DNA of 64,000 bases from Zhongshania antarctica (GTDB taxonomy: Bacteria > Pseudomonadota > Gammaproteobacteria > Pseudomonadales > Spongiibacteraceae): NCBI RefSeq assembly GCF_014202945.1, contig NZ_JACHHW010000005.1, positions 1 to 64,000 on the forward strand, written 5' to 3'. Position numbers and translations under genes: made by a program. Below the pieces are notes generated by a model. That model saw nothing but the letters and a program-made list of their open reading frames with translations. It was not told the DNA's origin and ran no database searches. Position 1 is the first letter of the stretch. The number at the start of each line of letters is the position of its first letter. Shown one piece after another: positions 1 to 64,000 of the stretch.

Positions 1-155
1 CTGCATTTATGTAGGTCACTTGTTTCTGAAAATTGCTGTCGCAATCTCAACCAACAAGCACCCACACGAATTGTCTAATCTTGTCTTGTTAAATAACTCA
101 AAACCGCCGGGGTTTTGATATCCGCTTAAGCTCTTGTCCTTAAGCGAGGAGGCGT
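1..155 (-). promoter_or_regulatory. rRNA operon leader with boxB/boxA-like antitermination signals
   Basis: Read on the minus strand, the region after the two promoters contains an early hairpin (arms 124-130 and 139-145), a second hairpin with arms 99-105 and 111-117, and then a boxA-like TTATTTAACAA at 86-96. A stem-loop followed by boxA is the usual layout of rrn antitermination leaders. The following stretch, including the CAATTCGTGTGGGTGC type of sequence near 58-73 and a small hairpin at 32-45, resembles gammaproteobacterial rrn leader or spacer DNA. The 16S gene itself would lie beyond base 1. The assignment rests on motifs and on the tyrS-rrn order I remember from Pseudomonas. Confidence 0.7.
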
Positions 156-183
156 ATTATATACATCTCAGCCTCCGTAGCAA
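156..183 (-). promoter_or_regulatory. rRNA operon promoter P2 (proximal)
   Basis: On the minus strand this reads TTGCTA, a 16-base spacer, then TATAAT (-35 at 178-183, -10 at 156-161). The -10 is followed by the discriminator ACGCCTCCTC. It is almost identical around the -10 to the upstream promoter at 275-302, as expected for tandem rrn promoters. Confidence 0.7.
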
Positions 184-274
184 GTAGTTTTTTAAACTTT
201 CTCACCACCTCAACCGCTTCGTTTTACTGCTTGCTCCACCTCGGTGAGGTCCGCGTCAGCTGTTGAGGAGGCGC

Positions 275-302
275 ATTATAGACGCGCAGCTTTAGGAGTC
301 AA
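275..302 (-). promoter_or_regulatory. rRNA operon promoter P1 (distal)
   Basis: On the minus strand this reads TTGACT, a 16-base spacer and a perfect TATAAT (-35 at 297-302, -10 at 275-280), then the GC-rich discriminator GCGCCTCCTC. The sequence upstream of the -35 (303-330) is A/T-rich and could act as an UP element. A consensus core with a GC-rich discriminator is typical of stringently controlled stable-RNA promoters. DksA, which acts on such promoters, is encoded at 14544. Confidence 0.75.
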
Positions 303-393
303 CACACTTCTGCAATCATTTTGAAATACTTGCAAAGACGTACACTTAACGAACAAATCGGCTAAATATCATGCAGTTATCCGCAACAATTGA

Positions 394-1695
394 TCACTTA
401 AAGACCAGCATTTGATACTTCTTTTTACCGAGCTTAATAACGTAGTACTTATCAAACAGCGCATTAGCTGCTGCAAACACCGATTCGGCAGCCATATTGT
501 CTTCCAAACCTACCGCCATAGCATTCACCTGAACCGCATTGCGACCTAGGGCGTCTTTAATTTGCTTACCTGCCCCCATACCGATATCAGCCAATAGCTG
601 AGTAAGCGGCCGATCAAGCAGCTCACTTCTGTCTAATATAGCGGTAGGCAAACCATCTAATTGCAATTGCGCGAGGTCGCTGGCCGACAACTCTGCCAAA
701 TCACCCGAGAACAACGCTTCGGTTATACGCTGCGCGCCAGCCAACTCCTCATCACCATGGATCAGGCTCGTCATCTGCTCAGCAAGAATGCGCTGAGCAC
801 CGGGGCGACCCGCTTCCTTATCCGCCTGTTCTATTGCGTCAATCTCTGCGAGCGACAGAAAGGTAAAGTAACGCAAGAATTTATACACGTCGGCATCTGC
901 CGTCCCCAACCAAAACTGGTAAAAGGCATAAGGAGAGGTTTTGGCCGGATCGAGCCATACGGTGCCTGATTCCGTTTTACCGAATTTGGTGCCGTCGGAC
1001 TTCGTCACCAACGGCATGGTTAAACCATGAACTGCAACGCCGTGTTGACGACGAGTGAGGTCCACCCCCGCAATGATATTGCCCCATTGATCCGAGCCGC
1101 CCAACTGTAAGGTGCAACCATTACGCTTATACAGCTCGGAAAAATCCATGCCCTGCAATAAGGAGTAACTGAACTCCGTAAAGGAGATCCCGGAGCCCTC
1201 TCTATTAAGGCGCTGTTTAACCGACTCTTTGGCGATCATATTATTAATAGTAAAGTGCTTACCGATATCCCGCAAAAACTCCAGCGCCGACATTTGACCA
1301 AACCAATCTAGATTATTAGCTACTTCCGCCGCATTCTCGCCGCTGTCAAAATCGATAAAGCGCGACACCTGGCCTTTTAGCCTATCCGCCCAGTTAGCGA
1401 CAATATCCGGCGTATTCAGCTGGCGCTCCTGAGCCTTAAAGCTTGGATCACCTATTAAGCCCGTAGCACCGCCCACCAAGGCGATCGGCTTATGGCCAGC
1501 CTGCTGGAAGCGTCGCAGCGCCAACAAAGGCACTAAGTGACCGATATGAAGACTATCCGCTGTTGGATCAAAGCCACAATAGAGGGTGCGCATCTCACTG
1601 GACAAATACTCTGACAGACCATTTTCACCCGTCATTTGCGCGACCAAGCCGCGCGCTTCTAATTCCGTGAGTAATTCTGCATTTACCGCTGTCAT
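394..1695 (-). CDS. tyrS: tyrosyl-tRNA synthetase
   Basis: Class I aminoacyl-tRNA synthetase charging tRNA-Tyr in the cytoplasm. The 433-residue product has the HIGH signature at residues 50-53, a KFGKT version of the KMSKS loop near residue 237, the GGSDQWGN tyrosine-pocket segment and a C-terminal S4-like RNA-binding tail. Upstream in-frame TTG (1713) and ATG (1710) codons exist. I chose the ATG at 1695 because AAGG lies 8 bases before it and the product then begins MTAVNAELL with the usual family length. It is followed on the same strand by rRNA operon promoters and is divergent from the M23 peptidase gene, an order I recall from Pseudomonas. Confidence 0.96.
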
Positions 1696-1779
1696 ACCGT
1701 CGACCTTCATCAAAGGAAAAGCGCAAGCAACCTACACATAAGGCGCTTGCGACACCAAGAAACTGATTGAGAAGGCGGC

Positions 1780-1807
1780 AAGATACAACAACCAAACTGA
1801 AATGCAA
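1780..1807 (-). promoter_or_regulatory. candidate sigma-70 promoter for tyrS
   Basis: The minus strand reads TTGCAT (1802-1807), a 16-base spacer and TATCTT (1780-1785), about 85 bases before the chosen tyrS start. The match is moderate and unsupported by other data. Confidence 0.4.
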
Positions 1808-1874
1808 ACCGAGAAAGGCTGACAGGCCCGCGCCCACAAGCTAGAATCTACTTTAACTTTCGGTTAATACGAAC

Positions 1875-1902
1875 TTTTGCAGCACTGTACATTTGTTATA
1901 CT
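1875..1902 (+). promoter_or_regulatory. candidate promoter for the M23 peptidase-anmK pair
   Basis: TTTTGC at 1875-1880 and TATACT at 1897-1902 are separated by 16 bases and sit about 40 bases before the start codon at 1942. The -10 is good and the -35 poor. Confidence 0.4.
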
Positions 1903-1941
1903 GAGCAAAAAATCACCAGCAAGGTATGAAGTAGCGAAACT

Positions 1942-3279
1942 ATGCAGAACTGGATTCCCAAACGGCATGCCATGCGCAAATCACCCGCAGGCAAGTTTCC
2001 CCGTCGCCATTTAGCGCTGGCAGCATCGACACTTATTGCCCTAGGGTTAGCGCTACTCTTATTGCCGGGCGAAAATGCCGAAGCCAAGCGCACCGCCATC
2101 CCCCTCGACTTGGAACTCACACCAAGCAGAGTCAGCACCGCGCCTGAAGTAGCACCCGTTGTTACAGAACAAGCGTGGAAGGAAATCCCAGTTAAAAATG
2201 GCGACTCTCTCTCAGCCATATTTAGTCGCGCCGACCTCAGCCCCCAAGACCTCCACGAACTAGTGAGCAGCTCCGCCAAAGCCAAGGCCCTCAATAAAAT
2301 TCGGCCGGGCCAAAAGCTGTCTTTCAAAATTAGCGACGACGGCCAACTTGAGGCAATGAGCTTCCAGATAGACAAGCTAAACAGTATTGTCTTTGAACGC
2401 GGTGTCACCGGCTTCACCACCACCAAGATGACCGAAACACCGGAAATTCGTCAACGCGTTGCCAGCGCCACGATCACGTCTTCCTTATATAGAGCCGCCC
2501 AAGATGCAGGCGTTAGCCAAGGCATTATCATGGAACTCGCCAATATTTTTGGTGGGGTTTTAGACTTTGTTTACGATGTACGCAAAGATGACTACTTTAT
2601 TGTTATCTATGAAGAGCTGTACTTAAACGGCGAATTACTGAGTAGTGGCCAAATTCTCGCCGCGCAGTACTTTAACCGCGGTAAATCCTTTGAAGCCTAC
2701 CGCTATATCAACAAGCAAGGCGAAGTCGACTACTTCTCCGAAGCGGGCGAAAGCATGCGCAAAGCCTTCTTGCGCGCCCCCCTGGATTTCACCCGCATCA
2801 GCTCGGGCTTCAACCCCAAACGCCTGCACCCGGTATTTAAAACCGTGCGCCCCCACCGAGGGGTTGATTACGCAGCCCCCCGAGGCACACCCGTGTACGC
2901 CGCCGGCGATGGCCGCGTCGCCGACGCAGGCTATTCAAAAGCCAATGGTAACTACGTGTTTATTAAGCACGGCGAAGCGTATATGACCAAATACTTGCAC
3001 CTGCACAAACGGGCCGTCTCGAAAGGCGATCGCGTTCGGCAGCGGGAAACAATCGGCTGGGTTGGATCAACCGGTTACGCCACCGGCCCCCACTTACACT
3101 ACGAATTTTTACTCAACGGCGTGCACCGCAATCCAGCGACTATCGTAAAACAATTGCCCGCGCCCAAAAAAGTGGCCGCTGGCGCCATGCCTGAATTCAA
3201 AGCGCAAATAGCTGGCATGCAGCTGCAACTCAGAACCTATGCGGCGCAGCGCAACTACACCGGCGTTGATGCAGGCTAA
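1942..3279 (+). CDS. LysM/OapA-type M23 family murein endopeptidase
   Basis: Probable periplasmic zinc endopeptidase cutting peptide cross-links of peptidoglycan (MepM-like). The 445 residues begin with a basic stretch and one hydrophobic segment (about residues 23-42), a signal anchor or signal peptide. A LysM/OapA-like region follows (about 72-125, with KNGDSLSAIF), then a linker, then the M23 domain with all metal ligands: HRGVD near 305, HLH near 352 and GPHLHYEF near 383. An internal ATG at 1969 is an alternative start, because no strong ribosome site decides between them. The stop overlaps the anmK start by one base (TAATG), implying translational coupling and a joint role in cell-wall turnover. 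Confidence 0.9.
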   Translation: MQNWIPKRHAMRKSPAGKFPRRHLALAASTLIALGLALLLLPGENAEAKRTAIPLDLELTPSRVSTAPEVAPVVTEQAWKEIPVKNGDSLSAIFSRADLSPQDLHELVSSSAKAKALNKIRPGQKLSFKISDDGQLEAMSFQIDKLNSIVFERGVTGFTTTKMTETPEIRQRVASATITSSLYRAAQDAGVSQGIIMELANIFGGVLDFVYDVRKDDYFIVIYEELYLNGELLSSGQILAAQYFNRGKSFEAYRYINKQGEVDYFSEAGESMRKAFLRAPLDFTRISSGFNPKRLHPVFKTVRPHRGVDYAAPRGTPVYAAGDGRVADAGYSKANGNYVFIKHGEAYMTKYLHLHKRAVSKGDRVRQRETIGWVGSTGYATGPHLHYEFLLNGVHRNPATIVKQLPAPKKVAAGAMPEFKAQIAGMQLQLRTYAAQRNYTGVDAG

Positions 3280-4400
3280 TGAGCAAACACTACTATATTG
3301 GCCTCATGTCGGGCACCAGCCTAGATGCGATTGACGCCACATTAATCAGTAGCGATGAAGACCACATCGAGCTGGTGCACAGCATTTCGAGCGCATTACC
3401 GCTGGCTGTCAAAGCGCAAATACTTGAACTCTGTGACGGCACCAGCAAAGAAATTGAATTACTCGGCAGGCTTGATCGTGAATTGGGCAGCATTTTCGCG
3501 CAAGCCGCGCTCGATTTGTGCCAATCCGCAGGAATCTCTCCCTCAGCAATACGCGCCATTGGCAGCCATGGCCAAACCGTTCGTCACCGGCCACCCGACG
3601 AGCAGCGCGCTAGCGACATTGCGTTTACCCTGCAAATTGGAGACCCCAATACCATTGCTGAAATTTCGGGTATTACCACTGTTGCCGATTTCCGTCGCCG
3701 GGATATTGCCGCTGGCGGCCAGGGCGCTCCGCTAGTCCCCGCCTTTCACGTTGCCGCATTCGGCCAAGCAGGCATAGAGCGCTTGATTGTCAATATTGGC
3801 GGCATGGCGAACATTAGCCTACTAAAAGCCGATGGCAAGGTAATTGGTTTTGACACTGGCCCCGGCAATATTCTAATGGACAGCTGGATAATGCATTGCC
3901 AAGGCCATGCCTTTGATCGGGATGGCGCATGGGCGCAAAGCGGAAAACTGAATCAAGACCTCTTAGAGACCTTGCTACAAGACCCTTATTACGCGGTGCA
4001 CGGCCCCAAAAGCACTGGCCGCGAACAATTTAATTTAGTGCAACTGCTTAACGCTCTGGAATCACTTCCACGCATACCGCCAGCAGATGTTCAGGCGACA
4101 TTACTCGAACTCACTGCGCGCAGTATTTGTGACGCCATAGGCCGATGCAGCCAAAAGGATTCTGAGGTTTTTATTTGCGGGGGCGGCAGCGCCAACCATG
4201 CACTCTTCTCTCGAATTCAAGCGCTCTTAGCTGACCGTAAAGTGGCTACAACAGAAGCCTTAGAAATTCACCCAGACTGGGTAGAAGCTGCGGCCTTCGC
4301 CTGGCTGGCAAAACAGAATATTATGGGTTTAGCTGGCAATGTGCCCGCGGTGACGGGCGCCAAAGGACCGCGCATATTAGGCGCGGTGTATCCCGGCTAA
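3279..4400 (+). CDS. anmK: anhydro-N-acetylmuramic acid kinase
   Basis: ATP-dependent hydrolysis and phosphorylation of 1,6-anhydro-MurNAc to MurNAc-6-phosphate in the cytoplasm, part of peptidoglycan recycling. The 373-residue protein opens with the family signature MSGTSLDAID. It carries the sugar-kinase ATPase segments GQGAPLVPAFH, a DTGPGN phosphate loop near residue 192 and a GGGSAN adenosine motif near 303. The start overlaps the stop of the M23 peptidase by one base, so cutting of the wall and recycling of its fragments are expressed together. It is convergent with erpA, only 13 bases away. Confidence 0.96.
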   Translation: MSKHYYIGLMSGTSLDAIDATLISSDEDHIELVHSISSALPLAVKAQILELCDGTSKEIELLGRLDRELGSIFAQAALDLCQSAGISPSAIRAIGSHGQTVRHRPPDEQRASDIAFTLQIGDPNTIAEISGITTVADFRRRDIAAGGQGAPLVPAFHVAAFGQAGIERLIVNIGGMANISLLKADGKVIGFDTGPGNILMDSWIMHCQGHAFDRDGAWAQSGKLNQDLLETLLQDPYYAVHGPKSTGREQFNLVQLLNALESLPRIPPADVQATLLELTARSICDAIGRCSQKDSEVFICGGGSANHALFSRIQALLADRKVATTEALEIHPDWVEAAAFAWLAKQNIMGLAGNVPAVTGAKGPRILGAVYPG

Positions 4401-4413
4401 CGATACCGAGAAG

Positions 4414-4767
4414 TTAAACCGAGAACGAAGAGCCACAGCCGCAGGTTGTACTGGCATTGGGATTGCTAACTACAAAGCGCGAACCCTCTAAGCCTTCGGT
4501 ATAATCTAGCTGAGCACCATCTATATACTGGTAGCTCAGAGGGTCAACCAGTACCACAACACCATCTCGCTCCACCAAGGTATCGTCTTCTTCAGCGAGT
4601 TCGTCAAAAGTAAAACCGTACTGAAAACCCGAGCAGCCACCACCGGTGACGAACACGCGTAACTTTAGATCGTCATTGGCCTCTTCAGCCACCAAATTTT
4701 TTACCTTCGCCACAGCCCGATCCGTCAAGGTCAGCACTGTGGGGGTAAATTGTTCAACTGCAGACAT
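4414..4767 (-). CDS. erpA: iron-sulfur cluster insertion protein ErpA
   Basis: A-type carrier delivering Fe-S clusters to apoproteins such as isoprenoid-pathway enzymes. The 117-residue product has the three cluster-binding cysteines in GGGCSGFQ and in the C-terminal CGCGSS. A longer reading frame extends to 4824, but the ATG at 4767 has AGGTGG five bases upstream and gives the normal family length. A perfect hairpin lies just upstream (4786-4805). The gene is downstream of argC on the same strand with a 135-base gap. Confidence 0.95.
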
Positions 4768-4785
4768 AGTCCACCTCACAAACCA

Positions 4786-4805
4786 ACGACGCCGCTTGGC
4801 GTCGT
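4786..4805 (-). promoter_or_regulatory. perfect 8-bp stem-loop in the erpA leader
   Basis: ACGACGCC and GGCGTCGT are separated by a four-base loop about 18 bases before the erpA start, directly before its ribosome-binding site. There is no T-run on either side, so it does not look like a terminator. It may be an operator or an mRNA structure. Confidence 0.45.
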
Positions 4806-4902
4806 AAATAGGGTGATTATCCAATTCCCGACTAAATCAGTCAAGAATTAACCACCACTACTTTCCTTGTAGCAGGCCCTAAGCCGGTTTTAAGGGAACC
4901 GC

Positions 4903-5943
4903 CTATGGCATCAAGGCCAAACCCTGTAAACCCATGGTTTCGGGTAAACCGAACATCAAGTTCATATTTTGAATAGCCTGCCCCGAAGCTCCTTTAACCA
5001 AATTATCGATCGCCGAGAGGACCACAAGCGTGTCCCTATTTTGAGGGCGATACAGCGCTATGCGGCACATATTACTACCACGCACCGTGCGCGTCTGAGG
5101 CGTGCTCCCCAGGTGCATCACATCAACAAAAGGTGCATCTGCGTAGCGCTTTTCAAACAAAAACTGTATTTCATCTAAGGGCACCGCTGGGTCGATCATC
5201 TCAGCATACATGGTGGCGTGAATACCCCGCACCTGAGGGAGCAGATGTGGCGTGAACGTTAAACCCACTGGCCCTTTCGCCGCGAGCGCCAATTCTTGTT
5301 CAATTTCAGGCAGGTGACGATGACCGCCAACCCCATAAGCCTTAAAACTCTCTGACAATTCCGTAAACAAATTATCGATCTTAGCCTGACGCCCAGCACC
5401 GCTAACCCCTGAGGCCGCACTGACAATTAAGCGACTAGGATCAACCAGCTTCTCTTCCAGTAGCGGAATGAGACCTAACTGCACCGCCGTGGGGTAGCAG
5501 CCAGGACAAGCAATTAACTTCGCGCTGCGGATTTTTTCAGCGTTGCGCTCGGGTAAGCCGTAAACTGCAGTGGCCAGAACATCGGGGCAAACATGCGTTT
5601 CGTGATACCACTTAGACCACAAGTCAGCATCAGTGATACGGAAGTCAGCGGACAAGTCGATAACACGAGTTCCCGCCGCCAGTAATTCCGGCACCATATT
5701 CATGGCAACATTGTGGGGCGTCGCAAAGAACACCACGTCGCACGTCGCAAGCAATTTCACATCTGGCGTCGAAAACCGCAGGTCCATCGCCCCGCGCAAA
5801 CTGGGGAACAGCTCGTCAACCGACACACCCTCTTCCGCGCGCGAGGTAATCATCACCACTTCGGCCTCGGCATGCGTCGACAACAAACGCAGCAACTCCA
5901 CGCCGGTATAACCCGTACCACCTACAATTCCGACTTTTAACAC
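4903..5943 (-). CDS. argC: N-acetyl-gamma-glutamyl-phosphate reductase
   Basis: NADPH-dependent reduction of N-acetylglutamyl-5-phosphate to the semialdehyde in arginine biosynthesis. The 346-residue protein starts with the dinucleotide-binding loop [10 protein letters not shown] and contains the catalytic-cysteine segment ACPGCYPTA near residue 147 and a GGHRHLPEI segment. Translation starts at a GTG with the Shine-Dalgarno sequence AAGGAGAG five bases upstream. It lies between the CLC channel gene and erpA on the same strand. Confidence 0.96.
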
Positions 5944-5969
5944 CTAAACTCTCCTTCATTCACCGAATA

Positions 5970-7376
5970 TTATTTAGTGATTTGCACTTCTTCTACCTGC
6001 GCTGCTGGCAACGGCTCCGCTTTATCGCGAAGTAAATGCTCCCAGCCACGCAGCAAATCCTTAGCCAATACATGATAGACCGGTTCTGGCATAATTAATT
6101 TCGATACCGCCGTTGCCGTCAGCGCGCTCACCATTAGCGCCGGCAGTATATCGTGGTTATTGCCGGTCAACTCCAGCACAATCACAAAGGCTGTAATTGG
6201 CCGCTGTACAACACCTGCAAAGTAACTCGCCATGCCCACCAAAATCAATGACACCGCAGGCACCTGCGGGAACAGCGTACCCATTGCGGAACCTAACTCC
6301 GCCCCCGCCGCCAAGCTTGGCGAAAAAATCCCGCCGGGAATACCACTAAAATAGGTTAGCAAGGTTGCCAGCATTTTGCCGACAGCCGTGAGCCAGCTTG
6401 CCTCGTCCTCTCCCGCCAGTAGCGCCTTAGCTTCCACATAGCCACTACCCATGGTTAAACCGCCAGATAAAATGGCCATCACCGCGAGCACCAAACCGAT
6501 GCAAAACGCGACCCGCAGCGGCCATTGCTGAACCAGCGGCGCAATGGCACGGTTACCCTGCACCAGCAGCACACTAAACAAACCGCCCATTAAACCGCAG
6601 GCCGCGCTTACACCGATAATATAGGGGTAATAAGCAAACGGCATGGCGGAAACTTCTGGCACGCCAAAGTAGCTGTAATGCCCAGCAAAGGCCAATACCA
6701 CCACCCCCGACAGGATGATTGCCATGATAAAGGTACCCGTGGTACGCGCCTCCATCGACTGCTGCAACTCTTCAATGGCAAATACAATACCCGCCAAGGG
6801 CGCATTAAAGGCTGCCGACACGCCCGCCGCGCCGCCGGCAACGATCAAACTGCTTTCCACTTGCCGCTGCTTGAGTTTTGCCCAGCAGCCAAATTTATAC
6901 ATGATTGCCGCACCAACATGCACGCTTGGCCCCTCTCGCCCCACCGTCGCCCCAACCAACAAGCCGGCGCAGGTAAGCAAAACCTTTAGCGTTGCCACCC
7001 GCAGCGATAAGAATGGTCCTCGCAACCAGTGGTAGCTTTGCTTGTGGGCGAGTAACACCTGGGGAATACCGCTCCCCCGCGAAGCCTTCCCGCCTTTATT
7101 CATCACCCACACAATCCCGACCAAGCCCAGCGGCGTAATCAGCAAAAACAGGTAGGGGTTATAGGCAAACATAGTTTCAGTGAGGCCGTAGCTTTCTTCT
7201 GACAGCCAAGCAAAGCCCTGAATGACTAAGCCAACGGTTAAAGCGCCCAACCAAAAAACCCCACGGGTTTTCCAGTCTTCAACCGTACCGAGTTGACGAC
7301 GAGTATGCCGATTGCCCAAAACCCACCACAGACGAAGCCTGCGAGCAGTTCGGGTGCGTTTCCTGTTGGTCGTCAT
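5970..7376 (-). CDS. CLC-family chloride channel or H+/Cl- exchanger
   Basis: Inner-membrane anion transport protein with about ten to twelve hydrophobic helices. The CLC selectivity motifs are all present: GSGIPQV, GREGPSVH (carrying the gating glutamate, which suggests an exchanger) and GIFSPSLAAGAE. The frame is open to 7463; the ATG at 7376, giving 468 residues starting MTTNRKR, places the basic N-terminus before the first helix. The ribosome site is weak at all candidate starts, so the exact start is uncertain. No CBS domains follow the membrane part. It is divergent from the hemJ-hemL-hemB block. Confidence 0.88.
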   Translation of the reverse strand: MTTNRKRTRTARRLRLWWVLGNRHTRRQLGTVEDWKTRGVFWLGALTVGLVIQGFAWLSEESYGLTETMFAYNPYLFLLITPLGLVGIVWVMNKGGKASRGSGIPQVLLAHKQSYHWLRGPFLSLRVATLKVLLTCAGLLVGATVGREGPSVHVGAAIMYKFGCWAKLKQRQVESSLIVAGGAAGVSAAFNAPLAGIVFAIEELQQSMEARTTGTFIMAIILSGVVVLAFAGHYSYFGVPEVSAMPFAYYPYIIGVSAACGLMGGLFSVLLVQGNRAIAPLVQQWPLRVAFCIGLVLAVMAILSGGLTMGSGYVEAKALLAGEDEASWLTAVGKMLATLLTYFSGIPGGIFSPSLAAGAELGSAMGTLFPQVPAVSLILVGMASYFAGVVQRPITAFVIVLELTGNNHDILPALMVSALTATAVSKLIMPEPVYHVLAKDLLRGWEHLLRDKAEPLPAAQVEEVQITK

Positions 7377-7548
7377 AATATTAAGGGGCCTGTGCAGGCA
7401 GTAGCGCAAAAACCAACGCTCAGAATGAGATTCAGCACGAAAAAAACTTGCGGCGGGCCGCATTTGGCTAAGGGATATTGTATGCTAAATCACTTGGCAC
7501 ACCCAGCGCCGACACATGTAATTTTGCCACCCCAACAGGATGCCTCCG

Positions 7549-7968
7549 ATGCTCTGGCTGAAGGCCTTTCATATCATTGCCGTTATCTGCTGGTTTGCCG
7601 GTATTTTTTACCTGCCCAGATTATTTGTTTACCACGCCATGAGCGAGGATCAAGCCACCCGCGATCAACTCAAGATCATGGAGCGTAAGCTCTATCGCTT
7701 TGTCACTCCCTTTGCCATTTTAACCGTGGTCTTTGGCGCACTCATGATTTATCAGCAGCCCAACTATTATCTCCAAGCTGGCTGGCTGCAGTTAAAACTG
7801 GTGTTTGTCGTCGGGCTGATCGCCTACCACCTGTATTGCGGTCACCTTGTTAAAGTCTTTGCCAGCGACCAAAATCAGCGCCGACATGTTTTTTATCGAT
7901 GGTTTAACGAAGCACCAGTTTTCGCCTTGTTTGCCATTGTGCTACTCGCCGTGCTGAAACCCTTTTAA
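7549..7968 (+). CDS. hemJ: protoporphyrinogen IX oxidase, HemJ type
   Basis: Four-helix membrane protein oxidising protoporphyrinogen IX to protoporphyrin IX late in heme synthesis. The 139-residue product has the family pattern LKAFHIIAVICWFAGIFYLP with its conserved histidine and a second one in FVYH. An ATG at 7540 is in frame, but AGGA lies about 8 bases before the ATG at 7549, which I prefer. It heads a run with hemL and hemB, which supports a heme role. Confidence 0.85.
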   Translation: MLWLKAFHIIAVICWFAGIFYLPRLFVYHAMSEDQATRDQLKIMERKLYRFVTPFAILTVVFGALMIYQQPNYYLQAGWLQLKLVFVVGLIAYHLYCGHLVKVFASDQNQRRHVFYRWFNEAPVFALFAIVLLAVLKPF

Positions 7969-8041
7969 GCCAGCGCTCGGCGCGGGATAATAGCCTACCG
8001 ATGTCGCCGAATTTCATTTATTTAATACAAGAAGCCTTTTT

Positions 8042-9325
8042 ATGAGCAGCTCAGAACAGTTATTTGAAGTCGCACGCCAATTTATCCCCGGCGGTGTTAA
8101 CAGCCCGGTCCGCGCCTTTAAAGCCGTCGGTGGTATCCCGCGCTTTATCGACCACGCCAAAGGCCCTTACCTTTTTGACGTCGACGGCAAAAAATACATC
8201 GACTACGTACTGTCATGGGGTCCAATGCTGCTCGGCCACGCCCACCCCGCCATCATTGCAAGAGTCACCGAGCAGTTACAAAAAGGCCTGAGTTTCGGCG
8301 CCCCCACTGAAATCGAAACCCAACTCGCCGCTAAAATTTGCGGCATCATGCCCGGCATGGACATGGTGCGCATGGTGAACTCCGGCACCGAAGCCACCAT
8401 GAGCGCAATTCGTTTGGCACGGGGCTACACCGGCCGTGACAAAATTATAAAATTTGAAGGCTGCTACCACGGCCACTCAGACTCGCTGCTAATTAAAGCC
8501 GGTTCTGGCGCGCTAACCCTTGGCGTGCCCAGTTCGCCCGGCGTTCCGGCCGCATTGGCAGAGCACACTATTACCCTCACCTATAACGACATTGAGGGTG
8601 TGCAAGCTGCTTTCAAAGAATTCGGCGAGCAAATAGCCTGCATTATTGTGGAACCCGTCGCCGGCAATATGAACTGCGTGCCGCCGATTCCGGGCTTTTT
8701 AGAGTGCCTGCGCGAGTGCTGCGACAAAAGCGGCAGCGTGCTGATTATTGATGAGGTGATGACCGGTTTCCGCCTAGGCCTGCAAGGTGCCCAAGGTTAT
8801 TACGGTGTGACCGCCGACATCACCTGCCTAGGCAAAGTTATTGGCGGTGGCATGCCAGTCGCAGCCTTTGGCGGCAAGCGTGAAATCATGAGCCATATCG
8901 CCCCCAGCGGGCCGGTGTACCAAGCGGGTACCTTGTCCGGCAACCCCGTCGCCATGGCGGCGGGCTTATGCATGTTAGAACACATCGAGAAAGCCGGGTT
9001 TTACGAGCCACTTTTCCAGCAAACCGACAAATTAATTAAGGGCCTGCGCGAACGCGCTTCGGCCGCTGGCATCGCCATGACCAGCAACCATGTGGGCACT
9101 ATGTTTGGGATGTTTTTTACCGACGCCGAGCACGTCACTAATTATCAGCAAGTCATGGCCTGCGATATCGAGCGTTTTAATCGCTTTTTCCACGGCATGT
9201 TGGCAGGCGGCGTTTATCTGGCCCCTGCATCCTACGAGGCCGGCTTTTTATCCGCCGCTCACAGCGACCAAGATATTGCCGACACACTGAATATAGCCGA
9301 ACGCGTTTTCGCCAACTTAAACTGA
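8042..9325 (+). CDS. hemL: glutamate-1-semialdehyde 2,1-aminomutase
   Basis: PLP enzyme converting glutamate-1-semialdehyde to 5-aminolevulinate, the C5 entry to tetrapyrroles. The 427 residues have the family start [13 protein letters not shown], the [15 protein letters not shown] cofactor segment, the [10 protein letters not shown] aspartate region and the Schiff-base lysine in [10 protein letters not shown] near residue 265. Only 73 bases separate it from hemJ and nine from hemB, so the three are probably one operon. Confidence 0.97.
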
Positions 9326-10345
<1,020 letters not shown>

Positions 10346-10429
10346 TATTTACCCTGTCACAGACAGGTACTATGGTTGGAACAACGCGAAATAATTAAAG
10401 TATTAAAAAAATACCAAGGGGAATAAATC

Positions 10430-11173
10430 ATGCAAAAAAGACTTATCGCACTGGCCATACTTGCCGCTAGCGCTTCAGTAAGCAGCCAGGCCGATATTGT
10501 TGGCGCTACCGCCGGCGCCTATATGTGGAAGCAGAGCTGGGACGGTGATGTGAAAGCAGGTTCACAAAGCATTGATATGAATGACGACCTCGGCTACGAC
10601 GACGAAACCGGCAAAAGTTTTTACGTTGCGCTAGAGCACCCCGTGCCCGTACTCCCAAATATCCGCCTGCAGCACACCGCCTTAGACATATCTGAAACAA
10701 ACACCCTAAACCGCAGCTTTACATTTGACGGCAAAGGCTATGCCGCTACAAACACCGTCGACTCCACAACAGACCTAACTCACACTGACGGCACATTTTA
10801 CTACGAAATCCTCGACAACTGGGTGAACCTAGACGTCGGTTTAACCGTGCGTATGTTCGACGGCGAGGTTCGTATTAAAAATCAAACCACTGGTGACGAG
10901 GGCTCTATCGAAATCGACGCGCCACTGCCCATGGCCTATGTAAACGCCCGTTTTGAATTGCCGCTAACCGGCCTCTACGCCTCAGCCCTTGGCAATGTTA
11001 TTGCCTACGGCGACAACAAAGTCACCGACATGACCCTAGCCCTAGGCTATGAGCTTGGCATTTTGGGTCTTGAGCTGGGCTACCGCAATTTTGACGTTCA
11101 GCTAGAAGACGACAACGAAGAAGCCAATGTGACTGTTGACGGTTACTTCCTTGGCGTTGTGATCGACATCTAA
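10430..11173 (+). CDS. TIGR04219-type outer-membrane beta-barrel protein
   Basis: A 247-residue exported protein. Residues 1-21 form a typical signal peptide ending SSQA. The rest is an alternating hydrophobic pattern with many Gly, Tyr and Asp residues and the barrel-like C-terminal strand VDGYFLGVVIDI. It resembles the TIGR04219 family of small outer-membrane proteins of unknown function. AAGGGG lies before the start. It stands alone between hemB and a clear terminator, so it is probably a single transcription unit. Confidence 0.8.
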   Translation: MQKRLIALAILAASASVSSQADIVGATAGAYMWKQSWDGDVKAGSQSIDMNDDLGYDDETGKSFYVALEHPVPVLPNIRLQHTALDISETNTLNRSFTFDGKGYAATNTVDSTTDLTHTDGTFYYEILDNWVNLDVGLTVRMFDGEVRIKNQTTGDEGSIEIDAPLPMAYVNARFELPLTGLYASALGNVIAYGDNKVTDMTLALGYELGILGLELGYRNFDVQLEDDNEEANVTVDGYFLGVVIDI

Positions 11174-11193
11174 TACCGGCCGAGCACAACGAC

Positions 11194-11226
11194 AAAGGGT
11201 GTAGCGCTGGCTGCACCCTTTTTTAT
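11194..11226 (+). terminator. rho-independent terminator after the outer-membrane protein gene
   Basis: The stem AAGGGTGTAGC with GCTGCACCCTT (one G-T wobble), a four-base loop and a run of six T starts 20 bases after the stop codon. Confidence 0.85.
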
Positions 11227-11310
11227 TGGCCCCATTAAAATACCCGTCTAAGCAGTATATTATTGGTATTTGCGTCAACCAAATCAAATCAATCAGTTCG
11301 AGGAAAACCA

Positions 11311-12045
11311 TTGAAGATCGCGGTCGCCATTATCAGCTTACTCTTTAGTGCGACCACCCTCGCCTGCGAATGTCTGTGGCAGGGGCCTTTTAAGACCGTT
11401 TATACCAACGCCGATCTCGTGGTTTATGGCGAAGTTGAACGCAGCCAAGGCAACGGCTTTGACTTAAACATCAAAGAAATTATTCAAGGCAATGACTACC
11501 GCGAGCAAATTCGAATTTGGGGTAAAAAAGACAATTTATGCCGCCCCGAGGCCAAAGAGTTCCCCCCCGGCAGTCAATGGATTATGGCGCTACAGCGCAT
11601 CGACAACCCACCAGAGGACGCCTTCAATCCGTTCAAGGCCAATATCAGCTTTGGTCGCCAAGACGACTTTAGTCTGTCGAGCTGCGGAGTTTACTGGCTT
11701 CCGGTAAAAGAACAGCGAGTGTCTGGCAATATTCTTGATGGCTCACGCTGGCAATACCTCGACCCCAAGAAAACCCCGGTCATTATGGCGGTGTTTAAAG
11801 CGTGGTTACAAAAACTGCTGCCAGACGAGGCCATCACTGAAGCCGCTAGACCCCAAAGCGAGGCGCGCAAATTACTCAACGAGACGAAAATGTTTCTATG
11901 GGAAGACCAGCGCAACCTCCTTCCCGAACCGGAGCAAGAAAGCGACGAGCAATTCAGCCCAGTGCGGCCAGATCTTCGCTCGGGCTTAGAGACCCATGGT
12001 GCAACAGACAACACCGGCGAACAAAGCTCAGATCAGGCCGAGTAG
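11311..12045 (+). CDS. secreted hypothetical protein with N-terminal Cys-x-Cys (TIMP/NTR-like pattern)
   Basis: No close family recognised. The start is a TTG with AGGA six bases upstream; the frame is open to 11263 but has no better start. The first 18 residues are a signal peptide ending TLA. Cleavage there would leave a mature protein beginning Cys-Glu-Cys, followed by ADLVVYGEV and two further cysteine positions (NLCRP and SSCGVYW). That is the layout of netrin/TIMP-like domains, where the N-terminal Cys-x-Cys is functional. The last 60 residues are acidic and probably disordered. The 3' end overlaps the convergent Nudix gene by 18 bases. Confidence 0.7.
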   Translation: MKIAVAIISLLFSATTLACECLWQGPFKTVYTNADLVVYGEVERSQGNGFDLNIKEIIQGNDYREQIRIWGKKDNLCRPEAKEFPPGSQWIMALQRIDNPPEDAFNPFKANISFGRQDDFSLSSCGVYWLPVKEQRVSGNILDGSRWQYLDPKKTPVIMAVFKAWLQKLLPDEAITEAARPQSEARKLLNETKMFLWEDQRNLLPEPEQESDEQFSPVRPDLRSGLETHGATDNTGEQSSDQAE

Positions 12046-12624
12046 CTCATCGAGCATTTTCAGCGACATGCCCCAGATCCGACGCTTTTCATAAAAATAA
12101 CAGGGGAGAACCAGGTGTAATTTGCCCCGGCCCCACTCCATAGTCTCGCGATTACCGCTCGCCATCAAAAACCGCAGCGGCACCCACACGGCCTCAGCGA
12201 CCTCATGGTTTGGCTCAATACTGACCGCTGTGTGCAAGCGAAAAACATAGGGGGTGACGACCATAGGCTGACGACCAGAATGCGGCCGACTAACGATGTC
12301 AGACAGTCGACCAATGCAGTGCCCAGCCTTGTCGAGATAAATACCGGTCTCTTCTTCGGTTTCGCGAATAGCGGTGCGCAAACCCGTCACGTCTTGACGA
12401 TCCATGCGGCCGCCGGGAAACGCCATATGCCCAGACCACGGGTCGCCCTCGCGGTCAGCGCGTTTAATCATTAGCACTTCAATATGGTCGTCTAATTCAC
12501 GTAATATCAGCGCCACGGCTGAACGCTTCACCCAGCGCCGCCACCAGCGCTGACGAGGTTTAAAACCATCTAATCGCGTTATTATTTGCTGCAGAGCAAG
12601 CGCTTCTTCGCTGCTTCTTTTCAA
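12028..12624 (-). CDS. Nudix hydrolase, probable CoA pyrophosphatase (NudL-like)
   Basis: Cytoplasmic hydrolase of about 198 residues. The Nudix box begins at the GGR following AFP and continues to the REUXEEXG part RETEEETGI, with Asp replacing the first consensus glutamate. HMAFPGG and RPHSGRQPM are typical of the CoA-pyrophosphatase subgroup. The start is a TTG, chosen because GAGGAG lies just upstream. The 3' end overlaps the gene at 11311 by 18 bases on the opposite strand. Confidence 0.85.
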   Translation of the reverse strand: MKRSSEEALALQQIITRLDGFKPRQRWWRRWVKRSAVALILRELDDHIEVLMIKRADREGDPWSGHMAFPGGRMDRQDVTGLRTAIRETEEETGIYLDKAGHCIGRLSDIVSRPHSGRQPMVVTPYVFRLHTAVSIEPNHEVAEAVWVPLRFLMASGNRETMEWGRGKLHLVLPCYFYEKRRIWGMSLKMLDELLGLI

Positions 12625-12735
12625 AGCCTACTCCTCTATTTTGCTGCACGAATCCTCGACCGCTAAGCCGCACTCAGTTAGGCAAACAGTATATGATACG
12701 CCAAGACCAACTCTGCTTTGCTCAATAACAACATT

Positions 12736-13176
12736 ATGACTGACAACCGCACGCAAGACATCTGCAGCCGCAGCGATATCGAAATGTTGCTCAGGCACTT
12801 TTATGAGCAGGTACTCAGCGACAAGATAATTGGTTTTTATTTCACCGATATCATGCACTTTTCGCTAGAGCACCACCTACCGAAAGTCACTGATTTTTGG
12901 GTGCAGCAATTACTGTCGGAACGGGTTTATCACGGTGAATTATTTAAACGTCATCAGCAGCTACACCAGCAAGCAGCGTTGGGTCCACACCACTTTCACC
13001 GCTGGCTGCATTTACTCAACCTCAGTATTGACGCGCAATTCTGCGGCCCACGCTGCGACGCGATGAAACAGCGCGCCACTGCGATTGCCCAGTCTATGGC
13101 CACCGCCCTCGCCGAGCGTGCAGATAATGCCCCTGGCGAGCTAGGCGTGCAATTCTATGACAAGCCTCAGCCGTAA
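12736..13176 (+). CDS. group III truncated hemoglobin
   Basis: Small heme protein of 146 residues, likely involved in O2, NO or redox chemistry. It has the group III pattern: a helix-rich fold, FYEQVLSDKIIGFYF near the start, DFWVQQLLSERVYHG, then the proximal-histidine region HQQLHQQAALGPHHFHRWLHL. An in-frame TTG at 12718 is possible, but the ATG at 12736 gives the usual length. The stop overlaps the convergent aminotransferase gene by ten bases. Confidence 0.85.
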   Translation: MTDNRTQDICSRSDIEMLLRHFYEQVLSDKIIGFYFTDIMHFSLEHHLPKVTDFWVQQLLSERVYHGELFKRHQQLHQQAALGPHHFHRWLHLLNLSIDAQFCGPRCDAMKQRATAIAQSMATALAERADNAPGELGVQFYDKPQP

Positions 13177-14327
13177 AGCTTACGCAAACGCGCCACGCCC
13201 TCAACCAAACGCGGCATGCCGGTGGTATAGGCAAAGCGCACATGCTCGTCAGCGCGATAGCGCCCAAAGTCCTCGCCTGGGGTAATAGCGATCCCGTGAT
13301 CTTCAAGCAGTGAACGACAAAACTCTGGGCTCTTCATCTTAAAGCGTTTAATTCCGGCATAGAGGTATAAGGCCCCGTCCGGACAGTGGGGAATTTCAAA
13401 CCCTAGGCTCCTGAGCTCCGGCAGCAAATAATCCCGGCGCCGAGCAAATTCATCGCGACGCTCGTTGAGAATAAGCCGCGTCTCGGGTTCAAACGCAGCC
13501 AGCGCCGCATGCTGAGCCATAGTCGACATAGAGATAAACAGATTCTGAGCTAACTTCTCCAGTTCGGGCACGGCCGCTTCCGGTGCAACCAGCCATCCCA
13601 AGCGCCAGCCAGTCATACCAAAGTACTTAGAAAAACTATTAATAACAAAAGCTTGGTCGGTAATAGACAAAATACTCGGCGCATCTACTCCATAATTCAG
13701 GCCATGGTAGATTTCATCAACAATTAAATAACCCTCTTTGCGCTCGCACAGGCTGTGCAAATCGCGCAACTGCGGCGCGGTGAGTATTTCTCCACTCGGA
13801 TTGGCGGGTGAAGCCACCATAATGCCCTTGGTATTCGGCTGCCAGTGCTGCTCAGCTTTTTCGGCGCTGAGCTGAAAACGATCTTCTGGCCCCACTGGTA
13901 CCAACTGCCCCTCCCCCTCAACCAAACGTAAAAAATGGCGATTACAGGGGTAACCGGGATCCGTCATCAACATGCCATCACCGGGGTTAATTAATAAACC
14001 CGCCAGCAGCAACAATGCGCCAGATGCCCCTGGGGTGATCATAATTCGCTCGGGAGCAATATCTAAGCCGTGATCCTGCTTGTAGTATTTGGCAATTGCT
14101 TGACGCAGCGCAGGAATACCCGCCGCCGGGGTATAACTCGTTTCCCCTCGGTCTAACGAGGCCTTGGCGGCGCGAATAATCGGCTCAGCGCTACTGAAAT
14201 CAGGCTCGCCCGCCTCCATATGAATAATATCTCGCCCCGCAGCCGCCAATGCCTTAGCGCGGGTCAGCACCTCAACCACTCTAAACGGCTCAATATCAGC
14301 TAAACGACGCGCAAAGGATTTACTCAC
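13167..14327 (-). CDS. class I/II pyridoxal-phosphate aminotransferase
   Basis: A 386-residue fold-type I aminotransferase of the aspartate-aminotransferase superfamily; the substrate cannot be told from sequence. The PLP lysine is in NSFSKYFGMTGWRLG near residue 233. The cofactor motifs GEPDF, TPGASGAL, ASPANPSG and VDEIYHGL are intact. Translation starts at a GTG with AGGAAGAG upstream. It is convergent with the globin gene and divergent from dksA, with no operon partner. Confidence 0.88.
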   Translation of the reverse strand: MSKSFARRLADIEPFRVVEVLTRAKALAAAGRDIIHMEAGEPDFSSAEPIIRAAKASLDRGETSYTPAAGIPALRQAIAKYYKQDHGLDIAPERIMITPGASGALLLLAGLLINPGDGMLMTDPGYPCNRHFLRLVEGEGQLVPVGPEDRFQLSAEKAEQHWQPNTKGIMVASPANPSGEILTAPQLRDLHSLCERKEGYLIVDEIYHGLNYGVDAPSILSITDQAFVINSFSKYFGMTGWRLGWLVAPEAAVPELEKLAQNLFISMSTMAQHAALAAFEPETRLILNERRDEFARRRDYLLPELRSLGFEIPHCPDGALYLYAGIKRFKMKSPEFCRSLLEDHGIAITPGEDFGRYRADEHVRFAYTTGMPRLVEGVARLRKLYG

Positions 14328-14543
14328 CTATACTCTTCCTATGACAAAAAATAGGAGTGTAACTTTATCCCTCGCGGCTTAACATCATCACAACAGCGTA
14401 ATGAAATATTCAGATCACGCCTTAATCCGCAATTTCGTGTGGCGTAGCTGGCCCATATCTGGTAGTTTTGCCGATTTGGCGGCACAGCGTCGCCGCGCAT
14501 GCCCGCGGTTTGCGGTTAACGGCTTGTAAAAAGAGGGCCAACC

Positions 14544-14981
14544 ATGCCTGCACAGCAGAGTACAACTGAGAATTTGAAGACCTTCGTTCCTTATGTAGAA
14601 AAAAAGGGCGAAGAGTATATGAACGACAAGCAGAAGGAACACTTCCGCCAGATCCTGCTCAATTGGAAAGCAGAATTAATGGAAGAAGTGGATCGCACTG
14701 TGAGTCATATGAAGGACGAAGCGGCTAATTTTCCTGACCCTGCTGACCGTGCCACACAAGAAGAAGAGTTCAGCCTTGAGCTCCGAACACGTGACCGCGA
14801 ACGCAAATTAATCAAGAAAATCGACTCGACCATCAATTTAATTGACGAAGACGATTACGGCTACTGCAATACCTGCGGCGTTGATATCGGTATCAAGCGG
14901 CTAGAAGCACGCCCTACGGCAACGCTATGCATAGACTGCAAGACCCTTGATGAAATCAAAGAACGCCAGGAACGCGGCTAA
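14544..14981 (+). CDS. dksA: RNA polymerase-binding transcription factor DksA
   Basis: Cofactor of ppGpp that inserts a coiled-coil tip into the RNA polymerase secondary channel. The 145 residues include the coiled coil with the [17 protein letters not shown] tip and a four-cysteine zinc finger (CNTC near 110 and CIDC near 131). Closely E. coli-like throughout. It is followed by gluQ 36 bases later, the usual gammaproteobacterial pair. It is relevant here because the rRNA promoters at 156-302 carry GC-rich discriminators. Confidence 0.97.
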
Positions 14982-15016
14982 AACTGCTGGGCGGCCCGCC
15001 GCCCACAACACCCTGA

Positions 15017-15892
15017 ATGTCATCCCCCTATAGCACGTATATGGGCCGGTTTGCGCCGTCGCCCAGCGGGCCACTGCATATCGGCTCACTCGTTACTGCA
15101 CTGGCCAGCTATTTAGACGCTCGCGCCAATCGCGGCCAATGGCTGCTGCGTATGGAAGACATTGACCCACCTCGAGAGCAAGCGGGCGCCGCCCAGCAAA
15201 TCATCAACAGCCTCGTTAGTCATGGCCTAATATGGGATGGTGACATCTTCTGGCAAAGCCAGCGCAGCGCAGCTTACGATACGTATCTGCAACAACTTCT
15301 CGACAACAACCTAGCTTATTACTGTAACTGCTCCCGTCGCCAGCTCGCTCCGAGTCAGGGACTACACATTGGTGCCTGCCGCCATCCGGGCAACCCCGGC
15401 AGCTCAGCTATTCGCCTGCGCACACCCAATGAAACAATCCATTTTGAAGATCGCATCCAAGGCAGCCAGCGTCGCGCCCAAGCGGACATCGGCGACCCCG
15501 TCTTAAAACGCAAAGACGGCCTCTATGCCTACCAGCTCGCCGTCGTGGTCGACGATGCCGAACAGGGGATTACCGATATCGTGCGCGGGGTAGATTTGCT
15601 CGATGCCAGTGCCTGGCAAATTCACCTACAAAAAGCCCTTGGTTTTAACGCGGCTCGCTACTGCCACATACCTGTCATTGTCGGCAACGATGGCCAAAAG
15701 CTTAGCAAGCAAAGTTTTGCCCCCGCGCTCGATGACAGCCGCGCCATCGACAATCTCCGCAGCGCACTACGCTATTTACAGCAAAGCTCGGCCCCCGACA
15801 CCATCACGGATAGCGCTGCACTACTGGCCTGGGCCACCGCGCACTGGCGCCCCCAAGACATACCGGCCAGCAGACACATCGATGCTGTTTAA
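15017..15892 (+). CDS. gluQ: glutamyl-Q tRNA(Asp) synthetase
   Basis: Truncated paralog of glutamyl-tRNA synthetase that attaches glutamate to queuosine in tRNA-Asp. The 291 residues have the class I signatures SPSGPLHIGSL and KLSKQ, a zinc-type CNC region (YYCNCSRRQ) and no anticodon-binding domain, which separates it from GltX. It lies directly after dksA. Confidence 0.93.
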   Translation: MSSPYSTYMGRFAPSPSGPLHIGSLVTALASYLDARANRGQWLLRMEDIDPPREQAGAAQQIINSLVSHGLIWDGDIFWQSQRSAAYDTYLQQLLDNNLAYYCNCSRRQLAPSQGLHIGACRHPGNPGSSAIRLRTPNETIHFEDRIQGSQRRAQADIGDPVLKRKDGLYAYQLAVVVDDAEQGITDIVRGVDLLDASAWQIHLQKALGFNAARYCHIPVIVGNDGQKLSKQSFAPALDDSRAIDNLRSALRYLQQSSAPDTITDSAALLAWATAHWRPQDIPASRHIDAV

Positions 15893-15983
15893 CAACACAA
15901 AATAACCACCATGCGCAGCATTCTTTGCAGTTTCCGCGCACCTCCAGTAACATCATGCCGACAGTGAACGCGTCTCGGTCGCC

Positions 15984-16160
15984 ATGCAAATTCAGTCTCC
16001 CCTGCTTTTATTATCAATTTTTGCTTTTGTGTATGCCCCAACGATGGGCCGCTGGCTCTATGAGGGCAGCAATCTTTGGTATCGCCACCATTTAATCTGG
16101 CTATTTATTATTGGCTTTGTGTTTATCAGCCTCCGTCAGCGACGCCACAATGACCTTTAG
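15984..16160 (+). CDS. cbrX: small membrane protein upstream of cbrA (CbrX-like)
   Basis: A 58-residue ORF with two hydrophobic segments (about 6-18 and 37-50) and a basic C-terminus ending LRQRRHNDL. Its 3' end overlaps the cbrA start at 16150 by 11 bases in another frame. Pseudomonas carries a small ORF of this size and kind (cbrX, PA4724.1) at the same place, where it is reported to be translationally coupled to cbrA. I assign the name by position and type, not by clear sequence identity. No strong ribosome site precedes its ATG. Confidence 0.6.
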   Translation: MQIQSPLLLLSIFAFVYAPTMGRWLYEGSNLWYRHHLIWLFIIGFVFISLRQRRHNDL

Positions 16161-19035
16161 TATCAACACCCTATTTTTAATAGGGCTTAGCTATTTACTG
16201 CTACTTTTCGCCATCGCCTACGCTGCAGAACGTCATCTACTGCCGAGTAAAATCATCAACCATCCCGCCACCTATGTTCTGTCTCTGGGGATATACGCCA
16301 GTGGCTTTGCCATCTATGGCGCCGTGGGCTTTGCCAAGAATTACGGCTACAGCTTCCTGAATTATTATATCGGCCTGTCCGCGGCAATGATTTTATTGCC
16401 CATAATGCTTCTACCCATTCATCGCATATGCAAAAACTATCGACTGAACTCACTCGCCGACCTTCTTAGTTTTCGCTTCCGCAGTTCCTGGGTGGGCTCA
16501 CTGGTCACACTTTTTACCGCTATCGCTATCTGGCCACTGCTCGCCATTCAAATACAAACCGTTTCGGAATCGACCCTTATATTGAGTTTAGGCCACGCGC
16601 TGAGCCAGGAAGACGATGGCTACCGAAGGCTTACCGCTCTTGGTTTTTGCGTGATTATCACGGCATTTACCATTTTATTTGGCTCGCGCAATCTTACCTC
16701 CAAAGATAGCCACCGAGGCTTACTCACTGCACTGGCCTTTGAATCGCTCGTTAAAATGTTTGCCCTGCTGCTGGTGGGTATTATCAGCACCTATGCCGTA
16801 TTTGGCAGTTTTGGCGGTCTGCAAAGTTGGCTAGACAGTAGCCCCGATGTTTTGGCCTCGCTCAACAAGCCCCACGCCGCCGACAGCAATCGCTTGATGC
16901 TGATTATGTTTTTTGCCGCCGCCGTGTGCATGCCCCATATTTTTCATATGCTCTTTTCGGAAAATCCCAGCGCAAAAAATCTCGCCACCGCGAGCTGGGG
17001 CCTACCGCTATTCTTATTGATTATGAGCTTGCCAGTTTTACCCATCCTCTGGGCCGGAAGCGCTAGGGGCATTGCACTGCCAGCCGACTACTATGCGCTT
17101 GGCCTATCACTCGAAATCGGCAAGCCGTGGCTGTCGGTGCTGCTCTACTTAGGGGGCTTATCCGCCGCCAGTGGCGCCATCATTGTCACCACCTTGGCAC
17201 TGGCCTCAATGAGTCTCAACCATCTCGTATTGCCGGTATTGCGCCCCAAAAACTCAAAAGGCCGCGATATCGATATATACCGCTGGCTACTCACCACTCG
17301 TCAACTGCTGATTTGCGTCATCATTCTTATTGGCTTTGTATTTTATGAACTAATCGGTGCATCGCAAAGCCTCAGCCGCTTAGCCATGACCTCAGCCAGC
17401 GGCTGCGTCCAGTTTCTGCCCGGCGTATTGGCCGTGCTGTACTGGCCTAAAGCGAATCGCAACGGGTTTATCAGCGGCTTATGTGCAGGCTTTAGCCTCT
17501 GGATAATAGGCATCATTTTGCCCATGTTTAGCGGTGTTCATCCCAGCTTTTTAGAGCACCTTTATTTATACCCCATTGAGCGAGATCAGTTCTGGGTAGT
17601 CATCACTGGATTATCGCTAGCCCTGAACGGCATTGTTTTCATTATCGTGTCGTTACTGAGCGAAACCTCCGCCGAAGAGCGCCGCGCCGCCGAAGCCTGC
17701 ACTATCGGCGACCGCGCCGCCACGCAAGAATTCCAGCGCGCGCTCGACGAACTGCAAATGAATGAACAGGAAACCCGACCCTATGCTCTGCGCCGAATTA
17801 GAGACCGAATAGAAGTTAACCTATCCTCGCTAGTCGGCCCGTCCAGTGCTCGCCGGGTAATAGATCGCGCCCTGCCCTATACCGATAATGTCATGGGCGA
17901 CAGCGAAGACATTACCTATATTGAAAAGCGACTCGAGAACTACCAGACCCACCTCACCGGCCTCGCCGCCGATTTAGATAGCCTGCGCCGCTACCACCGG
18001 CAAACCCTAGAAGACTTACCCATCGGCGTGTGCGCTCTTGGCCGCGACCAGGAAATACTGCTGTGGAATATGTCCATGGCCGACATTACTCACATCAACG
18101 CCAATACTGTCACTGGCTCCCGCTTAGCCGGGCTACCAGAACCTTGGTCAACGTGCCTGCAAGACTTTTTAGCCAGCAGCGATCTACACCGCAGCAAGTT
18201 CAGTGTCGAAACCGACGGTGGCCTGCGCTGGTTGAATTTACACCGCACCGAATCGCAGATGCTTGGCCGTGACGAATTAATTGTCGTCGTTGAAGACATC
18301 ACCGACACCCAGTTACTGGAGCATGAGCTCACGCATCAAGAGCGCCTAGCCTCAATTGGCCGACTGGCCGCCGGAGTCGCCCACGAGATCGGCAACCCGG
18401 TTACTGGGATCGCCTGCCTGGCTCAAAATTTACGTTACGAAAGTGACAACGCCGACACGTTGGAAGCCGCCTCGCAAATCGTTAAGCAAACCCAGCGTAT
18501 AAGTAGTATTGTGCATAGCTTGGTTAACTTCGCCCACACCGGACGCCAAGACCCGACCCAAGCTACTGAAGCGGTGTCTGTGCGCAACTGCGTCAGCGAA
18601 GCCGTGCAGCTGCTAAGTCTCGACCCCGAAGCCCGCCACATTCACTACAACAACAACTGCCCTGAGCATATTGTTGTGGCTGGCGACAATCAGCGCCTAA
18701 TGCAGGTGTTCATCAATTTACTCTCCAATGCCCGCGATGCCAGCCCCGAGGACGGCATGATCACCGTGGATGCTGAAGCTGAACAAGATAGTGCCCACAT
18801 TACAGTGACCGACCACGGCACCGGGATAGACGAGAAATTACAGAAGCAAATATTTGAACCATTCTTTACGACCAAAGAGCCAGGTAAAGGCACTGGCCTC
18901 GGCTTAGCGCTGGTGTATAACATTATCAGCGATCTTGGCGGCGATATTAGTATTGAAAGCCCGGTCACGGAATTTAGCCGATCCGGCACCCGATTTCACA
19001 TCCACCTCAGACTGAACCACCCTGAGGTACTCTAG
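16150..19035 (+). CDS. cbrA: sensor histidine kinase with SLC5-like transporter domain
   Basis: Membrane sensor of the CbrAB carbon/nitrogen-balance system. The 961 residues comprise a sodium/solute symporter-like domain with about 13 helices (about 1-500), a linker resembling the STAC region (about 520-600), a PAS domain (about 620-725), a HisKA domain with phospho-acceptor His 745 ([10 protein letters not shown]) and a HATPase domain with [17 protein letters not shown] and GKGTGLGL. The ATG at 16150 overlaps the cbrX-like ORF; the frame is open to 16111. Its partner cbrB lies 77 bases downstream, as in Pseudomonas. Confidence 0.92.
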
Positions 19036-19112
19036 AAATAATTGGCTGATCGCGTTATGTTGTTCGGTTACACGTATCGACGCATTGCCCGTACCCAGCA
19101 ACGGAGAGAATT

Positions 19113-20573
19113 ATGCCCAGAATCCTTTTAGTCGAAGACGAAGACGTTATCCGTCTAGCACTGCGTCGCCTACTAGAACGCAATGACTATCAGGTGGACG
19201 AAGCCGATTCAGTTTCAAAGGCACTGAGCACCTATAAAGTTGACGATTACGACTTAATTATCAGCGACTTACGCCTACCTGGTGCCCCGGGAACAGACCT
19301 TATCAGTAAAACCGACGCACCCGTGTTGATTATGACCAGCTACGCCAGCCTCAAATCTGCGGTCGACTCCATGAAAAAAGGCGCTATCGACTATATTGCC
19401 AAGCCCTTTGACCACGACGAAATGCTAGAAACCGTCGAGCGCATCATTCTCAGCACCGCAAAAGAGAGCACCCCGGGCGATAAGCCAGAGCCCAGCAGCA
19501 GCCAGCGCAAACAGATCGCCGACGCTAACGGCATGATTGGCAGCTGCAAAGCTATGCAGCAACTCTACGATCACATTCGCCGCGCCGCGCCCACTGACGC
19601 CACCATCCTGGTACACGGCGAAACCGGCACCGGTAAAGAACTCGTGGCCAGAGCGATACACAACCAGAGCACCAGAGCGACGAAAGCTATCATCTGCGTG
19701 AACTGCGCCGCAATTCCAGAAACACTGATTGAGTCGGAGCTATTCGGTTATGAAAAAGGCGCTTTTACTGGCGCCAACGCCAGCCGCATTGGCCTAATTG
19801 AGGCCGCCGACGGCGGCACTTTATTCCTGGACGAAATTGGCGAATTGCCCCTTGAGGCCCAAGCTCGGCTTCTGCGCTTTATCCAAGAAGATGAAATTCG
19901 TCGCATTGGTTCCGTGGAGTCCAGCAAGGTCAATGTTCGTCTTATTTGCGCCACTCACCGCGACCTCAAGGAAATGGCTCACGCTGGGCGCTTCCGAGAA
20001 GACCTTTACTACCGCATTAATGTCATGAAACTCGAGCTACCGCCCTTAAGAGAGCGCGGCAAAGACATTCTTGAACTTGCCGAAGCGTTGCTAAAACACC
20101 GCTGCGAAAAAATGAAAAAGCCCCTAATGCACTTTAGCCCCAAGGCCATTCAAGCAATCACCACCTATATCTGGCCCGGCAATATCCGCGAACTGGAAAA
20201 TGCCATCGAGCGCGCCGTAATCCTGTGCGATCGCAAAGAAATAGATAACGAATTACTCGATATCGACCTCGAACTTGTCGACATTGGCCAAATTAGAGGC
20301 CGCAGCAACGAATTTAACAATCGCCCCGGCAGTGTTAACAACAATGGCGCAATTGAGCGTAAAGATAACCGCAGCAAACCAAGCCGCGCCAATGACCCCA
20401 GCGAAGACTTATCCCTCGAGGACTACTTCCAGCGCTTTGTCCTCGAGCATCAAGACTCCATGAGCGAAACGGAGCTAGCCCAAAAGCTCGGTGTTAGCCG
20501 TAAATGCCTATGGGAGCGCCGCCAGCGATTGGGTATTCCGCGCAAAAAAGTGGCCGCCAGAAGCAACGCCTAA
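19113..20573 (+). CDS. cbrB: sigma-54-dependent response regulator
   Basis: NtrC-type activator, partner of CbrA. The 486 residues include a receiver domain with phospho-acceptor Asp52 (ISDLRLPGAPG), an AAA+ domain with GETGTGKE (Walker A), GAFTGA at about 216-221 (the sigma-54 contact loop) and GGTLFLDEIGE (Walker B), and a Fis-type helix-turn-helix (SETELAQKLGVSRKCLWERRQRLG). The receiver is very like Pseudomonas CbrB. Immediately after its stop are repeated GTTAC/GTAAC sites and a sigma-54 promoter, the expected target. Confidence 0.93.
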   Translation: MPRILLVEDEDVIRLALRRLLERNDYQVDEADSVSKALSTYKVDDYDLIISDLRLPGAPGTDLISKTDAPVLIMTSYASLKSAVDSMKKGAIDYIAKPFDHDEMLETVERIILSTAKESTPGDKPEPSSSQRKQIADANGMIGSCKAMQQLYDHIRRAAPTDATILVHGETGTGKELVARAIHNQSTRATKAIICVNCAAIPETLIESELFGYEKGAFTGANASRIGLIEAADGGTLFLDEIGELPLEAQARLLRFIQEDEIRRIGSVESSKVNVRLICATHRDLKEMAHAGRFREDLYYRINVMKLELPPLRERGKDILELAEALLKHRCEKMKKPLMHFSPKAIQAITTYIWPGNIRELENAIERAVILCDRKEIDNELLDIDLELVDIGQIRGRSNEFNNRPGSVNNNGAIERKDNRSKPSRANDPSEDLSLEDYFQRFVLEHQDSMSETELAQKLGVSRKCLWERRQRLGIPRKKVAARSNA

Positions 20574-20588
20574 AAAGACATGGGCACC

Positions 20589-20636
20589 GTTACCCAATCC
20601 AACGGAATGTAACAAAGGGCGTTTACTAGGGTAACA
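20589..20636 (+). promoter_or_regulatory. candidate CbrB binding sites upstream of the CrcZ-like RNA
   Basis: Four half-sites in alternating orientation: GTTACC at 20589-20594, TGTAACA at 20608-20614, GTTTAC at 20621-20626 and GGTAACA at 20630-20636. They lie 100-150 bases before the predicted start of the RNA, a normal enhancer distance for a sigma-54 activator. GTTAC/GTAAC palindromes are what I remember of Pseudomonas CbrB sites. Confidence 0.6.
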
Positions 20637-20710
20637 AGTCGCAAATGTGTAAGGGGTTTCCACGACGAGGAAAATACCTAAGTGATTGAAATTAAAGGAT
20701 TTTTAAAACA

Positions 20711-20726
20711 TGGCACGGCATATGCT
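20711..20726 (+). promoter_or_regulatory. sigma-54 promoter of the CrcZ-like RNA
   Basis: TGGCAC, five bases, then ATGCT. The GG (20712-20713) and GC (20724-20725) doublets are ten bases apart, as the -24/-12 consensus requires; one base differs from TTGCW. The predicted start of transcription is about 20737. The gene just upstream encodes a GAFTGA-bearing activator. Confidence 0.8.
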
Positions 20727-20736
20727 CTCTCTACGT

Positions 20737-20847
20737 ACAAACAACAATAAGAAAACAAAATAATAATAAGAAAAGATAAACAATAATAATAATACAACAG
20801 CAAAGAGACCTGGGTGGGGAAGACAATGTTTTCCCCTTCTTCATTTT
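20737..20847 (+). ncRNA. crcZ: CrcZ-like Hfq/Crc-titrating small RNA
   Basis: A roughly 110-base A-rich transcript predicted from a sigma-54 promoter and a terminator, in the cbrB-pcnB gap where Pseudomonas carries crcZ. It holds seven overlapping exact matches to the catabolite-activity motif AANAAYAA in three clusters (20740-20750, 20759-20769, 20779-20792). No reading frame with a ribosome site is present. It is much shorter than the roughly 400-base Pseudomonas CrcZ but denser in motifs. Function (sequestering Hfq/Crc when CbrAB is active) is inferred from family knowledge. The ends are predicted. Confidence 0.75.
20816..20847 (+). terminator. terminator of the CrcZ-like RNA
   Basis: GGGGAAGAC (20816-20824) pairs with GTTTTCCCC (20828-20836) with one G-T wobble around a three-base loop. 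A T-rich but interrupted tail follows (20837-20847). Confidence 0.65.
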
Positions 20848-20962
20848 AAAAACCCCTAAATTACGAAAACCACCAAAAAATTCCTCCTCCGCATTTCCCG
20901 CACACACCAAAGCCCTGTGCTAGAATGCTGCCTTTATCATTAACGGCCGACCCTAAAACGCA

Positions 20963-22339
20963 ATGACATCAAGCTCTGTTACCGGTCTGTGGAAAAAGCT
21001 AACCGGCAAATTCTCCAAATCCAGCCAAGGCGCCGCGCACCACGTGGCCATTATTCCTAGGGATCAACACACGGTATCGCGCAGACACATTAGCGAAGCT
21101 GCGCTAAAAGTCATCCGCAAACTAAACGACGAAGGTTTCGAGGCGTTTCTAGTCGGCGGCGGCGTCCGCGACCTGTTGCTCGGCGGCCAACCCAAAGATT
21201 TCGACATCGCCACCGATGCAACCCCCGAGCAGGTTCGCAATGCCTTTCGCAATAGCCGCATTATTGGTCGGCGTTTTCGTATCGTGCACGTCCGTTTTGG
21301 CAGGGAAATCATCGAGGTCACCACTTTCCGTGGCAACCACAGCGCCCCGGCTAGCAACCCGCAGCGCAACAAACATTCTGCGCAAACTGAATCGGGCATG
21401 CTCACCAGAGACAATGTTTACGGCTCAATCGACGACGATGCCGCGCGTCGCGACCTCACCATAAACGCCCTGTATTACTCCAGCCGCGACTTCTGCGTTT
21501 ACGACTTTGTTGGCGGCCTAGACGACCTCAATAACAAACTCATTCGCATCATCGGCGACCCTGAAACTCGCTACCGCGAAGACCCGGTGCGGATGCTGCG
21601 CGTAGTGCGCTTTGCCGCCAAACTCGACTTTGATATTGAAAAGCACAGCGAAGCGCCCATCAAACGCCTTGCCCCACTGCTGAACGATATTGCCGCCGCC
21701 CGCATGTTTGACGAAGTCATCAAGCTTTTCATGTCCGGCCAGGGTCTGCACACTTACGCACTCATGCAGCGCTACGAGTTATTCGCCCCGCTTTTCCCCG
21801 CCACTCAAAAAATGCTTAGCCAACGCGAGCCAGCCGCCGAAGAAATTATCAAACAAGGCTTGATAAACACCGATGCTCGCATCGCTGACGGCAAGCCCGT
21901 CACCCCTGCGTTTATCTATGCGGTTATTTTGTGGCCGATGGTCAAACACCTGCACAAAGAAATCATGGATGCCGGCACACCGGAAATTGCCGCCCTACAT
22001 CAGGCCGCGGAGCGGGTTCTTCACAAGCAACAACAGACCGTCGCCATTCCCAAACGTTTCTCGCTACCCATGCGCGACATCTGGGAACTTCAATGCCGCT
22101 TAACGCGGCGCTCCGGCAAGCGTCCCGAGCAACTCTTAGAACACCGCTATTTCCGAGCGGGCTTTGACTTCTTATTATTACGCGAGCAAGCGGGCGAAAT
22201 TGAACCCGGACTCGGACAGTGGTGGCTGGCGTTCCAAGAGGCCCACGTCGATACCCGTGGCGCCATGCTTAGCCAGGTTCCGACCGGCGACAAACCACGA
22301 GCACCGCGGCGGCGACGCGGCCCTCGCAAACCAAGATGA
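20963..22339 (+). CDS. pcnB: poly(A) polymerase I
   Basis: Adds 3' poly(A) tails to RNA, promoting its decay. The 458 residues contain the nucleotidyltransferase signature LVGGGVRDLLLG, the catalytic KDFDIAT pair of aspartates near 80, the RRDLTINALYY segment and the RFAAKL RNA-binding region. The lysine/arginine-rich C-terminal tail is typical of PcnB rather than of CCA-adding enzymes. Its TGA overlaps the folK ATG by four bases. Confidence 0.95.
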   Translation: MTSSSVTGLWKKLTGKFSKSSQGAAHHVAIIPRDQHTVSRRHISEAALKVIRKLNDEGFEAFLVGGGVRDLLLGGQPKDFDIATDATPEQVRNAFRNSRIIGRRFRIVHVRFGREIIEVTTFRGNHSAPASNPQRNKHSAQTESGMLTRDNVYGSIDDDAARRDLTINALYYSSRDFCVYDFVGGLDDLNNKLIRIIGDPETRYREDPVRMLRVVRFAAKLDFDIEKHSEAPIKRLAPLLNDIAAARMFDEVIKLFMSGQGLHTYALMQRYELFAPLFPATQKMLSQREPAAEEIIKQGLINTDARIADGKPVTPAFIYAVILWPMVKHLHKEIMDAGTPEIAALHQAAERVLHKQQQTVAIPKRFSLPMRDIWELQCRLTRRSGKRPEQLLEHRYFRAGFDFLLLREQAGEIEPGLGQWWLAFQEAHVDTRGAMLSQVPTGDKPRAPRRRRGPRKPR

Positions 22340-22839
22340 TCCGCTGCTATATCGCCCTTGGCAGCAACCTTGGCGAACCCCAGAAGCAAGTTCGCTCCGC
22401 GCTCAGCGCGCTAGCGGCGCTGCCTAACTCCGCGCTGGTGAACTGCTCACGACTCTACGGCTCCATCGCCGTCGGGCCGGGGCAGCAAAACGATTACGTG
22501 AACGCTGTTGCCGCACTCGACACCACGCTGACGGCAGCGCAATTACTGGCCGCCATGCAGCGTATCGAAGCCCAGCACCAGCGTCGCCGCGCCGAGCGGT
22601 GGGGACCACGCACACTAGACCTAGATCTGCTACTTTACGGCGAATCCCGCATCAACACTGACACCCTGTGTGTGCCCCATCCACGCATGCATCAGCGCGA
22701 CTTTGTTTTGCGTCCACTGACCGATATCGCCCCCCAAAAACTGTTACAGTCCGAATTCGACGGCATCAATAGCGGCACATTCAAGGACACCGACGATCTG
22801 TGGGTTTTAAACGAAAATGACCAATCACAATCTGCTTAA
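22336..22839 (+). CDS. folK: 6-hydroxymethyl-7,8-dihydropterin pyrophosphokinase
   Basis: Transfers pyrophosphate from ATP to hydroxymethyl-dihydropterin in folate synthesis. The 167 residues carry the family start YIALGSNLGEP, the RWGPRTLDLDLLLYG signature near residue 90 and the HPRMHQRDFVLRPL segment. The start overlaps pcnB by four bases, and the 3' end overlaps the kinase gene by 23 bases, so the three are translated from one message. Confidence 0.96.
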   Translation: MIRCYIALGSNLGEPQKQVRSALSALAALPNSALVNCSRLYGSIAVGPGQQNDYVNAVAALDTTLTAAQLLAAMQRIEAQHQRRRAERWGPRTLDLDLLLYGESRINTDTLCVPHPRMHQRDFVLRPLTDIAPQKLLQSEFDGINSGTFKDTDDLWVLNENDQSQSA

Positions 22840-23497
22840 CGAACCCATTATCAATTTACGGCAGCCACCACGCTTCATTGCTGTGGAGGGACCAATTGGC
22901 GTAGGTAAAACCACATTAGCGCGGCGCCTAGCTGAATCCCTCAATTTCCACCAGCTATTAGAAAAAGCCGAAGACAACCCTTTTTTAGAGCGCTTCTATG
23001 CCAACCAGCGCCATGCCGCCTTGTCTGCCCAGCTATTCTTTTTGTTTCAACGGGCCCAACAGCTCAGCGATTTACGCCAGAGCGACCTCTTTGAACAAAC
23101 CCACGTCGCTGATTTTATCTTTCAAAAAGACCCACTTTTCGCAAAAATAACATTAGATAGCAATGAGTTAGAACTTTACAACAAGGTTTACGAGCAAGTG
23201 CAAGTCGACATACCGACACCCGACTTAGTGATCTACCTGCAAGCACCCGTCAAGGTGCTGCGGGATCGCATTCAGCAGCGCGGCGTAAATTTTGAACGCA
23301 GCATCGACACCGATTACCTGGAAAAAATAAACGGCGCCTACAGCGAGTACTTCCACTCCTACCATGACTCACCACTGCTAATTATTAATGCCAGCGAGAT
23401 CGACTTTGCCCACAACGACCAGCAATATGAACAATTATTGCAATATCTACTGGAAATACGCAGCGGTCGCCATTACTTTAACCCCACTTTTTTTTAA
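22817..23497 (+). CDS. deoxynucleoside kinase family protein
   Basis: A 226-residue P-loop kinase of the deoxyadenosine/deoxyguanosine kinase family. It has the Walker A loop GPIGVGKTT near residue 26, the EDNPFLERFY segment and the lid region RIQQRGVNFERSID. Substrate specificity cannot be read from the sequence. It sits between folK and panB, as in many gammaproteobacteria, overlapping folK by 23 bases and ending 18 bases before panB. Confidence 0.88.
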   Translation: MTNHNLLNEPIINLRQPPRFIAVEGPIGVGKTTLARRLAESLNFHQLLEKAEDNPFLERFYANQRHAALSAQLFFLFQRAQQLSDLRQSDLFEQTHVADFIFQKDPLFAKITLDSNELELYNKVYEQVQVDIPTPDLVIYLQAPVKVLRDRIQQRGVNFERSIDTDYLEKINGAYSEYFHSYHDSPLLIINASEIDFAHNDQQYEQLLQYLLEIRSGRHYFNPTFF

Positions 23498-23515
23498 GCA
23501 CCAATGAGGCGCGCC

Positions 23516-24307
23516 ATGAGTAAGGTCAACATCCTCAGTTTGCTAGCCAAAAAGCAGAGCCAGCAAAAATTTGCCGTAGTCACCTGTTATGACGCGAGCT
23601 TTGCCAAATTGGTTGAAAACGCCGGTATCGACGCGATTTTAGTCGGCGATTCGCTGGGCATGGTTTTGCAGGGTCACGACTCAACGCTACCGGTGACGAT
23701 CGCCGACATGGCCTACCACACCGCCTGCGTCAGTCGGGGTTGTAATCGCCCACTGATTATTAGCGACATGCCCTTTGGTAGCTACAACACCACCACGCAA
23801 TGCCTCGATAACGCCACCACCCTAATGCGCGCCGGCGCACAAATGGTCAAACTCGAAGGCGGTGACTGGCTCTGCGAAAGTATTCGCCAGCTCAATCACG
23901 CCGGCATACCGGTCTGCGGCCACCTAGGCTTAACCCCCCAATCCGTCAATGTACTTGGTGGCTATCGGATACAGGGCCGCGATGACAACCAAGCCCAAGC
24001 GATACTGAAAGACGCTCTCGCCCTAGAGGCCGCGGGCGCCGCACTGCTGGTGCTGGAATGTGTGCCTCGCAAACTTGCCGCCGAGATCAGTCATGCACTG
24101 AAAATTCCCGTCATTGGCATTGGCGCGGGTAACGAGACCGATGCGCAAGTATTGGTCTTGCACGACCTGCTTGGCGTAACCGAGAAAACCGCCCGCTTTG
24201 TCCGCAATTTTGCTGAGGGCAGCAGTAGCATCGCCGATGCCTTAGGTCGGTATAATGACGCGGTGGCAGACGCCAGCTTCCCTGCCGATGAGCATAGTTT
24301 TGACTGA
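23516..24307 (+). CDS. panB: 3-methyl-2-oxobutanoate hydroxymethyltransferase
   Basis: Forms ketopantoate from 2-oxoisovalerate and methylene-tetrahydrofolate, the first step of pantothenate synthesis. The 263 residues contain the metal-binding [15 protein letters not shown] and the HLGLTPQ segment. An ATG at 23504 is in frame, but GAGG precedes the ATG at 23516 by six bases, so I start there (MSKVNILSL). Position after folK links folate and pantothenate genes. A 266-base gap separates it from panC, so panCD may have its own promoter. Confidence 0.95.
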
Positions 24308-24326
24308 TAGCAAAAAGGTGTAAACT

Positions 24327-24379
24327 GTTACCTCGGGGAACATTTTGCAAGGTAACAAAGTAATGAATTTTTTGTTACC
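24327..24379 (+). promoter_or_regulatory. triplicate GTTACC/GGTAAC sites between panB and panC
   Basis: GTTACC (24327-24332), GGTAAC (24351-24356) and GTTACC (24374-24379) alternate in orientation with gaps of 18 and 17 bases. The second and third could also form a stem (GGTAACA with TGTTACC, 24351-24379). The half-sites match those before the CrcZ-like RNA. No sigma-54 -24/-12 pair is visible nearby. Confidence 0.45.
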
Positions 24380-24573
24380 AAAGCATTGAACGGCCATTCC
24401 GATTGGGGCATACTTGCCCGCCACTGACCCAACTGCTCAGATTGTGAGCAATCTTTCAGTTTTTAAAAGGCCTAAGGTCAGTGTTTTGGTCGCCAGCCCG
24501 CGGTGTGCGCGGACTGACTTCACAGCAAACTACCTTCGCAGTTAGCGAAGTATGAGATTGGGAAGTTAGGGGT

Positions 24574-25458
24574 ATGAAAACGTATAGCACAGCCGCCTCC
24601 TTAAGGGCCGCCCTCAATGTAGGGAAACGCGCCGGTAAAACGGTCGCCTTTGTTCCTACAATGGGTAATTTGCATGAAGGCCACCTGCGCTTAGTTCGCC
24701 GGGCCCGGCAATATGCCGATATTGTGGTTGTCAGCATCTTCGTCAACCCGTTGCAGTTCGGTGCTAACGAAGACTTGAGCAACTACCCGCGCACTCTCGC
24801 CGCAGACAAAGAGAAATTGTTTGCTGAGGGCGCACAGTTTTTATTCCTCCCTCAGGTAGACGAAATCTACCCAGAGGGAATGGACAGCCACACCAAGGTA
24901 TCGGTACCGGAGCTGTCTGAAGGGCATTGCGGTGCAAACCGACCCGGTCATTTCACCGGCGTTACCACCGTGGTGGCCAAGCTTTTCAATATTGTCCAGC
25001 CAGACACCGCGGTGTTTGGTGAAAAGGATTTCCAGCAGCTTAGCGTTATCCGTAAAATGGTTCGCGATTTGTGCATGCCTATCGACGTAGTTGGTGTTGC
25101 CACCGCCCGCGCCGCAGATGGCTTGGCACTTAGCTCTCGCAACGGCTACCTAAGCCCTGAGCAACGTCAAATTGCACCTATTTTACACCGTGTATTACAG
25201 GAGTGCCGCGAGGCAATTGCCTGTGGATACGACAGTTATTGCAAATTAGAGCAGCACGCCAGAACCAGCCTTATTCAAGCTGGCTTGGAAGCGGATTACT
25301 TCAATATTTGCGATGGTCGTACCCTGCGTCCGGTTACAGCGGACACCGAAGAAGTTGTTATTCTGGCGGCGGCCAAACTTGGCACCACCCGTCTGATTGA
25401 CAACGTCACCCTGAACGTTAACTCCAGCACCGACTGGGGAATGTTGGCGGCTAATTAA
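24574..25458 (+). CDS. panC: pantothenate synthetase (pantoate-beta-alanine ligase)
   Basis: Joins pantoate and beta-alanine with ATP. The 294 residues show the HIGH-like ATP site TMGNLHEGHL near residue 30, FVNPLQFG, the FGEKDFQQ segment and the KMSKS-like ALSSRNGYL. GGAAG precedes the start. A small hairpin (arms 24534-24539 and 24545-24550) lies just upstream. panD follows after 33 bases. Confidence 0.96.
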   Translation: MKTYSTAASLRAALNVGKRAGKTVAFVPTMGNLHEGHLRLVRRARQYADIVVVSIFVNPLQFGANEDLSNYPRTLAADKEKLFAEGAQFLFLPQVDEIYPEGMDSHTKVSVPELSEGHCGANRPGHFTGVTTVVAKLFNIVQPDTAVFGEKDFQQLSVIRKMVRDLCMPIDVVGVATARAADGLALSSRNGYLSPEQRQIAPILHRVLQECREAIACGYDSYCKLEQHARTSLIQAGLEADYFNICDGRTLRPVTADTEEVVILAAAKLGTTRLIDNVTLNVNSSTDWGMLAAN

Positions 25459-25491
25459 GCCAGCGAAGACCGAAGAGAAAGGAACAGCGTT

Positions 25492-25872
25492 ATGCAGTCC
25501 GTTATGCTGAAAGCGAAACTCCATAAAGCCTGCGTGACTCACGCAGTGCTAAATTATGAAGGCTCCTGCGCAATTGATGGCAAGCTACTCGATATGTCGG
25601 GTATCCGTGAATTTGAGCAAATTCAAATTTACAATGTCACCAATGGCGAGCGCTTCACCACTTATGCAATCCGTGGCGAAGACAACAGTGGCATTATCTC
25701 TATCAATGGCGCGGCGGCTCACAAGGCCAATGTCGACGACATTATTATTATCTGTGCCTACGCTAGCTACTCTGAGGTTGAACTCATCAACTTCAAGCCC
25801 CGCTTGATTTACATGAATCAAGACAATACGGTTAGTCACGCCAGCAACGCCATCCCCGTTCAAGTCGCCTAA
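25492..25872 (+). CDS. panD: aspartate 1-decarboxylase proenzyme
   Basis: Makes beta-alanine from aspartate, feeding PanC. The 126-residue precursor has the self-cleavage site Gly24-Ser25 in YEGSC, which generates the pyruvoyl group, and the conserved Tyr/Asn segment [16 protein letters not shown] precedes the ATG. It completes panB-panC-panD; the pgi gene that follows panD in Pseudomonas is absent here. Confidence 0.96.
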
Positions 25873-26017
25873 TACGCCGCGCGATTTTAGCCACAAGCCG
25901 AAACTCGCGCGAAAACTCCCCAAAGCCGCTTTTGCCATATCCATCCTGGCGCATGTCCTCGCGCCTGAAATTAAGTGCCTAAACGTCCGCGCCAAGACCC
26001 GACTTTAGTCGTAAGGG

Positions 26018-26061
26018 GCTTCAATCACTGCCGCCAAGCCGCTATTCTGCAAGATTGAAGC
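26018..26061 (+). repeat. inverted repeat in the acs leader
   Basis: GCTTCAATC (26018-26026) and GATTGAAGC (26053-26061) are perfect 9-base complements flanking 26 bases, about 60 bases before the acs start. It could be an operator or an RNA stem. No T-run follows. Confidence 0.4.
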
Positions 26062-26121
26062 TAGCTATGCGACGTGCCCAAGCCGTCTAACGATAACAAT
26101 CGCGCCATTGAGAGTTTTGCT

Positions 26122-28059
26122 ATGAGTAAAGTCAACGTACACCCTGTACCCCCAAATTTCGCCGCGAACGCCCACATCAATCGTGAACAATACGAGACGA
26201 TGTATGCGCAATCGCTGGCTGATCCAGACACCTTTTGGACAGAGCAAGCAAATACCTTTTTAAGCTGGGACAAAGAATGGCACACCGTCAACAACTATGA
26301 CTTCCGCAAAGGCGAGGCCAGCTGGTTTGAGGGCGGCGAACTCAATGTCGCTTATAATTGCATAGATCGTCACTTAGCCACCCGCGCCGAACAAACCGCC
26401 ATCATCTGGGAAGGCGACGACCCCAGCGAGTCTAAGCACATTAGTTACCGTGAACTTCATCAAGAAGTCTGCAAGCTTGCCAATGTATTGAAATCCCAGG
26501 GCATCACTAAGGGTGACCGAGTTTGCCTGTATATGCCCATGATTCCGGAAGCGGCCTACGCCATGCTGGCCTGCGCCCGCATTGGCGCTATTCACTCGGT
26601 AGTATTCGGCGGCTTTTCGCCAGAGGCCCTGAAAGATCGTATTCAGAACGCCGACTGTAAAATGCTCATCACCGCCGATGAAGGCTTGCGTAGCGGCAAA
26701 ACCATTCCATTGAAAGCCAATGCCGACAAAGCACTTGCGCACTGCCCCAGCATTGAAAAATGCTTAGTCGTAAAACGCACTGGCGGCCAAGTTAATTGGC
26801 AGGATGACCGCGACCTCTGGTATCACGATGCAATGGCCAAAGCCAACGCCGACTGCCCCGCCGTCGCCATGGCCAGCGAAACCCCTCTCTTTATTTTGTA
26901 TACCTCAGGCTCCACCGGCAAACCCAAGGGCGTCATGCACACCAGTGCCGGCTACTTGCTGCAGTCGGCCATGACCCATAAATATGTTTTCGACTACAAA
27001 GATGGTGACGTATTTTGGTGCACCGCTGATGTGGGGTGGATTACCGGCCACAGTTATATTGTCTACGGCCCACTGGCCAATGGTGCAACCACCCTGCTCT
27101 TTGAAGGCGTGCCCACCTACCCCGACGCCTCACGGTGCTGGCAGGTGGTAGACAAACATAAAGTAACCATCTTCTACACTGCACCCACCGCACTGCGCGC
27201 CTTAATGGGCGCCGGCGACGAATACGTGGAAGGTACCGATCGCTGTAGTTTGCGCTTGCTCGGCTCCGTGGGCGAACCCATAAACCCCGAAGCTTGGGAA
27301 TGGTATCACCGCGTAGTTGGCGAACATCGCTGCCCTATCGTCGACACGTGGTGGCAAACCGAAACCGGCGCCATGATGCTAACACCGCTGCCCGGCGCCA
27401 TTGATATGAAGCCCGGCTCAGCCACCAAACCGTTTTTCGGCGTGGAACCTGCCCTGCTCGGTAATGATGGCAATGAAATCAGCGGTGCAGGCGAAGGCCT
27501 ATTGGTTATCAAGCGCTCTTGGCCTGGACAGATTCGCAGCGTCTACGGCGACCATCAGCGCCTGATCGAAACCTATTTCAGCACCCATCCCGGCTATTAT
27601 TTTACCGGTGACGGCGCTCGTCGTGACGCCGACGGCGACTACTGGATCACCGGTCGGGTCGACGATGTACTGAATATTTCCGGCCATCGCATGGGCACCG
27701 CCGAAATTGAAAGCGCCCTGGTACTCCATGAAGCCGTTGCGGAAGCAGCCGTGGCGGGATACCCCCACGACATTAAAGGACAAGGCATTTATGCCTACGT
27801 CACTCTGATGCATGATGTTGAGGGTAGTGAAGCGTTACTAAAGGAATTAACGGCACTTTGCGTCAAGGAAATTGGCCCGATTGCCAAGCCAGATTTAGTG
27901 CAGTGGGCGCCGGGTTTACCCAAGACTCGCTCGGGCAAAATCATGCGCCGGATTTTGCGTAAGATCGCCGCCAATGAGCTAGACAGCCTCGGCGACACCT
28001 CAACGCTTGCCGACCCTTCGGTTGTCGATCAATTAATCGACAACCGCTTAAACCGCTAG
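26122..28059 (+). CDS. acs: acetyl-CoA synthetase
   Basis: AMP-forming activation of acetate to acetyl-CoA. The 645 residues have the adenylation core [10 protein letters not shown] near residue 265, DTWWQTETG, the [10 protein letters not shown] hinge region and the C-terminal [13 protein letters not shown], whose lysine near 606 is the catalytic and acetylation-controlled residue. The frame is open to a GTG at 26074, but the ATG at 26122 gives the usual length and start. With aceA, glcB and aceK in this window it supports growth on acetate. Confidence 0.95.
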
Positions 28060-28066
28060 CAAGCGG

Positions 28067-28099
28067 CCCCTAGGTGCGAGAAAGAGCCACACCTAGGGG
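28067..28099. other. perfect hairpin between convergent acs and acyl-CoA dehydrogenase genes
   Basis: CCCCTAGGTG and CACCTAGGGG form a 10-bp stem around a 13-base loop, exactly in the convergent gap. No T-run follows on either strand, so it is not a canonical rho-independent terminator. It may still stall read-through or protect 3' ends. Confidence 0.5.
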
Positions 28100-28105
28100 T
28101 AACAC

Positions 28106-29899
28106 TTAGCAAATAAACTCAGCCTCGCTCATATCCATTAGCGAATCCGCGCCAGCGAGCATGGCGGCCTTGTGACTCGCAGTTCTCGGTAGTAGACGCT
28201 GAAAGTAGAAACGCGCGGTCTTAAGCTTACTGCTATACAGCGGATCATTTGAACCGGCGTCCAGCTTTTGCTGCGCGACCTCGGCCATTTGTGCCCACAG
28301 GTACGCAAACGTTATATAGCCCGAGTACATGAGGTAATCCACCGAGGCTGCGCCCACTTCGTCGGCATTTGCCATCGCCTTTTCACCGACGGCCAGAGTC
28401 ACTTCGCCCCACTCTTTATTCAACGCCGCCAATGGCGCAATAAACTCGGCCAGCGCAGCATTGTCTTCATTTGCCTTACAGTACTTATGAATAATCTTAG
28501 TGAAATTATTCAGTACAGCGCCACCGCTGCCCAACACTTTACGACCAATAAGATCGAGCGACTGGATACCCGTGGTGCCTTCATACACCGTAGATATACG
28601 ATTATCCCGCGCAATGCGCTCCATACCGTTATCGCTGATATAACCGTGGCCACCATATACCTGCACGCCAAGGTAAGTAACCTCCTGAGAAGTTTCAGTA
28701 CAAAACGCTTTAGCAATGGGCGTTAATAGCTCCAGCAGCTGAGTTGCTTCAGTCTTCTGTATATCACTGCCGAATTGAGTTAAGTCCACCTGCTGCGCCA
28801 ACCAGTAAATCAACGCGCGCTGCCCCTCAACAAACGCTTTCTGGGTCAGTAGCATGCGGCGAACATCAGGGTGCACCATAATTGGATCAGCTGGGCCATC
28901 TGGGTTCTTTGGCCCGCTCAATGAACGCATCTGCAGCCGCTCACGAGCATAACTTAGCGCACCTTGATAAGAAATCTCGCCCATCGACAGCCCCTGCATT
29001 GCAGTACCTAGGCGAGCCGCGTTCATCAACTTAAACATGATTTCTAAACCACGATTCTCTTCACCCAAGAGTACCGCACGAGCGCCGTCATAATTCATAA
29101 CGCAGGTCGCCGAGGCTTTTAGCCCCATTTTCTTTTCAATAGCACCGCAGCTAATATTGTTGAAATCGCCCATTGAGCCGTCTTCATTAACCCAGTACTT
29201 CGGCGCGATGAAAAGGGAGACACCTCTAGTGCCGGCTGGCGCACCTTCTACCCTAGCCAAAATCGCGTGGATGATATTATCGGTTAAATCTTGTTCACCG
29301 CCGGAGATAAAGATTTTGCTGCCTTGCAAAGTGTAGGTGCCATCATCATTTTTGACGGCCTTAGTGCGCAACAAACCAACATCGGAGCCGCAGTGCGCCT
29401 CGGTCAAACACATAGTGCCCGCCCACTCGCCAGTCAGTATTTTAGGTATAAAGCGTTGTTGCTGCGCCGCTGTTCCGCCATTAATTAAGCAGGTCACTGG
29501 CGCCAATGCCAGGCCACCATACATGGTGAACGCCCAGCAGGGCGCGCCGGCCATTTCGCCAATAACCGAGCCCAAAGACGATGGTAAACCCTGGCCACCG
29601 TGCTCGGCTGGAATACCGAGAGTTTGCCAGCCACCCTCGCCCCACTGTTTAAAAGCTTCCTTAAAGCCCACGGGCGTCGTCACTTTGCCATCGACTAATT
29701 TACAGCCCTGTTCGTCGGCGATTTCGGCCAGAGGGTTAACCACATTCTCAGCGAACTTTGCGCCTTCGCTGATAATCGCGTCCATTAAATCGACACCAAG
29801 CTCTTCGCATCCCTGTAAGCCGGCGTAGTGCTGCTCGCAGTTTAAAAACTCTTTAAGGACAAAATCAATATCGCGCAGGGGGGCTTTGTAGTCGACCAT
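28106..29899 (-). CDS. acyl-CoA dehydrogenase with extended C-terminal domain
   Basis: FAD-dependent first step of fatty-acid beta-oxidation or a related acyl-CoA oxidation. The 597 residues include the N-terminal and middle domains with CLTEAHCGSDVGLLRTKA and KIFISGGEQD, a C-terminal domain with the catalytic-glutamate segment VYEGTTGIQSLDLIGRK, and an extra C-terminal module of about 120 residues seen in the 600-residue subgroup. GAGG precedes the ATG at 29899. It stands alone; acyl-chain specificity is unknown. Confidence 0.9.
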   Translation of the reverse strand: MVDYKAPLRDIDFVLKEFLNCEQHYAGLQGCEELGVDLMDAIISEGAKFAENVVNPLAEIADEQGCKLVDGKVTTPVGFKEAFKQWGEGGWQTLGIPAEHGGQGLPSSLGSVIGEMAGAPCWAFTMYGGLALAPVTCLINGGTAAQQQRFIPKILTGEWAGTMCLTEAHCGSDVGLLRTKAVKNDDGTYTLQGSKIFISGGEQDLTDNIIHAILARVEGAPAGTRGVSLFIAPKYWVNEDGSMGDFNNISCGAIEKKMGLKASATCVMNYDGARAVLLGEENRGLEIMFKLMNAARLGTAMQGLSMGEISYQGALSYARERLQMRSLSGPKNPDGPADPIMVHPDVRRMLLTQKAFVEGQRALIYWLAQQVDLTQFGSDIQKTEATQLLELLTPIAKAFCTETSQEVTYLGVQVYGGHGYISDNGMERIARDNRISTVYEGTTGIQSLDLIGRKVLGSGGAVLNNFTKIIHKYCKANEDNAALAEFIAPLAALNKEWGEVTLAVGEKAMANADEVGAASVDYLMYSGYITFAYLWAQMAEVAQQKLDAGSNDPLYSSKLKTARFYFQRLLPRTASHKAAMLAGADSLMDMSEAEFIC

Positions 29900-30012
29900 C
29901 ACGAACCTCAGATACAGTGTTCAAATAAAATTCAGAACACCATAACAGCTTTGTGCTCAGGCTTTAGTGACATCGGAGGTCAATTGACGTGCAGATCATT
30001 CACCGCCAAAAA

Positions 30013-31770
30013 TTATGGCCGCGAGGCAAGCCAGCAGTAAGCATAGGGCGGCAAGAGGATATCACCCGCCTCGGCGTGAATATCAATATCACTGAGCAGT
30101 TCGCGCCAGTGCTTATCCGCATCCAAGTTCAAACTACTCATAGACAGGGTTTGGGCGTAGGCGCTGATATTATAAATCGCCAACAAGCTTTGCCCAGCAC
30201 CACCCTCGGCGTGCCTCTCTCGGCGCAAACCAAACACCTGGTCACCCAAATGCAAAGGGTACTGCGCGGCGTTGGGGTGGAAAGCAGGCTGCTTAGCGCG
30301 CAACTTAATTAGGTCTTTAAGCACGGCAAAAATCCGCGCGTGATGACTCGCCGTGGCGAGCTGCTCTTCTAAATCATCCGCCGACCATTGATGACGATTA
30401 ATCGCGCGGTTGTGGCTGGTGTGCAAAATGCGATTCTCATCGTTTTCGGTTGCTAACAAACTGTGAATATAGAACGCCGGCACCCCTTGTACCGCTAGCA
30501 TTAGCGCATGGGCGCAAATAAAACGCTGCTCTTGGTAACCATCCTCGCCATCGCTATCATCGATGCGGCGCCGCATGGCATCGAACAAACTGATGTTTAT
30601 TTCATAAGGCCGGCTTTCACCATTGGCTAATGCCCGCCACGACACCCTACCGCCACTTTTTTGCATTATGCCCACCAACTCTTTAATTTCCTCATCGTCG
30701 AGCAAACCTTCCGCTGGGCGCAAGCCAATGCCGTCGTGAGAGGCTATGAAGTTAAAATAAGTGGTGCCGTCTTGGGCCGCGGGCATGCCCATCATCCACG
30801 TTTTTAAGGCGCGACTACTGCCAGTAACCAAGGTGTTAATTAATAGTGGCGGCAGCGAAAAGTTGTAAACCATATGGGCTTCATTGGCATTGCCGAAATA
30901 GGCCAGATTCTCGCGCAGTGGAATATTCGTTTCGGTAATGATAATTGCATCGGGCACGGCATGTTCAATTAAGCTACGCAGCAAGCGGACGGCCTCGTGG
31001 GTCTGCTCTAAATTCAAGCTACTGGTACCGGGAACTTTCCACAAGAACGCCACTGCGTCGAGGCGGAAAATTTTAACGCCCATATCGAGGTAATGACGGA
31101 TAATTTTAATAAATTCCAGCAATACCTTGGGGTTTTCGAAGTTAAGGTCAACTTGATCGTGACTAAAAGTACACCAGACATGGCGTTTGCCATCGAGGGT
31201 TTGCACCTCGCTCAGCAAGGGGCTAGTACGGGGCCGTACTACCGCGCTTAAATCTACGCTGGGATCAACCTCCACAAAATAATCTTGGCCCGGATCGCGG
31301 CGCTGTTTAAAATTTTCAAACCACAGACTGCGACTGGAGCAGTGATTAATCACCAGGTCGGCCATTAAATCAAAGTCACGAGCAATGGCGCTGACATCCG
31401 GCCAATCGCCAAGTGAGGGATTCACCTCCACATAGTTAATCACCGAAAAACCATCGTCGGAGCTATAGGGATAAAAGGGCAATATATGAACGCCACTTAC
31501 CACGCCCAGCAGTTCACGCCGAAGAAAATCATGCAAGGTATGCAGCGGCCACTCGCCGTCGCGCAGAATCGAGTCGCCATAGGTAATGACTAGCGCGTCA
31601 TTCTCATCCCAGTGGTTTTTATGGGTCTCGGGCATGAAGCAGCGCTGGTCCAAAGCCATTGCCGCAATCATGTCGTCAATTAACCCCGCATTACCTAGGT
31701 GCGGATACAAAACCTCTACGTGGGCGGCAAGTTGATTGCGCAAATGTTGCGCGGGGCTTAATTCCGTCAT
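30013..31770 (-). CDS. GH13 sugar phosphorylase, probable glucosylglycerate phosphorylase
   Basis: A 585-residue alpha-amylase-superfamily enzyme of the sucrose-phosphorylase group (GH13_18). Visible motifs are HILPFYPYSSDDGFSV, the nucleophile region FRLDAVAFLWK near 240, the acid/base region ITETNIP near 280 and ASHDGIGLRP. Sucrose phosphorylase is a possible alternative. The company of a glucosyl-3-phosphoglycerate synthase (overlapping by one base, TAATG) and a glycerate kinase-phosphatase fusion points to phosphorolysis of glucosylglycerate into glucose-1-phosphate and glycerate. That specificity is inference from context. Confidence 0.85.
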   Translation of the reverse strand: MTELSPAQHLRNQLAAHVEVLYPHLGNAGLIDDMIAAMALDQRCFMPETHKNHWDENDALVITYGDSILRDGEWPLHTLHDFLRRELLGVVSGVHILPFYPYSSDDGFSVINYVEVNPSLGDWPDVSAIARDFDLMADLVINHCSSRSLWFENFKQRRDPGQDYFVEVDPSVDLSAVVRPRTSPLLSEVQTLDGKRHVWCTFSHDQVDLNFENPKVLLEFIKIIRHYLDMGVKIFRLDAVAFLWKVPGTSSLNLEQTHEAVRLLRSLIEHAVPDAIIITETNIPLRENLAYFGNANEAHMVYNFSLPPLLINTLVTGSSRALKTWMMGMPAAQDGTTYFNFIASHDGIGLRPAEGLLDDEEIKELVGIMQKSGGRVSWRALANGESRPYEINISLFDAMRRRIDDSDGEDGYQEQRFICAHALMLAVQGVPAFYIHSLLATENDENRILHTSHNRAINRHQWSADDLEEQLATASHHARIFAVLKDLIKLRAKQPAFHPNAAQYPLHLGDQVFGLRRERHAEGGAGQSLLAIYNISAYAQTLSMSSLNLDADKHWRELLSDIDIHAEAGDILLPPYAYCWLASRP

Positions 31771-32993
31771 TACTCTGCGAATTCCTCGTTGTCAGCCTCC
31801 ACCGCGGCCAGCATGTCGGCCAACAAGGTCGGTTCAGCACTGCCCACCCGATTCCAGCTCGGTATAAACGGTGTTTCCATGGGATTTTCCAGAAACATAT
31901 TGCCCGCCTTTACAATATTTTGAGCAAACAACTCAACCGCCTGCTCTTCCCGATGAAGGTCCAAATCAAGACCATTCATCACCGCGTCGGCCCGATAGCT
32001 GTCGACAAAATCCAAGGCCACCCGATAATAAGTCGCCTTAATAGTGCGAAAGGTTTCACTATTAAACACCACCCCATTAGTCGCCAATTTGCGGAAAATC
32101 GCCTTAGATATATCAATCGACATTTTTGACAAACCACTGCTGTCATCCGCTGCCGACAGGGATTGGTGTTTATGATCGTAAACATCGGCAATATCGACCT
32201 GGCACAGACGGTTAGTGGAGTAATTGCGGTACATCTCCGACAACACACCAATTTCCAAGCCCCAGTCACTGGGAATACGCAGATCATTTAACACATCCAT
32301 GCGCATCGAAAATTCCCCCGACAGCGGGTAGCGATAACTGTCTAAATACTCGAGATAATCCGAGCCACCTAGAATTTTCTTTAAGGCGCGAATCAGCGGC
32401 GTCACCAACAAGCGGCTCACCCGACCATTAATTTTTCCGTCCGCGACCCGCGCGTAATAGCCCTTACAAAACTCGTAGTTAAAGGCCGGATTAGCCACCG
32501 GGTAAAATAATTGGGCGAGTAAGCGGCGGTCGTAGGTCAGAATATCGCAGTCGTGCAGGGCGATTGCCTCGGCGCGCCCCGACGCCTGGATAAAACCAAG
32601 GCAGTACCACACATTGCGGCCCTTGCCGGGCTCTTCCGGCGAAAGACCACGCTTTTGCAGGCGGGCATCAATGGCTTGCAGCCGCGGACCATCATTCCAC
32701 AGCACTCGGTGACGCTGGGGTAGCCGACTAAAGAATTTTAAGGCGTAGCGATACTGAGCCTCATCGGCCTGATCCAAGCCAATAATAATTTCGTCGATGT
32801 AATCGACCTTGGCGATTTCATCAATAATAGCGGCCAACGCCGGGCCTTCTAATTCCGAAAACAGCGAGGGCAGCATCAAGGCCATTGGCCGTTGTTTAGA
32901 GAATTGTTTCAGCTCAGCCTCGATGTCACTCACGGGCCGATCAATCAAATTGTGTAAGGTGGTAATGATGCCGTTCTGGTAAAAATCGCCCAT
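31770..32993 (-). CDS. gpgS: glucosyl-3-phosphoglycerate synthase (GT81)
   Basis: Retaining glycosyltransferase making glucosyl-3-phosphoglycerate from an NDP-glucose and 3-phosphoglycerate. The 407 residues show a GT-A fold with the early LPSLFSELEGPAL segment, the metal-binding ALHDCDIL near residue 147, the acceptor region CKGYYARV and VYDHKHQSLS with the conserved histidine. It overlaps the phosphorylase gene by one base and follows the kinase-phosphatase fusion after 45 bases. A mannosyl equivalent cannot be excluded without alignment. Confidence 0.87.
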   Translation of the reverse strand: MGDFYQNGIITTLHNLIDRPVSDIEAELKQFSKQRPMALMLPSLFSELEGPALAAIIDEIAKVDYIDEIIIGLDQADEAQYRYALKFFSRLPQRHRVLWNDGPRLQAIDARLQKRGLSPEEPGKGRNVWYCLGFIQASGRAEAIALHDCDILTYDRRLLAQLFYPVANPAFNYEFCKGYYARVADGKINGRVSRLLVTPLIRALKKILGGSDYLEYLDSYRYPLSGEFSMRMDVLNDLRIPSDWGLEIGVLSEMYRNYSTNRLCQVDIADVYDHKHQSLSAADDSSGLSKMSIDISKAIFRKLATNGVVFNSETFRTIKATYYRVALDFVDSYRADAVMNGLDLDLHREEQAVELFAQNIVKAGNMFLENPMETPFIPSWNRVGSAEPTLLADMLAAVEADNEEFAE

Positions 32994-33038
32994 ATTATTG
33001 CCTATATTATTTTGAAAACGTCAGGGTGCTAACGCGGC

Positions 33039-34766
33039 TTAATCGCCCGCACCCAATATGTCTATTAAGGCCTCGTTCCAACCCACCGGACCAAGACCTT
33101 CAGTAATGCGCAATTCTCCCTGTGGCGCCGTAATCTGCGGCGGTAAATGATGTGGCGAGCGCACCACCACAGCAATATCTGCTCGCTCTAGCATGGCAAC
33201 ATCGTTGCCACTGTCACCCAGCGCGATCAACCGAGGCGCAGGCCCTGTTGGGTATAAGCAAGAAGCCAGCCACGCCATCGCCTGGCCCTTATCTGCCGTG
33301 CCCATAATATGAATAAAACGGCCGCCTTTTAGGGCCTGCAAGCCTTCTGCGGCAAGCAGGCCAGCAAACTCCCGCCAGCGCTCATCAGTGTCGTCCCAAT
33401 GAATAGGCTCCGAATACTCACGCTGCAGTGCCAATTCGGCCTCTATCAAACTTAGCCCGGTTATATTGCACAAAGTTGGTGCATCAAAATCCGCAAAGCC
33501 AGAAAACTGATAGCCGCCCTGTACCCGCCAAGCACGCAATAGTTTTAGGATCTCCTCACGTCGCGGCGCAAACTCCTTCACGCGCTGGCCATTGATTAAG
33601 CTCAAATCAATATCTGCCAGCAAATCACAGCCTGCCGGTACAACCACCGCAGCGCCATTTTCAATAATAAAGGGATAGGGGTTATTTAGCTGGGCGGCCA
33701 ATTGATGAAGCTCAGCCTGGGTTTTGCTGGTATTGAGCACCCACACCACCCCGAGGTCGGCTAAGCGAGCAAGTGCTTGGGTCGCTGCACTAAAGGAGTA
33801 ATTATCATGATCCAGCAGCGAGCCATCTAAATCGGTAAAAACCAGACTCTGACGAGCGTGATCATTGCCGCGCCGAGGGTAGTTCACCGCACGAATACGC
33901 CGATCTGCGGCCATCGTCATCACGCAATCCGCATGGAGAGGGAGGTCGTGCAGACACTGGCGAGTAATCCGCTCGTAGTGCTGGATAAAGCGTTCAATGT
34001 CCTCCGCATTCATTAAAGCTGGTGCGGCAGCCGCATCCACCGTCGCCGCCAGTTTTTGCTCCTGTTCAAGCCGCCAGCCCTGCACGCAGTCAAAGCTGGG
34101 CGCCGCCAGCATCAACAAATAATCTATTTTTGCAAAAAGGCGGCGATACTCCCCAGCAAGCGCGGCATTCACATAGGCCCGCCAAACCCCGTTGCGGTCT
34201 TCTTCCGCTTCAAGTGAGTTCACCGGTGTGGCCAAGGCAGATTCCTCGCTGGGCTCCGCCCCTAAACACCAACCCTCGAAAATAATTAGATTAACTGGAC
34301 CGTCAATTCGCGGCCACGCGATGCGCTGAGCCCGATCGTCACAGCGCTTATCAAACCGCGGTAAATCCAAGCCCTGCCCCGACTTTAAGGCCAATAAGGC
34401 AGCCAAGGTTTGCTCGGCAAGCGGCACGTCATGACTGCCCGGCACACCGCGCGTGAGAAGTAATGGGTGCACATTCGCCGCCAAATCTTGGCGTTCAGCA
34501 CGGCGTAAATAGAAGTCGTCTATCGACACCACAGCCACCGTCATGCGATGTTCTCGCTGCAGATACCATTGGAAGAAAGCGGCCAAGGTCGACTTGCCGC
34601 TGCCTTGGGCGCCGTGAATGCCCAATACACGCAAGTCACCCGCGCGAATACGCGGCAACACCTCATTAATGAAGGGGATAAAATAGGCGTGTATCTGCTG
34701 GCGATATTGCTCCGGCAAACGTTCTTGCAATAAAAACTCAGTCAAGTCGGCGCTCATATCCGGCAA
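33039..34766 (-). CDS. fused D-glycerate kinase and glucosyl-3-phosphoglycerate phosphatase
   Basis: A 575-residue two-domain protein. Residues 1-300 form a P-loop kinase with Walker A GIHGAQGSGKST (49-60), VVSIDDFYL and FEGWCLG, as in plant-type D-glycerate 3-kinases. Residues 305-575 are a HAD phosphatase of the mannosyl-3-phosphoglycerate phosphatase group: VFTDLDGSLLDHD near 312, NTSKT, ENGAAV and the metal-site ALGDSGNDVAML. The TTG start at 34766 is preferred because AGGAGG lies five bases before it; the ATG at 34757 lies 14 bases away. It is first in the block with gpgS and the phosphorylase, so one chain would both release glucosylglycerate and recapture glycerate. Confidence 0.85.
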   Translation of the reverse strand: MPDMSADLTEFLLQERLPEQYRQQIHAYFIPFINEVLPRIRAGDLRVLGIHGAQGSGKSTLAAFFQWYLQREHRMTVAVVSIDDFYLRRAERQDLAANVHPLLLTRGVPGSHDVPLAEQTLAALLALKSGQGLDLPRFDKRCDDRAQRIAWPRIDGPVNLIIFEGWCLGAEPSEESALATPVNSLEAEEDRNGVWRAYVNAALAGEYRRLFAKIDYLLMLAAPSFDCVQGWRLEQEQKLAATVDAAAAPALMNAEDIERFIQHYERITRQCLHDLPLHADCVMTMAADRRIRAVNYPRRGNDHARQSLVFTDLDGSLLDHDNYSFSAATQALARLADLGVVWVLNTSKTQAELHQLAAQLNNPYPFIIENGAAVVVPAGCDLLADIDLSLINGQRVKEFAPRREEILKLLRAWRVQGGYQFSGFADFDAPTLCNITGLSLIEAELALQREYSEPIHWDDTDERWREFAGLLAAEGLQALKGGRFIHIMGTADKGQAMAWLASCLYPTGPAPRLIALGDSGNDVAMLERADIAVVVRSPHHLPPQITAPQGELRITEGLGPVGWNEALIDILGAGD

Positions 34767-34951
34767 ATAAACCTCCTAAAGCCGTCGATGCTTAGGTCAA
34801 AAAAAATCGAGTATGTCGTTTAGGTATAGCACAGGCCTAAGCCTGTCCCGTTCCAAACACATCAATATTCATTAAGCAGGTTTCTTGCCAATAGACCGTT
34901 AGGTTCTAGCTTTGCGCGAAAGGGCGCCAATAAAACAAAATTACAGGCAAA

Positions 34952-34977
34952 AAAAAGAGGCCAATTGGCCTCTTTTT
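34952..34977 (-). terminator. rho-independent terminator after slyD (works on both strands)
   Basis: A perfect palindrome with 11-bp arms (AAAAAGAGGCC and GGCCTCTTTTT) around AATT, with a T-run on the minus strand just after the slyD stop. On the plus strand a T-run is also present. Confidence 0.85.
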
Positions 34978-34992
34978 AAAACTCATGGCAAA

Positions 34993-35478
34993 TCAGTGCT
35001 GATGACCACCGGCGCCGTGGACATGACCATGGCTGAGTTCTTCTTCACTGGCAACACGAACTTCTTCAATGCTGACGTCAAACTGCAATACCTGACCTGC
35101 TAAGGGGTGATTAGCGTCAACGGTAACAGATTCGTCATCAACGGCCTTAACAACAACAGTTTGCACTTGACCCTGCGCGCCTGAAGCTTGGAATTGCATG
35201 CCGACTTCGATTTGATCGACGCCTTGGAATGCTTCACGGGGTACCGCTTGAATCAATTCAGGATTCAGCTCACCGTAACCGTCTTCAGGCTGAACAGTGA
35301 CTTTCATGGCATCGCCAATGGTTTTACCGGCCAGCTCGCGCTCTAAACCGGGGATAATACCGCCGTGACCATGCAGATAGGCCAGTGGCTCTTGACCTTT
35401 AGACGTATCAATCTCTACGCCAGCTTCGTCGGTCAGGGTGTAGTGAAAAGCCACTACGCAATCGTTAGCAATAATCAT
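34993..35478 (-). CDS. slyD: FKBP-type peptidyl-prolyl isomerase SlyD
   Basis: Cytoplasmic prolyl isomerase and metallochaperone. The 161 residues have the FKBP part VAFHYTLTDEAGVEID, the inserted-flap segment GYGELNPELIQAVPREAF and NHPLAGQ. A short histidine-rich tail (HGHVHGAGGHQH) is consistent with nickel binding. A GGGAGG ribosome site precedes the ATG. It is a single unit closed by the hairpin at 34952. Confidence 0.94.
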   Translation of the reverse strand: MIIANDCVVAFHYTLTDEAGVEIDTSKGQEPLAYLHGHGGIIPGLERELAGKTIGDAMKVTVQPEDGYGELNPELIQAVPREAFQGVDQIEVGMQFQASGAQGQVQTVVVKAVDDESVTVDANHPLAGQVLQFDVSIEEVRVASEEELSHGHVHGAGGHQH

Positions 35479-35624
35479 GGGAGCCTCCCGTTAAAATAAG
35501 CCGGCAAGCATGACAGTTTTGACCGGCAAGGTCACGCCGAGCAACCAATTTATTGCTTATTTGGCGAGATTCGACGACCAGCGGCCAATATTAGGGAAGT
35601 TATCTAACCCAACGCCGCGCTTAT

Positions 35625-36572
35625 TTAAGCTCGACCAGAAATCTCTTCACCCACCTCGACAATACGACGGCGCAGCCAAATATGACCCGGATCATGCTGT
35701 AACAGGGGGCTCCACGCGAGCTTAAGCTCAATAGGTATTATCATAAACGGCGGTTTGCGCACGGCTAAACGCGGGTCATCCACGTACAAATTAGCCACTT
35801 GGGTCGGTAGGGTAGCAATTAAATCAGGGTGTTTCGCCAGTAATGCCGCTACCTGATAGTGACGGGTAAACACGCGAATTTGACGCTCGTGACCACACTC
35901 AGCCAATGCCTCGTCGACCCAACCCAGGCGCTGACTGTCGCGCTGGCTCATGCCGCGCCCAACCCCCATGCCCGTCTTACTAACCCAAATGTGCGGGGCG
36001 GCAAGAAAGGCGTCCATATCAAAGTTTCCTAGCGCTGAATTACCGCTGCTCATCAGGCAAGAAAAGCTATCGCGCCACACCGTAGCTTGGTGAAAAGACT
36101 GTGGCAGGCGGTCAAAGCGATTGATCGCCATGTCGATCTTGCCCTGCTCCAAGTCCTGAAAGGTCACGTCACTGGGAGTCAAAATATCTAAAGTGATATT
36201 CGGCGCCTCGTCGCGGAGCTTAAACAGCAGCGGCATCAACAGCGTGGACTCGGCGTAGTCGCTGGCCATAATCCGAAACACCCGGCTACTCTTAGTGACC
36301 TCAAAATCGGAGACCGGCAATACCGCCTGCTCCACCGCCGACAAAATAGTCCGCACCTGAGGCTGCAGCTCCAAAGCCCGCTCAGTCGGCGTCATACCCT
36401 CGCTGGTGCGCACCAGCAGCGGATCATTAAACAAATCCCGCAAGCGCCGCAGGCCATTACTCAAGGCTGGCTGGGTAATACCTAATTGCTCCGCCGCACG
36501 GGTAACATTCTTCTCTCGTAACAACACGTCGAGATAGACCAGCAGGTTTAGATCGATTCGCGATAGATTCAT
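35625..36572 (-). CDS. LysR-family transcriptional regulator
   Basis: A 315-residue regulator. The N-terminal winged helix-turn-helix (about 1-65) reads DLNLLVYLDVLLREKNVTRAAEQLG, and a periplasmic-binding-like effector domain follows (about 90-300). It resembles the NodD/PA-type subgroup that begins with LSRIDLNLL. The gene is downstream of glcB on the same strand, separated by a terminator and a repeat region, with no clear divergent target. Its target and effector are unknown. Confidence 0.88.
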   Translation of the reverse strand: MNLSRIDLNLLVYLDVLLREKNVTRAAEQLGITQPALSNGLRRLRDLFNDPLLVRTSEGMTPTERALELQPQVRTILSAVEQAVLPVSDFEVTKSSRVFRIMASDYAESTLLMPLLFKLRDEAPNITLDILTPSDVTFQDLEQGKIDMAINRFDRLPQSFHQATVWRDSFSCLMSSGNSALGNFDMDAFLAAPHIWVSKTGMGVGRGMSQRDSQRLGWVDEALAECGHERQIRVFTRHYQVAALLAKHPDLIATLPTQVANLYVDDPRLAVRKPPFMIIPIELKLAWSPLLQHDPGHIWLRRRIVEVGEEISGRA

Positions 36573-36655
36573 ACTAAGAATAACTCCGCAGGGCTTTATA
36601 GTTTGGCGTGATTATGGGCGTTTTTAAGCTTTGCTACCAGCGGCAGCAAATTAGG

Positions 36656-36730
36656 TCTGGCGTCGGACGCCTGATGTCGGACGTAAAGGCCGCAATACCT
36701 TCGTCTGACGTCAGACTTCCGACACCCGAC
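36656..36730. repeat. dispersed intergenic repeat A (GTCGGACG type, inverted arms)
   Basis: The left arm (36659-36683) holds two GTCGGACG units. The right arm (36702-36730) holds CGTCTGACGTCAGAC and CCGACACCCGAC in the opposite sense, with about 18 bases between. It belongs with the similar low-complexity repeats at 41733, 43385 and 54453, though this copy is the most diverged. Confidence 0.5.
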
Positions 36731-36736
36731 TTCGCA

Positions 36737-36764
36737 ATAAAAAAGGCCCGGATAAATCCGGGCC
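36737..36764 (-). terminator. rho-independent terminator of glcB
   Basis: On the minus strand, GGCCCGGAT pairs perfectly with ATCCGGGCC around two bases and is followed by TTTTTTATT, 36 bases after the glcB stop. Confidence 0.9.
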
Positions 36765-36799
36765 AAGCCTCACTGACAGGAAAGGAATCGTTTAAAAAC

Positions 36800-38986
36800 T
36801 TAAGCCTTAGCTTGAGCTTTGTATTCAATACGACGGCGATGGAGTACTGGTTCGGTGTAACCGCTAGGCTGTTCGCAGCCTTTAAAGACCAGTTCACAGG
36901 CAGCCTGGAAGGCCACGCTGTCGTCAAAGTTGGGCGCCATTGGCGTGTAGCTCGGGTCGCTGGCATTCTGCCGATCAACCACTGCAGCCATACGCTTGAT
37001 GGTTTCCATAACTTGGGCTTCTGTACAAACGCCGTGATGTAACCAGTTGGCGATGTGTTGGCTGGAGATACGCAGGGTCGCGCGGTCTTCCATCAGGCCA
37101 ACATCATTAATATCGGGCACTTTAGAGCAACCTACACCGGCGTCGATCCAGCGCACCACATAGCCGAGCATGCCCTGGGCGTTGTTATCCAATTCTTGCT
37201 GGATTTCTTCAGCGCTCCAATTGGGGTTCTGCGCAACCGGAATACTTAAAATATCATCCAGTGCAGCGCGCTGGCGGCTCGCCAACTGGGCTTGCACTGA
37301 CTTCACGCTGACTTGGTGATAGTGCATAACATGCAAGGTAGCAGCCGTCGGTGAAGGCACCCACGCGCAGTTAGCGCCCGCCTGCGGATGGGCAATTTTA
37401 GCCTCCATCATCGCGGCCATTTCATCGGGCATGGCCCACATACCTTTGCCGATTTGGGCGCGACCACTCAGGCCACAGGCCAAACCGATATCAACGTTCC
37501 AATCTTCGTAGGCGCTAATCCACGCCTGCTTTTTCATGTCGGCCTTGCGCACAAACGGGCCGGCTTCCATGCTAGTGTGAATCTCGTCGCCGGTGCGATC
37601 CAAAAACCCGGTATTGATAAAGATGACTCGCTCAGGCACCGCAGCAATACAGGCCTTAAGGTTTACCGTCGTGCGGCGCTCCTCGTCCATAATGCCGATT
37701 TTCAAGGTGTTACGCGGCAGACCAAAGGCATCTTCAACCCGTGAGAAAAGCTCACCCGCAAAGGCCACTTCTTCAGGGCCGTGCATTTTGGGCTTAACAA
37801 TGTAAACACTGCCTGTGCGAGAGTTGCGCAAGGAGCCTGTCTGCTTAAGATCGTGCATCGCCGCCAGCACAGTGACCATGGCATCCATAATCCCTTCTGG
37901 CACTTCAAAGCCATCGGCGTCAATAATCGCTTCGTTGGTCATCAAGTGACCGACGTTACGGACCAGCAGCAAGCTGCGGCCATGCAATACTTTTTCGCTA
38001 CCGTCAGCAGCCGTAAAGACACGGTCGCCAACCAAGGTACGAACCAACTCTTTACCGCCTTTGTTGAGTTTTTCCTGAAGGTCGCCCTTCATTAACCCCA
38101 ACCAATTGCGATAAACCTCAACTTTGTCGTCAGCGTCTACGGCGGCAACCGAGTCTTCGCAGTCTTGAATCGTGGTGAGCGCTGACTCCAGCACCAGATC
38201 TTTAACCCGCGCAGGGTCGTCCTTGCCAATAGGGTGCTGATCGTCTATTTGAATATCGATGTGCAGACCATTGTTCACCAGCAACACATTGCTGGGGCTG
38301 GCGGCATCACCGAGAAAGCCCACAAACTGCTCGGGCTTTTGCAAAGCGGCAACAGAACCATCTGCCATGCTAACGGCCAAGGCGCCATTTACGACGCTAT
38401 AGAGTGTTGCGTCAGCGTGACTGCCTGTAACGAGCGGTGCGCTTTGATCTAAAAATTGACGAGCGTAAGCAATAACCTTCGCGCCGCGTGCGGGGTTGTA
38501 GCCCTTGCCCTTATCCGCGCCATCGGCTTCTGAAATAACATTGGTGCCATAAAGTGCATCATATAAGCTACCCCACCGCGCATTAGCAGCGTTCAGGGCG
38601 TAGCGAGCATTCATTACGGGCACAACAAGCTGAGGACCGGCCAAGCTGGCGATTTCCTCGTCAACATTCACGGTGCTAACCGCAAAATCAGCAGGCTCAG
38701 GAAGCAGGTAATTAATTTCAGTTAAAAAGGCTTTATACTTCGCCGCATCGAACTGACCGCGATTAGCGCGATGCCAGTCGTCAATTTGGGCTTGAATCTG
38801 CTCGCGCTTAGCCAGTAAGGCGCGATTTTTCGGGGCGAGGTCTTTGATCACCGCCGCCATGGCGTCCCAAAACTGCGTAGAACTAATGCCCGTGCCTGGA
38901 GCGACCTCCTCGTTGACCAAGCGATAAAGTACATCGGCAATCTGTAAGCCTGCGTGCTGCACCCTAGAATTGGCCTGCGAAGACAT
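36800..38986 (-). CDS. glcB: malate synthase G
   Basis: Condenses glyoxylate and acetyl-CoA to malate, the second glyoxylate-shunt step. The 728-residue length is that of the monomeric G isoform. Motifs include the [19 protein letters not shown] segment, [19 protein letters not shown] and [18 protein letters not shown]. The start at 38986 has AAGGAG five bases upstream; a GTG at 38992 is in frame but worse placed. It is divergent from aceA across an AT-rich 357-base regulatory region. Confidence 0.97.
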
Positions 38987-39343
38987 AATCACTCCTTAAT
39001 AAATTAATACTTTCTGTTTAAGAATTAGCTGCGTGCAAATAACTCAAATGTAGACCGACATCCTAGCACTTGAGGATAATTCTGCAAATTTATCCATATT
39101 ATCTTTACTATTCTTTTCGTGAATGTAAAAATTATATTGTGCAACTATAATGAGGAAATTCGGCGCATTCCCAAAAGCACTTCTATTATTGTGTAGCTAT
39201 ATAGCTGCTCATTGGCGATCAAGCAAACGTCATTCATTCATTCAATAAATAACCGACATAATATCTATAAATTAGAAAAATTTAACAGTCACGCGTAAAC
39301 TAGCCAGCGTTAACCACCCAAACGCACAAAATAGGGACCACAT
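38987..39343. promoter_or_regulatory. divergent glcB-aceA control region
   Basis: AT-rich gap with no gene. It holds a TATAAT box on the plus strand (39146-39151) with a poor -35, a perfect 12-base palindrome AGCTATATAGCT (39195-39206) and a run of ATTC repeats near 39231-39247. The shared placement between the two glyoxylate-shunt genes suggests joint control. I could not match the palindrome to a known regulator such as RccR, HexR or IclR. Confidence 0.5.
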
Positions 39344-40942
39344 ATGTCAACTCTTCAAGCAGACATCCAGGCAGTTGCCTCACTTAAGGAACAAGCTGGC
39401 CACAGCTGGGACGGAATCAACCCCGAGTATGTAGCACGCATGCGCGCCCAGAACAAATTCAAAACGGGTCTAGACATAGCCAAATACACTGCCGACATCA
39501 TGCGTGCAGACATGGCCGCGTTTGACAAAGACAAAACCAAATACACTCAGTCTCTGGGTTGCTGGCATGGTTTTATTGGCCAGCAGAAGATGATTTCTGT
39601 TAAGAAACACTTCAACGGCAAAACTGATCGCCGCTACTTGTACCTGTCTGGCTGGATGGTTGCCGCTCTGCGCTCTTCTTTCGGTCCCTTGCCTGACCAA
39701 TCAATGCATGAAAAAACCGTTGTTGCCGACCTAGTACGCGAGCTCTACACCTTCCTGCGTCAAGCCGATGCACGTGAGCTGGGCGGCCTGTTCCGCGCTC
39801 TGGATACTGCTCGTGAAGCTGGCGACACCGCCGAAGAAGCCAAGATCCAAGATCAAATCGACAACCATGTTACTCACGTAGTACCTATCGTTGCTGACAT
39901 CGACGCTGGTTTCGGTAACGCTGAAGCGACTTACCTGATGGCCAAGCAAATGATCGAAGCTGGCGCTTGCTGCCTGCAGATCGAAAACCAAGTTGCTGAC
40001 GAAAAGCAGTGCGGTCACCAGGACGGCAAAGTAACCGTACCTCACGCCGACTTCCACAATAAGCTGCGCGCATTGCGTTACGCTTTCTTGGAGCTGGGTG
40101 TCGACAACGGCGTTATCGTTGCACGTACTGACTCTGAAGGTGCTGGCCTGACTAAAGAAATCGCGGTTGTTAAAGAGCCAGGCGATCAGGGCGACATTTA
40201 CAACTCTTTCTTAGACGTTGAAGAAATCAATGTAGCTGACATGGCTGAAGGCGATGTTTGCTTCAACCGTAACGGCAAGCTCGTTCGTCCCAAGCGTTTG
40301 CCTTCTGGCCTGTACCAGTTCCGCGAAGGCACTGGCCACGAGCGTTGCGTATTCGACTGTATCGAAGCAATCAATGCCGGTGCTGACCTGCTGTGGATTG
40401 AAACTGCAGTGCCAACCGTTCACGAAATCAAAGGCATGATGGACGAAGTTCGTAAAGTTCACCCAGATGCGAAGCTGGTTTACAACAACTCGCCTTCTTT
40501 CAACTGGACACTGAACTTCCGTCAGCAAACGTTCGATACTTGGGCTGCTGAAGGTAAAGACGTATCTGCCTACGATCGTGCGAGCCTCATGTCAGCTGAA
40601 TACGACGCAACTGAATTGGCTGCAGTTGCCGATGAGCGCATCAGAACTTTCCAGGCAGACACTGCCCGTGAAGCGAACGTATTCCACCACCTGATCACTC
40701 TGCCGACTTACCACACTGCAGCGTTGTCTACCGACAATCTCGCAAAAGAGTACTTCGGTGAGCAGGGCATGCTGGGTTATGTTGCTGGCGTACAGCGTAA
40801 AGAAATCCGTCAGGGTATCGCCTGTGTTAAGCACCAAAACATGTCTGGTTCAGACATGGGTGACGACCACAAAGAATACTACGCTGGCGAGCTTGCACTG
40901 AAAGCAGGCGGCGCGAAAAACACTTCTAACCAGTTCAGCTAA
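39344..40942 (+). CDS. aceA: isocitrate lyase
   Basis: Splits isocitrate into glyoxylate and succinate. The 532 residues are of the long Pseudomonas-type form. The active-site loop reads DEKQCGHQDGK, so the usual KKCGH is KQCGH as in that subfamily; other motifs are PIVADIDAGFGN and NNSPSFNW. Codon use looks unusually regular and biased compared with neighbours, which fits high expression. A strong terminator follows. Confidence 0.97.
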   Translation: MSTLQADIQAVASLKEQAGHSWDGINPEYVARMRAQNKFKTGLDIAKYTADIMRADMAAFDKDKTKYTQSLGCWHGFIGQQKMISVKKHFNGKTDRRYLYLSGWMVAALRSSFGPLPDQSMHEKTVVADLVRELYTFLRQADARELGGLFRALDTAREAGDTAEEAKIQDQIDNHVTHVVPIVADIDAGFGNAEATYLMAKQMIEAGACCLQIENQVADEKQCGHQDGKVTVPHADFHNKLRALRYAFLELGVDNGVIVARTDSEGAGLTKEIAVVKEPGDQGDIYNSFLDVEEINVADMAEGDVCFNRNGKLVRPKRLPSGLYQFREGTGHERCVFDCIEAINAGADLLWIETAVPTVHEIKGMMDEVRKVHPDAKLVYNNSPSFNWTLNFRQQTFDTWAAEGKDVSAYDRASLMSAEYDATELAAVADERIRTFQADTAREANVFHHLITLPTYHTAALSTDNLAKEYFGEQGMLGYVAGVQRKEIRQGIACVKHQNMSGSDMGDDHKEYYAGELALKAGGAKNTSNQFS

Positions 40943-41014
40943 GTTGAACTAAGGTGTAAGTGACGTGCCCTGACGATTGCATACGCATAAGCAGGGCACC
41001 GTTCAGTGCAGTAC

Positions 41015-41050
41015 AAAAAGGCGACCCTTGCAAAAGGTGTCGCCTTTTTT
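41015..41050 (+). terminator. rho-independent terminator of aceA
   Basis: AAAAAGGCGAC pairs with GTCGCCTTTTT around a 13-base loop, followed by T residues, about 70 bases after the aceA stop. Confidence 0.85.
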
Positions 41051-41157
41051 ATGAATAGAATATGATTGTTACTCACTATTTCGGCAAAAGCAGCCAATGG
41101 CTTTAAACTCAGCATTCCAGCTCCTCGCCATCTCAAACTGACTAAGTGACTTCGAAT

Positions 41158-41721
41158 ATGACTGATACACCCACTTTCCTTAAAGACGCTAAAGACTTAT
41201 TAGGCAGACAAGGCTTTGCGACAAGTAATGTCTGGTATCACGGCACTTCGTCGGCGCTAGTCGACTCCATCAAAACACAGGGCCTGAAGCGCTCCGGTGA
41301 CAAAGTACTCAAGAATGCCGCAAAGCAAACCATGGCGACCATCGGCAATAGCTATACCGAATCGATTGAGCCGGTATTTTTGACTCAAAGCAAAGAGCTG
41401 GCATTTTATTGGGCGCAGCAAACGGTAAGAAACCGCAGTGTGCGCGTTGAGGGCAATGAGCACGCTGTCGTTTTTGCCGCAACCCTCTCAGAAGACCTAA
41501 ACGCCAAAGTAAAGCCCGATGTCGGTGCCGCGAGTTTGCTGCTACTCAAAGAAGGCGAAGACTTTATGGCTTATTTGGCGGGTATTTATCAGGAAAATGG
41601 CTTCGGCATACCCGATATCGACCTGATGAAAGCGGATCGCATGGAGTACTTAACCGTACTGGGCATGGCCTATCTCAACGCCGATATTGCCCCTAATTGT
41701 CTCGACATGGTGAGCGAATAA
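41158..41721 (+). CDS. hypothetical protein with ADP-ribosyltransferase-like fold motifs
   Basis: No named family recognised. The 187-residue product begins with a short helical stretch, then VWYHGTSSALVDSIKTQGL near residue 27 and PVFLTQSKELAFYWAQQ near 75. These are the first and second strand patterns of ART-fold proteins (mono-ADP-ribosyltransferases and tRNA 2'-phosphotransferases). A clear third catalytic glutamate is not obvious. The ATG at 41158 is preferred over a GTG at 41146. It lies between aceA and rraA, with its own short upstream gap; no antitoxin-like partner is adjacent. Confidence 0.6.
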   Translation: MTDTPTFLKDAKDLLGRQGFATSNVWYHGTSSALVDSIKTQGLKRSGDKVLKNAAKQTMATIGNSYTESIEPVFLTQSKELAFYWAQQTVRNRSVRVEGNEHAVVFAATLSEDLNAKVKPDVGAASLLLLKEGEDFMAYLAGIYQENGFGIPDIDLMKADRMEYLTVLGMAYLNADIAPNCLDMVSE

Positions 41722-41732
41722 ATAAGCCTATT

Positions 41733-41765
41733 GCTTGACGGGAGACGGGAGACGCCAAAAAAGGC
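41733..41765 (+). repeat. dispersed intergenic repeat B (GACGGGAGACG type)
   Basis: Two GACGGGA units in tandem after GCTT, followed by GACGCC and an A-run. The complement contains CGTCTCCCGTCAAGC, shared with the copy at 54453 and nearly with the right arm at 43531-43546. Confidence 0.6.
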
Positions 41766-41820
41766 ATAGTAGTTTTTCAAGCGTTCCGCTACCCCACCAT
41801 CAACCACTGCAGGAGTTACT

Positions 41821-42312
41821 ATGAATACGATATCCACCCCCGATCTCTGCGATGAACATGGCGACGACGTGCGCGTACTAGAGGCTAACTTCCGCCACTA
41901 TGGCGGTAAACAGCACTTCTGGGGCGAAATTGTTACCATTAAATGCTTTGAAGACAACTCCAAAGTTGCCGACATGGTCAAAACACCGGGCCATAATCGC
42001 GTGCTCGTAGTCGATGGCGGCGCCTCACCGCGACGCTCATTACTCGGCGACAATCTTGCCCGCGCTGCAGCCGATAACGGCTGGCGCGGCATTGTAATCT
42101 ACGGCTATCTGCGTGATGTGGAAGAACTGGCCAATATGCCCATTGGCATCATGGCACTTGGCAGCGTACCCCGCAAAACGGAAAAATTGGGCGACGGCCG
42201 CTGCAATATTGCGCTGGAATTTGGCGGCACTACACTATACCCAGGCGAGCACCTATACGCCGACCTGAGCGGCGCAATCATTTCAAACCAGCCACTGACA
42301 GACACGCTGTAA
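41821..42312 (+). CDS. rraA: RraA-like regulator of RNase E activity
   Basis: A 163-residue protein very like E. coli RraA: STPDLCDEHGDDVRVLE, TIKCFEDNS, the VLVVDGGASPRRSLLGD core and GIVIYGYLRD. RraA trimers bind RNase E and lower its activity. Homologs in the same fold act as 4-hydroxy-4-methyl-2-oxoglutarate aldolases, so an enzymatic role is possible. GGAG precedes the start. The LLM-class gene follows after 38 bases. Confidence 0.9.
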   Translation: MNTISTPDLCDEHGDDVRVLEANFRHYGGKQHFWGEIVTIKCFEDNSKVADMVKTPGHNRVLVVDGGASPRRSLLGDNLARAAADNGWRGIVIYGYLRDVEELANMPIGIMALGSVPRKTEKLGDGRCNIALEFGGTTLYPGEHLYADLSGAIISNQPLTDTL

Positions 42313-42350
42313 TCTACTAGGCTGTGGCAATCAAATAAAAGGATAAAATA

Positions 42351-43385
42351 ATGAAGCTAGGACTACTACTGGGCTACTCTGGCGCAAAGCTCTCTATCCC
42401 TATGGATACGGTTAAGCACGCCGAAACACTGGGCTTTGACTCGGTATGGACCGCCGAAGCCTACGGGTCTGACGCTGTTACCCCAGCCGCGTGGATTTTA
42501 GCGCAAACGACCAAAATTAAAGTCGGCACCGCCATTATGCAAATGCCGGCGCGCACCCCAGCCATGTGCGCCATGACCGCCATGAGCCTAGACCAACTCT
42601 CTGGCGGCCGCTTTATTGTCGGCCTCGGTGCATCAGGCCCCCAAGTCGTTGAAGGCTGGCACGGCGTGCCCTACGGTAAGCCGGTGACCCGCACCCGTGA
42701 ATACATCCAAATTATGAAGGAGATTTTTGAGCGCAAGGGCCCGGTTACCTTCGACGGTAAAATGTATCAAATGCCTTATAATGGCCCCGGCGCTACCGGT
42801 CTTGGCAAGCCCCTGAAGTCTATACTTCACGGCGACCCGAGCATCCCGATTTACACCGCCTCAATTACCCCCGCTGGCGTGAGCGCATCCGCGGAAGTCG
42901 CCGACGGCGTATTCCCAGTGTGGATGAGCCCTGAAAAATACTCCGTACTAGAACCCAGCATCGACAAAGGGCTCGAAAAAAGCGGCCGCAAAAAAGCCGA
43001 CTTTAATGTTGCGCCCTTTGTTGGCGTCATTATGGGCGACGACCTCGACGGCTGCCGCGTATTTATTAAAGACTTTCTCGCGCTTTACATTGGCGGCATG
43101 GGCGCCAAGGGCAAAAACTTTTACACTGATTACGCCACGCGTATGGGCTATGGCGATGCTGCTGAGAAAATCCAGGACCTTTATTTAGCGGGCAAAAAAG
43201 AGGAGGCTCGCGCCGCCGTACCCGATGCATTAGTGGACGAAGTCGCGCTAGTTGGCCCTGAAGCGAGAATTCGTGAACGCGCTAAAGACTGGAACGCCGC
43301 ATCCAGCCGAGGCGAAGTCGATACCATGCTGCTGAATTGTCAGCAGCCAGAAGCCATGGAAATTTTGGCGGATTGCTTCCTTTAG
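42351..43385 (+). CDS. LLM-class flavin-dependent oxidoreductase
   Basis: A 344-residue luciferase-like TIM-barrel monooxygenase of the TIGR03559-type F420/FMN group (GLLLGYSGAKLSIPMD, DSVWTAEAYGSDAVTPAAW, RFIVGLGASGPQVVEGWHG). Because most gammaproteobacteria do not make F420, FMN is the likelier cofactor. AAAGGA precedes the start. The substrate is unknown, and it may be cotranscribed with rraA. Confidence 0.83.
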   Translation: MKLGLLLGYSGAKLSIPMDTVKHAETLGFDSVWTAEAYGSDAVTPAAWILAQTTKIKVGTAIMQMPARTPAMCAMTAMSLDQLSGGRFIVGLGASGPQVVEGWHGVPYGKPVTRTREYIQIMKEIFERKGPVTFDGKMYQMPYNGPGATGLGKPLKSILHGDPSIPIYTASITPAGVSASAEVADGVFPVWMSPEKYSVLEPSIDKGLEKSGRKKADFNVAPFVGVIMGDDLDGCRVFIKDFLALYIGGMGAKGKNFYTDYATRMGYGDAAEKIQDLYLAGKKEEARAAVPDALVDEVALVGPEARIRERAKDWNAASSRGEVDTMLLNCQQPEAMEILADCFL

Positions 43386-43546
43386 CGGGAGACGCTTGAT
43401 GGGAGACGGAAGACGCTAGGGCATTCGCTACGCTCATGTCGGATGTCGGAAAATATCAGCTCACGCACATAGTACGATTAAGCGTTGCTGTTGATTTTTC
43501 GCCTGACGCCTGACCTCCGACTTGGTTTTAGCGTCTCCCGTCCAGC
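43385..43546. repeat. dispersed intergenic repeat C, inverted pair between LLM gene and aceK
   Basis: The left block (43385-43420) contains GGGAGACG twice; further units GTCGGATGTCGG lie at 43437-43448. The right block carries CGCCTGACGCCTGACCTCCGAC near 43500 in the opposite sense and then CGTCTCCCGTCCAGC (43532-43546). The outer blocks are inverted copies of each other and of the repeats at 41733 and 54453. No gene lies between them. Confidence 0.55.
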
Positions 43547-43600
43547 ATTCTGCCAAACTAGGCTTACCAGCAAACAGAAATAAACTCAGGAACCACACGC

Positions 43601-45331
43601 ATGACCGCAGTTACCCGTCGCCTAGCCATGGCCATTCTCAATGGTTTCGATGCCTTTTTTGCCGAGTACAAAAACATTACCCTCGGCGCGCAAGCGCGTT
43701 TTGAAGGGGCCGACTGGCACGGCGCACAAAAGGCAATGCGCGATCGATTAGATTTGTGGAAGCAAAAGCGCCGAATCGTTGCCGAGGCTGCGTACACCAT
43801 TACTGGCGGCAGTGTTGAAGATCGGGACAACTGGGAAATTGCCAAGCAGGAATACGCGGAGCTCATACAAAATCACGACAATTTTGAAATTGCGCAATCG
43901 TTTTTCAATTCCATTTATTGCTACATCTTCAAACATGAAAAAATCCGCGATGTGCATACCTTCGCCCTGACTTCAGTCGAACACTGCGCTCCAGTCTCAA
44001 GCGAGTCCATACTGCGCAGCTACCGCTTTGACGGTGATAATGCCGTCGATATCACCAAGTCAATGCTCATTGACTGCGAATTCAACATCCCCTGGGAAGA
44101 TCTCGACCGCGACGTTGGCTTTATCATGAACGTCGTTAACCGCGAACTTATTCCCAAAATTCGAGATCGCAGCAAAGACATTTATGTCGAAACATTAGAG
44201 TCATTGTTTTTCCGCAACAAAGCCGCCTATTTGGTAGGCCGCATCGTCAGCGGCGACTTCAACATGCCCTTTGTACTGCCTATTTTACACAGCGAAAACA
44301 ACTCTATATTCGTCGACACCGTACTCTCTGACCCCGATGACATCTCAATCTTATTTAGCTTTAGCCGAAGCTATTTTATGGTCGACACCTCGGTGCCATC
44401 ATCGTACATCTCCTTCCTACACCGGCTAATGCCCCACAAGGAAATTTTTGAACTGTACATTGCCATAGGCATGCCCAAGCACGGTAAAACCGAGTTTTAT
44501 CGCTTTGCTGTAAACGAGACTGCCAATAGTGAATCACCCTACATCATCGCACCGGGCATTAAGGGCATGGTCATGCTGGTATTTACCCGACCGGACTTTG
44601 GCTATGTATATAAGGTGATTAAAGATCGCTTTACGCCGCCCAAAGACATGAGCCAAGAGCACGTTCGCAAATGCTATAGCTTGGTAAAGCGCTGGGATCG
44701 CGGCGGGCGCATGGCTGACACACAAGAATTCAATAATTTGGCGTTTGATCGCCGCCGCTTTTCCGACGAGCTTATCGCCGAATTAGAAAAAGAGGCGCCC
44801 TCAAAAGTTAGCGTTAGCGGCAATGCGCTACTCCTAAAGCACGTGTACATCGAACGCAAAATGATTCCACTCAATCTTTACCTCAAAGACTGCAATGAAC
44901 AACAGCTCGACAGCGTAATGGGCGAATACGGCAATGCCATAAAGCAATTGGCGGCAGGCAATATCTTCCCCGGTGATATGTTACTCAAAAACTTTGGCGT
45001 CACCCGCCACGGCCGCGTGGTGTTTTACGACTACGATGAAATTTGCCCTCTGACCGACTGCAACTTCCGCTCACTGCCCGAGCCGAAAAATGACGAGCAA
45101 GCCATGGCCAGCCAACCTTGGTACGAGGTCAAGCCAGAAGATGTATTCCCCGAGGAATTCCGTTTGTTTTTCTCTGGTAACCAGCGTGCTAAAAAGGTGT
45201 TTGATTCATTGCACAGCGACCTCTACGACCCCGCCTACTGGCGCGGTCTGCAGGAAACCATACGCAATGGTTACGTCGCCGACGTATTCCCTTACCGGAA
45301 AAAGCAGCGTTTCCAACAGCGGCCACATTAA
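43601..45331 (+). CDS. aceK: isocitrate dehydrogenase kinase/phosphatase
   Basis: Reversibly phosphorylates isocitrate dehydrogenase, diverting isocitrate to the glyoxylate shunt. The 576 residues have the regulatory N-terminal half (with EIAKQEYAELIQNHDNFEIAQSFFNS) and the kinase-like half with VMLVFTRPDFGYVYKVIKD and the metal-site region VFYDYDEICPL. AGGAA precedes the start. It is not in an operon with aceA here but shares the region with aceA and glcB. Confidence 0.96.
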   Translation: MTAVTRRLAMAILNGFDAFFAEYKNITLGAQARFEGADWHGAQKAMRDRLDLWKQKRRIVAEAAYTITGGSVEDRDNWEIAKQEYAELIQNHDNFEIAQSFFNSIYCYIFKHEKIRDVHTFALTSVEHCAPVSSESILRSYRFDGDNAVDITKSMLIDCEFNIPWEDLDRDVGFIMNVVNRELIPKIRDRSKDIYVETLESLFFRNKAAYLVGRIVSGDFNMPFVLPILHSENNSIFVDTVLSDPDDISILFSFSRSYFMVDTSVPSSYISFLHRLMPHKEIFELYIAIGMPKHGKTEFYRFAVNETANSESPYIIAPGIKGMVMLVFTRPDFGYVYKVIKDRFTPPKDMSQEHVRKCYSLVKRWDRGGRMADTQEFNNLAFDRRRFSDELIAELEKEAPSKVSVSGNALLLKHVYIERKMIPLNLYLKDCNEQQLDSVMGEYGNAIKQLAAGNIFPGDMLLKNFGVTRHGRVVFYDYDEICPLTDCNFRSLPEPKNDEQAMASQPWYEVKPEDVFPEEFRLFFSGNQRAKKVFDSLHSDLYDPAYWRGLQETIRNGYVADVFPYRKKQRFQQRPH

Positions 45332-45559
45332 ACGGCAGCTAAGGGTGGCGACACATATTATAACGAGCAACAGCTTCTTGTGGCGGCACCCAAACCGGCG
45401 ACGCCAGTCGATGAGCGACAGCAGCCTTGTCCAAGAACTTGTATTACCGGCCGTTGAACGCTAGCGAAAGGCTACTGCGGATGAGGAGCTGCAGAGATAC
45501 GCATGATTCGTATAAAAACTAAAATATAATTATTGTAATGCCAGCATTAAATGCGACTT

Positions 45560-46435
45560 TCAACATAGCTTCTCGACTTCCGGTGCGCAGGACATATCGA
45601 GAAGGTATTTTGTAAACGTTTGGATTGAATCGCCATTGCTAGGCAAAAATGATTCAACAAAATAGTTAGTAGACTGCCCCTCATCAATCGACGCATAAAA
45701 ACTACTGGTGATGTGTGTGAACTCGGCGTTCATCTCGTCACTACCAACAAAGATATTGTTGCAACCATGCACATTTGGCTCAACCCGCAAGGCATCACGC
45801 ACGCCGTCGGCAGCAAAAGCCTCCCGCTCCAACCGTTCAAACGGCTCTGGGTCGGCAGCCTGCTGGGCCTGAAGACGCAGCCGCCAAACCAGACTCCTAA
45901 CAACATCCTCCCAATTAAACATATACCGTTTTAGGCTGTCGTGCTGAGTGATCGACAGTAATAAATTTGGCCTGCCATCGAACAACGGCAATTCGACCGA
46001 AAAATACTCCAGATACAATTGCGATACTTTATTTACCGACAAAATATTAAGGTGTTGGTCTAACAAATACGCAGGGTAAGGGCTGTACATATCCAACACT
46101 TGCTGAATTGGCCACGGCAGCAATCCAAGTATATTCAAGTGATTTGAGGCGGCGCTAGATGCAGCAAAACCCGCCAATTGCAGGAGCATATCTTCTTGAC
46201 TCACCGACAGTTCTAATACGTCAAAAATTCGCAGCAAGGTTTTACGACTAACACCCGCTTTATTGCACTCGACAAAACTGAGGTGGCGGCTCGATATACC
46301 GGCTCCGGCTGCAACAAGTTGCTGTGAATAATTACGCTGTTTTCGGCATTTGCGCAGTGATGCACCGAATAAAACATTACCCATATACTTAGACAAGACC
46401 TGTTCCGCATTACAATTTGGATTGAACTGTATCAA
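45560..46435 (-). CDS. XRE-family regulator with MmyB-like ligand domain
   Basis: A 291-residue regulator. A helix-turn-helix occupies about residues 25-82 (LRKCRKQRNYSQQLVAAGAGISSRHLSFVE), followed by the MmyB/MLTR-type ligand-binding domain (LLPWPIQQVLDMYSPYPAYLLDQHLNILSVN). The frame starts at a TTG (46435); the ATG at 46384 (MGNVLFGAS) is an equally good start with no decisive ribosome site. It is divergent from the DUF6351 lipoprotein gene, its likely target by position. Confidence 0.78.
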   Translation of the reverse strand: MIQFNPNCNAEQVLSKYMGNVLFGASLRKCRKQRNYSQQLVAAGAGISSRHLSFVECNKAGVSRKTLLRIFDVLELSVSQEDMLLQLAGFAASSAASNHLNILGLLPWPIQQVLDMYSPYPAYLLDQHLNILSVNKVSQLYLEYFSVELPLFDGRPNLLLSITQHDSLKRYMFNWEDVVRSLVWRLRLQAQQAADPEPFERLEREAFAADGVRDALRVEPNVHGCNNIFVGSDEMNAEFTHITSSFYASIDEGQSTNYFVESFLPSNGDSIQTFTKYLLDMSCAPEVEKLC

Positions 46436-46842
46436 TTATCTATCGGTATAAGTCGAATTACATTCCGCCTCAAAACAAATACTACCTTAAAGGTCAGCCC
46501 CCTTATTGGCGGCAGTATCCACTTAATGCTATCGTTATAGTAGCGTTTTTCAAGCTCATTCGAGAATAATCACCCCAAGCCAGAACACAAGTCATTATCG
46601 AATGAATAATGACATTTTAGATGCTCGCAACGCCTATCAAACCAATTCCTCGAGATACAATTACGACACTGACGCTTGCCCACCACAGCACAACGCCCAT
46701 CAACTAACGTGCCATACCGTACGAAGCGACTATACTTCCTCTATATATCTGTATTTGACACCGCACTTTAACGCTATAAAGTATGACGGCTATTTTCTTA
46801 AGTTAGAGAAACGTGCCGCCTGGGGCGCCGAGGATACCTCCC
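46436..46842. other. intergenic region between XRE regulator and DUF6351 gene
   Basis: About 400 bases with no confident gene. An ORF of 82 codons (46602-46850) has no ribosome site, an unremarkable composition and overlaps the next start, so I do not call it. A TTGACA at about 46753 followed by TATAAA at 46773 (14-base spacer) is a poor promoter match; the region probably holds divergent promoters. Confidence 0.4.
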
Positions 46843-49152
46843 ATGAATAATAAAATGCTCACTATAATCGCCCTGATAAGCTTAACTGCTTGTGGTGGTA
46901 GCAGCTCACGTAGCGGCTCGGCCACAAGCCCTAATGAAAGTGGCACGAGTACCGATAAAGCGATTGTCCAAGTGATATCGAATCGACCAGATCTGGTTTC
47001 AGCTGGCGATGTGCTTGTCGAGGTGGTACTAGCTAGCCCTGAAGCGGCCGATGAGCTCGTATTACTCCGTAACAACATCGATGTAACCAGTGTGCTGCAA
47101 AGCACCGCGGACAAGCCCTTGCGCCTTTTAGGCGTGGTCGAGGGCTTAAGTGTCGGTGAAAATACCATCAGCGCCAATATCGGTAACAGCATCACCGTGG
47201 TGAACCACCCCTCGGGTGGGCCTGTGTTTACCGGGCCACACATCCAACCCTGGGAATGCCAAGAGGGCGCAACAGACGAGGATTGCAACCAAACCGCAAC
47301 ATACCAATGGCTGTATAAGTCGACCAATCCATTGCTAGCGGGCTTACAGCCATATGACCTTGAAAACCCACCGACCGATGTGGCTACCACCACAACCGAT
47401 AACGGTGAAACTTTACCGTTTATAGTACGCCAGGAAATCGGTTATCAAGCGCGCGACCAATACACCATATTCACCTTACACAAGGCCGATGAAGGCTGGA
47501 CACCAATACAACCCCAGTCACAGTGGAATCGCCGCCTACTCGTAACCCACGGCGGCAATTGCCGTGGCGATCACGACACCAGCTCAGCACGCACCGACGA
47601 CTACGCGGGCACCATTCCCGGCAACCCAGCAATAGAACAGTCCTATATCACCGCGCTGAGCCTGGGTTGGTCGGTACTGTCCACCGCCCAACTCAACCTG
47701 GGTCACAACTGTAATTTGAGCTATCAGGCCGAATCGCTAATGATGGCCAAAGAGCGCTTTGTCGAACAATACGGTGAACTGCGCTACGCCGTGGGCACTG
47801 GCTGCTCTGGCGGCGCGATTACCCAGAATATGATTGCCAATGCCTACCCAGGCTTGTACCAAGGCTTATTGACTACCTGCACCTACCCCGACGTCATGAG
47901 TACCGCAACTCAGTTTGCTGACTACCACATTTTACTGAAGTACTTCGGCCTGAAGGCCGAAAATCCGGTGGCGCCAACCACCCGCGACGGAACAATATTT
48001 ACGCCAAACCAGCAGAACGAGATTTACGGCCACCTAAACGGCATTGTGAATGCCTCACTTGCTGATTCGGCGCTATTTGGCGAAGCGGTAGAGCCGGCCT
48101 CAAACTGCGGCGGCATCACGCCCGAAGAACGTTTCAATAAAGACACAAACCCCGGGGGCGTGCGCTGCGATGTACTCACCTTTATGGAAAATATGATCGG
48201 CGCGCGCGAGCGCTTCCCGGCAGAAGACCCACTGCGCGACCATTGGTCAAAAATAGAACAGGACCTTGGCTATGGCTTTGCTGGATTCCCTCTGGGCAAC
48301 GAAGGTGTGCAGTATGGCCTACTGCCCCTGCAACAGGGCATTATCAGCCCCGCCCAGTTTTTGGCACTGAACACCAATATAGGTGGCCTAGACCCAAGCC
48401 TCAACGTGACTCAGGCGCGCTTAAAGCCTGACTATCCGGCACTCCCCAACGCCTATCGCACTGGCATTTTAAATACCATTGTGAACATGGATACCGTACC
48501 CATTATTAATATGACTGGCCCCGATCCCGGCGCGGCGCACGACAGCGTGCACGGCTACTGGGTACGCTGGCGCCTTGAACGCGAGCTTGGCCACCGCGAC
48601 AATTTTGTCCACTGGGGCGGCGCCACGGCCTTAATCGGTGACGCGAATTACATGAACCAATCACTTATTGCGATGGCATCTTGGCTAGACGCCATCGAAG
48701 CCGATACCAGCGCCACGCCACTGGCGCAAAAAATCATCATCAACAAACCGGCCGATGTCCAAGACCAATGCAACGGCGTGCCCGGCGTAATGTGCCCGGA
48801 AGCCGCTATGCTGGTATTTGGCACACCGCGCACCCAAGCGGGCGCCGACAAGTATGGCGACCAAGTGCAGTGCCAGCTCAAGCCCTTTAATCGCGCCGAC
48901 AACTACGGTTTAGGCAACACGGTGTGGCAGGAAGAAGACTGGGCGGCGCTAGAGCAAACCTTCGCCACCGGCGTTTGTGACTGGTCTAAACGGCCACTGG
49001 AATGGCAGCGCACAGTTACGTGGCTGAATTATCAAGATGATAAGGGCGATGTGATTACCGGTGGTCAGCAAATGGCACCGGCCAAGTTTCCTGCCGGCTG
49101 GGCTAGCCCCGCGTTCAGCAAGACCTGGGAACCCACTTGGCAGCAACCCTAA
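46843..49152 (+). CDS. DUF6351-type secreted lipoprotein, putative hydrolase
   Basis: A 769-residue protein of the DUF6351 type, function not established. The N-terminus is a lipoprotein signal with lipobox LTAC (Cys 17) and a Ser/Gly-rich linker. The body has an alpha/beta-hydrolase-like nucleophile motif GTGCSGGAI and a late GGATAL segment, and many cysteines (CNGVPGVMC, CDWSKR). GAGGA precedes the ATG at 46843; the frame is open to 46813. The start region contains AATAATAA (46846-46853), a match to the Hfq/Crc motif. It is divergent from an XRE regulator. Confidence 0.78.
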   Translation: MNNKMLTIIALISLTACGGSSSRSGSATSPNESGTSTDKAIVQVISNRPDLVSAGDVLVEVVLASPEAADELVLLRNNIDVTSVLQSTADKPLRLLGVVEGLSVGENTISANIGNSITVVNHPSGGPVFTGPHIQPWECQEGATDEDCNQTATYQWLYKSTNPLLAGLQPYDLENPPTDVATTTTDNGETLPFIVRQEIGYQARDQYTIFTLHKADEGWTPIQPQSQWNRRLLVTHGGNCRGDHDTSSARTDDYAGTIPGNPAIEQSYITALSLGWSVLSTAQLNLGHNCNLSYQAESLMMAKERFVEQYGELRYAVGTGCSGGAITQNMIANAYPGLYQGLLTTCTYPDVMSTATQFADYHILLKYFGLKAENPVAPTTRDGTIFTPNQQNEIYGHLNGIVNASLADSALFGEAVEPASNCGGITPEERFNKDTNPGGVRCDVLTFMENMIGARERFPAEDPLRDHWSKIEQDLGYGFAGFPLGNEGVQYGLLPLQQGIISPAQFLALNTNIGGLDPSLNVTQARLKPDYPALPNAYRTGILNTIVNMDTVPIINMTGPDPGAAHDSVHGYWVRWRLERELGHRDNFVHWGGATALIGDANYMNQSLIAMASWLDAIEADTSATPLAQKIIINKPADVQDQCNGVPGVMCPEAAMLVFGTPRTQAGADKYGDQVQCQLKPFNRADNYGLGNTVWQEEDWAALEQTFATGVCDWSKRPLEWQRTVTWLNYQDDKGDVITGGQQMAPAKFPAGWASPAFSKTWEPTWQQP

Positions 49153-49181
49153 CGTAGGCAGTGCAATAGCGTAAAATAAAA

Positions 49182-49211
49182 ACGGGCGAGATAGAAAACT
49201 ATCTCGCCCGT
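49182..49211. terminator. bidirectional terminator between DUF6351 and outer-membrane protein genes
   Basis: ACGGGCGAGATA and TATCTCGCCCGT are perfect 12-base complements around six bases. An A-rich run precedes it (the T-run for the minus strand) and CTTAT follows on the plus strand. It lies between two convergent genes. Confidence 0.82.
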
Positions 49212-49260
49212 CTTATCGGCTCCCATCGCGCGAGCCCTTTCTAGCAACATAGCACGTCGA

Positions 49261-49863
49261 CTAAAACTGCAAACGCGCACTCACACCAATTTCATCAGTA
49301 TCTAAGTCACCAATAAAACTTCTGCTAATGTTAGCCGCCAAAGAAAACTGAGGCACAACATACACCCGCACACCGGCACCCAATATTGCACCCGTGTCAG
49401 TACCGCCGAAGTCAGCATCTTGATGGGCCAAGCCACCCATTAAATTACCTTCAACATTATTAGTCAGCCATGTACGGCTCGTCACACTGCCGGTCAAGGT
49501 GTCGATATCAGCGTTATCCCACGCCGGATTTTTACTGTCTGACTCGGCAAAGCTGTAATCCAGCGCCAACACTAAATCGCTGCGCTCCGACATTTTCATA
49601 GGGTGCCCTACACCGATACTCACCGTGTCAAACTCAAGGTTTTTATTCACATCGAGATTACCCAGCGAACCACGAACGAAGATATTTCTATCCAGCGCCA
49701 GCGAACCGCCGCCATAAATGTAATCGGCATCAGTATTGTCTATATCGACATCAGAAAAGCCACCTTCTACATAGGTGTAGCTAAACTCTTTAGCATTAGC
49801 TTGCACTGATGCAATCGCCGCCACTAAACCAAGTCCCAAAAGCTGCTTCTTAGATATATTCAT
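49261..49863 (-). CDS. small outer-membrane beta-barrel protein
   Basis: A 200-residue exported protein of unknown function. The signal peptide covers about 1-23 (KKQLLGLGLVAAIASVQANA), followed by amphipathic strands such as FSYTYVEGGFSDVDID and a C-terminal strand ending in phenylalanine (GVSARLQF), the mark of an outer-membrane barrel. The frame is open to 49992, but the ATG at 49863 has GGAGAGA upstream and starts the signal peptide. Two palindromes upstream (49937-49991) may control it. Confidence 0.8.
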   Translation of the reverse strand: MNISKKQLLGLGLVAAIASVQANAKEFSYTYVEGGFSDVDIDNTDADYIYGGGSLALDRNIFVRGSLGNLDVNKNLEFDTVSIGVGHPMKMSERSDLVLALDYSFAESDSKNPAWDNADIDTLTGSVTSRTWLTNNVEGNLMGGLAHQDADFGGTDTGAILGAGVRVYVVPQFSLAANISRSFIGDLDTDEIGVSARLQF

Positions 49864-49936
49864 CACAATGTCTCTCCGTTGGATTGATGCAGATTTAGAC
49901 TGGGCTTTGGCAAACAGTTCCTCGAAAGCAGCAACT

Positions 49937-49991
49937 TGTGCACTATGCACACTCGCGCAACTTTTCCAGCTATAACATGTCTGTGCGCACA
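49937..49991. promoter_or_regulatory. two TGTGC palindromes upstream of the barrel protein gene
   Basis: TGTGCACTATGCACA (49937-49951) is a perfect palindrome with a three-base centre. TGTGCGCACA (49982-49991) is a perfect ten-base palindrome. Both lie 74-130 bases before the start at 49863, suitable as operator sites. Confidence 0.45.
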
Positions 49992-50302
49992 CTAGGCCCT
50001 TCTAAAAACACCAATGGGCAGAACTCAAGTGGTAATCATCGCCAATTTTGGGTAAGAGTAAAACGCTAGAAGAGTCGTCACTCCTGACGAGGCAGGAGCC
50101 TGACCGGAAAGTTACTGGCAAAGCGTCGAGGAAATCGATAGCTTTCGCCATCAACGGCGATGTAGCAAGCGGAAGATCGAGCAACAATAACTGAACCCGT
50201 ACAGCGCCAATATTGCTCCCACTTCAATGCTCACAATAAAATATTAGCCATTTATGGCCCCAAATAAGGCCACACCTGTCTTGCAGCCCGAGCGCAAGCA
50301 AT
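49992..50302. other. structured intergenic segment, no gene called
   Basis: No supported gene. A 61-codon frame on the minus strand (50002-50187) has no ribosome site. Two overlapping, mutually exclusive hairpins are visible: CGTCA/TGACG (50076-50089) and CTCCTG/CAGGAG (50081-50098). It may hold a regulatory RNA or be the remnant of a lost element. Confidence 0.35.
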
Positions 50303-50329
50303 ATACGATTCGTATACACATCGTATAAT
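50303..50329 (+). promoter_or_regulatory. ParD-like autoregulatory operator with -10 box
   Basis: ATACGATTCGTAT (50303-50315) is a perfect palindrome around one base. A further TCGTAT half-site lies 11 bases on (50321-50326) and overlaps TATAAT (50324-50329). The start codon follows at 50341. Half-sites one helical turn apart over a -10 box are typical of repression by small ribbon-helix-helix proteins. Confidence 0.6.
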
Positions 50330-50340
50330 CAGAGTCTGTT

Positions 50341-50547
50341 ATGGGTATCGTTAAAATAGGTGACGAGCTGCACGAAGAAATTCGCAAAGCCAGCTCAGTC
50401 ATGGTTCGCTCTATCAACGCGCAAGCGGAATTTTGGATAAAAATAGGCATGCTCGCCGAGGCCAATCCAAGCATATCGTTTACCCAAATTATGCGCGAAG
50501 AAATGAAGCGTGCCGACGTTGAGCTAAAGGAAATAGTCGGTGGCTGA
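50341..50547 (+). CDS. ParD-like antitoxin-family protein
   Basis: A 68-residue protein of the ParD-like type (MGIVKIGDELHEEIRKAS, then AQAEFWIKIGMLAEANP), probably a small ribbon-helix-helix DNA-binding protein. No ParE-type toxin follows. Instead its 3' end overlaps a type I methionine aminopeptidase gene by eight bases, so the two are translated together. A palindromic operator overlaps the promoter. A tie between this family and MetAP is one I recall from other gammaproteobacteria. Confidence 0.75.
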   Translation: MGIVKIGDELHEEIRKASSVMVRSINAQAEFWIKIGMLAEANPSISFTQIMREEMKRADVELKEIVGG

Positions 50548-51313
50548 GCTAAGACTAAAAAGCACAGCCGAGCTACAGTTAATGCGCGAGTCTGGCCGGC
50601 TACTCGCGTGTGTATTTGGCTATCTCGACCGTCAGATTGATGTTGGCATATCCACCATGGACATTAACAACTTGGCGGAAAGGTATATTATTGAGCAGCT
50701 TAAAGCGCGCCCCGCCAGCAAGGGCCAATATGGCTATCAATACGCCCTCAACACCTCAGTAAATCATGTTGTTTGCCATGGCGTGCCCTCAGATAATCAA
50801 AAGTTGAAATCTGGCGACATCGTTAATGTGGACATCACCCTAGAGCAAGGCGGCTTTATTGCCGACTCTAGTAAAATGTATATGGTCGGCGAGGTAACAC
50901 CGCTGGCGAAGCGCTTGGTGGATAAAACCTATGAAGCAATGTGGGCAGGAATACGAGCAGTAAAGCCAGCCGCGTCACTCGGCGATGTTGGCCACGCCAT
51001 CCAACGCCATGCCGAGAAACACGGTTACAGCATTGTTCGAGAATACTGCGGTCACGGCATTGGCCGCGAAATGCACGAAGAACCGCAGGTTTTGCATTTT
51101 GGTCAGCCCGGCAAAGGCCTAGTCTTACGCGAAGGCATGACTTTCACCATCGAACCAATGCTTAACCAAGGAAAGGCGAAAGTTAAGCTGAAAAAAGATG
51201 GTTGGACAGTCGTAACAAGCGATAAAAAATTATCTGCCCAATGGGAGCACACCATCGCCGTGACATCGACCGGTTATGAAGTGCTTACACTTCGAGACGA
51301 AGAGCAGCTATAA
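50540..51313 (+). CDS. map: type I methionine aminopeptidase
   Basis: Removes the initiator methionine from nascent proteins. The 257-residue enzyme keeps all metal ligands: Asp in VNVDITLEQGGFIADSSKMY (two), His in GHGIGREMHEEP, Glu in TIEPML and Glu in WEHTIAVT. It starts at a GTG with AGGA upstream, overlapping the ParD-like gene by eight bases. It is probably an extra MetAP, because the housekeeping map gene usually sits beside rpsB, which is not in this window. Confidence 0.92.
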   Translation: MAELRLKSTAELQLMRESGRLLACVFGYLDRQIDVGISTMDINNLAERYIIEQLKARPASKGQYGYQYALNTSVNHVVCHGVPSDNQKLKSGDIVNVDITLEQGGFIADSSKMYMVGEVTPLAKRLVDKTYEAMWAGIRAVKPAASLGDVGHAIQRHAEKHGYSIVREYCGHGIGREMHEEPQVLHFGQPGKGLVLREGMTFTIEPMLNQGKAKVKLKKDGWTVVTSDKKLSAQWEHTIAVTSTGYEVLTLRDEEQL

Positions 51314-51351
51314 CATACCTCTGCGATCAAATTGCAAATTTTAAATTAAAG

Positions 51352-51390
51352 AGGCCAGAGTCCTTAAATCATGAATTGTGACTCTGACCT
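51352..51390. terminator. hairpin between convergent map and VOC genes
   Basis: AGGCCAGAGTC and GACTCTGACCT pair at 10 of 11 positions around a 17-base loop. On the minus strand an A/T-rich tail follows (CTTTAATTTAAAATT). Probable terminator for the VOC gene or both. Confidence 0.5.
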
Positions 51391-51417
51391 CAAAATCCTT
51401 AAACCTGTAAAATCACA

Positions 51418-51918
51418 CTAATAAGCCCCCTCGCTATACACTAATTCATAGCTGTGACTGTATATTTCCAAGATATTACCAAACGGGTCTTCCATGTAAA
51501 TCATGCGATAGGGCTTGCTGCCAGGATAATAGTAACGTGGTTTTGGCATACGCCTCTTACCGCCAGCCGCAACAATTCGCTCAGCTAATTCCTCTACATT
51601 CGGATCTTGAACACAAAAGTGGAACACGCCCGTTTTCCAGTACTCAAAATTATTGTCGGGGTTAATCTGCCCTTTAAATTCAAAAAGCTCAACACCAATA
51701 CGATCACCGGTTGACAGATGAGCGATCCGAAACTTATCCCAGTTACTACCAAATACGTCGGTACACATCTCTCCAATCGGGCTGTCGTCTTCCACAACCT
51801 CAGTGGGCGCCATAATTAAATACCAGCCCATGACCTCGGTATAAAACTTAACGGCGGCCTCCAGGTTGGGAACCGATATGCCTATGTGCGAAAAATTGCG
51901 TGGGTAGGTGTTACTCAT
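51418..51918 (-). CDS. VOC-superfamily (glyoxalase-like) protein
   Basis: A 166-residue metal-dependent protein of the vicinal-oxygen-chelate fold. Likely ligands are His in FSHIGIS, Glu in VELFEF, His in VFHFCV and Glu in NILEIYSHS. It could be a glyoxalase-, dioxygenase- or isomerase-type enzyme; the substrate is unknown. It is divergent from a LysR regulator, the classic arrangement for a catabolic gene and its activator. Confidence 0.8.
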   Translation of the reverse strand: MSNTYPRNFSHIGISVPNLEAAVKFYTEVMGWYLIMAPTEVVEDDSPIGEMCTDVFGSNWDKFRIAHLSTGDRIGVELFEFKGQINPDNNFEYWKTGVFHFCVQDPNVEELAERIVAAGGKRRMPKPRYYYPGSKPYRMIYMEDPFGNILEIYSHSYELVYSEGAY

Positions 51919-51955
51919 AATCTACTGACCTCTGATTGCTGTTGTAAGTAGATTA
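51918..51955. promoter_or_regulatory. inverted repeat in the VOC-LysR divergent region
   Basis: TAATCTACT (51918-51926) and AGTAGATTA (51947-51955) are perfect 9-base complements separated by 20 bases, starting at the VOC start codon. It is either a LysR operator or a stem in the VOC mRNA leader. Confidence 0.5.
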
Positions 51956-52013
51956 CAAAGCAGGCAGTATTAAGTAAAATTATCATTATTAATTATTATG
52001 AGTACAAATCGTA

Positions 52014-52913
52014 ATGATAAACCCCACATGGCTACGTACATTTTGCACGCTTGTAGAGATTGGCCACTTCACCCGTACCGCAGAAAGTCTGCACATGACC
52101 CAGTCAGGGGTGAGCCAACATGTGCGCAAGCTAGAAGCGCAATTAGGTCAACCACTGCTCATTCGACAAGGCAAAAGCTTCACGCTTAGCAGCACCGGTG
52201 ATCGGCTCTACAAAGAGGGCCAGAAGCTTATTCTCTCGCTAAATGATCTCGAAAAACGACTAGGCCTAGACCCCAGCCACGAGGGCACCGTTAAACTCGC
52301 ATCACCAGGCAGTGTAGGCTTAAAGCTCTACCCGCATTTATTACATCTACAAAAACGTCACCCAAAACTGGTCATCGAATATCGATTTGCTCCGAACAGC
52401 GAAATAGAAAAGTTGATTGCCGACCACAAAGTCGATATTGGTCTTATGACTTGCCTATCAAAACTCGGCGAGGTAAACCTCAAACCAATCGCAGAAGACG
52501 AACTCTTATTAGTTACGCCGCCGGCAATTATAGCGCCGAACTGGGGGCAACTACTGGCACTGGGATTTATCGATCACCCGGATGGTCCCCATCATGCAGC
52601 ACAGTTGCTAAGTGCAAACTTTCCAGAGTTCCAAAATTCGAGCCAGCTTACAATCTCGGGTTTTTCAAACCAAATTAATCTCATTCTTGAACCCGTAAGC
52701 ATGGGCCTTGGCTTTACGGTTTTACCAAGTCACGCAGTAGGCGCATTTAAAGACAGCAGTAAAATAAAAGCACATCGGCTCAGCAATAGAGTCAGTGAGA
52801 CGCTGTACTTGGGGGTTCATGCAAATAGGTTTACGGAAAACAAAGTGAAGACCGTAATAAGCGAAATCAAAAAATGCCTCCAGGATAGATTGGAAGAAGA
52901 GAAAAAAGCTTAA
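52014..52913 (+). CDS. LysR-family transcriptional regulator
   Basis: A 299-residue regulator. The helix-turn-helix reads RTFCTLVEIGHFTRTAESLHMTQSGVSQHVRKLE (about 8-41), followed by an effector domain (about 90-290) and a lysine-rich tail. It is divergent from the VOC gene across 95 bases, so that gene is the probable target. No clear Shine-Dalgarno precedes the ATG. Confidence 0.85.
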   Translation: MINPTWLRTFCTLVEIGHFTRTAESLHMTQSGVSQHVRKLEAQLGQPLLIRQGKSFTLSSTGDRLYKEGQKLILSLNDLEKRLGLDPSHEGTVKLASPGSVGLKLYPHLLHLQKRHPKLVIEYRFAPNSEIEKLIADHKVDIGLMTCLSKLGEVNLKPIAEDELLLVTPPAIIAPNWGQLLALGFIDHPDGPHHAAQLLSANFPEFQNSSQLTISGFSNQINLILEPVSMGLGFTVLPSHAVGAFKDSSKIKAHRLSNRVSETLYLGVHANRFTENKVKTVISEIKKCLQDRLEEEKKA

Positions 52914-53068
52914 CTGACATAATCTGGCAAAGCCCAGCGCATGAACTAGAATCAAGATTAGCGCTCAGTGCAATCTTGCGGCACGCCATAATTAGCCACC
53001 GAAATGCGTTCAAATCGCTTGGCTTTGCAGTGGCCGACCACTCGATGCCAACCAGTAAAGGTCACAAT

Positions 53069-53317
53069 ATGGACAAAGACAAACGCAAAGGCGACGAACC
53101 AATTCCGTCTAATTTAAACACGCTACTGAATGACGCTCAGCGCGCAGGCTTACGCCAGCTTGAGAGTTTTGGCTGGCAACTTCAATTTGTTCGCCACCCC
53201 TTATTTCAGGAGCCGGTTGTGGTAGTAGTAAACCCCGAAGGGCGAGAGTTCGGAGTACTTGAGGACGATGGCCGCATCAACATGGAGGCGCACATCGCAT
53301 TTCGCGAAAAAAACTAA
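53069..53317 (+). CDS. conserved hypothetical small protein
   Basis: An 82-residue protein of unknown function. Its core is LNTLLNDAQRAGLRQLESFGW, then QFVRHPLFQEPVVVVVNPEGREFGVLEDDGRIN, a pattern I have seen in short conserved hypothetical proteins of gammaproteobacteria. The frame opens at a TTG (52976), but AAAGG lies eight bases before the ATG at 53069 and the upstream extension is compositionally unlike the rest. No signal peptide. Confidence 0.65.
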   Translation: MDKDKRKGDEPIPSNLNTLLNDAQRAGLRQLESFGWQLQFVRHPLFQEPVVVVVNPEGREFGVLEDDGRINMEAHIAFREKN

Positions 53318-53860
53318 AATACTAAGATCAGGCAATAAGGTAGCTATTTAAAAATAGATCCGCGCTCACGCTAAAGCATCATGACAAGCCAGTCATTATC
53401 CCCGGCAAAAGTGCGGAACGTGGATATGGAGGCTCAAGTTAATTTAGGTGGGCCATTTGGCGCTACGCTGGCGCGATATAAATAGACACGAGAGTGCAAA
53501 CAGTCTTTTCATTGCCTTGGCAGAACTACCTCAAAAATGAATATGAGCAATTGCCTTAGCCATACTCAACATAAGCCGGGCGCCGCCATTAGCATCAATT
53601 TTTCAGAAATTGAACTATCTGCTCTGCCCTCAACAATCAAACCCCTTAGCACCTATACTGTGTCGCGATAAAATTCGAGAGGCACCTCCCAAAGAAGCCC
53701 TCCCGTTAAACCTCGTTCAGCAAAGGTAGAGATGCACGATTTTAAGATTTTCTCCTTACGCGCATCGGTAGCCATCCGCTTTTCTCACCACTTACCGGCA
53801 CTCTGAAAAAGACGCTTATCGACTCACCTCTTCACACAAACACCTGAAAGCAATCCACCA
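53318..53860. other. 543-base intergenic region without a supported gene
   Basis: I see no credible gene. A 44-codon ORF (53537-53671) lacks a ribosome site. No tRNA, terminator or insertion-sequence end is evident. The region may be degraded DNA. Confidence 0.4.
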
Positions 53861-54298
53861 TTATAAGTCGAGTAAAAATGTTACCGGCCCATCATTTAGC
53901 AGGCTGATTTGCATATCAGCGCCAAACTTACCGCTGGCAACTTTACCATATTGTTGAGCCAGCTCACCCAAGGCGAAACGGTATAGCCCCTCAGCAACAC
54001 CTGGCGCCGCCGCCGTTGAAAAGCCAGGCCGCAAGCCTTTTTTCGTCTCGGCCGCGAGGGTGAATTGCGAAACTAATAATACGCCACCACCAACATCCAT
54101 AACTGATTGGTTCATTTTGCCATTACTATCAGAAAACACCCGATAATGAAGCAGACGCGTCATCATTTTAGTAACGGCCGCTTCGTCATCGTGTTTCTCC
54201 AGGCCTAAAAAAACTAAAAGCCCCTGCGCAATCTCCCCGACACACTCGCCCTCGACTTCCACTCGGGCAAATTTCACGCGCTGCAATAATGCTTTCAT
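53861..54298 (-). CDS. dtd: D-aminoacyl-tRNA deacylase
   Basis: Removes D-amino acids (and glycine from tRNA-Ala) from mischarged tRNAs. The 145 residues carry the two family signatures, LVSQFTLAAETKKGLRPGF and the C-terminal LNDGPVTFLLDL. It follows pip on the same strand after about 220 bases that contain a dispersed repeat. A dtd-pip neighbourhood is also known to me from Pseudomonas. Confidence 0.95.
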   Translation of the reverse strand: MKALLQRVKFARVEVEGECVGEIAQGLLVFLGLEKHDDEAAVTKMMTRLLHYRVFSDSNGKMNQSVMDVGGGVLLVSQFTLAAETKKGLRPGFSTAAAPGVAEGLYRFALGELAQQYGKVASGKFGADMQISLLNDGPVTFLLDL

Positions 54299-54452
54299 TT
54301 AGATCCAGACTTTGAATATTGGGTAATTAAATAAATTATACGCGTACGTTTGGATACCTGCCCTCGCAGGTTTAACAACAAACCGTGATGACTCGGCAGC
54401 CACACGAAGCATGGCTACGGTGTCGCTATTTGCGCGGCGAAAGCAAAGATCA

Positions 54453-54486
54453 TTTTTTGCGTCTACCGTCTCCCGTCAAGCATTCA
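54453..54486 (-). repeat. dispersed intergenic repeat D (GACGGGAGACG type)
   Basis: On the minus strand GCTTGACGGGAGACGGTAGACGC is followed by an A-run, nearly identical to the copy at 41733-41765. On the plus strand CGTCTCCCGTCAAGCATTC extends the match to the right arm near 43532-43550. A second simple repeat (TTGCCTC twice) follows near 54505. Confidence 0.6.
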
Positions 54487-54518
54487 GCAGCCACAGGCAG
54501 GTCTTGCCTCTTGCCTCG

Positions 54519-55490
54519 TCAATAACTCAACTCACCACCACTGAGCAAGTCTGCAACATCATTACTGGCATGCACCAAGGCATCGGCAATACTCGGCTCG
54601 AAAGCCGAATGCCCCGCATCCCGAACAATATGCAACTCAGCGCTAGGCCAAAGCGCATGTAATTCTACGGCGCTTTCGAGCGGGCAAATCATATCGTAAC
54701 GACCCTGCACAATGATGCCCGGAATCCTTTCAATACACGACATATTCGCCAAGATTTGATTATCAGTTAAAAAAGCCTGATTAACAAAATAATGGGTTTC
54801 TATGTGCGACATAGACACCGCCGTGTGTGAGTTCATCAAATGATCTTCGACATCGTGATTTGGCCGCAAGGTCGAGCAGCGCGCCTCCCAGAGTGACCAC
54901 GCCTTGGCGGCGGCCATCCGTGCCAACTCATTCTCGCCATGGAGCACACGGTGGTAAGCTTCAATCCAATTTTCACCGTCGCGACGCGCTACCGCCTCAC
55001 TAAAATCTCGCCAGTAATCGGGGAAGACCCGGCTAGCCCCGCCTTCGCTGTAAAACCACGCCAATTCCTTTGGGCGACACAGAAAAATGCCCCGCAAGAT
55101 CATCGCAGCCACCCTCGCCGGATACGCCTGCGCATAGGCCAAACCGAGGGTTGAGCCCCAAGAGCCGCCAAATACCACCCACTTATCAACCGCCAGGAAT
55201 TCGCGAATGCGCTCCATATCGGCGATCAAGGCTTGGGTGGTATTGTCTTGCAAGCAAGCATGAGGCTCAGAATGGCCACAGCCGCGCTGATCAAACAGAA
55301 TGATGCGGTAGCGCTCGGGGTCAAAAAAGCTCCGCGCCTTGGGACTACAGCCAGCGCCGGGGCCGCCGTGAACGAAAATCACTGGGATACCGTCGGGGTT
55401 ACCAGACTCTTCTATATACAGGATATGAGGGTCTTGAACCGGCAAACGATGTGTTTTATAGGGCTTTATATCTGGGAATAATGCGAGCAT
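54519..55490 (-). CDS. pip: proline iminopeptidase
   Basis: Alpha/beta-hydrolase releasing N-terminal proline. The 323 residues have the oxyanion loop VHGGPGAGCS, the nucleophile GGSWGSTL near residue 111, the acid in GRYDMICP near 268 and His in AGHSAFEP near 296, and the FDQRGCGHS signature of the S33 family. A single ATG start. It lies upstream of dtd. Confidence 0.94.
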   Translation of the reverse strand: MLALFPDIKPYKTHRLPVQDPHILYIEESGNPDGIPVIFVHGGPGAGCSPKARSFFDPERYRIILFDQRGCGHSEPHACLQDNTTQALIADMERIREFLAVDKWVVFGGSWGSTLGLAYAQAYPARVAAMILRGIFLCRPKELAWFYSEGGASRVFPDYWRDFSEAVARRDGENWIEAYHRVLHGENELARMAAAKAWSLWEARCSTLRPNHDVEDHLMNSHTAVSMSHIETHYFVNQAFLTDNQILANMSCIERIPGIIVQGRYDMICPLESAVELHALWPSAELHIVRDAGHSAFEPSIADALVHASNDVADLLSGGELSY

Positions 55491-55563
55491 AGCGTCACAA
55501 CCATATCCAATTAGTGCACTGGATTAGTGTAGCGCAGACAGCGACTTAACGCTTGAGGGGAAA

Positions 55564-55588
55564 CTGGCGGCCTTGAACCGGCCGCCAG
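55564..55588 (-). terminator. terminator-like hairpin after typA
   Basis: CTGGCGGCC and GGCCGCCAG form a perfect 9-bp GC-rich stem around seven bases. On the minus strand it is followed by only TTT, 18 bases after the typA stop. Confidence 0.6.
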
Positions 55589-55605
55589 AGGACTAGCTTA
55601 GCGAC

Positions 55606-57414
55606 TTACTTAGGAGCGCGTTTACGCTCATTTTCTTTCAGTAGCTTTTTACGCAAGCGGATGCTTTTCGGCGTTACTTCAACCAATTCATCGTCTTCGA
55701 TGAATTCTAAAGCCTGCTCCAAAGTGTGCTTGATGTGCGGCGACAGAGTCAGTGCTTCATCAGTACCGGAGGCGCGAACGTTAGTCAGCTGCTTGGCACG
55801 AGTCGGGTTAACCACCAAGTCGTTGGCACGGTTGTGCAGACCAATGATCTGACCTTCATACACTTCAGCCGCGTGGCCCATAAACAAACGACCGCGATCC
55901 TGAAGGTTAAACAAACCGTAGCTCAGGGTTTTACCACCGACCATCGATACCATTACACCGTTCTGACGACCAGCTAATTCGCCGCCCTTCACTTCGCCGT
56001 AATGATCGAACACGGTGGTCATGATACCGCTGCCGGAAGTCATGGTCAGGAATTGGCCACGGAAACCGATCAAGCCTCGGGCAGGCGCGATAAACTCGAG
56101 TTTAACGCGACCTTTGCCATCGGGCTCCATATTGCTCATCTCGGCTTTACGCAGACCGAGTTCTTCCATGACCGAGCCCTGGTGCTGCTCTTCAACGTCG
56201 ATTACCACGTGCTCAAAAGGCTCTTGAACCACGCCGTCAACGATCTTCTGAACAACTTCTGGGCGAGAAACACCCATTTCGAAACCTTCGCGACGCATAG
56301 TTTCGATCAGTACCGACAGGTGAAGCTCACCACGACCAGATACTTTGAATTTATCAGGAGTTTCGCCTGGCTCAACACGCAGAGCCACGTTGTGAATCAG
56401 CTCTTGGTCTAAGCGGTCACGAATATTACGCGAGGTAACGAACTTACCTTCTTTACCAGCAAACGGTGAATCGTTTACCTGGAAAGTCATGCTGACCGTT
56501 GGCTCGTCTACGCTCAATGGCGGCAGGGCTTCTGGGTGGCCTGGCGCACACAAGGTGTCAGAAATATTCAGGCCTTCAATACCGGTTACACAAACAATCT
56601 CACCGGCCTTGCCTTCAGGTACTTCAACACGCTCTAGACCGTAATAGCCCATAACGGTTAGCAATTTACATTTGCGGCTCTTACCGTCAGCACCAACCAC
56701 AACCAGCTGGTCATTGGCTTTCATGGTACCGCGGGTAATACGACCAACACCGATAACGCCAACATAGCTGTTGTAGTCGAGGGCTGAGATTTGCATCTGC
56801 AGCGGACCATCAGCATCCACCTCTGGGGTTGGTACTTTGTCGACGATCATTTGGAACAAGGGCGTCATGTCTTCGGCCAGATCATTAAAATCTAAACCGG
56901 CAACACCATTAATTGCCGAAGCAAACATAATGGGGAAGTCTAACTGCTCGTCGGTAGCGCCAAGGCGGTCAAACAGATCAAAAACCTGATCCACAACCCA
57001 GTCTGGACGCGCGCCGGGGCGGTCAACTTTGTTAACGACTACAATCGGGTTTAAGCCTTGCTCAAACGCCTTTTGGGTTACAAAGCGAGTCTGTGGCATG
57101 GGGCCATCGACCGCGTCAACCAACAATAATACGCTGTCGACCATCGACAATACGCGTTCAACCTCACCACCGAAGTCAGCGTGCCCTGGTGTATCAACGA
57201 TATTGATACGGTAGCCGTTCCACTCAATGGCGGTGTTTTTGGCAAGGATGGTAATACCGCGCTCTTTCTCCTGGTCGTTGGAGTCCATGATCCGCTCGGA
57301 ATCTTGGTTACGGCGATCAAGGGTTCCCGATTGACTCAACAGTTTATCCACTAGCGTGGTTTTACCGTGGTCAACGTGGGCGATAATAGCGATATTGCGC
57401 AGCGTATCAATCAT
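55606..57414 (-). CDS. typA: ribosome-associated GTPase TypA/BipA
   Basis: Translational GTPase acting in ribosome assembly and stress response. The 602 residues begin with the G domain (AHVDHGKTT, the effector [14 protein letters not shown] and NKVDR), followed by EF-G-like beta and alpha-beta domains and the BipA C-terminal region with [13 protein letters not shown]. The frame is open to 57450, but the family start is the ATG at 57414; no good Shine-Dalgarno precedes it. Divergent from the NSS transporter gene. Confidence 0.96.
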
Positions 57415-57615
57415 GGAGGGGCTTCGTTGTTGGATAAAATGGCCGCGCATTATACAACAAGCACACCCCTCTTAGCAGCAGGAAGTCACATATCTTCTTG
57501 GCAAAATATACTAATTAGCAATAAAAGAACAAAATCAACGTCTTGGGCATCCACCAGATACCCGCTACAATCAATCCACGTGTATTTTGCCCACTTCCCT
57601 ACGGATAGCTCTGCA

Positions 57616-58929
57616 ATGACCACAGCAAATGTGACCTGGAAAAGCCGCTGGACATTTATATTAGCCGCCACTGGTTCAGCAGTCGGCCTGGGTAATATTT
57701 GGAAATTCCCCTATATCACCGGCGAGTACGGTGGTGGCGCCTTTGTATTAGTCTATCTTGGCTGCATATTATTAATTGGCGTTCCGGTCATGATTGCGGA
57801 AATCATGGTCGGTCGCGCGGGGCGCAGCGACCCGGTGCACAGCATGAGCAAGCTCGGTCGGGAAGCCGGCAAGTCCTCGTACTGGGGCGCGGTGGGCGCC
57901 GTTGGCATTATTGCCGGCCTAATGATTATGATGTTTTACAGCGTTGTCGCGGGCTGGGCGCTAGAGTACGTCGCTCAGAGCATAACCGGCCTCTACAGCG
58001 ACGCCTCGACCGACGAAATTGAAACCAACTTCAGCAACCTGCTTAGCGACAATACTCAACAGACCATCTGGCATAGCCTATTCACCCTCGTTACCGCGAG
58101 TGTCGTCGCTGGTGGCGTTACCAAGGGCATCGGTAAGGCTGTAGAGATTCTCATGCCAATTCTGTTTGGCTTTTTACTGCTACTGCTCGGTTATAGCTGG
58201 GTAAACGGTGATTTTAGTGCTGGCCTGCACTTTATGTTCGACACCGACTTCAGCAAATTAACCGGCGAAGCCATATTAGTAGCCATGGGCCATGCCTTTT
58301 TTACCCTCAGCTTAGGCATGGGCGCCATTATGGCCTACGGCGCTTATTTTCCGGGTAAAACCTCGATTGGCAAAACCGTACTGACCATTGCCGCCCTTGA
58401 TACCGTTATTGCGCTGGTCGCTGGCATGGCCATGTTCCCGCTAGTCTTTGCCAATGGCCTCACCCCCGGCCAAGGCCCCGGCCTGATGTTTGTCACCCTA
58501 CCCATTGCCTTTGCCAATATGAATGGCGGCCTGTTTTTTGGCACCATCTTTTTTAGCTTGGTGAGCATTGCCGCACTCAGCTCATCAATCTCGCTGATTG
58601 AGCCCGGCGTGGCCTGGCTAGAAAAATACGGTGTTAAGCGGTCGCTATCGACCTTTGGCTTGGCCGGCATTGCTTGGCTGGGCGGCTTAGCGAGCATTCA
58701 CTACGGCGCAGTGTTTAATGCACTTGACTATATTACCGCCAATATCATGCTCCCCATTGGCGGCTTATTAATTGCCATCTTTGTCGGCTGGGTACTGCCA
58801 GCCAACATCACCGCGACCGAAGTCAATATGGGCGAAGGCCTTATATTCAAATGCTGGCGAATAGCGCTGCGCTATATCGCGCCAGCAGGTATTCTGCTGG
58901 TCTTTTTAAACAGCCTCAAACTCATCTAA
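57616..58929 (+). CDS. sodium-dependent transporter of the NSS (SLC6) family
   Basis: An inner-membrane symporter of 437 residues with about 11-12 helices. TM1 carries the sodium/substrate motif GSAVGLGNIWKFPYITGEYGG, a hallmark of the LeuT family. Later segments include a helix with FFTLSLGMGAIMAYG. The frame opens far upstream (57367), but the ATG at 57616 begins just before TM1. The substrate is probably an amino acid and is not determinable. A small anchored protein follows after 14 bases. Confidence 0.88.
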   Translation: MTTANVTWKSRWTFILAATGSAVGLGNIWKFPYITGEYGGGAFVLVYLGCILLIGVPVMIAEIMVGRAGRSDPVHSMSKLGREAGKSSYWGAVGAVGIIAGLMIMMFYSVVAGWALEYVAQSITGLYSDASTDEIETNFSNLLSDNTQQTIWHSLFTLVTASVVAGGVTKGIGKAVEILMPILFGFLLLLLGYSWVNGDFSAGLHFMFDTDFSKLTGEAILVAMGHAFFTLSLGMGAIMAYGAYFPGKTSIGKTVLTIAALDTVIALVAGMAMFPLVFANGLTPGQGPGLMFVTLPIAFANMNGGLFFGTIFFSLVSIAALSSSISLIEPGVAWLEKYGVKRSLSTFGLAGIAWLGGLASIHYGAVFNALDYITANIMLPIGGLLIAIFVGWVLPANITATEVNMGEGLIFKCWRIALRYIAPAGILLVFLNSLKLI

Positions 58930-58943
58930 ACAGGAACTGATCT

Positions 58944-59396
58944 GTGCGCAACCCGCTTTTAAACATTTTTATTATTGCCAGCCTGATTTTATTTGGCGGC
59001 CTTTACTATTACAGCGGCCAAGTTGAAGAGCACTACAGCGAAAACGCTGAGCGTTATCTAAAAACGGCCCTTGTTAGTATTTCTAGCTGGCAGACAGAAG
59101 ATTTAAAAGCGCAGCTCTCCGCCGCCACCCTCGCTCAGGTTGACGACCAACAGCTACGTAAATTATGTACGGAATACGCCCGCCTAGGTGAATTTCAACG
59201 TATGGGTGAGCTGCAGTTTTCACGTTTGAGCGGCGCGCTATCACTGTTTAGCGAGCCGCCGCGACTCAGCTACAGCAGCAATGTTCATTTCGAACACGGC
59301 AGCGCGGTCATGACCGCCACCTTAACCTTGGAAAACCAGCGCTTTAAACTTTACAACTTTAACCTGGGCAAACCCGAGCAGGCAGCAAGCCAATAA
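58944..59396 (+). CDS. hypothetical protein with single N-terminal membrane helix
   Basis: A 150-residue protein of unknown function. One hydrophobic helix (about 6-25) anchors it, followed by a roughly 120-residue extracytoplasmic part with a mixed alpha/beta pattern (EHYSENAERYLKTALVSISSW; YSSNVHFEHGSAVMTATLTLENQRFKLYNFNLG). It starts at a GTG with AGGAA upstream, 14 bases after the NSS transporter, so they are probably one operon and may work together. Confidence 0.7.
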   Translation: MRNPLLNIFIIASLILFGGLYYYSGQVEEHYSENAERYLKTALVSISSWQTEDLKAQLSAATLAQVDDQQLRKLCTEYARLGEFQRMGELQFSRLSGALSLFSEPPRLSYSSNVHFEHGSAVMTATLTLENQRFKLYNFNLGKPEQAASQ

Positions 59397-59403
59397 GCCC
59401 CAC

Positions 59404-59832
59404 CTAGGGTACCAATAAGTGTGCCTGCAGATGGCCGCGAGCAGACTCTGGCAAGGGTATTGGTCGGTGCTCGCGATTGACACAAACCAGAGTTGACTCG
59501 CCATCAGCCACTAACTCGTTGCCATCTTCAGAATAAAGACACTGCTTTAAGCTGAAGCTGCTATTACCAATGCGCAGCACCCAAGCCTTGCCTCGCAACA
59601 GACCGGGATGATGCCACTCTTTGCGAAAATTCAAACCAACAGCAGCCATAATCAAGCCGAATTCATCTATTCCACCGCCCATGCCAAAACCAGCTTGCTC
59701 CAGCCATTCCACCCTAGATTCTTCGAGGTAGCGGAAATACTGAACATGGTTAATATGGCCCATGCTGTCTTGGTCGGCCCAACGCGGCTTAATCAATACG
59801 TCAAACAGGGGTTCAATATTTGCTTCGCTCAT
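59404..59832 (-). CDS. 4HBT-family acyl-CoA thioesterase
   Basis: A 142-residue hotdog-fold thioesterase. The catalytic aspartate is in RWADQDSMGHINHVQYFRYLEESR near residue 21, the standard motif. It overlaps thiI by four bases (ATGA), so it is coupled to it. It probably hydrolyses short acyl-CoAs; the substrate is unknown. No signal peptide. Confidence 0.86.
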   Translation of the reverse strand: MSEANIEPLFDVLIKPRWADQDSMGHINHVQYFRYLEESRVEWLEQAGFGMGGGIDEFGLIMAAVGLNFRKEWHHPGLLRGKAWVLRIGNSSFSLKQCLYSEDGNELVADGESTLVCVNREHRPIPLPESARGHLQAHLLVP

Positions 59833-61283
59833 GACGGACGATACACCTTTACGTTTTCAAAGCCCTGCTCTACCAAATGCGAAGCATGGAGACGACTCAT
59901 CACGCCTTTATCGCAAAACAGCATATAGGTGCGCGATTGGTCCAGCTGCGCGAAACGGCTGTGCAACTCGTAAAAAGGAATAGTCTGCACCTCGCTCGTC
60001 GACAGTTTCAGAGGCTTGCGATCAACCTCGTCTGGGTGACGAACATCCACAATAACCGCGTCAGGCAGTGGAATAGGTAAAGACTCGACGGCGGCTACGC
60101 TTAAATCTTCGTCGGCGAGCGCGTCGATATTAATGTAGTTGGCAGCCGCGATGGCGCGCTCCAGTACAGCAAAATCGAAATTGGCCTCTTGGGCGGCAAT
60201 TTTTTCTGGCTTGGCGCGCGTAGTGGGCTTAACGGAAATCACACCGCAATACTCGGGCATATTCGCCGCAAACGCTTCCGTGCCGATTTTGGCCGCTATA
60301 TTAATGATGTCCAGTTTGTCGGCGCAAATCAGCGGACGCAGCACTAAGGTATCAGTGACCTGATCGATTACCGAAAGGTTCTGCAAGGTCTGGCTAGAAA
60401 CCTGCGCCACCGCCTCGCCGGTAACGAGCGCAGACACTTCCAACTGAGCCGCTACCTCCGAGGCTGCGCGCAGCATCATACGCTTGAGGATTACACCCAT
60501 TTGCGAGTTCTCAACATTTTTCAGAATCTCGCCAACCACATCCTCAAAGGGCACACTCACAAACTTCACCCGATGGGAGGCGCCGTATTTAAGCCAAAGA
60601 TACAAGGCGACTTCTTTTACCCCAACCTCGTGCTCGCGACCACCGAGATTAAAAAAGCAAAAATGGGTGCGCATACCGCGCTTCATGGTCATATAACTGG
60701 AAACGGTGGAATCGAAGCCCCCAGAAATCAAAGATACCACCGCATCAATAGTGCCCAGCGGAAACCCGCCCAAGCCCTCGATACGACGGTTAACGATATA
60801 AACTAGGTCTTGGCGCACTTCAATACGCACGGTTACATCCGGATTGTGCAAATCGACGCCCGCTGACTCAACGTGCTGATTCAGACCACCCCCAACATAG
60901 CGCTCAACTTCACTGGAATTAAAATCGTGGGTACCCACCCGCTTGCAGCGCACCACAAAGCTTTTACCACGCAAACTGTCGCCAATGGCAAGCCGAGTTT
61001 TCTCAAAAATATCGTGCACATCCACCAGTGGGTATTCCAGCACCTCAACAATGTGAGCGATACCTGGCGTATTACTGAGCACCGCCACAAAACCCGCCAA
61101 AACTTCAGGGTCGTTACTAGCAGTCTCTACGGTTATCCGGTCCCAATCGCGAATAATCTCCAAGTTGGGATCTAAAGGCAGCAGTAATTTGCGCAAATTA
61201 TCGCGCAGCTGCTTGGTGAATTTCTTGCGAACAGGCTTACTCTTGATGATGATTTCAGGAAATAATTTAACGAGGAATTTCAT
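59829..61283 (-). CDS. thiI: tRNA 4-thiouridine synthase with C-terminal rhodanese domain
   Basis: Sulfur transfer to tRNA uridine 8 and to thiamin synthesis. The 484 residues have a THUMP domain (about 60-165), the PP-loop SGGFDSTVS near residue 190 and a rhodanese domain (about 400-484) with the persulfide cysteine in LFCDKGVMSR. The partner Cys in YCGVIS near 344 is also present. The rhodanese extension is typical of gammaproteobacteria. Its stop overlaps the thioesterase start by four bases, and it is divergent from glnA. Confidence 0.95.
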   Translation of the reverse strand: MKFLVKLFPEIIIKSKPVRKKFTKQLRDNLRKLLLPLDPNLEIIRDWDRITVETASNDPEVLAGFVAVLSNTPGIAHIVEVLEYPLVDVHDIFEKTRLAIGDSLRGKSFVVRCKRVGTHDFNSSEVERYVGGGLNQHVESAGVDLHNPDVTVRIEVRQDLVYIVNRRIEGLGGFPLGTIDAVVSLISGGFDSTVSSYMTMKRGMRTHFCFFNLGGREHEVGVKEVALYLWLKYGASHRVKFVSVPFEDVVGEILKNVENSQMGVILKRMMLRAASEVAAQLEVSALVTGEAVAQVSSQTLQNLSVIDQVTDTLVLRPLICADKLDIINIAAKIGTEAFAANMPEYCGVISVKPTTRAKPEKIAAQEANFDFAVLERAIAAANYINIDALADEDLSVAAVESLPIPLPDAVIVDVRHPDEVDRKPLKLSTSEVQTIPFYELHSRFAQLDQSRTYMLFCDKGVMSRLHASHLVEQGFENVKVYRPS

Positions 61284-61385
61284 TTAAAGAATCGCGACGA
61301 TGAGGGGCCAAGCATTATACCCCCTCCACCTCTCAGGTGGCAGCCCAAGGATTTTGCGCCAAAATAGAGCCAAAATATAAGGAAG

Positions 61386-61400
61386 GCACCATGTTGGTGC
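61386..61400 (+). promoter_or_regulatory. NtrC binding site upstream of glnA
   Basis: GCACCATGTTGGTGC is a perfect match to the core of the NtrC consensus TGCACCA-N3-TGGTGCA. It lies about 80-95 bases upstream of the sigma-54 promoter. Confidence 0.8.
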
Positions 61401-61479
61401 GATTGTTTTGTTGCCATGCACTAGGTTTAAGCAAAAGAAGAGCAATCCACAGCAGCACTATGCAGTAAAGCAACTGAAC

Positions 61480-61495
61480 CGGCATGTTTTTTGCT
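61480..61495 (+). promoter_or_regulatory. sigma-54 promoter of glnA
   Basis: CGGCATGTTTTTTGCT has the GG (61481-61482) and GC (61493-61494) doublets separated by ten bases, as sigma-54 requires. Transcription would start near 61506, about 100 bases before the start codon. A weaker sigma-70 site may lie downstream near 61515-61540. Confidence 0.75.
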
Positions 61496-61608
61496 TTTTC
61501 AGTTCGCAGATTGCGCCGCTATGCTGCACAATACAATACGAATATAATCGATGACCCTTCGGCGATGCCGAACTCAAACTTACTCTCTCTATCTGGAGGA
61601 CGAAAACA

Positions 61609-63015
61609 ATGTCAGAGATCACTCTGCAGTTAATCGCCGAAAATGACGTGAAGTGGGCGGACATGCGCTTTACCGATACCAAGGGCAAAGAGCAACACGT
61701 CACCATTCCGGCCACTGAGGTCGATGTAAGCTTTTTTGAAGACGGCAAAATGTTTGACGGCTCATCCATTGCCGGCTGGAAGGGCATTAACGAATCCGAC
61801 ATGATCCTGATGCCTGATGACACCGCATCGGTTCTTGATCCCTTTACCGAAGAATCCACTATTATCATCCGCTGCAACATCGTAGAGCCATCTACCATGC
61901 AGGGTTATAACCGCGATCCACGCTCCATCGCCCAGCGCGCTGAAGACTATATGCGCGCCACTGGTATTGCCGACAACGCACTATTTGGCCCCGAGCCAGA
62001 ATTCTTCGTGTTCGACGACGTAAAGTGGAAAGTCTCCATGGAAGGCGCGAGCTATGCGATCGCCTCTGACGAAGCGGCGTGGAAATCAGGCGACAATTTC
62101 GAAGAAGGCAACACGGGTCACCGTCCAGGCGTAAAAGGCGGCTACTTCCCAGTACCACCAGTCGACAGCCTGCACGACCTGCGTGGCGCGATGTGTAATG
62201 CCATGAGCGACATGGGCCTCACTATCGAAGTCCACCACCACGAAGTGGGTACTGCTGGTCAGTGCGAAATCGGCGTTGGCCCTAACACCTGCGTTAAAAA
62301 AGCTGACGAAGTACAGATCCTCAAGTACTGCGTACACAATGTAGCCCACGCCTACGGCAAAACGGCAACCTTTATGCCCAAGCCGATTGTTGGCGATAAC
62401 GGCAGCGGCATGCACGTTCACATGTCACTCAGCAAAGACGGCACCAACCTGTTTGCTGGCGACGTTTACGGCGGCCTGTCTGAAACCGCACTGTTCTATA
62501 TTGGCGGTATCATTAAGCACGCTCGCGCGATCAACGCCTTCACCAACGCCTCTACTAACTCGTATAAGCGTTTGGTTCCTGGCTTTGAAGCACCGGTAAT
62601 GCTGGCCTACTCGGCCCGTAACCGCTCTGCGTCAATTCGTATTCCCTTCGTGCCGAACCCTAAAGCTCGCCGCGTTGAAGTGCGCTTCCCTGACCCCTCA
62701 GCCAACCCTTACCTCGCGTTTGCGGTAATGCTGATGGCTGGTCTTGACGGCATTCAAAACAAGATCCACCCCGGCGACGCAGCCGACAAAGATCTGTACG
62801 ACCTGCCAGCAGAAGAAGCTGCAGCCATCCCAACCGTTGCCTCTAGCCTAGAGCAGGCTCTGCAGGCACTGGATGCGGATCGCTCGTTCTTAACTGCCGG
62901 CGGCGTTTTTGACGACGATACCATTGATGCTTATATCGCCCTTAAAGCTCAGGAAGTTGAGCGCCTAGCCATGACAACTCACCCTGTTGAGTTCGACATG
63001 TACTACAGCGTTTAA
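61609..63015 (+). CDS. glnA: glutamine synthetase type I
   Basis: ATP-dependent formation of glutamine from glutamate and ammonia. The 468 residues have the [17 protein letters not shown] start region, the metal-site segments [10 protein letters not shown] and [14 protein letters not shown], the ATP segment [14 protein letters not shown] and the adenylylation-tyrosine region [13 protein letters not shown] precedes the ATG. NtrC and sigma-54 sites lie upstream and a strong terminator downstream. The ntrB gene follows after a DUF4124 gene. Confidence 0.97.
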
Positions 63016-63029
63016 ACCGCACTACGCTT

Positions 63030-63058
63030 AAAAAGCCCGCTTTATGCGGGCTTTTTTG
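63030..63058 (+). terminator. rho-independent terminator of glnA
   Basis: AAAAAGCCCGC and GCGGGCTTTTTT form an 11-bp stem with a four-base loop and T-run, starting 15 bases after the glnA stop. Confidence 0.9.
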
Positions 63059-63159
63059 TGCCTGTGCGCTTTTCTATATTTACGGCTGACGTGCAGCGCA
63101 AAGCTTGCACTCCAAAGCGCTTCACCACATCATAGAACCCTTAAACACCGAGGTGCTGT

Positions 63160-63660
63160 ATGGCTCGCTACCTATTCCTACTTTGCTTCATGCTGCTTAC
63201 CAGCCTTAGCTTTGCCACCGAAATTTACCGCTCTACCGACCAGTACGGCAATACCGTGTTTTCCGACAAAGCGCCAAAAAACAGCAGCCCTGTAGAACTC
63301 CCGCCCATCAACACCACCCCAGCGACCGAGGTCAGCGACACACCCCCTCGCCAGTCAACTAAACCCACGGCGGTTCACAGCAATCGAATCACCATTCAAA
63401 GCCCTGCCAATGGCGCCATTATTGCCAATGGTCGCATCCCCACGACCGTCCGGGCAGCGACCAAGGAAGCCGTAGACCCATCTCTTCGTATTGCCTTTGA
63501 ACTAGACGGCAAGACCTTAAGCAGCTCCAGCAGCACCCAGCACACCATTCCCCGCCTCAGTCGCGGCCCACACCGCATCAGCGTTAGCCTTATTGACCAA
63601 AACAGCAAAACGCTTAGCAAGGATGCCGTCGACATTATGGTCTACCACCCAGGCAACTAA
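63160..63660 (+). CDS. DUF4124 domain-containing secreted protein
   Basis: A 166-residue exported protein. The signal peptide covers 1-19 (LFLLCFMLLTSLSFA), the DUF4124 motif EIYRSTDQYGNTVFSDKAP follows, then a Pro/Thr-rich linker and an Ig-like part (ITIQSPANGAIIANGRIPTTVRA). Function unknown. The position between glnA and ntrB is conserved in Pseudomonas-like genomes, but no functional link to nitrogen control is known to me. Confidence 0.85.
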   Translation: MARYLFLLCFMLLTSLSFATEIYRSTDQYGNTVFSDKAPKNSSPVELPPINTTPATEVSDTPPRQSTKPTAVHSNRITIQSPANGAIIANGRIPTTVRAATKEAVDPSLRIAFELDGKTLSSSSSTQHTIPRLSRGPHRISVSLIDQNSKTLSKDAVDIMVYHPGN

Positions 63661-63677
63661 GCCCAAGTCACAAAAGC

Positions 63678-63692
63678 GCACCATTATAGTGC
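63678..63692 (+). promoter_or_regulatory. NtrC-like site upstream of ntrB
   Basis: GCACCATTATAGTGC matches the GCACCA-N3-TGGTGC core with one mismatch. TATACT at about 63703 follows. In E. coli an NtrC site represses the glnL (ntrB) promoter at the same position. Confidence 0.6.
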
Positions 63693-63881
63693 TTTATCAC
63701 CTATACTGGGTGCAGGCGCGTCCAACAATGTTGCGCTCGGCAGCAACTACCACTGCACTATATTGGGACTTAGCTCCCACTATGACCAAGAAATCTGCCA
63801 ATTTTACCTGAACACCCACCTCAACCCGCTTGGCCTAGAAATTGCTTCGAGCTAAAGCATAACGAACACACTGGCGACGCT

Positions 63882-64000
63882 ATGCCCCCGAATAATATCC
63901 ACCACCAAATCCTCGACAACTTGAAGACAGCCATTTTGTTGGTCGAGCCGAACCTGACCGTGAGCTATATCAACCCCGCGGCAGAATCGCTATTGGCGGT
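63882..64000 (+). CDS. ntrB: nitrogen-regulation sensor kinase NtrB (5' end only)
   Basis: Only the first 39 codons are in the window. The start MPPNNIHHQILDNLKTAILL followed by NLTVSYINPAAESLLA is the N-terminal PAS domain of NtrB/GlnL, which senses nitrogen status through PII and phosphorylates NtrC. The gene is cut by the window edge; ntrC should follow. Confidence 0.85.
   Translation, partial: MPPNNIHHQILDNLKTAILLVEPNLTVSYINPAAESLLA

Follow-up and report, generated by a model that had tools for sequence, protein, structure and literature searches.

A probable compact CrcZ-type decoy RNA gene between cbrB and pcnB outside Pseudomonadaceae

The gap between the cbrB and pcnB genes of the window (the whole 64-kb stretch of DNA analyzed here) probably encodes a compact CrcZ-type decoy RNA gene, a reading to which we assign a probability of about 0.82. 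The gap carries a sigma-54 promoter preceded by CbrB half-sites, an A-rich arm and an intrinsic terminator (Table 1), and the RNA predicted from these elements would be about 110 nt long.

Table 1. Features of the cbrA-pcnB region (positions in the window)
Feature	Position	Strand	Remarks
cbrA, sensor kinase	16111..19035	+	HisKA, HATPase_c, PAS; multi-TM N-terminus by eye
cbrB, sigma-54-activating response regulator	19113..20573	+	
CbrB half-site F1 (GTTAC)	20589..20593	+	-122 from sigma-54 site
CbrB half-site R1 (GTAAC)	20609..20613	+	-102 from sigma-54 site
CbrB half-site R2 (GTAAC)	20631..20635	+	-80 from sigma-54 site
Sigma-54 (-24/-12) promoter TGGCACGGCATATGCT	20711..20726	+	GG-N10-GC spacing
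Predicted CrcZ-like RNA, ~110 nt	20737..20846	+	start inferred from promoter, end from terminator
A-R-N block 1	20740..20754	+	5 triplets
A-R-N block 2	20759..20776	+	6 triplets
A-R-N block 3	20779..20793	+	5 triplets
Conserved block AGACCTGGGTGGGG	20806..20819	+	AGACCTG part outside hairpin in centroid fold
Intrinsic terminator	20816..20846	+	hairpin 20816-20836 + T-rich tail
TGTGCTAGAAT, extended -10-like element	20916..20926	+	exact in 16/18 genus gaps
pcnB, poly(A) polymerase	20963..22339	+	

Promoter and anatomy of the predicted RNA

The gene order cbrA-cbrB-gap-pcnB, as claimed by an earlier reading made from the sequence alone, was borne out by the annotation of the window genes, and direct reading from the cbrB stop at 20573 to the pcnB ATG at 20963 gives a gap of 389 bp (20574-20962). 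In the cbrA product, no match to the SLC5/SSF domain known from Pseudomonas CbrA attained the Pfam threshold (E 0.001). The -24/-12 sigma-54 promoter proposed in that reading was also found, with a score of 11 of 12; it is the sole site scoring at least 11 of 12 on either strand of the window, and a site of this quality arises in 14 of 20,000 shuffles of the cbrB-pcnB gap. Upstream of this promoter lie three CbrB half-sites that the sequence-only reading had missed, and which match the F1, R1 and R2 subsites of the P. putida crcZ gene, where CbrB acts through the non-palindromic subsites TGTTAC (F) and GTAACA (R) located 12-16 nt apart (excerpts of PMC6296734). The half-sites are kept at -122, -102 and -80, within one base, in the 18 loci of the genus, and they stand at -123, -103 and -80 relative to the sigma-54 site in locus L030 of genome G040; the family of this genome (f21), where the Rfam CrcZ cut-off is exceeded by a wide margin, we take to be Pseudomonadaceae. 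The trio appeared in none of 20,000 shuffles of the stretch upstream of the sigma-54 site. Over whole genomes the trio lacks specificity: it matched 49 times across 30 of 57 genomes versus 25 for a reversed-pattern control, and the genome under study contains two of these matches and one of the control. The evidence provided by the trio rests on its position.

A second GTTAC-GTAAC-GTAAC trio was observed in the same genome (L223:1501-1547, i.e. G000:C2:137342-137388), and a second match is present in 16 of the 18 genus genomes, the reversed control being also frequent. In the four genomes examined it precedes the start of one and the same gene by about 190 nt; in the genome under study this is a divergent DUF3450 gene. 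No good sigma-54 site was found in these four genomes between the trio and that gene.

Seven AANAAYAA motifs start at positions 20740, 20743, 20759, 20762, 20779, 20782 and 20785, which agrees base for base with the seven that had been placed at 20740-20792, and this cluster is the densest in the window. By chance the 110-nt RNA would be expected to contain 0.60 such motifs and the gap 0.90, and none of 2000 shuffles reached seven in either case. Read as A-R-N triplets, the A-rich arm consists of three runs that begin about 20 nt apart; three runs are present in 19 of the 21 family loci, and two runs, one of them long or overlapping, in the other two (L003 and L011).

The terminator-like hairpin claimed at 20816-20836 contains nine pairs followed by TTCTTCATTT, and a terminator scan recovered it as GGGGAAGACAATGTTTTCCCC with TTCTTCATTT. 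Four terminator-like sites were detected between 20540 and 21000, two of them versions of this hairpin and two on the opposite strand, versus 0.8 expected. The predicted RNA delimited in this way has the same length, about 110 nt, as that put forward previously. When the RNA was folded alone, pairing was confined to the 3' end, where the minimum-energy form has three further pairs flanking the hairpin. This fold was only mildly better than those of shuffled sequences (z -1.86; 8 of 200 as good). The hairpin is preceded by a conserved block, AGACCUGGGUGGGG, that the earlier reading did not contain, and the GGGG of this 3' block forms part of the terminator stem.

Occurrence in other genomes

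A CbrB search matched all 57 genomes analyzed, including the one under study; G038, G043 and G055 yielded distant relatives only, and the best CbrB locus of each of the remaining 54 genomes was examined. A sigma-54 site scoring at least 9 follows cbrB in 46 of these 54 loci, those without it being L028 (score 8), L032 and L033 (contig ends), L038, L039, L040, L049 and L050. Within the 120 nt after the start, the 46 loci contain 269 AANAAYAA motifs versus 24 expected, L044 being the single locus with none, and the first motif is located 11-18 nt past the sigma-54 site in 37 of them. These values, together with the retention of the half-sites in the genus, gave a positive answer to the conservation check in relatives that the sequence-only reading had suggested.

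The length of the predicted RNA, as estimated by a crude terminator scan, is 105-113 nt in all 21 family loci. In six loci outside the family that carry the 3' block a terminator was called in two only (100 and 144 nt), and most loci lacking the block gave 161-470 nt, L026 (80 nt) being among the exceptions. The block AGACCTGGGTGGGG is identical, or shows one G-to-A change, in the 21 family loci, and a 3' block is present in 27 of the 54 loci chosen by CbrB, which with the family value constitutes the fair count of its conservation. The stem was scored one by one in 90 distinct 3' ends, two chance rows having been dropped, and at least 6 bp are formed in all 90, with several compensating stem sequences; the T-rich tails are weak, since in 23 of the 90 the six bases that follow the stem include at most two T. 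An alignment of 20 of 28 block-carrying RNAs indicated that the 3' block is more constant than the A-rich arm within the family, and since the rows of this alignment and of the 3'-end set were selected for CCTGG[AG]TGGGG, the invariance of the block in those rows is by construction. RNAalifold run on the 3' ends returned a consensus of four pairs only, in our opinion because loops of unequal length were misaligned.

The pattern RCCTGGRTGGGGN{3,16}TCCCC was detected at 61 places in 51 of 390 genomes of the order and its reversed control at none; two of the places (G065 and G248) look like chance, and G030, a known carrier of the block, was missed because its stem differs. Rfam CrcZ reached E 0.001 in 59 of 293 genomes of the order and the cut-off in 14, and under the filters of this search no CrcZ match was obtained in the genome under study. 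A protein-blind scan for a sigma-54 site followed, after 60-90 nt, by RCCTGGRTGGGG was run on one genome per species of 84,980 species and returned 90 stretches. Eighty of these were listed and read: 70 have cbrB upstream and pcnB downstream and eight have one of the two genes with the RNA near a locus end, which makes 78 with cbrB and/or pcnB as a neighbor. The motif search of other genomes that had been advised also came out in favor of the locus. The remaining two, L132 and L179, show neither cbrB nor pcnB nor an A-rich arm. A loosened half-site trio is found at most 160 nt upstream in only 33 of the 80 listed loci. By their titles, most of the listed matches come from Zhongshania, Spongiibacter, Haliea, Halioglobus, Luminiphilus and similar genera of the families Spongiibacteraceae and Halieaceae, or from unclassified Gammaproteobacteria. 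L179, titled Acidocella, is a chance match to the pattern, and the title of L136 (Verrucomicrobiaceae) is probably a wrong bin name.

Pairs of compact RNAs were observed within one cbrB-pcnB gap in L109, L134, L136, L144, L169 and L174, and paired blocks separated by about 190-260 nt in G123, G150, G173, G194, G271, G307 and G387, the latter recognized by the block pattern alone. On a CbrB tree, in which L028, itself a short form, bears the label 'long or unseen' and L032 and L033 run into contig edges, the compact form is clustered, requiring four changes, and none of 500 shuffles was as low; a single origin of the compact form was not shown by this tree, whose bootstrap had not settled.

Proposed function and alternative readings

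In P. aeruginosa, Hfq acts on A-rich sites to repress catabolic mRNAs and is sequestered by CrcZ, a 407-nt RNA with six A-rich stretches whose first 151 nt, containing three of them, give three shifted bands (excerpts of PMC4063720). According to the mechanism that we propose for the gap studied here, CbrA/CbrB would become active under poor carbon supply, and CbrB bound to its three half-sites would drive the sigma-54 RNA polymerase to synthesize an RNA of about 110 nt ending at its own terminator. The unstructured 5' part of this RNA would offer 5, 6 and 5 A-R-N triplets, about one block per distal face of Hfq, the face that takes A-R-N triplets (excerpts of PMC9890229), and the hairpin with its T-rich tail may use the proximal face. 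The RNA would in this way remove Hfq/Crc from the A-rich ribosome-binding sites of catabolic mRNAs and lift catabolite repression. Three A-R-N blocks, at about one per Hfq hexamer, could allow a single RNA to hold about three hexamers with Crc, and we infer that it captures that number.

The proteins that such a mechanism would employ are encoded in the genome. RpoN is present, and Hfq (L259:161-418), which was found in 54 of the 57 genomes, differs from P. aeruginosa Hfq at 5 of the first 71 residues and at 11 of 78. Two close Crc-like proteins, L056 and L058, were identified. The first candidate, L056, was rejected, its best PDB match being 2jc5, an exodeoxyribonuclease of Neisseria type, and its catalytic E, D, N, D and H being intact; it is an AP endonuclease. 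L058:1459-2241 (260 aa) has P. aeruginosa Crc as its best PDB match, shows N, N, N, K and H in the catalytic columns against E, D, N, D and H in L056, and is encoded between pyrE and rph (both named by eye). On these marks L058 is assigned as the Crc of this genome, and the search for a Crc homologue raised by the sequence-only reading was thus successful.

Of 19 further genomes of our own selection, 18 have a gene in which the first two catalytic residues are altered; it neighbors pyrE in all 18 and rph in 13. Among these 18, L270 is nearer to AP endonuclease by BLAST, yet it is degenerate and in place. The homologue of the nineteenth genome, G037, is catalytically intact, and its cbrB-pcnB gap (L049) is a 180-bp sequence with neither promoter nor motifs. 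In G037 (L049/L278), which has cbrB, no CrcZ-like RNA in the gap and no degenerate Crc were found, and a joint loss of the two is possible. Only a catalytically intact AP endonuclease was found in G041, G044, G047 and G051, all of which have the CrcZ-like RNA; in the first three (L095, L096 and L097, respectively) the intact gene lies near pyrE and rph and a degenerate Crc was not detected, and the CrcZ-like RNA may predate, or outlive, Crc. These three genomes would fit a decoy for Hfq alone, to which Crc is irrelevant, a reading that the degenerate Crc beside pyrE in the genome under study and in 18 of the 19 selected genomes makes unlikely.

The decoy model leaves the 3' block unaccounted for, and a pure decoy has no need of it; mRNA pairing, binding of a second protein and stability of the 3' end are its candidate roles. 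The conservation of the block within and beyond the family, and the position of AGACCUG outside the hairpin, would suit an RNA acting mainly by base pairing, in which the A-R-N arm would do no more than load the RNA onto Hfq, with AGACCUGGRUGGGG as the mRNA-pairing seed. When CAYCCAGGT was searched at most 30 nt before ATG in G000, G011, G009 and G018, 9, 14, 8 and 22 places were found, respectively, versus 2, 9, 6 and 1 in the reversed control (53 versus 18 in total). The 30 of the 53 places that were read, some of them for two ATGs, gave three ORFs of at least 60 aa beginning at such an ATG (L249, L253 and L258), all of them inside longer open frames. As evidence against pairing this is weak, the forward count exceeding that of the control; one match (G018:C1:916260) falls on the RNA's own antisense strand. 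Within the window, AYCCAGGTC with one mismatch occurs 19 times versus 15.3 expected. Moreover, three A-R-N blocks seem to go beyond the needs of Hfq loading, and we consider a mainly base-pairing sRNA improbable. We hold, tentatively, that a two-headed RNA is possible, whose A-R-N arm would be an Hfq/Crc decoy and whose AGACCUGGRUGGGG would act in trans through mRNA pairing or a second protein; if so, one CbrB-controlled RNA would both lift catabolite repression and regulate chosen targets in this marine group.

That the gap might produce a sigma-54-driven leader or attenuator of pcnB rather than a free RNA would accord with their common strand and with the predicted RNA end 117 nt before the pcnB ATG, and it is very unlikely in view of the terminator hairpin before pcnB kept in the 90 distinct 3' ends, the tandem RNA copies of some genomes and the conserved -10-like element nearer to pcnB. 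This element, TGTGCTAGAAT, absent from the earlier reading, begins 47 nt upstream of pcnB and is perhaps the promoter of pcnB itself; a sigma-70 scan reported no promoter. A chance A-rich intergenic sequence, as the A+T richness of the gap might suggest, is scarcely credible, since the conservation argues decisively against it, and the statistics given above are also against it.

Relation to CrcZ and biological meaning

The proposed compact decoy RNA gives an Rfam CrcZ match at 20755-20842 of 19.6 bits (E 0.0043) versus a gathering score of 95 bits, and no Rfam match at gathering score was obtained anywhere in the window. Because it falls short of CrcZ (RF01675) in this score and in length (about 110 nt predicted, against about 400 nt), the RNA is not filed as a member of that family. 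It agrees with CrcZ in being located between cbrB and pcnB, in its sigma-54 promoter with subsites F1, R1 and R2 and its several A-rich/CA motifs for the Hfq distal face, both recognized by sequence only, and in the presence of Hfq and Crc in the genome. With CrcZ, CrcY and CrcX of Pseudomonas and Azotobacter it has in common the cbrB-pcnB place, the geometry of the CbrB half-sites, the sigma-54 promoter and an A-rich block at the 5' end with several Hfq distal-face motifs. Unlike CrcZ, it has a conserved 3' block of its own and a host outside Pseudomonadaceae. Judged by place, promoter and 5' end, the RNA is probably an orthologue of CrcZ that has been shortened and remodelled. The expectation of the sequence-only reading that a compact form would reveal the essential parts of CrcZ holds insofar as the CbrB sites, the sigma-54 site and the 5' A-rich block recur in long and short forms; it does not hold as a description of the compact form itself, which, with a conserved 3' block of its own, is more than a trimmed CrcZ.

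Class II Hfq sRNAs, such as ChiX and MgrR, carry A-R-N motifs for the distal face followed by a 3' terminator. The predicted RNA shares the A-R-N motifs and the intrinsic terminator with them and differs in having three A-R-N blocks and in the lack of a pairing target among the places read in the narrow CAYCCAGGT search. In size it would be about a quarter of the 407-nt CrcZ of strain PAO1, and it comes close to the Hfq/Crc assemblies on the 5' ends of the amiE, estA and rbsB mRNAs, in which fragments of 105-118 nt with A-R-N blocks and hairpins bind three Hfq hexamers, together with four Crc in the case of amiE105 and estA118, rbsB110 being the third fragment (excerpts of PMC9890229). Those are mRNA targets, whereas the RNA described here is predicted to be free and terminated.

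Passages of a 2022 review and of a 2018 paper describe CbrAB as confined to Pseudomonadaceae and found in Pseudomonas and Azotobacter (PMC8871633, PMC6296734), and excerpts of a marine metatranscriptome paper report cbrAB transcripts for which they name no host (PMC5073097). Among the titles and abstract openings of the open PMC literature, subscription papers being outside this scope, no paper on a CrcZ-like RNA outside Pseudomonadaceae was recognized. The chain of CbrAB, sigma-54, CrcZ-like RNA, Hfq and Crc is seen by sequence well outside Pseudomonadaceae, marine Spongiibacteraceae and Halieaceae being two of the groups that show it. The predicted form of about 110 nt would be a natural minimal decoy, approximately the size of one three-Hfq assembly and handy for structural work, and it opens the questions of how the capacity of a decoy depends on its length and for what reason the 3' block has been kept.
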